From IMG/VR virus record IMGVR_UViG_3300031669_000182, positions 1 through 28,269 of that record: a stretch of 28,269 nt of DNA. One strand, written 5' to 3'. A program made the position numbers and the translations under genes. The notes beneath the pieces are model-generated. The model did not search any database, had not been told where the DNA came from, and was given only the letters and a program-made list of their open reading frames with translations. Origin of the DNA: a virus. This document shows, one piece after another, positions 1 through 28,269 of the stretch; position 1 is the first letter of the stretch; the number at the start of each line of letters is the position of its first letter.

Positions 1-2097
1 GTTCCGGACGCTGCGGGCACTGAAATATTTATCGAATCGACAGCGAACGGGGTGGGAAATTGGTTTCATCAACAGTGGCAGCTTGCGGAGTCTGGACAGT
101 CAGACTACATACCGATTTTTGTCCCTTGGTTTTGGCAGGCAGAATATGTAAAACCCGTACCCGACGATTTTAAGCTGACAGACGAGGAAGAGACGCTTAA
201 AAGTTACTATCATCTAACAGACGAGCAACTGAATTGGCGTAGATCAAAGATAAGTGACTTATCGGTGAGTGGCGTGGATGGCACTAAGTCATTTCATCAA
301 GAATATCCATGCATCGTAGGTTCTCAGAGAGTCGGCACTAATCGTGGGATATTACGCATCGAGCATGTATTTGTTGGATTAAAATTGGCTACAGGGGAAG
401 TAAAAAAACAATGGTGTAGTGGGAAGAAGGAAACGGTTTCGATAGAAACATCTCTGGGATATAAATTAGAATGTACATTGGATCACAGAATTTTATGCGT
501 TAGTAATAAATTTGTTGACGCTAGAAATTCACTAGGTGAATTTATACAATTAGGAATGCCAAATTTTGCAGATGCTGAAAGTTATGCAATTGTAAAATGG
601 AATCCGATGCCATGTATAACGTCTCAAATTACTATTGACGAAGATTTTGCTTTATTTCTTGGGTTTTTCATGGGAGACGGTAGCTTTAGCGGAAGCACTC
701 TATCTATTGTTTTTGACAATAAAGATCAATCATCTATAAATAAGATGAAAAAGTTAGGTATTAAATTATTTGATAAAGATTTTCAAGAAAGGAAAGTCAG
801 CGAAAATGGCATAGAATTACGTTTTGGTATGCAATCATTGAATAGATTGTTTATGGAATTGGGGATAATTGAACAAAAAAATAGATATATAAAAAGAAAA
901 ATATGCGTTCCAGAGTGTATTTGGAAGTCACCAAAAAATATTATTAAGCAATTTTTAATAGGTTTATTTGATTCTGATGGATTTGCAGGTTATAACAATC
1001 CACGAATAATGTTTTTTAGTAAATATGAGCAATTCGTGGTAGATATTCAATTGTTACTTTTGGGTTTTGGAATAACGTCACGAAGAAGAAGCGTTCAAAA
1101 AATAGGTGGAACGAATAAACATTTATATACAGGAAATGAATTGGCATTAAGAGCGAATGAATCTAGAGAATTCGGTCGGCAGATAGGATTTATTTCAGAT
1201 AGAAAAAATGCCAGAATTGCCCAATGGTTAACACCTGGAATAGTTGGCAGAACTGCAAAAGATATAGTTTTTTACGATGAAATTAAGAAAGTAACGCCAC
1301 TGGGCAAGCAATTAGTCTATGATCTTGAAATGCTTGAAGAGCCGCATATTTTCGATGCTCAAGGTATATTGGTGCATAACTGCTCTGCTAATGAAGCTTT
1401 TGTTCTGACGGGCGAAGATTCTTACATCAAGCCCGAACTGGTTTTAAGAGCACGCAAAGCAACAAATGTAGAGCGATACGGTCATAAGATAATCGGCGTT
1501 GACCCCGCACGCTTTGGTGACGATAGAACGGCTATCATTAAGCGACAGGGGCGCGTAGCGTATGATCTGCAAACGTATATAAAAAAAGACACTATGGAGA
1601 TTGTTGGTTACGTTTATCAGATTATTTTGGCGGAAAATCCGGACAAAGTGTGCATAGATATCGGCGGTCTCGGCGCTGGTGTTTATGATCGTTTGTGCGA
1701 GCTGGTGGATAGGTCAATATTAGTCGCTGTCAATTCAGGTGCTAGCGCACTTGACAGCCGTAAATATCTTAATAAACGCGCTGAAATGTGGGCATTAGGT
1801 AAAAAATGGCTAGAAGATGAGCCATGTTTGATTCCCGACTCAGACGAACTGCAAGCAGATATGTGTAACGCAAAGTATACAGTGGATTCTAATTCGCGAT
1901 TAGTCATTGAGAAAAAAGAAACAATGAAAAAGCGTGGTGTGCGATCAAGCGATTGTGCTGATTCTTTTTTGCTCACATTTGCAGTACCTGAACTATCTCT
2001 ACATACAAATAGCGCAGGCAGTCAAGCTAAGCGCGTCAAACAAGTCATGTCTAAATTCACGGCTATACAAAAATTAAACAAAAATAGGAAACGTTGA
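1..2097 (+). CDS. Terminase large subunit, intein-interrupted, 5' end outside window
   Basis: DNA-packaging motor: the N-terminal ATPase drives DNA into the procapsid and the C-terminal RNase H-fold nuclease cuts the concatemer. The frame is open from base 1, so the gene starts upstream; the GTG at 52 is internal, because the preceding codons read IESTANG, the ATPase motif before the coupling region. The first extein ends SFHQEYP (289-309), an intein follows, and the second extein resumes CSANEAF at 1381. The joined EYPCSANEAF is the expected terminase motif. Nuclease acidic residues are visible in GVDPARFGDD, VCIDIGGLG and SSDCADSF. It is the first gene of the late + strand block, followed by a hairpin. 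The Walker A half and any small subunit are outside the window. High confidence in family. Confidence 0.93.
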   Translation, partial: VPDAAGTEIFIESTANGVGNWFHQQWQLAESGQSDYIPIFVPWFWQAEYVKPVPDDFKLTDEEETLKSYYHLTDEQLNWRRSKISDLSVSGVDGTKSFHQEYPCIVGSQRVGTNRGILRIEHVFVGLKLATGEVKKQWCSGKKETVSIETSLGYKLECTLDHRILCVSNKFVDARNSLGEFIQLGMPNFADAESYAIVKWNPMPCITSQITIDEDFALFLGFFMGDGSFSGSTLSIVFDNKDQSSINKMKKLGIKLFDKDFQERKVSENGIELRFGMQSLNRLFMELGIIEQKNRYIKRKICVPECIWKSPKNIIKQFLIGLFDSDGFAGYNNPRIMFFSKYEQFVVDIQLLLLGFGITSRRRSVQKIGGTNKHLYTGNELALRANESREFGRQIGFISDRKNARIAQWLTPGIVGRTAKDIVFYDEIKKVTPLGKQLVYDLEMLEEPHIFDAQGILVHNCSANEAFVLTGEDSYIKPELVLRARKATNVERYGHKIIGVDPARFGDDRTAIIKRQGRVAYDLQTYIKKDTMEIVGYVYQIILAENPDKVCIDIGGLGAGVYDRLCELVDRSILVAVNSGASALDSRKYLNKRAEMWALGKKWLEDEPCLIPDSDELQADMCNAKYTVDSNSRLVIEKKETMKKRGVRSSDCADSFLLTFAVPELSLHTNSAGSQAKRVKQVMSKFTAIQKLNKNRKR
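310..1380 (+). mobile_element. Intein with LAGLIDADG homing endonuclease domain, 357 residues
   Basis: In-frame protein-splicing element. It begins with Cys (CIVGSQRVG, block A), has a block B with the TLDH Thr-x-x-His signature near 475-486, and ends with block G ILVHN followed by Cys as +1 residue of the second extein, the standard class 1 splice set. The two LAGLIDADG-type motifs FLGFFMGDG and LIGLFDSDG lie about 100 residues apart in the centre, so the endonuclease looks intact. The intein DNA is visibly more AT-rich than the exteins, which suggests later acquisition. It sits in the conserved EYP/C motif linking ATPase and nuclease domains. Splicing and cutting activity are inferred from motifs only. 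Confidence 0.92.
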
Positions 2098-2107
2098 AAA
2101 AATGAAA

Positions 2108-2130
2108 GGCCATCGTTTGGGACGATGGCC
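2108..2130. terminator. Perfect 8-bp hairpin after terminase
   Basis: GGCCATCG (2108-2115) and CGATGGCC (2123-2130) pair perfectly around a 7-nt loop. No T-run follows on the + strand; an A-rich stretch precedes it, so the T-rich side is on the - strand. It may be a weak terminator, a leftward terminator or an mRNA processing site. Confidence 0.45.
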
Positions 2131-2199
2131 AATACAGAAACGAACAACAAGCCCAATTTTACAGAAATACTCAATAGCGTCAATAGATATAGAAAATGA

Positions 2200-2219
2200 C
2201 TGGGTGGCACCCAGTTTTT
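2200..2219 (+). terminator. Rho-independent terminator candidate before portal
   Basis: CTGGG and CCCAG pair around TGGCA and are followed directly by TTTTT (2215-2219). The stem is short but GC-rich with the T-tract correctly placed. It ends just before a TTGACA box. Confidence 0.5.
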
Positions 2220-2220
2220 G

Positions 2221-2247
2221 TTGACAAATGAAAATTGCTATTATAGC
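2221..2247 (+). promoter_or_regulatory. Possible promoter for the portal/head operon
   Basis: TTGACA (2221-2226) matches the -35 consensus perfectly. The best -10 candidate, TATAGC at 2242, lies only 15 bases downstream, so spacing is suboptimal. It sits between the T-tract of the preceding terminator and the portal start at 2293, which supports a re-initiation site. Confidence 0.35.
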
Positions 2248-2292
2248 CAACATTGATATATTATTGATCAATCGTTGTTTAAGGATGATGTG

Positions 2293-4506
2293 ATGTCTAT
2301 CAAAAAAAAAGTTGATAAGAAATATCAGAGCGAGCTAGCTGCGCTAAAAAAAAATGTAGAACGCACCGTATCAGGCTGGCGCGAGAATGTCGATAGATTC
2401 CACAAATTCCAGAAATTTCTTTTCAAGACAGCAATTACGCCGACCGACGAATCTGCACTCAATACAGCACAAAAACCAATACTTGAATTCAATATCACGA
2501 ATGCGCCGGTCTCTAGATTATGTGGTGAGTTTAGCAAGCAAGAACCCAGTATTAACGTCATGTCAGAGTTTGGCGCTAAGATTGACCCGCAATTATTAGA
2601 AGTGATTGAAGGTCATTTACGTCATATTATTTTTGAGTCTAAGAATCACAACACACAGTATATGGCTTATCGCGATTCGTTATCTGGCGGATTTTTTAAT
2701 TTTAAAGTATGGACGGAATACGCGCATGAAATGAGCTTTGACCAGGTCATAAAATTTGGCAGAACATACAATGCAACGATGACTTTTTATGACCCTATGG
2801 CAAAGGAAGTTGACAAGTCAGATGCGGAATTTTGTTTTGAGATATTCCCCATGGATAAAGAGCAATTTAAGCGTGATTATCCATGGATTCCAGTAGACAG
2901 CTTGACATACTTAAAGCTCGATAATGATTTTAGTTGGTCGTATAAAAACCAAGATCAATATGTGGTTATTTTAGTCGATTACTACAAAAAGATAAAAACA
3001 AAAAAAATGATTGTAAAACTTGCAGATAATCAAGTGATGGACGCGAATGATTATGAAGAATTTTTGGAGCAATGGGCATTACAGGGATTAACGGCGCAAC
3101 CGCCAATTGTCGTTGAAGAGCGAGAGAGTGAATTTACAAAAATCGGACGTTATCGTTTTATAGAAAATAATGTCGTTGAATACGAAGAAATCGAATCAAA
3201 GTACTTGCCATTAATTTTTGGAGACGGTGATTCTGCAATATTGAAAGAAGATTCATCATCCACACTTGAGCAATTTACAAAACCCTATATTTTTCATGCT
3301 GAAGGCTTGCAGCGTATGACGAACTTCGCGGGTCAAATGATCGCGAACGACTTTGAAAACATGGTGATGAATAAATTCATGTTGCCAGAAGAGGCATTGC
3401 CAACGGATGAAGACGCAATCACCGCATGGACAACTCCGCAAAAAGCAGACGTGCTTATTTACAAAGCATTATACGATGGCAATCCAGATCAGCAATTGCC
3501 AGGGCCTCAACCTGTTCCACGCGTTGGATTACCACCTGAGGTGATTACTACATTCAATAATTCAATGAATTTATTGCAAGCCATTCTTGGCTCTTATGAT
3601 GCATCGCTTGCAACGGGCAATAATGAGGTATCAGGTAAAGCAATCGTGGAATCTGCAACACTATCAAATGCAGCAGCAATGCCATACATTGCGAATTACA
3701 TGCAAACATTAACGCGGGTTGCAATCGTCTTGGTGGATTGGATGCCACGTTATTACAAGACGCCTCGCACTATTCCAGTGATTAACAAAGAAGGTAAAAG
3801 AGACTTTGTTAAGATCAACGGTGATGAGGGTATTGATTTTAACTACGATAGTAATCAATTAAGTGTGCGCGTTGAGGCTGGCGTTAACTTTGCAATTGCT
3901 AAAAATCAGGCGTTAGAGCAATTGACGATGTTGATGAAAGTGTCTGAAGAGTTTGCAGCATTCATGCAAGAAGTCGGACTTGAAACATTGCTTGATAATA
4001 TCGACTTTAGAAATGCTGACGCTCTGAAAGATAAAGTACAAGAATGGCAAGAAATGAAGAAGAAGCAGAAAGAGCAGCAACCAGATCCAGAGATGATGAA
4101 AGCGCAGGCAATCCAGCAACAGCAACAGCAACAATTTGCGATTGAGCAAGCGAAGTTAAAGAACGAAGAAACATTGACAGAGATTAAAGCGCAAGAGTTA
4201 GCAGCTAAGTCTATGTTAGACACCGAGCAACTTATTATTGATAAAGAGAAACTCGAAAATGAGAAGCTTTCTATCTTGCAAAAGTCTGGCGAATCTCAAG
4301 AAAAAATGGCAGCGAGCGTGAAAAAGGCAGAAGCAGAAGAGGCGCGTGCTGCGGCAGATTTAGAGATTAAACATGCGAGTTTGCATCTAGACGCGCAAAC
4401 TCGCGGGCATACACAGGCAATAGACGTGGCCAAGCATCATCATGACGTGAATAAACATGAAGAACAAATGAGACAATCAAGCAATCAATCAGAGGAGATA
4501 GAATAA
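2293..4506 (+). CDS. Portal protein, P22 gp1-like
   Basis: Forms the dodecameric portal ring at one capsid vertex through which DNA is packaged and ejected. The product is 737 aa, close to P22 portal (725 aa), and follows terminase directly. The ATG at 2293 was chosen because AAGGAT lies 7 bases upstream; an in-frame TTG at 2275 has no ribosome site. The N-terminal two thirds is a mixed alpha/beta body with an acidic middle. From about residue 590 it becomes a long charged helical region with a poly-Gln run and Lys/Glu-rich repeats, as expected for the extended P22-type barrel. The His-rich end (KHHHDVNKHEE) is unusual. The stop overlaps the next start (TAATG). Confidence 0.85.
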   Translation: MSIKKKVDKKYQSELAALKKNVERTVSGWRENVDRFHKFQKFLFKTAITPTDESALNTAQKPILEFNITNAPVSRLCGEFSKQEPSINVMSEFGAKIDPQLLEVIEGHLRHIIFESKNHNTQYMAYRDSLSGGFFNFKVWTEYAHEMSFDQVIKFGRTYNATMTFYDPMAKEVDKSDAEFCFEIFPMDKEQFKRDYPWIPVDSLTYLKLDNDFSWSYKNQDQYVVILVDYYKKIKTKKMIVKLADNQVMDANDYEEFLEQWALQGLTAQPPIVVEERESEFTKIGRYRFIENNVVEYEEIESKYLPLIFGDGDSAILKEDSSSTLEQFTKPYIFHAEGLQRMTNFAGQMIANDFENMVMNKFMLPEEALPTDEDAITAWTTPQKADVLIYKALYDGNPDQQLPGPQPVPRVGLPPEVITTFNNSMNLLQAILGSYDASLATGNNEVSGKAIVESATLSNAAAMPYIANYMQTLTRVAIVLVDWMPRYYKTPRTIPVINKEGKRDFVKINGDEGIDFNYDSNQLSVRVEAGVNFAIAKNQALEQLTMLMKVSEEFAAFMQEVGLETLLDNIDFRNADALKDKVQEWQEMKKKQKEQQPDPEMMKAQAIQQQQQQQFAIEQAKLKNEETLTEIKAQELAAKSMLDTEQLIIDKEKLENEKLSILQKSGESQEKMAASVKKAEAEEARAAADLEIKHASLHLDAQTRGHTQAIDVAKHHHDVNKHEEQMRQSSNQSEEIE

Positions 4507-4697
4507 TGGCTAATTGGATTAAAGGTGCAGTCAGTAAAGGAAAAGGCAAGCTACATAAAGCTTTAGGCGTCAAAGAAGGCGAAAAAATCCCTGCTAAGAA
4601 AATGGCGAAGGCTGCAAACAGTAAATCACCAAAAATACGTAAAGAAGTCGCATTGGCTAAAACACTCGAATCATTTGATAAAAAAGGAAAGAAATAG
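4506..4697 (+). CDS. Small basic protein, unknown function
   Basis: A 63-residue, strongly Lys-rich protein whose ATG overlaps the portal stop codon (TAATG), so it is probably translated by coupling. It has repeated Lys-Gly and Lys-Lys pairs and no membrane segment or Cys pair. Its position between portal and scaffold and its positive charge would fit a DNA- or scaffold-contacting head component, but I recognise no family. Confidence 0.65.
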   Translation: MANWIKGAVSKGKGKLHKALGVKEGEKIPAKKMAKAANSKSPKIRKEVALAKTLESFDKKGKK

Positions 4698-4698
4698 T

Positions 4699-4941
4699 AT
4701 GACTGTAAATGTTACCGCACCGACAGATGAGCAAAAAAATATCATGCAAGAATATGCTGAACAAGCAGATAAGCTTATTAAAATGGTTTGCGCGTATGAA
4801 AATTCATTTGCAGCCACTAATGCCATTGCACGAGTTTACGAATCGGTACACTGGTTTCACTCATTTGTTCTAAACGGCGCAAAGTTAGCTGCTAAAGAAG
4901 GTGAGCTAATCGAAAAAGTGGCAACTTCTACGATAAATTAA
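4699..4941 (+). CDS. Small helical protein, unknown function
   Basis: An 80-residue protein starting at the ATG at 4699, one base after the previous stop; AAGGAAA at 4684-4690 is the ribosome site. An in-frame ATG at 4675 would overlap the upstream gene by 23 bases without its own site and is not preferred. The sequence is mostly helix-forming, with a Gln/Glu/Ala-rich first half and a VHWFHSF aromatic patch. It is not recognised; the head-gene context suggests an assembly or minor virion role. Confidence 0.6.
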   Translation: MTVNVTAPTDEQKNIMQEYAEQADKLIKMVCAYENSFAATNAIARVYESVHWFHSFVLNGAKLAAKEGELIEKVATSTIN

Positions 4942-4996
4942 AGGTATTGCATTTTTATTAAACTGCAAGCATTATTTATTTATGGATACAAATTGA

Positions 4997-5042
4997 CCTG
5001 GCTATTTACCAGGACTGAATAAAGTGACTTGGCACAACCAAG
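4997..5042 (+). other. Two short hairpins in the leader of the scaffold gene
   Basis: CCTGG (4997-5001) pairs with CCAGG (5009-5013) and CTTGG (5028-5032) with CCAAG (5038-5042). Both are 5-bp stems with small loops and no T-run. They are the only structure seen in the 121 bases between the 80-aa gene and scaffold; TTGACC at 4993 has no acceptable -10. Confidence 0.3.
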
Positions 5043-5062
5043 AGTAATACGAGAGGTATAGC

Positions 5063-5821
5063 ATGGCTGAAAATGAACAAGTAACAGAAGTTGGTACGCA
5101 AGAACAGGCTCCAGCAGTGCAAAGTACTGAGCCAGTTGTACAAACTGAAAGTGCAGCGCCAGCAGAAAGTGTGCAAACACCATCGGCTGAGAAAATGGTA
5201 ACGTCTAGTCAAATGAGCAAAATTGCAGCTCGTGAAGCTAGGCAAGCGGCAGAAAGAGCGACACGCGAGACTTCACAACGATATGAGGCACAACTTGCCG
5301 AATTGAGACGAAGTCAAGAGCACGCTCAACAACCCAATAATATTGGGGGTATTCCGCAGCAATCGCCTGAATCAATCAGGAAGATGATTCAGGAAGAAGC
5401 AGCGAATATGTCACGCCATGCGCAAGCACAGCAGATTGAGACAATCTGGGAAGGTGCAATGCAAGCAGAAATGCAAGCGGATCCTGATTTTGCAGATATG
5501 TACGATGCATTAAATATTGAAGAACAACCACATTTAGTGGTTGCGATGGCGGGAATGGATAACAAGGTTGAGATGGTGCGTGACCTTGCCACAAATCCAG
5601 CTAAATATGCCAATATTTTAATGCTCGCTAACAGTGGTTCGCCGAAATTGGCAATGATGGAACTGAATAAGCTATCTCAGTCTATTAAAGTCAATCAGCA
5701 AGCCAAAAACCAACCTAAAGTTGCTGCACCATTAAGCCAAGTTAAACCGTCAAATATTGCTACGGGTAATGGCGAGATGAGTATTAGTGATTATCGTAAT
5801 CAGCCTTGGTTGAGGGGCTAA
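5063..5821 (+). CDS. Capsid scaffolding protein
   Basis: Likely internal scaffold that directs coat assembly and then leaves the procapsid. The product is 252 aa (P22 scaffold is 303), placed directly before coat as in P22. It opens with a low-complexity Gln/Glu/Pro/Ala stretch (residues 1-45), followed by a charged helical segment rich in Ala-Arg-Glu (about 50-95) predicted to form a coiled coil, a Met/Glu-rich helical middle, and a Lys/Gln-rich segment before the C-terminus. No Cys is present. GAGAGGT lies 7-8 bases before the ATG. The assignment rests on composition and position, not on a catalytic motif. Confidence 0.7.
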   Translation: MAENEQVTEVGTQEQAPAVQSTEPVVQTESAAPAESVQTPSAEKMVTSSQMSKIAAREARQAAERATRETSQRYEAQLAELRRSQEHAQQPNNIGGIPQQSPESIRKMIQEEAANMSRHAQAQQIETIWEGAMQAEMQADPDFADMYDALNIEEQPHLVVAMAGMDNKVEMVRDLATNPAKYANILMLANSGSPKLAMMELNKLSQSIKVNQQAKNQPKVAAPLSQVKPSNIATGNGEMSISDYRNQPWLRG

Positions 5822-5844
5822 TTCACTAAACAAGCAGCCATTAT

Positions 5845-5868
5845 CCAAAAGATTCTTAACTTTTGGAG
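5845..5868 (+). promoter_or_regulatory. Hairpin overlapping the coat ribosome binding site
   Basis: CCAAAAG (5845-5851) pairs with CTTTTGG (5860-5866). The last two G of the stem are the first two of the GGAG ribosome site (5865-5868) of the coat gene at 5877. The structure could modulate coat translation; the stem is only 7 bp and partly AT, so the effect may be small. Confidence 0.35.
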
Positions 5869-5876
5869 ATTAAATA

Positions 5877-7199
5877 ATGGCTGCACCAAATAATATTTTA
5901 CAAGTCGTACAAACATATCAAAAGGCTGAACTAGCATTCTTGCTCAATAGCTTCTGTGGTATTTCAATAGCAAACAAAAAATTCAAAGACTTTAATTCCA
6001 TGGTCGCCAATCTGGGTGATACCGTAACATTTGATCGTGGCCCTCGTTATATCACTTATAATGGCCTCGTGATCACGCAACAACAATCTCAACAATTAGT
6101 GCAAACACTCACGGCGTCTCAAGCTGCTAACGTTTCCGCTGCATACACTGACCAACAATTCATCTTCCAAGTTGAAGAGTATATGGATCGTTTCGGGGAA
6201 GCAGCGATTAAGGAATTGGGTACCAAAATTGAAACGGATATCTTGAAAAACTTCATTTCAGGCGTTCAAATTAATGACCCACAAAATAGTAATTATGGTA
6301 CATTTCAGCAAGATACAGGACCTTTCCGATTTTACGGTGATGGTGTAACGCAGATTAATTCGTTCGGCCAATTAGCACAAGCAGTTGCGAATTTTGAAGA
6401 TTTTGGTGCCTCTAAAAACAAAATGATCGGTATTATCCCGACCGTTAATGTGCCTGGTATCGTCAACACTGGCTTACAACAATTTGTTGGTGGCCGTAAT
6501 GACAAAATGGCTAATTCATGGGAACTGGGTGAATTCAGTGGTGTTAAATGGTATTCATCCAACTTACTGCCAACTCAGGTAGCGGGTTATGTTGGACAAG
6601 CTGGTGGTGCAAATGCCGTGATAACCGTCGTATCCACTAATGACCCAACCGGTCAAAATGTTACAACCATCACATTCACTGAGCCACAAGGATTAAGTCA
6701 ACCGGATCCCGTTAATCCTGGCGACCTCGTTCAATTTAATGATGGCGTCTCTGGTAAACCAAACATGCGATTCTTGACTTATATCGGTCATGTACCATGC
6801 CAACAACCAGTACAGTTCCGCGTAATTTCAACCACCGCATCTGTCGCCGGTACATTCACGATGACTATTCAAACCACGAATGGGGTGGGTCTCGTATCAG
6901 CACAAAATCTTAATCAAAACCTCAACAATGTCATTCAAGCAGGTATGACATGTACCGTTTTGCCATCGCATAAAGCGGGCATTTTGATGTCGGGTAATCA
7001 GTTCTATCTAGCAATGCCACAACTGCCAGATCAAGAACCATTTACCACGATTAATATGCAAGATAAAGATTCCGGTGCATCTATCCGACATTACTATGGT
7101 GTCCAGTTCGGCCAGAACGTACGAAGCTATGTGAGAGACAGTATTTGGGGATCGTCAATGGTCTCTGAGAACTGTATGCGCTTAATTTTCCCTTCTTAA
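5877..7199 (+). CDS. Major capsid (coat) protein, P22 gp5-like
   Basis: Forms the icosahedral shell. At 440 aa it matches P22 coat (430 aa) and follows scaffold. The N-terminal arm (MAAPNNILQVVQ) leads into a HK97-type body. A strand-rich segment around residues 230-345 contains the GDLVQF motif and an FRV...TFTM pattern, consistent with the extra I-domain inserted in P22-like coats. The C-terminal part (YLAMPQLP ... SIRHYYGVQFG) returns to the body fold. GGAG 8 bases upstream sets the ATG. Strong hairpins flank the gene, which suggests separate expression control of this abundant product. Confidence 0.8.
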   Translation: MAAPNNILQVVQTYQKAELAFLLNSFCGISIANKKFKDFNSMVANLGDTVTFDRGPRYITYNGLVITQQQSQQLVQTLTASQAANVSAAYTDQQFIFQVEEYMDRFGEAAIKELGTKIETDILKNFISGVQINDPQNSNYGTFQQDTGPFRFYGDGVTQINSFGQLAQAVANFEDFGASKNKMIGIIPTVNVPGIVNTGLQQFVGGRNDKMANSWELGEFSGVKWYSSNLLPTQVAGYVGQAGGANAVITVVSTNDPTGQNVTTITFTEPQGLSQPDPVNPGDLVQFNDGVSGKPNMRFLTYIGHVPCQQPVQFRVISTTASVAGTFTMTIQTTNGVGLVSAQNLNQNLNNVIQAGMTCTVLPSHKAGILMSGNQFYLAMPQLPDQEPFTTINMQDKDSGASIRHYYGVQFGQNVRSYVRDSIWGSSMVSENCMRLIFPS

Positions 7200-7251
7200 T
7201 ATGAGTAATATTAAGAAATAAAAAAATAAACCCCACTACATAAGTAGTGGG
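7193..7251 (+). terminator. Tandem hairpins at the end of the coat gene
   Basis: TTCTTAATAT (7193-7202) pairs perfectly with ATATTAAGAA (7208-7217), overlapping the coat stop. A second perfect 8-bp stem, CCCACTAC (7232-7239) with GTAGTGGG (7244-7251), has an ATAA loop. No T-run follows on the + strand, so this is more likely an attenuator or mRNA-stabilising/processing structure than a full terminator. Confidence 0.5.
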
Positions 7252-7279
7252 ATGAATTAACGAACAGAGGATTTCAAAT

Positions 7280-8104
7280 ATGACACAACTTTATGATAAC
7301 GCCACCCCTATTATCAATCTTGAACAAGGTTTAATATATATTCGTGATGCGGTTATTAGCAATGATGCGACAACACCTAATACCGTCCTCAACGTATCCG
7401 CAGGCATCATGCGTGATTCTTCCAATACATATGACCTTATTTTGGGTAACTATAATGGCCAGGTTAATGCTAAATCAACCGCTAACGTAGTTACGGTTGT
7501 TAATGCTGCGGTAAAAGGTCTGAATGGATTGGATACCGGTTCCTTGCTCGCATCCAAAGTTTATTATGTTTATATGATTGCGGATCCCGTAAGTGGCCTA
7601 ACATCCGGTGTGGTATTGTCACTTGCCGTCCCATCAGTCGGCCCACTTTTACCATTTGGTTATAGTGCTTATCGCCTGATTGGTTATGCTGTCACAGATG
7701 CTTCATCGCATTTCTTGAAGATGTATAATGCTGGCAATAGCAATGCGCGACGATTAACGTATGACACACCGCAATCGACTAGTATTTCAGCAGGTGCAGC
7801 AACGGCATATTTCGGTATAGATTTATCATCGTTTATTCCAACTCTTCCTATTAATCAAATTGTTCAGATTAATTATTCGTACATACCGGCTACTGCAGGC
7901 AACAAATTAAGCCTGCAACCAGCTAATGCAACCGGTGCAGCACAAGTTATTACAGGTCAAGTGGCGACTGTGAGCGTATCTGGAACGGTAGATGTTAATG
8001 CGCAAATCGTTTCGGCCGGAACGACACCCGAAATTAATTATAAAGTCGGAAATTCGAGTGATTTTGCTGACATCAATGTGGCTGGTTTTAATTTCTATCT
8101 TTAA
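7280..8104 (+). CDS. Beta-rich virion protein of unknown role
   Basis: A 274-aa protein with an AGAGGA ribosome site 9 bases upstream. It is rich in Val, Thr, Ser, Asn and Gly with short alternating hydrophobic runs, the usual look of beta-sandwich phage structural proteins, and has no signal peptide or Cys. The N-terminal half contains VYYVYMIADP and the C-terminal half two Val/Ala-rich strand pairs (QVATVSVSGTVDV). P22 has no gene at this place between coat and gp4, so it could be a head decoration or minor head protein. I do not recognise the family. Confidence 0.7.
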   Translation: MTQLYDNATPIINLEQGLIYIRDAVISNDATTPNTVLNVSAGIMRDSSNTYDLILGNYNGQVNAKSTANVVTVVNAAVKGLNGLDTGSLLASKVYYVYMIADPVSGLTSGVVLSLAVPSVGPLLPFGYSAYRLIGYAVTDASSHFLKMYNAGNSNARRLTYDTPQSTSISAGAATAYFGIDLSSFIPTLPINQIVQINYSYIPATAGNKLSLQPANATGAAQVITGQVATVSVSGTVDVNAQIVSAGTTPEINYKVGNSSDFADINVAGFNFYL

Positions 8105-8129
8105 TATTATATATGGGATGGGATTAAAT

Positions 8130-8873
8130 ATGTTTACGCAGAATAATCCATTAGTAGCTCCACCCATACAACCATATCTATGTACACAGTTAATAACTAG
8201 AGCATGGAATTTGTCTGGTATCGTCGCGAAAGGATTCGAGACAGTATCAGGTGGAGAAGGTGAAACTGGATTATTCTTGCTTAATGAGTTATTGGCACTC
8301 AAAGCAGCGGATACGGGTTTAATCCCCTATTACCAGCGTATTCAATTTCCATTGGTGCAAGATCAAGAGAAATATTTCATTCCGAATTTATTAGAGATTG
8401 AAACATTCACATTTAACATTGGGGACGTTCGCTTCCCGACAGCTCGCGCATCACGCCATCATTACTTTGGTGATGGTCGTGTTGATAGCATTCAATCATT
8501 GCCGTTTGAATGGCATTATGAGCGTGAAGAAGGTGGTGGTATGTTGTATGTCTACTACCTACCGGATTCAAATTATGTGGCTAAAATCACCGGTAAATTT
8601 GGCCTCACAAACGTCCAGTTTCAAACTGATTTAGCATCCGTATATGACGGTTTCTATATCGGATATCTTCGGTATTGTTTGGCTAGATATATGGATCAAG
8701 AATATGACGTAGAATTGTCACCAGATAAATTAAAAGTGTTGAAGGAAATAGAGCATAAGCTCAAATGGGTGAGTCCACCAGATTTATCACAGCGCAAGAT
8801 TTCATTCATGAATAAGCGAGAAGGATATAACTGGGCAAGAGTAAATATTTCTCCATCCTGGAACATTTCCTGA
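8130..8873 (+). CDS. Head-to-tail adaptor, gp4-like tail accessory factor
   Basis: Likely the ring that binds under the portal and receives the tail machine. The product is 247 aa from the ATG at 8130; GGGATGGGA lies 6 bases upstream, whereas longer in-frame starts (7992) overlap the previous gene deeply. An N-terminal helical repeat (LITRAWNLSGIVAKG then LLNELLALKA) resembles gp4-type adaptors, followed by a strand domain with DQEKYFIPN, PTARASRHHYF and GGGMLYVYYLP. The C-terminal helix (GYLRYCLARYMDQEY) matches the end of gp4-like proteins. It is longer than P22 gp4 (166 aa). Position directly before the gp10-like gene supports the call. Confidence 0.65.
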   Translation: MFTQNNPLVAPPIQPYLCTQLITRAWNLSGIVAKGFETVSGGEGETGLFLLNELLALKAADTGLIPYYQRIQFPLVQDQEKYFIPNLLEIETFTFNIGDVRFPTARASRHHYFGDGRVDSIQSLPFEWHYEREEGGGMLYVYYLPDSNYVAKITGKFGLTNVQFQTDLASVYDGFYIGYLRYCLARYMDQEYDVELSPDKLKVLKEIEHKLKWVSPPDLSQRKISFMNKREGYNWARVNISPSWNIS

Positions 8874-8887
8874 TTCGCCCAGTTGTA
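8826..8887 (+). other. Long-range inverted repeat spanning the adaptor stop codon
   Basis: TATAACTGGGC (8826-8836) pairs with GCCCAGTTGTA (8877-8887) with one G-U pair, enclosing 40 bases and the stop codon. It marks the left edge of the inserted nuclease gene. Confidence 0.35.
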
Positions 8888-8909
8888 GCCATCATAGAAT
8901 TAGGGTAAA

Positions 8910-8934
8910 CTTCCTTTTTTAATTAAGGGGAAGG
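8910..8934 (+). promoter_or_regulatory. Hairpin sequestering the HNH gene ribosome site
   Basis: CTTCCTTTT (8910-8918) pairs with AAGGGGAAG (8925-8933) with two G-U pairs and a 6-nt loop. The right arm is the ribosome binding site of the gene at 8937. Sequestered ribosome sites are established for several T4 homing endonuclease genes; that this one works alike is inference. Confidence 0.45.
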
Positions 8935-8936
8935 AT

Positions 8937-9536
8937 ATGAAAAAAATAGTAGGTGGTATTTGTGAAATACATGGCCAATTAAATGATGAAATTGGTTATT
9001 TTGAAAAAACAAAGAATGGAAATTTAAGATTAAGATGTCGTCAATGTAAAAGAGATAATTCTAAAAAATGGAGAGAGAAAAATCATGATTATCATTTGGC
9101 AAAAGTAAAACAATGGCGATCTGAAAATAGAGAACGTATTAATACCAAGCTAAAAGAAGATAGAAAAAATAATCCAGAAAAATTTAGAACTTATGAAAGA
9201 AAGAAAAGAGAGCAAGGTGGGCAAAGATATAAAGATTATTATATTAAGCAAAGATTTGGAATTGAGGTCTCAGAATATTATGAGATGTCAAAAAAACAAG
9301 ATGATAAATGCTATATTTGCAGAGAGCCTGAAACAAGAGTAAATGCAAAAGGCGAATTAACAAAATTAGCCGTTGATCATTGCCATGAAAGTGAAAAGCA
9401 TGGAATAATGAAAATTAGAAAACTTTTATGTCATGGATGCAATACGGCGTTGGGAAAACTAAAAGAAAGAATAGATTTATTTGAACGCTGTATTGAATAT
9501 TTAAAGGAACATAATGGCACGACCAGGCTCACCTAA
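8937..9536 (+). CDS. Free-standing HNH endonuclease, recombination endonuclease VII family
   Basis: A 199-aa nuclease, probably a mobile homing-type gene rather than part of the virion. The C-terminal half shows the Endo VII signature: CYIC, then LAVDHCHE with the metal/catalytic His residues, then LLCHGCN and a final LGKLKERIDLF...YLKEH helix. The two CxxC pairs form the expected zinc site. The N-terminal half has another CRQC and a very basic Lys/Arg-rich stretch (about residues 35-80) suited to DNA binding. The DNA is more AT-rich than its neighbours, and the gene splits the usual gp4-gp10 pair. Its end overlaps the next gene by 23 bases and carries that gene's AAAGGA ribosome site. Confidence 0.88.
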   Translation: MKKIVGGICEIHGQLNDEIGYFEKTKNGNLRLRCRQCKRDNSKKWREKNHDYHLAKVKQWRSENRERINTKLKEDRKNNPEKFRTYERKKREQGGQRYKDYYIKQRFGIEVSEYYEMSKKQDDKCYICREPETRVNAKGELTKLAVDHCHESEKHGIMKIRKLLCHGCNTALGKLKERIDLFERCIEYLKEHNGTTRLT

Positions 9537-11106
9537 GTACAAAGATGAACCGCTTAATATATATGGCGGGACTAACTTTGCGCGTTATGGAAAACAGAGT
9601 CTGGAAAGCACGTATAACATGATTTGCCTTGAAGGGGGCTGGATGTCTCCCTTTGCAGGATGGCGCAATGTTATTACGATTAACCCGACAGGAACCGGAA
9701 GAAATATCTACGCAAGCACCAAGTTAAACAAAATGTTTGTCGTGATTGACGATACATTATGGGTGATTGATAGTTATCTTAATAAAACAAAAGCAATTGG
9801 TACTTTTGCGGATACATCTAGAAATATTTACATAACAGAAGATAACAGTGGAAATGTATTTTTTGCAGATGGCGCTTCGCTTTACTCTTGGAATGGTACA
9901 GGAGGAAGTGGTACGGGTGGTGGTGCGAATGTATTGAAGCAATATGACTTTTCTGGATGGGCTATTCCTCCATTGCCAGGTTATTTAACATTCCAAAATG
10001 GTAGAATTATTTTTGCCGATACGCATTCTAATTATTGGTATTTAGGAAGTGTTGGATCAACATCGCCGATTTTTACCAATACATCACAAACACAAGGTGC
10101 ATTACAAACAAAACCAGATTTAACACAGGCATGTATCCGATTCCCAGGGAAGGGAAATTTATTACTCGTGTTTGGTAAGACAGTTACCGAACAATGGCAA
10201 GATGTTGGATCACAATTATTTCCATATCAACGTAGTCAAAGCACTAATATTGATTATGGTTGCGCCAATCCGGCAACGATTGATTTTAATGAAAATATGG
10301 TATGCTGGGTCGCGCGAAATGAAAAATCAGGCCTTTTTATTGCTTATACCGATGGTATGGGGATAAAAAAAATATCTAATGAAGGTATTGATTATAAATT
10401 AGCAAACTTAACAGACCCTAATAATTGTTATGGTTATTTATTCAGACAAGATGGTCATTTAATGTATGTCGCAACATGGCCAACAAATGGATTAAGTTAC
10501 GCTTATGATTTCAATGTTAATAAATTCTACACCTTAACTGACCCCTATAATAATTCTTATATCGCTAAAAAGGTTTGTTACTTTAATGATAATTATTATT
10601 TTGTAAGCATAGTGGATGGCAATATTTATCAAATGAGCAGCAATCTTTATAGTTATGATTACGGTAATGGTAATATATTTGATATTCCGCGTATAAGAAT
10701 ACCACCTCCATTTTATTTACCAGATCAATCGCGTTTTGTTGTTGGATATAGTGGATTCACGGTGGAGCAAGGACAATTTGATTACGATAATCGTGATACA
10801 AGTTTTATCATGGGTGGCCAACTTAATAACAATATTGTCGGAACCCAAGCAATTTCCCCCCAACAGGCCATTGGAAGTGGATATAATTTTAGGAATAATG
10901 TTCCTAGGATTGATCTTAGTCTTAGTAAAGATGGTGGCGTGACATTTGGTAATGATATGCCGATGATAATGCGACCACAGGGTATCAGGCAAAATCGTGT
11001 TATGTGGCGAAACTTAGGGCAATCAAATTACCTAATGCAGAAATTCTCATTCCATGGTTTCGGTCGATTTCTGGTTTCTGATGGCGTTTTTGGAGTATAT
11101 CAATAA
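9514..11106 (+). CDS. Packaged-DNA stabilisation protein, gp10-like tail hub
   Basis: Plugs and extends the portal channel after packaging. The product is 530 aa (P22 gp10 is 472). The N-terminal segment has the family pattern of a short leader then SLESTYNMIC, GGWMSPFAGW. A beta-propeller-like middle follows with repeated strand/Gly-Asp turns (NKMFVVIDDTLWVID, NVFFADGASLY, GNLLLVFGKT). Near the C-terminus LSKDGGVTFGN and RVMWRNLG match the hallmark end of gp10-like proteins. It starts inside the HNH gene, using AAAGGA 8 bases before the ATG. The stop overlaps the next start (TAATG). Confidence 0.78.
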   Translation: MARPGSPKYKDEPLNIYGGTNFARYGKQSLESTYNMICLEGGWMSPFAGWRNVITINPTGTGRNIYASTKLNKMFVVIDDTLWVIDSYLNKTKAIGTFADTSRNIYITEDNSGNVFFADGASLYSWNGTGGSGTGGGANVLKQYDFSGWAIPPLPGYLTFQNGRIIFADTHSNYWYLGSVGSTSPIFTNTSQTQGALQTKPDLTQACIRFPGKGNLLLVFGKTVTEQWQDVGSQLFPYQRSQSTNIDYGCANPATIDFNENMVCWVARNEKSGLFIAYTDGMGIKKISNEGIDYKLANLTDPNNCYGYLFRQDGHLMYVATWPTNGLSYAYDFNVNKFYTLTDPYNNSYIAKKVCYFNDNYYFVSIVDGNIYQMSSNLYSYDYGNGNIFDIPRIRIPPPFYLPDQSRFVVGYSGFTVEQGQFDYDNRDTSFIMGGQLNNNIVGTQAISPQQAIGSGYNFRNNVPRIDLSLSKDGGVTFGNDMPMIMRPQGIRQNRVMWRNLGQSNYLMQKFSFHGFGRFLVSDGVFGVYQ

Positions 11107-11501
11107 TGTATATCGTCACATTACCTACTGAAGAAATAGTAGAAAAAACAGGCAATGAAGAATCGCCTAATTATGAAATCAGCAAGTCATGGAAGAATTT
11201 TTTTGAACAACAACAATCGAATATGCAAAAATCATTAAGTGATGAGGGTTTTTGGGTTCCCAGTATTAGTTCAGCCAGCACATCAGTTACGCCAAATGCA
11301 GCAGGTGGTCAAGTTGCACAATTAGAAGCAACCTTTTTTCAACCTGGTTCGACAACAGTGCGCTCAGCAAATGGATTGAATCCAGGTACGATTATATTTG
11401 ACCCGAATGAAACAAATGGTGGAAGTGGCAACTTTCCATTATTAGGGCAACTTAAAGTATTATTAGCAGATGGGATATTTCATCCCATCACTAATACATA
11501 A
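11106..11501 (+). CDS. Small tail/ejection-region protein, unknown
   Basis: A 131-aa protein coupled to the gp10-like gene by TAATG. It begins with an acidic helical stretch containing SWKNFFEQQQSNMQK and ends in a Gly/Pro/Asn-rich strand region (ATFFQPGSTTVRS). Position corresponds to P22 gp26/gp14, but it has neither the long trimeric coiled coil of the gp26 needle nor clear gp14 features. No family recognised; a virion role is likely from context. Confidence 0.6.
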   Translation: MYIVTLPTEEIVEKTGNEESPNYEISKSWKNFFEQQQSNMQKSLSDEGFWVPSISSASTSVTPNAAGGQVAQLEATFFQPGSTTVRSANGLNPGTIIFDPNETNGGSGNFPLLGQLKVLLADGIFHPITNT

Positions 11502-11510
11502 GAGGTATAT

Positions 11511-12182
11511 ATGGCTATTAATTGGGGCAACGCAACGCAAGGCGCGATGACTGGCGGATCAATAGGGGCTAGATCAGGCAACCCATGGGCAACGGCCATA
11601 GGAGCTGGTGTTGGCGGTTTAGCGGGTGCATTTAGTGGGCGTAATAATTCGGGATCAAGAAAAACAGATGAATTATTGGCGCAAATTCCTGAACATTTAC
11701 GACCTTATTTTGAGCCTTATATCAATGCTGGAAAAGAACAATTACCTGGATTAAGTGAGCAATATGGTTCATTATTGAGCAATACGGGCGGGAAATTAAA
11801 TGAAATCGGTGCCGGTTATAAAGAATCACCAGGGTATAAATGGAATTTGGATCAAGGTGAACAAGCGATTGCCAATGCACAAGCACGTAATGGAATGGCT
11901 GGAACAAAGCAGGATCAACAATATTCAGGTGAATTAGCCAGTCACTTGGCGGATCAAGATTTTCAAGCATATTTATCTCATGCATTAGGATTATATGGTA
12001 CGGGATTATCAGGATCACAGAATTTAGCGCAGATGGGCGAGAATGCAGCTACTGAGTATGGTAATAACATAGGCAATACGATGACATCACGCGCTAATTT
12101 AGCACGTGCAAATCAGTATGATGAAAATAAAAGTAAAAGTGGTCTTTTTGATAATTTACTTAATTTTTTTAATAAAAAATAG
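11511..12182 (+). CDS. DNA ejection (pilot) protein, gp7-like
   Basis: Ejected with the DNA to help build a conduit across the cell envelope. The 223 aa match P22 gp7 (229). An N-terminal Gly/Ala-rich hydrophobic segment (about residues 12-42: GSIGARSG, GAGVGGLAGAFSG) could insert into membrane. The core SPGYKWNLDQGEQAIANA followed by ARNGMAG and a helical LASHLADQDFQAYL segment is the conserved pattern of phage ejection proteins. AGAGGTATAT lies upstream of the ATG. First of three ejection-type genes. Confidence 0.68.
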   Translation: MAINWGNATQGAMTGGSIGARSGNPWATAIGAGVGGLAGAFSGRNNSGSRKTDELLAQIPEHLRPYFEPYINAGKEQLPGLSEQYGSLLSNTGGKLNEIGAGYKESPGYKWNLDQGEQAIANAQARNGMAGTKQDQQYSGELASHLADQDFQAYLSHALGLYGTGLSGSQNLAQMGENAATEYGNNIGNTMTSRANLARANQYDENKSKSGLFDNLLNFFNKK

Positions 12183-12194
12183 GAGTGGAAATAT

Positions 12195-13532
12195 ATGGCA
12201 ATTCCTGTCCAGCAATATCAAACGGGTGATATGGAGCAAGTCAATCCATTTGGTGGTGCATTAGCTAAGAATATTGCCTATCGATTAGCGCAAGCACAAA
12301 TGGAGCAGGAAGAGAAAAAAGTTCCTTATGCTGGATATTCACAACTTGCTGATATTTTATCTAAAAGTGCATATGCGAATGCGGTTACTCCGCAAATGCA
12401 GTTAAAAGCGGCATCTAATCCGGCTATTTGGTCACAATTTAGTGATCCCCAAAAAATAAATGCTGCTAAATTAGCCGCATCAAATGGAAACAATCAAATA
12501 AATCCGTTTAGAAATTTAATTCAAGAAGCATTGCAAGTAGATCAAAATGAGAAAAATAAAAAGTCTCCTGGACAAGGCGTTGCTGATTGGATAATGGATA
12601 AAATTAACGGAAAAACCGCTGATAATGCTCAAGCACAACCAGTTTTTCAACAGCAACCTCAACTGACAAATGAATTTCCAGAATGGCATGTTCCTAAAAC
12701 ATTTAATGAAGCTAGACAGTCTACAATTGATGAACAAAATCACGAGGATAATAACGACAATCAGCCATTAGTTCAAGAAAGTCAACCTGAGGAAACCGAA
12801 AAAGTAGATAATCGCACACCAGACGAGAAAAATATTGATTATCATCGATCCATAGAATATGCAAAATCTAAAGCAAAAGTAAGTGGGGAAGAAACAGGAA
12901 AGGAAATAAGAGAATTAGACGACCGATATATCGCTGCTTCCATGATGAATAATTCGTTAAATTCAATTAAGGACGTATTCAATAAATTTGGTGTAAAAGA
13001 ATCAATTAATTCACCAATTTTCAATAAAGAAATAACAAATCTTTACAGCAGGTTGGGAGATAGTAAAAAGAAACAATTATTAGGGGAACTTAAAGTTTAC
13101 CAAAATAAAATAATTGGTTCCTCATTAAGTCAATTAAAAGGACCAGATACGCAAAGACACTTTAACTATATAAATGATTATAAAATAAATGATGATGATA
13201 ATTTCGATACAAGAATCGGAAAACTTATAGCATTAAAAAATATTTCGCTACAAGAAATGGAACTTGCTGATCTTGCGTCACAGAAAATGACAGATAAAAA
13301 AAATCCTTTATCAAGAATAGACGCTGAAAAATTTTCTAATGAACATATTAATAAAAATAAAATAAATGAACAAGTAGAAAATGAAGTTAACCCACCGGTT
13401 TCAATAAAACCAGAAGATTTTACGGCTGAAAATTTACAAGAAGCTGCCAAACATTTTAATATGTCAGTTCCTGAATTTTTGAATGCTCTTAAATCTAAAG
13501 GTGTTAATATACCAGAAGGGGTAATAAAATAA
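12195..13532 (+). CDS. Probable DNA ejection protein, gp20-like by position
   Basis: A 445-aa, helix-rich, Gln/Asn/Lys-rich protein with an AGGAG ribosome site. The first 115 residues are Ala/Gln-rich (AYRLAQAQMEQEEKK), a Pro/Gln/Glu low-complexity linker covers about 155-220, and a charged helical domain follows to the end, closing with HFNMSVPEFLNALKS. No catalytic motif is seen. Length and order match P22 gp20 (471 aa), the second ejection protein. The stop overlaps the next start. Function is inferred from synteny. Confidence 0.6.
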   Translation: MAIPVQQYQTGDMEQVNPFGGALAKNIAYRLAQAQMEQEEKKVPYAGYSQLADILSKSAYANAVTPQMQLKAASNPAIWSQFSDPQKINAAKLAASNGNNQINPFRNLIQEALQVDQNEKNKKSPGQGVADWIMDKINGKTADNAQAQPVFQQQPQLTNEFPEWHVPKTFNEARQSTIDEQNHEDNNDNQPLVQESQPEETEKVDNRTPDEKNIDYHRSIEYAKSKAKVSGEETGKEIRELDDRYIAASMMNNSLNSIKDVFNKFGVKESINSPIFNKEITNLYSRLGDSKKKQLLGELKVYQNKIIGSSLSQLKGPDTQRHFNYINDYKINDDDNFDTRIGKLIALKNISLQEMELADLASQKMTDKKNPLSRIDAEKFSNEHINKNKINEQVENEVNPPVSIKPEDFTAENLQEAAKHFNMSVPEFLNALKSKGVNIPEGVIK

Positions 13533-15286
13533 TGTCTATAAATCCTTTGATTTATGCTTATAATAAACCAGAAATATTAGATAAAAAAACGCCTTCAAAT
13601 GAAAATAAACTTATTAGTTGGTATAACTCAAAAATAAATAATGAGTCTAATAATGAACCTAATAATGAGTCATTAGCCACTTCAATTGGAATGGCTCCTT
13701 TGCGGATAGGTAAATCGCTTGGTGAAACTGCTATTAATGCAGTTAATCACATTCCCGAGTACTATGAAAAAGGAAAATCAGAATTATCGGGATTACCACA
13801 AACTGTAAAAGAACATCCTGTCCATTTTACTGCTCAAATGTTGGGTGGTGGTACTAGTGATTTATTAAAAGGAATATTTGATACTATTCATGGTGCTAGA
13901 GAATATACGGCCAATACATTACATTTACCGACTATTAGTACTAGTCTTGCATTCAAAATAGCTGGATTAAAACCGACTAAACGTTTTGAAGAGGCACTAT
14001 CATCGGCAGATAACAGCAAAGCAATTTCAGAAGGCATAGAAAAATTAACCGACAAAGCTATTGGCAAACCAAAATATCCTGGGGAAAGTTTGGCACGAGG
14101 ATTAGTTGCTAATATTCCTGGTGAAATAGGTGCTTTTAATGCAGTCAAATCATTGGCTACACTTCCTGGAAAAACTGTATCAAAATTCATGGAACATGGA
14201 AATGCAGCTAAAACTTTAGAAAAACAATCATCTCATTTACTAAATGAAGCTAAACGTCATGAAGAAACTCTGTCACCTTTGACTAAAAAAATATCTGAAT
14301 ATCTTGGAAAAGGCGCAAAAACTTCTGAAGAAATTGCTCCAGAAATAGCAAAAGATGTTAGGACGCTTCATGATACTGCCGAAGCCAAAGCCGGTACTCA
14401 TTTTAAATCTGTATTAGATGAGGCTGGAAAAGAAAAAATATATAAAAAAGTAGATCCTATAATATCAATGTCTTTACATGATGGCAAGGATTTGATGTCA
14501 TCTATTAAGGATTTGAAGGTGGGTGATCTTTATAAACAATTTGAAAATAACCCAACATTTGAACATGCACATAAATTGCAAAGTGAATTAGGTGTGATGA
14601 TTGGAGAATTTAAGAAGATTCCTGGAAAAACACCAGATCAATTAAATCAATTAGGCAAAATAGTAAAAGCTCGAGAAACACTAAAATCAGATATGTTGAA
14701 ACATTTAGAAGAAAAACATGATAATAAAAATTTAGCATCAAAATGGAAAAAAGGCACTGAAATATATAGAGAAGAAGTTGAGCCATTTTTGTCTAATAAG
14801 AAATTAAGAGAAATAAATCGTGGACGAAAAAATTATGTAAAAAATATTCATGAAGCTTTTGAATATCCAGAAGCCAATGACACTATTTCCCGAACAGGTG
14901 AAGTTAAAAAGGGTTCTGGATCAAAGTTGTTTGATATGTTACCACAAGAAACTAAAGATAAGATTTTATTTAGCAAAATAGGTATTGATAGTGGAGAAGA
15001 ACCAAGCAAACTTCTATCAGCAATAAAATCAGCCGAGGAGCATGGATTTTATAAATATATTTCTCCAACATTAAGAGAAAATATTGCTAATGTTATTAAT
15101 AAACAAGAAACTTCAAAATTATTAAAAAAACAGTCTATAGATTTGCAACCTGAAATTGAAGAATTAATGAAAAAACAAAAATCCAGAAATGAAAAAGCTA
15201 AATGGATAGTTAAATATGTTGGGATACCTACGGCAGGTATCACTGGATATAATTTATTACGAACACGGCCAGAAAATAGCGGTTAA
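13532..15286 (+). CDS. Probable DNA ejection protein, gp16-like by position
   Basis: A 584-aa protein started by TAATG coupling to the gene before. After an Asn-rich N-terminus (SNNEPNNES) it has helical segments, with amphipathic/hydrophobic stretches around HFTAQMLGGGTSD and a Lys/Glu-rich coiled middle. A short hydrophobic segment near the C-terminus (YVGIPTAGITGYNLL) could touch membrane. No lysozyme-type catalytic motif is evident. Length and position match P22 gp16 (609 aa). The DNA is AT-rich. Function inferred from order and size. Confidence 0.58.
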   Translation: MSINPLIYAYNKPEILDKKTPSNENKLISWYNSKINNESNNEPNNESLATSIGMAPLRIGKSLGETAINAVNHIPEYYEKGKSELSGLPQTVKEHPVHFTAQMLGGGTSDLLKGIFDTIHGAREYTANTLHLPTISTSLAFKIAGLKPTKRFEEALSSADNSKAISEGIEKLTDKAIGKPKYPGESLARGLVANIPGEIGAFNAVKSLATLPGKTVSKFMEHGNAAKTLEKQSSHLLNEAKRHEETLSPLTKKISEYLGKGAKTSEEIAPEIAKDVRTLHDTAEAKAGTHFKSVLDEAGKEKIYKKVDPIISMSLHDGKDLMSSIKDLKVGDLYKQFENNPTFEHAHKLQSELGVMIGEFKKIPGKTPDQLNQLGKIVKARETLKSDMLKHLEEKHDNKNLASKWKKGTEIYREEVEPFLSNKKLREINRGRKNYVKNIHEAFEYPEANDTISRTGEVKKGSGSKLFDMLPQETKDKILFSKIGIDSGEEPSKLLSAIKSAEEHGFYKYISPTLRENIANVINKQETSKLLKKQSIDLQPEIEELMKKQKSRNEKAKWIVKYVGIPTAGITGYNLLRTRPENSG

Positions 15287-15369
15287 AATGAGTGTAATAA
15301 CCAACATAAATGGGTTGAAGAATAAACAATAGATAAGGAAAGTGCAATATATGAATAGAGAGAATAGAA

Positions 15370-15423
15370 ACATTTTGTGCAATATTTTGTCAAACATTTT
15401 GTAATTTCTCGTTTTTTTATAAT
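15370..15423 (+). promoter_or_regulatory. Triple 9-mer direct repeat upstream of a TATAAT box
   Basis: ACATTTTGT (15370-15378), ATATTTTGT (15382-15390) and ACATTTTGT (15394-15402) repeat at a 12-base period, about one helical turn. TATAAT (15418-15423) follows, 53 bases before the tail-fibre start. There is no good -35 at 17 bases, so an activator or a phage-encoded factor binding the repeats would be plausible. This occupies the 189-base gap, the largest in the virion block after the terminase-portal gap. Confidence 0.4.
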
Positions 15424-15475
15424 AAAGTGAGATTACAATAGATAGACATGAAAGCCAAGTTAAAAGGACATAATA

Positions 15476-17473
15476 ATGACAGCACTCGACCCAAGGTTTA
15501 TCTGTACAAGTGATTTGCAAGAAATTTTACGAGATAATGCAACGGGATTGCCTTTGGCGGGTGGTATTGTCACTTTTTACTCAGATATAAATCGTGAAAC
15601 CCTCAAACCTATTTATCAACTATCGTCAAATGGCAGCTCAGTATATCAATACAGCCCTCTCCCTAATCCGTGCACACTATCCATGGCTGGCACATTTCAA
15701 GATGCGTTAGGTAATGATATCGTACCCTATTATTATCCTTTTACGGGAACACCTGTACAACAAACCAATTCACCAGAATTATATTATATCACGGTAGATA
15801 ATTCGGGTTTCACCCGACAATTCACACGCCAAGGATGGCCTCAATCAGCAAATAGTGGGAATAATGAAATTACCCAGTATATTTATAACTATATACGCAA
15901 TCCGCAATTTTATGCGTGGTCACTTTTACCGCCTACTTCCACCTTTCCATCAGGGACGGTGACGGGCTTTCCAGATGTGGCTGGCGGATTTACGAACAAT
16001 AACACGACGTTAGATACAGCAGATGATTGGTATTACCATATAAATGATTCTACACAGACGATTGCGATTAATCGTATTCCATTCGCCGAAGGTCAAACAA
16101 CGGTTCCTGGGAATCCCGTATATTATTGGCAATACGTGAATACGGCAATTGGAAGCGGCGTTGCCACGATTAATTATCTCAGTCAGACATTAAATTCGGT
16201 TTATACGCTTCAAGGTCAAATAGTAACCATTTCATTTTGGATGCAGATTACTCCAACTGACTTGAGTAGCCAGAATATAAATGTTCAATTGGCGCAATTT
16301 TTTGGCAGTAATAGCATAGTCTCGCCTAATCCTAATTATATTCCTGTTATTACGATTACTGCACCTGCCAATAGTAATTGGATATTCTATACAACTACTT
16401 TAACCGTTCCGCCTATTAGCTCATCACAACCTCTTGGAACAAATCAGGATGATTCACTTGCTTTAGTCTTCACTATGCCTTTAAACATTACTGTAACCGT
16501 TAATATTGCAAATGTATTAATGCAAACTGGTTCAATTACATCACCGTTGCCAATTAAAAGTAATAATGATCAATACAACGCCAGTGATTTAACATCGCGA
16601 TATTCCATCTTTAGAACCGGTGATGTGAAAATGACATTGCGATCGGCGGTTGATCCCGGATGGTTGCTGATGGATGACACACTTATTGGAAATACAAAAT
16701 CGGCAGCCACTCATACAGGTTGGTCGTTATTCAATTTGTATTCTTTATTATGGAATAATGTGCAATCACCTATTTGGGCACCGCTTTTTACGTCTAGCGG
16801 GGTTCCTGTCGCCAGAAGTGCGAATGCTTATCTTGATTGGACGGCTAATAATCAATTGGCACTAACAAAAGTACTGGGACGCGCATTGGCAGGGGCTGGG
16901 TCAAGTTTGACTGAACAAGTTATTCAGGGAACAACGGGTACATCGGGAAATCCATTAGCATTAGTATTGACAGGAACAACACCAGTACTGCCAATATTTA
17001 CTGGCACACCATTTACCATCTCATCAACCGGTTCGTTACCAGGTGGGTTAACGGCCGGGACAACTTATTATGCGATTACAACGAGTACTGTAAATACTAT
17101 TTATGTTGCAACGACACTAGCAGCAGCAGTTGATTTTGCACAAAATCCTAGTGGGGCGATACCATGGACGTCCAATTCATCGGGGGTTACAACTTTTTCA
17201 TACAATGGGTCTGCTTGGGTATTAGGCCAATATTTTGGTGAGCAAAATCACGCTATTTTGGTTAGTGAGTTGGCATCTCATAATCATCCTAATTCTTATA
17301 TTGCTTCTATCGACTCTAAAGCTACTAATACGTCAGGCACAAATTCAGTTATATCGCCATTAGGGACACCGTTGACTGTTAATTATGGTTTATCTATTAC
17401 TTCGCAAGGTGGTGATCAATCGCATAATATTATGCAACCCACTTCATTTTTTAACGTTATGATTAAAATATAA
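15476..17473 (+). CDS. Tail fibre/spike with C-terminal collar-like domain
   Basis: Probable receptor-binding fibre, 665 aa, with an AAAGGA site before the ATG. The N-terminal 100 residues (DLQEILRDNATGLPLAGG, GTFQDALGN) look like a virion-attachment domain of fibre proteins. A carbohydrate-binding-type beta-sandwich follows around residues 220-350 (QIVTISFWMQI ... PANSNWIFYTTTL). A tail-collar module begins near 380 (GDVKMTLRSAVDPGWLLMDD). The C-terminus has EQNHAILVSELASHNHP and GGDQSHNIMQPTSFF, His-rich patterns typical of metal-centred short-fibre tips. First gene of the fibre module. Confidence 0.78.
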   Translation: MTALDPRFICTSDLQEILRDNATGLPLAGGIVTFYSDINRETLKPIYQLSSNGSSVYQYSPLPNPCTLSMAGTFQDALGNDIVPYYYPFTGTPVQQTNSPELYYITVDNSGFTRQFTRQGWPQSANSGNNEITQYIYNYIRNPQFYAWSLLPPTSTFPSGTVTGFPDVAGGFTNNNTTLDTADDWYYHINDSTQTIAINRIPFAEGQTTVPGNPVYYWQYVNTAIGSGVATINYLSQTLNSVYTLQGQIVTISFWMQITPTDLSSQNINVQLAQFFGSNSIVSPNPNYIPVITITAPANSNWIFYTTTLTVPPISSSQPLGTNQDDSLALVFTMPLNITVTVNIANVLMQTGSITSPLPIKSNNDQYNASDLTSRYSIFRTGDVKMTLRSAVDPGWLLMDDTLIGNTKSAATHTGWSLFNLYSLLWNNVQSPIWAPLFTSSGVPVARSANAYLDWTANNQLALTKVLGRALAGAGSSLTEQVIQGTTGTSGNPLALVLTGTTPVLPIFTGTPFTISSTGSLPGGLTAGTTYYAITTSTVNTIYVATTLAAAVDFAQNPSGAIPWTSNSSGVTTFSYNGSAWVLGQYFGEQNHAILVSELASHNHPNSYIASIDSKATNTSGTNSVISPLGTPLTVNYGLSITSQGGDQSHNIMQPTSFFNVMIKI

Positions 17474-17486
17474 GGATAAAATAGAA

Positions 17487-17858
17487 ATGTCTCAATTTAT
17501 TCTAACACGTGATATAAACGGCTATGTCGGATTTGGATTGCCATTTAGCGAGATGACATTTCAGGCAACATTAGCAACAAGTACAAATACGACATTAACC
17601 GTACCGACTTCTTTAAGTTTAGGACGTCAAGGGAATACGACAAGCGCGCAATTTATTGCAATCTTTAGCTTTGATCCTGGTACATCAGTTTGGGTGTCAA
17701 ATAATACGACAGCGAATAGTCCAGCAGGGGCATCTTTCGTACAAACAAATAGCCAACTGAATCCGGCTGCAAGAACCGTGAAAGCAGGCGATATATTGAA
17801 TTTTTACACGCCTGGAATCGGTGTTAGTGTGAATGTTTCATTCTATTCATTATCCTAG
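17487..17858 (+). CDS. Small beta-rich fibre-module protein
   Basis: A 123-aa protein 13 bases after the fibre gene, with AAGGAT upstream. Composition is Thr/Ser/Asn-rich with hydrophobic alternation (LTVPTSLSL, FIAIFSFDPG, VSVNVSFYSL), typical of a single beta-sandwich. No signal peptide or Cys. It may be a virion decoration or fibre partner; I recognise no family. Confidence 0.62.
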   Translation: MSQFILTRDINGYVGFGLPFSEMTFQATLATSTNTTLTVPTSLSLGRQGNTTSAQFIAIFSFDPGTSVWVSNNTTANSPAGASFVQTNSQLNPAARTVKAGDILNFYTPGIGVSVNVSFYSLS

Positions 17859-17869
17859 GAGATGAAGAA

Positions 17870-18046
17870 ATGTCATATCCAAATAGTCCTGAGAAAATAG
17901 GTATTGCGGATAATCCTATCGTATATTCTTTGTATTCAATAAATAATATAAGTGGGTCTTATTTCTCCAATCAGGACTTTTTATTAATGGATGGATCATT
18001 TTTCTTATTAATGGATGGTGGCAATTTCTTATTGATGGGAACGTAA
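17870..18046 (+). CDS. 58-aa mini-protein with triplicated FLLMDG motif
   Basis: A short gene with AGGAGATG ending 5 bases before its ATG, placed in the same direction and spacing as its neighbours. Its C-terminal third reads DFLLMDG, FFLLMDGG, NFLLMG, three near-identical 7- to 8-residue units that would form stacked short strands. The N-terminal half (SPEKIGIADNP) is Pro/Asn-rich. Comparable LLMDG repeats occur, from memory, at the ends of some phage tail-associated proteins. Function unknown; the strong ribosome site argues that it is real. Confidence 0.6.
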   Translation: MSYPNSPEKIGIADNPIVYSLYSINNISGSYFSNQDFLLMDGSFFLLMDGGNFLLMGT

Positions 18047-18067
18047 TAAAAAAGGGAGTGACAATTT

Positions 18068-19729
18068 ATGTCAAAGAATTTATCGCAAATATTCGCTACC
18101 AATCCAGTGGCAACGATTGGAAATACCGATTTATTTTATATGGCTCAAAGTGGCACGACTGATGGGGCTATTTCTGGATTAAATCTGAAGGCTTCTTTTT
18201 TACAAGTTACTAATAATCTTAGTGATCTAAACAATGTCGTGACAGCGAGGTCAAATCTAGGCTTAGGAACGATGGCAACACAATCAGCAAGCAGTTATCT
18301 TGCGCTAGCTGGCGGGACAATGGCTGGCACATTAAATATGGGTGCTTTCTCACTTACGAATTTAACGACACCCGTTTCTGCCAGTGATGCAACGACAAAA
18401 AGCTATGTTGATGGTAGAACGGCCGGCGGTGCAGCATTGATTCCAGGTGTGTTTGCTGCGTCTACCGCTAATTTAACGGGATATACATATAACAACGGCA
18501 CGGCTGGCGTAGGAGCAACATTAACAGCGCCGAGTAATGGGGTATTCGCCCTTGATGGTTTTACTATACCAGTGGGATACCGTTGGTTATATAAAGACGA
18601 TAGCACTGGAGGGGGCGCATATAACGGAGTATATGTCGTTACAACTAGCGCTTCCGGTGTTCCTGCCGTTTCAACAAGAGCATCTGACTATAATAGCACT
18701 GCTAATATGCTACAAAATCGTATGATTAACGTGTTAAATGGCACAATCAACGGTAGCTCTTGGTATATGCAAACGAGTATTGTTAATACAGTTGGTACAG
18801 ACGCCGTGACATATTCGCTGCAATTCGCAATAAGCGAATATGTATTAACAAGTGGTGATACAATGACAGGGGCGTTAACTAATAACGTATCTGTTACATC
18901 ACCTAAATTTACATTACAAAATGGAACAGCGCAGGCTAATACTTTTACGTGGCAAACAGGTGGTGTTTTTCCATATTTCGGAAATGTTGCGTGTGTTACT
19001 CAAAACGGGCCTATTACCGCCGGACATTATGCTATATGGGGTTCTACTGCTATCGTTCAGGATGGCGGTGTACCTGGACAATTATTGGCAATAAAACCAC
19101 TCACGGCTACTACCCCTACTGCCTATGCTGAAACTGCCGGCACGCGCGTTATTAAGATTTATGCGCAAGGTGCGGGTGGTGGTGGTGGTGGTGGTGGTCA
19201 ATCTGGTGTTTCTTGCGGTTCGGGTGGTGATTCTGGCGCACTTGTGATCTGGGAAGGGCCAGTAACATCGTTTACGTATCAATGTGGTATAGGTGGCACG
19301 GGCGGTGTTGGTACGGGTACAGGGATAGGAGTTAGTGGGACGAATACGACTGTTACAGCTTTTGCGCCAGGCAATCTTACGGCACAAGGCGGTACGGGTG
19401 GTGCGTCTGGTACTTCTGCTCCTGGTTTTGCGGAAACGAATTCAACTGTCCCAACAGCAAGCGGGGGAAACATTAACATTTACGGCCAACGTGGAAATTA
19501 TGGGGTTTTATATTCAACAACGATGATTCAAGGCGGTAATGGTGGTGATTCTTATTTCGGTCTCGGTGGTCAAGGTCAAATAGCGACTAATCTAAATAGC
19601 ATCTTTCCAGGGGGTGATGGTGTTGGTAATGGTACAGGTGGAGGAGGCGCTGCATTTATCCCAACCGGCACTTCGCCGAATGGCGGGAATGGCCAGAATG
19701 GTATAGTTTATGTGTTTGAATATTCTTAA
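18068..19729 (+). CDS. Tail fibre with glycine-rich adhesin tip
   Basis: A 553-aa fibre. The N-terminal part carries fibre-repeat motifs: LSDLNNVVTARSNLGLG, then LNMGAFSLTNL and TTKSYVDG, the usual phage fibre shaft pattern. A domain at about 135-260 (GVGATLT, FALDG, NGVYVVTT, STRASDYN) is shared with the fibre at 19764. From about residue 355 it becomes Gly-rich (eight Gly in a row, many GG and GNGG clusters) ending GIVYVFEYS, like the polyglycine-sandwich adhesin tips of some T-even and Salmonella phages. That comparison is by composition only. AAGGGAG precedes the ATG. Confidence 0.72.
   Translation: MSKNLSQIFATNPVATIGNTDLFYMAQSGTTDGAISGLNLKASFLQVTNNLSDLNNVVTARSNLGLGTMATQSASSYLALAGGTMAGTLNMGAFSLTNLTTPVSASDATTKSYVDGRTAGGAALIPGVFAASTANLTGYTYNNGTAGVGATLTAPSNGVFALDGFTIPVGYRWLYKDDSTGGGAYNGVYVVTTSASGVPAVSTRASDYNSTANMLQNRMINVLNGTINGSSWYMQTSIVNTVGTDAVTYSLQFAISEYVLTSGDTMTGALTNNVSVTSPKFTLQNGTAQANTFTWQTGGVFPYFGNVACVTQNGPITAGHYAIWGSTAIVQDGGVPGQLLAIKPLTATTPTAYAETAGTRVIKIYAQGAGGGGGGGGQSGVSCGSGGDSGALVIWEGPVTSFTYQCGIGGTGGVGTGTGIGVSGTNTTVTAFAPGNLTAQGGTGGASGTSAPGFAETNSTVPTASGGNINIYGQRGNYGVLYSTTMIQGGNGGDSYFGLGGQGQIATNLNSIFPGGDGVGNGTGGGGAAFIPTGTSPNGGNGQNGIVYVFEYS
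19175..19198 (+). repeat. (GGT)8 trinucleotide run in the adhesin tip
   Basis: Eight perfect GGT codons encode eight consecutive glycines. Slippage would lengthen or shorten the glycine tract in frame. Confidence 0.85.
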
Positions 19730-19763
19730 TATATATTAGGGTATAAAATAAGGGATATATAAT

Positions 19764-21437
19764 ATGCAAAGCTACTCTTTCCCAACGACAATCGTACCGA
19801 TTGCCTCATTGAATGGTGGCACACTTGGTTCCGTCAAGGCGACTGATATTTATCCTGCCGTTGACGTTACTGATATCACACAATCACCGCAAGGAACAAC
19901 AAATCCTTATCAGATATCCGACCTGATGGGTTTCTTGTTGAAATCATTTGGCTTGTACGTGTATACACCTGTGATGGCTGCCACCACGGTTAATCTAATA
20001 GCAACCTATACAGCAGGTTCTATACCAGCAAGTCCTGGTGTAGGAGCCACTTTGACAAATGCAGGTGCGTTGACTGCATTTACAATAGATGGCGAAGCGG
20101 GTGTCTTAGATTCTTATTATCTCATCAAGAACCAAACGAATCCTGTTCAAAATGGTATTTATACACTAACGACAGTGGGGGATAATGTATCCATTCCCTG
20201 GGTATTAACACGTAATATTAATTTCAATCAGCCCTCTAATATTATTGATAGTGGTGTGGTCTATGTTCTATATGGAATGTCATTGCAATCCACTCTTTAT
20301 CAAGTCAGCTTTGCCGGTACGATGGTGGTCGGGACGACATTGATTGAGTTTAGTGTATATTCGATAGCATTTAATGGTTCCGTTGATATCGGCACCATTA
20401 ACGAATTGGCTTATTATGCTGCCAATGGCGATACCGTCAGTGGATTGCCAACCGTTAATAATGCCATTTTGGGTACTAATGGCACCGGTGTTCCAGCCAT
20501 GACACAAACGCTTCCCATGGCAGTTCAAGCAAATATCACGAAACTTGGCACGCAATTACAAGCGTTAAACATGGGAACGCTAGGTATCAATGATCTTGCA
20601 ACACCATCATTGTCAACTGATGCGGCAACAAAAGGATATGTTGATAGCACAGTACAACCACTTAATGCTTCCCTAACGTCCATTGGTAGCCTTACAAGTG
20701 CAGCAAATGAATTGCTTTATGCTACGGGTCTAAATACTTATACATTACTTAGTTCAGTAGCAAATAGCATACTGTCAACAAATGTTAGCGGTGTACCAGG
20801 ATGGATAACCACATTACCATCAGGTTTAACCATTCCTGGGTTTAAGCTTACAAATACGATACTGGATGTGAATGGTTCTAATCTAATAGGTATAGGTATT
20901 TCATCCAGTGCGGTTAATTATTTGCAGATATCCAATGGTTCTACAGGGAACGGTCCAATAGTAAGCGCGATTGGTTCTGATACGAATATTGCATTGCATT
21001 TAACAGGTCAAGGAACGTACGGAACGGCAACGCAAACGCCCACAACGGGTGGATTTCCGGTAATTGGATTCCGTGGTTACCATACTGCAACAGCAATTGC
21101 AGCGGTAACAATTACAACCACGGCAACACCACAAAATATCCAATCATTATCACTAGCTGCGGGGTGTTGGGAAATTGTTTGTTTCCCTTTCATTGTCGCG
21201 CCAAACCTCACAACCGATATTATCGCTAGCTTGAGCACAACAACAGCTACCTTATCGGGTGCAAACGGGAATACAAACTACAATGAATGGGCTATTTCAT
21301 CCGCCATATCGCTCACAGGACAATTATTTTTACGATTGGACTTAGCATCCACCACAACGGTTTATTTAGTAGCACAAGCAACATTCACCGGAACTGCACC
21401 TACTTATAGTGCATCCATTGTTGCCACACAGGTTTAA
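19764..21437 (+). CDS. Second tail fibre, paralogous domains with the first
   Basis: A 557-aa fibre protein with AAGGGATATATA before the ATG. The N-terminus (SYSFPTTIVPIASLNGG ... YPAVDVTDITQS) differs from the preceding fibre and may attach to the virion. Residues about 80-200 contain the shared module (GVGATLT, FTIDGEAG, YYLIKNQTNPVQNGIYTL, WVLTRN). The shaft unit LNMGTLGINDLATP with ATKGYVDS recurs near 280-300. The C-terminal 150 residues are a Thr/Ala-rich beta domain, likely the tip, without the glycine tract of its neighbour. Receptor binding is inferred. Confidence 0.7.
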   Translation: MQSYSFPTTIVPIASLNGGTLGSVKATDIYPAVDVTDITQSPQGTTNPYQISDLMGFLLKSFGLYVYTPVMAATTVNLIATYTAGSIPASPGVGATLTNAGALTAFTIDGEAGVLDSYYLIKNQTNPVQNGIYTLTTVGDNVSIPWVLTRNINFNQPSNIIDSGVVYVLYGMSLQSTLYQVSFAGTMVVGTTLIEFSVYSIAFNGSVDIGTINELAYYAANGDTVSGLPTVNNAILGTNGTGVPAMTQTLPMAVQANITKLGTQLQALNMGTLGINDLATPSLSTDAATKGYVDSTVQPLNASLTSIGSLTSAANELLYATGLNTYTLLSSVANSILSTNVSGVPGWITTLPSGLTIPGFKLTNTILDVNGSNLIGIGISSSAVNYLQISNGSTGNGPIVSAIGSDTNIALHLTGQGTYGTATQTPTTGGFPVIGFRGYHTATAIAAVTITTTATPQNIQSLSLAAGCWEIVCFPFIVAPNLTTDIIASLSTTTATLSGANGNTNYNEWAISSAISLTGQLFLRLDLASTTTVYLVAQATFTGTAPTYSASIVATQV

Positions 21438-21455
21438 CCATAAAGGAGTTTTATC

Positions 21456-21719
21456 ATGTCAAGAAATGTATCATTTGAAATGGGGGCAGGTGGTTTTAAT
21501 TCGTTAGCTGTCAGGATAGTGCGAATGAGCACGACAGACGCGTTAGCTAGCATCACAGTAGCAGGATGGTATAAACAACCAGGTGCCAATAGTGTTGAAG
21601 CATTACAACCAAGTGATTTGGTGGCAATTGCGCATGATCAAGGTACGAGTAGTGCAGCAACCAAACTTTTTACAGTGGGTATAACAAACGGTGTTGTCAC
21701 GCTAACAGCCGCTTACTAA
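21456..21719 (+). CDS. Small terminal protein of the fibre module
   Basis: An 87-aa protein with AAAGGAG before the ATG, 18 bases after the fibre gene. It has alternating hydrophobic strands (LAVRIVRMS, ASITVAGWY, LFTVGITNGVVTLTAAY) and no Cys or membrane segment. It ends just before the DnaA-box hairpin and is the last + strand late gene. No family recognised; a fibre-tip cap or chaperone role is possible but not shown. Confidence 0.6.
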   Translation: MSRNVSFEMGAGGFNSLAVRIVRMSTTDALASITVAGWYKQPGANSVEALQPSDLVAIAHDQGTSSAATKLFTVGITNGVVTLTAAY

Positions 21720-21730
21720 CATGTTATGCA

Positions 21731-21763
21731 GTGACTTATCCACAAATAATGTGGATAAGTCAC
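21731..21763. terminator. 14-bp hairpin carrying inverted perfect DnaA boxes
   Basis: GTGACTTATCCACA (21731-21744) pairs perfectly with TGTGGATAAGTCAC (21750-21763) around AATAA. Each arm contains the consensus DnaA 9-mer: TTATCCACA at 21736-21744 and its complement at 21750-21758. The hairpin sits between convergent gene blocks, so bidirectional termination is likely; no clear T-tract follows on either strand. The rest of the 179-base gap is AT-rich with no supported gene. Confidence 0.6.
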
Positions 21764-21898
21764 ATTTAAAATCATTCGTACTATTTTTGATGGGTTAAAA
21801 CTATCTATGGAATTTGGATTAACCCGAAAAGCAAAAGGCATATCTGATCCATTTGAAAATAGTTTTTATTGGAAAATTAATTCATGATTTTTAAATAG

Positions 21899-22087
21899 TT
21901 AAATAGAATTTTTGAATACATATTTTCCAAATGTAGTCCCTCTGAATTTAATAGCGCAACTTGCGTGTTGTAATCTCCATTTAATTCCGCCAATTCTTTC
22001 TCGTGATGGAATTATCTCAAAATGACCGTCTCTTTTTTTAACTAGTTTTTTGCACCTATAACATATACCTGGATATTCATTTCTCAT
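21899..22087 (-). CDS. Small putative zinc-binding protein
   Basis: A 62-aa protein at the distal end of the leftward block. It contains YPGICYRC near the N-terminus (CxxC), GHFEII, and WRLQHASCAI followed by FRGT. The CxxC plus His/Cys arrangement suggests a single zinc ribbon/knuckle; small phage proteins with the order PGxCYRC, GHFE, WxxQHxxC are known to me as hypotheticals. The ribosome site is weak (AAG about 10 bases upstream). Function unknown, perhaps nucleic-acid binding. Confidence 0.6.
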   Translation of the reverse strand: MRNEYPGICYRCKKLVKKRDGHFEIIPSRERIGGIKWRLQHASCAIKFRGTTFGKYVFKNSI

Positions 22088-22150
22088 TATTAAATTCTTA
22101 TCAGTTAAAGTTGAGTTATTAAATTGTAAATAGTTACATTATTATTAATA

Positions 22151-22294
22151 TTATCCATTGCCATTGTCATTGCCATAGCCATTTCCAGAGCCATTGCCAT
22201 AGCCATAAGAGCCAGCAGAGCCAGAGCCATCGCAAGAGCCATTGCCATAGCCATAGCCATCGCCATAGTCAAAATCGTTATTTACTTCGGCCAT
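22151..22294 (-). CDS. Gly-X repeat protein, short paralogue (47 aa)
   Basis: Starts MAEVNNDFDYG and then consists almost wholly of X-Gly dipeptides (YGDGYGYGNG, later GYGNDNGNG) encoded by GGCNAT-type hexamers. Its first residues match the neighbouring 87-aa gene (MAEVNNNSDF), so the two are tandem paralogues, and it starts 15 bases after that gene's stop with GGA upstream. No Cys-based motif; function unknown. The repeats are degenerate in the variable residue (Tyr, Asn, Ser, Asp), which suggests expansion by slippage under retained reading frame. Confidence 0.5.
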   Translation of the reverse strand: MAEVNNDFDYGDGYGYGNGSCDGSGSAGSYGYGNGSGNGYGNDNGNG

Positions 22295-22546
22295 AATTTA
22301 TCCAGAATATTATCCATCGCCATCGCCATCGCCCTCGCCAGATCCACACGCAGAGCCATTGCCATTGCCATTGCCATTGTCATTGCCGGAGCCATCGCCA
22401 TCGCCATTGCCATTGCCATTGCCATTGCGATGGCCATTGCCATTGCCATAGCCACCACCATTGCCACCACCATTGCCATAACCATAGCCATTGTCATAGC
22501 CATGGCCATAGCCATGGCCATAGCCATTGCCAGAGCCATAGCTAAA
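22154..22546. repeat. GCCATN hexanucleotide repeat tracts
   Basis: Two imperfect arrays (22154-22262 and 22313-22546) of the 6-mer GCCATN, with variants such as GCCAGA and ACCACC, separated by the non-repeated start region of the short paralogue. Confidence 0.85.
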
Positions 22547-22573
22547 GTCAGAATTGTTATTTACTTCTGCCAT
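22310..22573 (-). CDS. Gly-X repeat protein, long paralogue (87 aa)
   Basis: Begins MAEVNNNSDFSYG and continues as about 35 X-Gly units, X being Tyr, His, Asn, Ser, Asp or Gly, to the C-terminus. Its start lies inside the last codons of the DUF6948-like gene in another frame (13-base overlap), so it is probably translated by coupling. Alternating Gly with polar/aromatic residues would give an extended or disordered chain. The overlap, the shared MAEVNN start and the polar-only choice of X favour this frame over the Ala/Met frame. Function unknown. Confidence 0.55.
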   Translation of the reverse strand: MAEVNNNSDFSYGSGNGYGHGYGHGYDNGYGYGNGGGNGGGYGNGNGHRNGNGNGNGDGDGSGNDNGNGNGNGSACGSGEGDGDGDG

Positions 22574-22920
22574 ATTTTTACGCTTTTAATGCTTAATCTA
22601 GCACTTTCAGTGCAATCTAAAATTTCGATTGCATTGAGTAATTCTACGCGATCAACTTCGCACGGAAATAAGCAATTATCCGGATCTTTAACGCCTTCCA
22701 TCGCGAGTTGAGATAGTGACGCTGCACCCGACCATTTCCAAAGCCGTCTAGCATTATGCAGCACTACTTCTTGACCATTTCGTGATTGCAATTCTCCAGC
22801 AAACACACCCGCTGAATAAGTTCTCACAATGCAGTATCTCCCATTCTCATTTGTTACTTTATCGCCTTGTAATAATTGAATTAATTGCATTACATCTTTT
22901 AACTTCATTTCTTCTAACAT
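22561..22920 (-). CDS. DUF6948-like hypothetical protein
   Basis: A 119-aa protein starting after GGAG (minus strand, 7-8 bases upstream). It has an N-terminal helix (MKLKDVMQLIQLLQGD), then YCIVRTYSAGVFAGEL, VVLHNARRLWKWSGAASLSQLA, and a final strand/helix with CTESARLSIKSVKIW. I recognise the RTYSAGVFAGEL and ARRLW...GAxSLSQLA pattern as that of DUF6948 proteins seen in phages; this is from memory. Its N-terminal MLEEMKLKDVMQLI resembles MLENITLNDIVKLL of the gene at 24355, suggesting a shared origin of the two N-termini. Biochemical function is unknown. Confidence 0.65.
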   Translation of the reverse strand: MLEEMKLKDVMQLIQLLQGDKVTNENGRYCIVRTYSAGVFAGELQSRNGQEVVLHNARRLWKWSGAASLSQLAMEGVKDPDNCLFPCEVDRVELLNAIEILDCTESARLSIKSVKIWQK

Positions 22921-22941
22921 TGAATTGCTCCTTTTTATTTT

Positions 22942-23148
22942 CTAATTAACTTTCTCAACTTTCGTTTTTGCTGTCTCGGGATCAAAATGCTTGTTATATA
23001 GTAAATCAATCGCTCTAACGACAATTCGAGATGCGTTTTCTTCGTACAATTCTTGCAATGATTTTAATTGCATCGTTGCAAAGCCAGATGCTCTTAGAGA
23101 AATAGTTTTATCTGCTATTTTTTGCATGTGGCTTGCTTTTTTACTCAT
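22942..23148 (-). CDS. Small ribbon-helix-helix-like protein
   Basis: A 68-aa protein with a strong ribosome site (GAAGGAG) before the ATG. The segment KTISLRASGF could be the DNA-contacting strand, followed by two helices (QLKSLQELYE and ASRIVVRAIDLLYNKHF) with the S-R-x-V-x-R-A-x-x-x-L pattern of ribbon-helix-helix proteins. If so, it would bind DNA as a dimer and could regulate the repeat cassette around it. Assignment is tentative. Confidence 0.5.
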   Translation of the reverse strand: MSKKASHMQKIADKTISLRASGFATMQLKSLQELYEENASRIVVRAIDLLYNKHFDPETAKTKVEKVN

Positions 23149-23182
23149 TTTTTTTTACTCCTTCTTGATGAATTGTTATATT

Positions 23183-23450
23183 CTTTTAAGTTTTTAAGTT
23201 TTTAAGTTTTTAAGTTTCTAAAAAATTAATGCCAGATTTTTCATGCAAGGCTCTGGCAAACCTTTCGGAATGGAATCACCCTGGCATGATTGAATCAAAA
23301 CGGTATTTTATCATCAATGAACTTATTAGCAGACGCATCATGAGGCTTAGTAGCATTATCCTGCTTATACTTCTCTGATCTATCAACTATATAATCTTTC
23401 ACGGCTGACTTATCAGGATAACCATTGATGCCTTTTTGCGTATATATCTG
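23183..23450 (-). repeat. Duplicated segment, copy 1 (3' end and terminator of the DUF669-like gene)
   Basis: About 85% identical by eye to 24719-24967. It holds the last ~50 codons, stop, terminator hairpin and A/T-rich leader of the ssDNA-binding protein gene. Copy 1 has four AAGTTTTT units (about 23188-23217) where copy 2 has fewer. Confidence 0.85.
23222..23257 (-). terminator. Leftward terminator, copy 1
   Basis: On the minus strand GCCAGA (23257-23252) pairs with TCTGGC (23236-23231) across a 15-nt loop, followed by ATTAATTTTTT. The same element recurs at 24749-24775. Confidence 0.45.
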
Positions 23451-23480
23451 ATCGTTAATCCAGACATAGCCCACGATCAT
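23295..23480 (-). CDS. Duplicated SSB-type tail, 61-aa ORF
   Basis: From about residue 11 (QIYTQKGINGY) to the end this ORF copies the C-terminus of the ssDNA-binding protein at 24813 (QIYTQKSNNGY), with about 75-80% identity and no stop, and keeps the FIDDKIPF tip. Its ATG overlaps the stop of the preceding repeat ORF (TGATG), so translation by coupling is possible. The DNA-binding domain is missing, leaving a free SSB-like tail. It may be a decaying fragment or a functional tail peptide; conserved frame and conservative changes favour the latter only mildly. Confidence 0.5.
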   Translation of the reverse strand: MIVGYVWINDQIYTQKGINGYPDKSAVKDYIVDRSEKYKQDNATKPHDASANKFIDDKIPF

Positions 23481-23692
23481 CACAACCACGACCGCGACCG
23501 CGACCGCGACCACGACAGCGACCACGATCGCGACCGCGACCGCGACCGCGACAACGACAGCCACAGCGACCGCGACCGCGACCGCGACAACGACAGCGAC
23601 CCTGATCGTGACAACGACCGCGACAGCGACAGCGACAGCGATCGCGACAACGACCATGCCCACTCATTAGATTTCAAGACACATATATTCAT
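23480..23692 (-). CDS. Repeat ORF 4: MNI leader plus Ser-X dipeptides
   Basis: A 70-aa ORF opening [14 protein letters not shown], then Ser alternating with Leu, Arg, Gly or Trp to the end. Its first 14 residues equal those of repeat ORF 1 and its DNA is identical to that copy for about 50 bases around the start. Its ATG overlaps the stop of repeat ORF 3 (ATGA), and its stop overlaps the next ORF. All three minus frames are open through the hexamers, so the frame rests on the conserved leader and chaining; a Gly/Arg/Cys frame from 23667 is the alternative. Confidence 0.4.
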   Translation of the reverse strand: MNICVLKSNEWAWSLSRSLSLSLSRSLSRSGSLSLSRSRSRSLWLSLSRSRSRSRSWSLSWSRSRSRSWL

Positions 23693-23769
23693 TTCGTTAA
23701 TCCAGACATAGCCCACGACCGAGAGCACGACCGCGACCACCCATTAGCTCTAAACATTACTATATTCAT
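23689..23769 (-). CDS. Repeat ORF 3: short, contracted unit
   Basis: A 26-aa [14 protein letters not shown] then SRSCSRSW and AMSGLTK. It keeps the leader with conservative changes (Lys to Arg, Ser to Ala, Leu to Phe) but has only a few Ser-X units, so it looks like a contracted array. AGGG lies 8 bases before its ATG, and it starts 5 bases after the stop of repeat ORF 2. Confidence 0.35.
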
Positions 23770-23774
23770 TTTGT

Positions 23775-23990
23775 TTACCCTGACCATGACCGTGACAGTG
23801 ACCCTGACCCTGACCATGACCGTGACAGTGACCGTGACCATGACCATGACCGTGACCCTGACAGTGACCGTGATCCTGACCATGACCGTGACCCTGACCC
23901 TGACCCTGACCAGGGCAGCGACCCTGATCGTGACAGTGACCCTGGCCGTGACAGTAACCACCCATTAGATTTTAGTAATACTATATTCAT
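23775..23990 (-). CDS. Repeat ORF 2: MNI leader plus Ser-X dipeptides
   Basis: A 71-aa [17 protein letters not shown] followed by about 28 Ser-X units (X = Arg, Gly, Leu, Trp). The ribosome-site-like AGGG forms part of the last codons of repeat ORF 1, whose stop is 5 bases before this ATG. The hexamers here are mostly GACCNT and GACAGT on the + strand, unlike the GACCGC type of ORF 4. A Gly/His/Gln frame (23750-23965) is also open. Confidence 0.4.
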
Positions 23991-23995
23991 TTTGT

Positions 23996-24271
23996 TTACC
24001 CTGGCCATGACCGTGACCCTGACAGTGACGCTGACCCTGACCATGGCCGTGACAGTGACCATGACCGTGACAGTGACAGTGACCCTGACCCAGACCACGA
24101 CCGAGACCCTGACCGCGACCACAACCGCGACCGCGATCGCGACCACGACCGCGATCGCGACAACGACAGCGACAGCGATCGCGACAACGACAGCCACAGC
24201 GACCGCGACAGCGACAGCGACCACGACCACGACCATGCCCACTCATTAGATTTCAAGACACATATATTCAT
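23996..24271 (-). CDS. Repeat ORF 1: MNI leader plus Ser-X dipeptides, head of chain
   Basis: A 91-aa ORF starting [14 protein letters not shown] with a real-looking ribosome site (AGGA about 8 bases upstream), the best initiation signal in the array. The rest is Ser alternating with Trp, Leu, Arg and Gly. It lies after a 15-bp hairpin that separates it from the gene at 24355. The alternative frame from 24246 gives Gly/Arg/Cys/His repeats but has no ribosome site. No known family; membrane or DNA interaction cannot be judged. Confidence 0.42.
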   Translation of the reverse strand: MNICVLKSNEWAWSWSWSLSLSRSLWLSLSRSLSLSLSRSRSWSRSRSRLWSRSGSRSWSGSGSLSLSRSWSLSRPWSGSASLSGSRSWPG

Positions 24272-24305
24272 TTCGTTAATTCCTAAAATCTGTATATGAC
24301 TCTTA

Positions 24306-24344
24306 AAATATCGACATTAAAATAAGAAATTAATGTCGATATTT
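24306..24344 (-). terminator. Perfect 15-bp hairpin before the repeat array
   Basis: AAATATCGACATTAA (24306-24320) pairs perfectly with TTAATGTCGATATTT (24330-24344) around a 9-nt loop. On the minus strand it lies between the stop of the gene at 24355 and the first repeat ORF, ending in ATATTTT. It may terminate or attenuate leftward transcription into the array. Confidence 0.55.
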
Positions 24345-24354
24345 GCTTAAAAGC

Positions 24355-24708
24355 TTATTTTTGTTCCGTAGGAACGCTAAAATTCCAAATTGTTGCATCA
24401 ACAATAGCGCTGCGATTAACGATAACAGAATTCACGAACGGCTCGATTTCATTTAATGTTCCTGTTTTTAAAGCATCATAAAATCTACCAGAATCCGCAA
24501 CCCAAGCAGCTTTTTCTAGCACTAACTCTTTATCATTTACAATACTCACACGACCAATTAAGTGCATTGTGACTGTACGGATAAAATAGATATTTCCAAT
24601 TTGCCAGACTTTAAATTCATCTGATGATTCATTATGACTATTGCCTTGACGTACTGATAATGAATTAAGCAATTTAACAATATCATTTAAAGTAATATTT
24701 TCTAACAT
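24355..24708 (-). CDS. Conserved hypothetical protein with IRTVTMHLIGR motif
   Basis: A 117-aa protein with GAGGT before its ATG. After an N-terminal helix (LNDIVKLLNSL) comes YFIRTVTMHLIGRVSIV, ELVLEKAAWVADSGRF and a C-terminal VNRSAIVDATIWNF. The N-terminus matches that of the 22561 gene, and the strand order (RT...G-x-hydrophobic, then hydrophobic-ALV-A-A/R-x-W) is parallel, so the two may be distant paralogues. From memory, such proteins co-occur with DUF6948 genes in phages. Function unknown. Confidence 0.6.
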   Translation of the reverse strand: MLENITLNDIVKLLNSLSVRQGNSHNESSDEFKVWQIGNIYFIRTVTMHLIGRVSIVNDKELVLEKAAWVADSGRFYDALKTGTLNEIEPFVNSVIVNRSAIVDATIWNFSVPTEQK

Positions 24709-24718
24709 TTTTATACCT

Positions 24719-24967
24719 CTTTTAAGTTTAAGTTTTTAAGAAATTAATGCCAGATTTTTCATGCAAGGCTCTGGCAAACCTTTCGGAAGGGAATCACCCT
24801 AGCATGATTAAGTTAAAATGGTATTTTATCATCAATGAACTCATTAACAGGTGCATCATGAGATTTAGTAATATTATCTTCCTTATACTTCTCTGATACA
24901 TCAACCATATAATCTTTTACAGCCGATTTATCGGAATAACCGTTATTGCTTTTTTGTGTATATATTT
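24719..24967 (-). repeat. Duplicated segment, copy 2 (parental)
   Basis: Counterpart of 23183-23450; it lies in its natural place at the 3' end of the DUF669-like gene and is therefore the likely parent. Confidence 0.85.
24741..24775 (-). terminator. Leftward terminator, copy 2
   Basis: GCCAGA and TCTGGC pair (24749-24754 with 24770-24775) across 15 nt downstream of the ssDNA-binding gene, followed on the minus strand by ATTAATTTCTT. Confidence 0.45.
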
Positions 24968-25265
24968 GGACTTGTCCACATTTATACATGCAATCTTCCG
25001 CTGATAAATTGCCAGCTTCATACTTTTCTAGTAATCCAGCTGTCTCAGCAAAGTGTTTAAGCTTGAATGGCATAGATTCTAGCAGATAGTCAAAAAGAAA
25101 TTTTTCTATACCCAAATTATCATAGACTTTTAAATTTAACTCAATCATTTCATTTCCAGCCTTTGATGTTTTATTGACTGCGTTAACAATCTCAAATGCA
25201 TAAACGCCTTCTTTAATTAAATTCATCTCTTGTAATTCTTCATTGCTTTTTGGGGTAAAGCGCAT
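24813..25265 (-). CDS. ssDNA-binding protein, DUF669-like, with SSB-type tip
   Basis: A 150-aa protein likely to coat single-stranded DNA for the recombinase encoded just upstream. The body has the DUF669 pattern: EGVYAFEIVNAVNKTSKAGNEMIELNL, then FLFDYLLESMPFKLKHFAETAGL. The C-terminus is an acidic, flexible tail ending FIDDKIPF, like the DDDIPF tip by which bacterial SSB recruits partner proteins. Its ribosome site (AAAGGAG) is formed by the last codons of the ATPase gene, whose stop is 2 bases away. The last ~50 codons are duplicated at 23295. Confidence 0.72.
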   Translation of the reverse strand: MRFTPKSNEELQEMNLIKEGVYAFEIVNAVNKTSKAGNEMIELNLKVYDNLGIEKFLFDYLLESMPFKLKHFAETAGLLEKYEAGNLSAEDCMYKCGQVQIYTQKSNNGYSDKSAVKDYMVDVSEKYKEDNITKSHDAPVNEFIDDKIPF

Positions 25266-25267
25266 AT

Positions 25268-26113
25268 TTACTCTCCTTTGATTTGCTTATTTAGATGATC
25301 AATACATTTTTGAATGATGTCGGTATTCATTTCAACAAATGAACTTGATTGGGATTTTTCGAGCCATTTTTGCCATACTTCGTCGGGGATTTTTAATAAA
25401 TCTATCAAACGATTCAATTCGGTTATTTGCTCGACAGTTGCCAGAATCTCTGGCACACAATCCTTTTCCAAGATATCTTTGCCGTAACGTTTTGCTATTT
25501 CTTCATAGCTGAATGTAAAGGTATCACCATCGGGAAATGCCTCTATTCGTGATTTCCTAATTATTCCCGCTCTTGTTTTTCCTCGTTTTTGTATCTCAAA
25601 GACTAAATCAAACAAATAATCTAGTTTTTTCCAGCCATCGAATGTGTTACCCAACACCGATAAGTTTGCACCATATTCACGCTTGGCATGGCACGTGACG
25701 ACAACATTCATTTCAAGGCGAAGAAGCAAATTAAATAATTGCTTAACCTTCTTTCCGCTATGCGCGTAATGTCTACCGAACTCGGAACCTACTTCTCTTT
25801 CTGACTTTTCCAACAAATCATTATAAAGAATGGTAAACGGGTCAATTATCAATGTTTTATATCCATGCTTCTCACTTAATAGCGAAACTACTTCTGTCAT
25901 GACCTCATCAAAATCGGTCGTGCTAAAAACAGCGCCACCGTTGGCATTGATTAGATCAACATATTGATCATTACAACTGCCTTTTTCGGTATCAATTAAA
26001 TAGACGGATGGAAAGTTAATCGCTGCCGTGGTCTTGCCAGCACCAGCTTCACCGTAAAACAAAGCCTTTAATCTCTTTTCCGTTTTCTCTGGTTTTTTAG
26101 CTCTTAATGTCAT
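25268..26113 (-). CDS. RecA-fold recombination ATPase, Sak4/AAA_24-like
   Basis: A 281-aa ATPase for single-strand annealing or strand exchange in phage recombination. Walker A is GEAGAGKTT near residue 21, Walker B YKTLIIDPF near 85, and NVVVTCHAKRE is the sensor-like strand. The LIDTEKG motif following the Walker A helix is typical of phage AAA_24 proteins. The C-terminal 60 residues are helical and Lys/Glu-rich. Start from GAGG 8 bases upstream; it overlaps the Cro-like gene by 17 bases and is directly followed by the ssDNA-binding protein, the usual partner in such operons. Confidence 0.8.
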   Translation of the reverse strand: MTLRAKKPEKTEKRLKALFYGEAGAGKTTAAINFPSVYLIDTEKGSCNDQYVDLINANGGAVFSTTDFDEVMTEVVSLLSEKHGYKTLIIDPFTILYNDLLEKSEREVGSEFGRHYAHSGKKVKQLFNLLLRLEMNVVVTCHAKREYGANLSVLGNTFDGWKKLDYLFDLVFEIQKRGKTRAGIIRKSRIEAFPDGDTFTFSYEEIAKRYGKDILEKDCVPEILATVEQITELNRLIDLLKIPDEVWQKWLEKSQSSSFVEMNTDIIQKCIDHLNKQIKGE

Positions 26114-26378
26114 TTGATCGCCTCTTAAAAGTTATTTTCATATCAGCACTAAATATATCAGGTCGTAACTTGTATGGCTCAACACGATATACTTTACATA
26201 TTTCCAAAACGTACCGTATCGGAACCTTGGCATACATTCGCTCCCAATGGCTGACACAGGTGTAATGACAGCCTATTGATTTTGCGAACGCAGCTCCCGT
26301 TCCGCAGCTATCAATTAAATCAGAGATAATGGCAGCTCCATTCGGATTCCCCACATTTCCCACTTTTCTTTTTCTCAT
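26097..26378 (-). CDS. Cro/YdaS-like HTH transcriptional regulator
   Basis: A 93-aa DNA-binding protein. The core reads GTGAAFAKSIGCHYTCVSHW then VPIRYVLEICKV and YKLRPDIF, the Cro/YdaS arrangement of a helix-turn-helix followed by the LRPD signature. A basic N-terminal arm (RKRKVGN) and a basic C-terminal tail extend it. The ATG at 26378 follows GGAG by 7 bases; a TTG three bases earlier is not needed. It heads the recombination operon, so it may act on the palindrome at 26907 and control leftward early transcription. Confidence 0.7.
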   Translation of the reverse strand: MRKRKVGNVGNPNGAAIISDLIDSCGTGAAFAKSIGCHYTCVSHWERMYAKVPIRYVLEICKVYRVEPYKLRPDIFSADMKITFKRRSNDIKS

Positions 26379-26463
26379 CAATACACTCCAATTTCATCAT
26401 TCTTAAGAATATATAGATTAATAAAACTAACAAGGATATTAAAATTAATATAAATCTAACCAT
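26320..26463 (-). CDS. Possible single-membrane-span mini-protein
   Basis: A 47-aa ORF with GAGGGTGA directly before its ATG and a start 6 bases after the preceding stop. Residues 2-20 (VRFILILISLLVLLIYIFL) form one strong membrane helix, followed by a Lys/Glu/Cys-rich tail. Its last 59 bases overlap the Cro-like gene in another frame. The AT-rich DNA could create such a helix by chance; the ribosome site is the main support. A holin- or inhibitor-like role is possible but unsupported. Confidence 0.4.
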   Translation of the reverse strand: MVRFILILISLLVLLIYIFLRMMKLECIDEKKKSGKCGESEWSCHYL

Positions 26464-26469
26464 TCACCC

Positions 26470-26874
26470 TCACCTTATCCATATCGCTTCACCGTTATCT
26501 TTCATCACATAGGCTTTAAAGTGATTCTCTTTCTTAATCTCAACATCTTTCTTGCTGACACATTCAGCAAATAATGGCTCTAATATTGATTCAGATTTTT
26601 GCATAGCGGCACGCTTCATGGTTTGCGCTAGCTCAATCGCGTTGTCAATATCGCTAGTTAATAAATAATATTGAACTTGCTGGCCAATCTTAGCGAGGAA
26701 GTCGTTGTCAATTAAATAACTTTCCATTTCATCACCTACGCATGACATACAAATCACGGTCAATGCTTCTTGATGAAAATCGGCTAAATCATAATAAGAT
26801 TGAGCTCCTGTTTCGTTAATAATGTTGTTAATCGCTTTAATTAAATTCTTATCGTAATAACATTTTGGTATCAT
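26470..26874 (-). CDS. Hypothetical early protein
   Basis: A 134-aa mostly helical protein, first gene of the leftward operon. GGA 8 bases before the ATG is a modest ribosome site. It contains ICMSCVGDEMESYL, a Cys pair in a predicted helix, and ends KAYVMKDNGEAIWIR. No domain recognised. Position next to the operator-like palindrome suggests early expression. Confidence 0.6.
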   Translation of the reverse strand: MIPKCYYDKNLIKAINNIINETGAQSYYDLADFHQEALTVICMSCVGDEMESYLIDNDFLAKIGQQVQYYLLTSDIDNAIELAQTMKRAAMQKSESILEPLFAECVSKKDVEIKKENHFKAYVMKDNGEAIWIR

Positions 26875-26906
26875 TTTATTATTCCATGTCTCAATTAGTT
26901 GTTAAT

Positions 26907-26922
26907 CTGTCTACAGTGACAG
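26907..26922. promoter_or_regulatory. Operator-like palindrome between divergent genes
   Basis: CTGTC (26907-26911) and GACAG (26918-26922) form an inverted repeat with a 6-bp spacer in the 102-base gap between the leftward operon and the rightward gene at 26977. The geometry suits a Cro-type dimer. Core promoters around it are weak by eye (TTGTTA at 26899 with a poor -10). Confidence 0.35.
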
Positions 26923-26976
26923 AATACCACGCCTGGAATAAAATACAAGTACTTTCAATGAAAAAGGTAAAAATAA

Positions 26977-27204
26977 ATGACCCCGCAAGAACGATTAGAT
27001 AGATTAGAAAAACACGTTGCCTATCAGATTGACGAGAATAGAAAGGTATTTAAAAAAATGGATGAATTGCTGACTCGCATCGATGATCTTAGCATGCGGA
27101 TGCAAAAACTAGATTCAGATAATCGTATATTTGAAAAAGTTGATTCGCTCAGGGATAAAGTAAATAAATTTATTCTAGAACATGACTTTGACCCTAGAAA
27201 TTAA
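26977..27204 (+). CDS. Small coiled-coil protein, rightward
   Basis: A 75-aa protein with AAGGT before the ATG, transcribed away from the recombination operon. Nearly the whole chain is a heptad-like helix (ERLDRLEKHV, RIDDLSMRMQKLD, KVDSLRDKVNKF), so it probably forms a coiled-coil oligomer. No enzymatic or DNA-binding motif. Function unknown; its divergent position could make it part of an early or immunity circuit. Confidence 0.6.
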   Translation: MTPQERLDRLEKHVAYQIDENRKVFKKMDELLTRIDDLSMRMQKLDSDNRIFEKVDSLRDKVNKFILEHDFDPRN

Positions 27205-27235
27205 ATAATCATCCTGGACTGAATAAATGCCATTA

Positions 27236-27340
27236 CCTTTTTCTCTTGCCGCTTTTTAACAAGAGAAAGAGGTGACATGCCGCCTAAATTAGGATTGGCA
27301 GAGGTGAACCAAGACCACGCTTTCGCGTAGTCACCCTGGT
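27236..27340 (+). other. Structured non-coding segment with two strong hairpins
   Basis: CCTTTTTCTCTTG (27236-27248) pairs with CAAGAGAAAGAGG (27260-27272) with one G-U pair. A second hairpin, GACCACGC/GCGTAGTC around TTTC (about 27313-27332) with one mismatch, can be extended by outer AGGTGA/TCACC(T) pairing. Neither is followed by a T-run, so an RNA element or leader is more likely than terminators. No known family recognised. Confidence 0.45.
27277..27330 (+). CDS. Possible 17-aa leader peptide with sequestered ribosome site
   Basis: ATG at 27277 follows GAGGTGAC and encodes MPPKLGLAEVNQDHAFA, then stop. The GAGG of its ribosome site is the outer right arm of the 13-bp hairpin, and its stop falls in the second hairpin. 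Such an arrangement would suit a regulatory leader, but the ORF is short enough to be chance. Confidence 0.25.
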   Translation: MPPKLGLAEVNQDHAFA

Positions 27341-27379
27341 AAAAGTCTACAACCATTTGAAAGTATTTATGAGGTAGCA

Positions 27380-28269
27380 TTATGTCTCAATCATTGGTGA
27401 ATAATTACTCTCTAGCCCGAATGTCCACCCGATTGCTTCTTTAGCATTAGTGAAAGACGGAGGAACTCGTAACCAATATATTTTTATAGACCCATCTGGC
27501 TCAGGTGTAGAATTATTAACTTTAACCATCACCATTGGTTCATCGTTTTTTATTTCTTTCTTGTAAAGCTCGCCATATTCATCTTTGTGAATTAATTTAG
27601 CGCCAGAATCAATTAGGTATTTTCCTGCTTCATCTCGATCATACTGATCCAGCATGACGCGTCTTATTTCAGAATTATCTTCATCTTCTATCATCTTCAC
27701 GGTAATTAATTCTGGATGTTTAACCACTAACTCTGGAACGCGAACCCCATGCACAGCATAAATAGCCCAACCATCTGGATACATGACTGCTGCATCGGTT
27801 AATGAATGTAATCGGCCTCTATCATCTCGATTTAAAAGTGAATGACGCTCAGATACCCAGCATATATTTTCATGCGGCAAGAACCATCCACTATGACGTG
27901 CTAATTCGATTAGTCCTTTTAATTTTTCAGTTTGTTCTGTTAAATTTAATTCAGTTCTAAAAAAATCATAAAATCCTAACCACCCAGCATCATGCGCTCC
28001 ATAGCCGGAATCCCACACGGAAGCCGCCACAGAATCCCCCACGGAAGCCCCCACGGAAGCCCTCACGGAAGCCCTCACGGAAGCCCTCACGGAAGCCCTC
28101 ACGGAATCCCCCACGGAATCACTCACGGAATCCCCCACGGAATCCCTCACGGAATCCCTCACGGAAGCCCCCACGGAATCCCCCACGGAAGCCACCACGG
28201 AAGCCCTCACGGAAGCCCTCACGGAAGTCATCACGGAAGTCATCACGGAATCCACCACGGAATCCCACA
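27380..28269 (-). CDS. DUF6745-like protein with tetrapeptide-repeat N-terminus, 5' end outside window
   Basis: The frame is open to the window edge, so the GTG near 28258 is not the true start. The visible N-terminal ~85 residues are a tandem tetrapeptide of the form (R/G/V/M)-(A/D/T)-S-V. Then comes SGYGAHDAGWLGFYDFF, HSGWFLPHENICWVSERHS, NRDDRGRLHS, and YPDGWAIYAVHGVRVPE, VMLDQYDRDEAGKYL, DEYGELYKKE, VKVNNSTPEPDGS and AIGWTFGL, the DUF6745 pattern I recall from many bacterial and phage hypotheticals. Biochemical role is unknown. It is convergent with the + strand coiled-coil gene. Confidence 0.72.
   Translation of the reverse strand, partial: WDSVVDSVMTSVMTSVRASVRASVVASVGDSVGASVRDSVRDSVGDSVSDSVGDSVRASVRASVRASVRASVGASVGDSVAASVWDSGYGAHDAGWLGFYDFFRTELNLTEQTEKLKGLIELARHSGWFLPHENICWVSERHSLLNRDDRGRLHSLTDAAVMYPDGWAIYAVHGVRVPELVVKHPELITVKMIEDEDNSEIRRVMLDQYDRDEAGKYLIDSGAKLIHKDEYGELYKKEIKNDEPMVMVKVNNSTPEPDGSIKIYWLRVPPSFTNAKEAIGWTFGLESNYSPMIET
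28024..28269 (-). repeat. 12-bp tandem repeat coding (x-x-S-V)n, runs off window
   Basis: About twenty copies of a 12-mer such as CTCACGGAAGCC, alternating GAAGCC/GAATCC and CTCACG/CCCACG versions. Array length is a multiple of three, so copy-number change keeps the frame. The array continues to the last base of the window. Confidence 0.88.

Follow-up and report, generated by a model that had tools for sequence, protein, structure and literature searches.

A putative two-part phage module: a predicted Sm-like protein and chained, coupled dipeptide-repeat genes

Organization of the locus

The window considered here is the whole of a 28,269-base linear IMG/VR contig from a tailed phage (portal phrog_156). 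On its minus strand, a Sak4-like AAA recombination ATPase (25268-26113; phrog_124, E 1.6e-20; Pfam AAA_24) is followed by a phage SSB (24813-25265; DUF669/phrog_378), gene A (24355-24708, 117 aa), an array of Ser-X ORFs, and a copy of the SSB 3' end. Beyond these come a 68-aa ORF, the gene for a DUF6948 protein (22561-22920), and a Gly-X array. No Rfam match to a structured RNA was found at 22000-25300, and promoter and terminator candidates in 22100-26200 were discarded, the scan signals being at shuffle level only. At the start of the contig, a large-terminase-like ORF (1-2097) harbors a LAGLIDADG-bearing intein (Pfam Intein_splicing, LAGLIDADG_3). Toward the other end lies a DUF6745 protein (27380-28258; Pfam match of 195 bits) that runs off the contig and whose N-terminal start is a third kind of array, with a 12-base unit and SVRASVRDSV repeats.

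The Ser-X array consists of four minus-strand ORFs that together span 24271-23480. ORF1 (23996-24271, 91 aa) has an AGGA ribosome site upstream, and its position and frame are common to 85 of 92 relatives. ORF2 (23775-23990, 71 aa) starts 5 nt past the ORF1 stop, and ORF3 (23689-23769, 26 aa), which has a short array, starts 5 nt past the ORF2 stop. ORF4 (23480-23692, 70 aa) overlaps ORF3 in an ATGA, and its own stop runs into the start of the SSB-tail ORF as TGATG. The junctions are all as given in the preliminary description, whose reading of the four ORFs as a coupled chain, here an operon, is supported. The leader DNA of ORF1 and ORF4 is identical at 39 of 39 nt, the remaining leader pairs agreeing at 27-30 of 39, and leader comparison places the window's leader in a subgroup with those of loci L021 (MNYAVLKANEW), L023, L026, and L034. 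An 83-nt spacer separates gene A from ORF1 (24272-24354; RNAfold -20.0 kcal/mol) and folds into a perfect 15-bp hairpin at 24306-24344, on the minus strand; in most relatives, stop and start overlap directly instead. At locus L047, a G+C-rich palindromic spacer has also been inserted.

The ORF that closes the chain (23295-23480, minus strand, 61 aa) carries a duplicate of the C-terminal half of the SSB. A local alignment of about 239 nt pairs 23212-23450 with 24730-24968, a region made up of the SSB 3' end and its downstream flank, with 83% identity over 154 nt. The copy retains an open frame and the DDKIPF tip, and the duplicated stretch includes the hairpin region downstream of SSB. Since no chain closed by an SSB tail was found among the gene A relatives examined, the SSB tail looks like a local rearrangement flanking the module, not a general part of it. 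The direct duplication of the SSB end brackets gene A and the arrays, as if the module had arrived with the duplication.

Gene A and its linkage to Ser-X ORFs

The preliminary description missed the obligatory upstream partner of the chain, gene A, along with its predicted Sm-like fold and the DUF6948 module. A single-sequence search returned 31 relatives of gene A, a profile search of IMG/VR returned 343 (79 loci kept), and GTDB contigs held 12; the family pattern is FIRTVT...LVLE.A.W.AD.GRF...NR..IVD. Linkage was counted over 92 distinct loci in which 90 nt or more of sequence follow gene A, all metagenomic, mutually related, and partly chosen by similarity. A Ser-X ORF follows gene A in 85 of these 92, with its start at -1 to +15 nt from the gene A stop in 74 of the loci and in an exact RTGA (ATGA or GTGA) overlap in 49. 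Starts use ATG or GTG, and several loci do without ATG. A period-6 array is found within 150 nt 3' of gene A at 68 of 81 loci, the expectation from upstream flanks being about 0.01 per locus. Gene A with Ser-X ORFs is a widespread and undescribed arrangement, of which the chain first flagged in this phage is one example. Arrays are missing at L058, L063, L115, L121, and L137; in L115 and L058, core function without the peptide might be seen.

Could the repeat instead be fused to gene A by a programmed frameshift? The Ser-X start lies mostly in the -1 frame but elsewhere at +2, +4, +7, +14, and other offsets, and because the offsets vary in this way between loci, translational coupling fits better. 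No fused gene A-repeat gene occurs among 95 loci. Near gene A, loci carry genes for helicase, RecT/Bet annealing protein, exonuclease, DNA polymerase, and integrase, which suggests an early role for the module. Locus L003 has a Pro/Ala/Arg-rich repeat and a GYGWVMDGLWMGYGWVME stretch near a related SSB (2531-2698, 3226-3756).

Chains of two to eight Ser-X ORFs, mostly joined by ATGA overlaps, are present at 21 of the 85 loci. Each such locus repeats a leader of its own: at L046 seven ORFs open with MSI[AV]IFERWVG, at L109 five open with MNISIISTIQ, and L088 and L089 use MRYL[FI][EV]G. The leader conservation noted in this phage extends far beyond it, relatives sharing the Ser-frame consensus M-N-x-A-[IV]-L-R-x-G-[FY]-D. 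The arrays themselves are fluid, as had been proposed. Hexamer types among relatives include NGG-TCT, -TCG, -TCA, -AGC, and -AGT, and array length changes fast between close relatives: insertions of 6, 60, and 12 nt separate the first arrays of L088 and L089, whose gene A is 98% identical, and indels of 54, 114, and 78 nt separate L120 from L122.

Coding frame of the repeats

Which frame of these arrays is read? Arrays of period 6 commonly stay open in more than one frame, and frame openness was therefore set aside as weak evidence of coding: at 85 loci, arrays are 80% open in frame +1 at 67 and in frame +2 at 51. For the same reason, one genome cannot decide the frame, and the earlier view that it was unsettled holds within this phage; across relatives, the comparison rules out chance and settles on the Ser frame. 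The dominant Ser codon in 119 arrays is TCG in 53, TCT in 32, AGC in 17, TCA in 15, and AGT in 2, and the partner residue X in each codon class is Arg (0.24-0.35), Trp (0.26-0.28), or Gly (0.14-0.33). A switch from TCN to AGC takes a double change and alters the residues of both other frames.

Far from accumulating stops, the Ser frame is depleted of TGA and TAG. NGA replaces NGG in 5% of the Arg and Gly codons of the arrays, and on that basis TGA should stand for TGG 43 times; it does so 7 times (P 5e-12, with codons taken as independent), and the slight bias toward openness that comes from choosing arrays with an ATG-started Ser ORF would hardly produce a sixfold loss. TAG is absent where at least 31 were expected. 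When the leaders of related phages are compared by codon position, differences fall at positions 1:2:3 in the ratio 1611:1196:2965 (560 pairs, not independent), a third-position excess in the Ser frame. Ser codon switching, stop depletion, and the third-position excess in leaders make a strong comparative case that the Ser-X ORFs are protein-coding, with codon-level constraint in the Ser frame.

Predicted fold of gene A and the DUF6948 module

Gene A has no Pfam match and none to other known families; NCBIfam matches lay far under the cut-offs and were ignored. AlphaFold2 models built from family alignments have a mean pLDDT of 89 for gene A and 84 for DUF6948. In a Foldseek search of the PDB, the best match to the gene A model (E 6.7e-4) is an Sm/LSm protein. 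By VIA-align, the model superimposes on archaeal SmAP1 with a Z of 9.8 over 70 residues at 2.0 A, and 50 of the 50 matches listed are Sm or LSm proteins. The matches listed for DUF6948 are likewise all Sm/LSm, with a Z of 7.7, values under 8 being in the tool's warning range. In a viral library, gene A also matches proteins that bear the name DUF6948 and one called Sm-like. Gene A and DUF6948 are thus predicted to share an Sm/LSm-like five-stranded barrel. At the sequence level, Pfam LSM gave no match to 28 gene A members at E 0.5, a PDB sequence search found no link between gene A and LSM, and hhalign of gene A to 31 archaeal LSM sequences scored 15.9, no better than shuffled columns (up to 22.2). 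DUF6948 is likewise tied to LSM by no sequence profile. Since an LSM sequence match is lacking, gene A is called Sm-like by fold and is not filed as a member of the LSM family.

Profile comparison identifies gene A as a remote homologue of DUF6948: the hhalign score is 40.6, against at most 15.5 in 20 shuffles, over an alignment that covers the N-terminal helix and first strands. The protein encoded at 22561-22920 scores above the curated cut-off for DUF6948 (PF22253; Pfam E 5.4e-31), which gene A misses. This gene is the core of a second module, module B, the gene A arrangement being module A. A Gly-X ORF of 87 aa (22310-22573, minus strand; MAEVNNNSDFSYGSGNGYG...) starts 10 nt before the DUF6948 stop codon, and a second, chained Gly-X ORF (22151-22294, minus strand, 47 aa) repeats the leader MAEVNN. 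A Gly-X ORF follows the DUF6948 gene in all relatives first found and in 78 of 80 in a larger set, with its start exactly 10 nt before the stop codon at 61 of those 78 loci. DUF6948 loci number 508 in all. The partner residue is Ser (32%), Tyr (25%), or Asp (24%), in a mix much alike for GGC, GGT, and GGG glycine and looser for GGA. The habit of chaining is common to module B too; at L013 (407-1328), four successive Gly-X ORFs with differing leaders come after the DUF6948 gene. Cultured carriers of module B include Iodobacter PhiPLPE, Pectobacterium Pappous and relatives, Chlorobiaceae CV-1-33, and Vibrio IKEMa6-1.

Like gene A, then, the DUF6948 proteins combine the predicted fold with a dipeptide-repeat ORF at their end, but their repeat is an acidic Gly-[Ser/Tyr/Asp], and its start lies inside the gene and not in an RTGA. 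The Ser-X peptides are rich in Arg (16%) and Trp (14%), with 17% K+R and 2% D+E, and have a mean net charge of about +9.2; gene A cores average -1.9. In module B, the cores average +1.0 and the Gly-X peptides -9.3. The contrast between the A and B cores is modest and shrinks with strict redundancy reduction, from P 3e-7 at 70% identity to P 0.013 at 50%. Module B is the same design as module A with the charges reversed. The idea that the two modules are mutual partners, joined by Arg-Tyr stickers, was rejected because they occur together in only 6 of 50 contigs.

A proposed function and its alternatives

What might such a module do? The array is best read as chained genes that code for proteins and not as a DNA element, each ORF supplying a leader of about ten residues and a probably disordered, low-complexity (Ser-[Arg/Trp/Gly/Leu])n peptide, positive and aromatic. 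The chain would be the downstream half of a two-part module with the gene A barrel as its upstream half, and the stop/start overlap would couple translation of the peptide to that of the gene A protein. Early in infection, the Sm-like protein may bind phage or host RNA or ssDNA, and the repeat peptide may act as a tail in trans, binding the oppositely charged core, the nucleic acid, or both. Such a peptide could modulate the binding of nucleic acid or draw complexes together into an RNP-like assembly, in the manner of the disordered tails of Hfq and of Sm and LSm proteins. Repeat and unit numbers would drift by hexamer slippage and unit duplication, a drift presumably tolerated because the function of the peptide rests on composition and not on exact sequence. 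That the module pairs an Sm-like core with coupled, disordered repeat peptides serving as its tail in trans is a reading that we hold with moderate confidence. More tentatively, modules A and B may represent a class of RNP devices in which an Sm-like core is served by a separate, chain-duplicated tail gene, in two charge-reversed versions, perhaps forming condensates with phage RNA or replication intermediates.

The closest precedent is E. coli Hfq, an Sm-fold core whose disordered acidic tail, opposite in charge to a patch on the core, binds at the basic rim in competition with RNA (PMC5606850). In module A, however, the tail is a separate coupled ORF, often chained and made of a strict dipeptide repeat, and gene A has no sequence match to Hfq or LSM. 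Among eukaryotic and archaeal Sm and LSm proteins, SmB/D1/D3 and LSm4 carry RG-rich tails. Here too a predicted barrel of this fold (Z up to 9.8 to SmAP1) is combined with Arg-rich dipeptide repeats, but the tail is unfused, phage-borne, and built of Ser-Arg/Trp/Gly instead of RG, with no detectable sequence homology. The SR/RS domains of eukaryotic splicing factors resemble the Ser-X peptides in their Ser-Arg dipeptides, in composition only; no RRM was found here, the other X residues are mostly Trp or Gly, and the origin is phage. The preliminary description knew of no system like the Ser-X chain, and open-access literature on hexamer repeats in phages, on condensates of dipeptide repeats, and on Sm-like proteins of phages likewise contained no description of the module; no mention of DUF6948 or DUF6745 was found there either.

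The peptides might alternatively be effectors that act on the host cell, whether as membrane-active peptides rich in Arg and Trp, as a toxin, or as a decoy against defence, with gene A as antidote or regulator. Small coupled gene pairs are the typical layout of toxin-antitoxin operons, and the cationic, Arg- and Trp-rich composition and the several chained copies would suit this role. However, the homologous module B has the same layout with acidic, Gly-rich peptides, which is hard to reconcile with one toxic mechanism; together with the extreme tolerance of array length and order and the lack of a match between gene A and any known family, this makes an effector role unlikely. Nor is it probable that the hexamer array works at the level of nucleic acid, with repeated sites in RNA or DNA that bind or titrate the Sm-like protein, the reading frame being a by-product. 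Short repeated RNA motifs are ligands of Sm and Hfq rings, the array is physically linked to an Sm-like gene, and ORF1 of the window has a strong hairpin ahead of it, but what is kept across phages is the Ser-X amino acids and not the hexamer, stops a single change away are avoided in the Ser frame, and start codons and leaders are retained.

The arrays mutate and expand fast, their other frames are often open too, and the window itself has a short ORF3 unit and a duplicated SSB tail, all of which would be expected of functionless slippage debris, tolerated at a permissive site 3' of gene A and open by virtue of composition. This is quite improbable given an array at the same spot in 85 of 92 loci, a leader and a start overlap that are both conserved, a depletion of stops at P ~1e-12, and an amino acid composition reached convergently from five Ser codons.

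The chance that the Gly/Arg/His frame is the coding one is very small. A chain in that frame does exist here, as was claimed (24246-23965, 23965-23750, and 23667-23455); it starts with ATG at 20 of 82 loci, and third-base variation is synonymous in it for TCT and TCG arrays, but in relatives it would give Gly-Leu, Gly-Arg, Gly-Gln, or Gly-Ala, is cut by stops at 22 of 85 loci (L022, L047, and L049, for instance), has no ATG start at most loci, and lacks the conserved leader, which sits in the Ser frame instead. Equally remote is the phase-variable cassette suggested at first: the arrays resemble contingency loci in their short tandem repeats and fast copy-number change, but there a change of copy number switches frame or promoter spacing, whereas a six-base unit, a multiple of three, lets arrays grow and shrink in frame, with all indels in the two closest pairs multiples of six, so that length varies and on/off switching is not expected.

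Implications

If the reading of an Sm-like core with coupled repeat peptides is correct, hundreds of uncharacterised phage genomes share a module whose nearest known parallels are the tails of Hfq and those, rich in Arg, of the spliceosomal Sm proteins. A class of short tandem repeats in phages, left as hypothetical in annotation or liable to be dismissed as junk, would be explained as well. The module would be a compact model from nature in which to study the role of low-complexity peptides, one in which composition is conserved, sequence is free, copy number varies among near-identical phages, and two opposite charges are represented. Module B is already open to testing, cultured phages being among its carriers.
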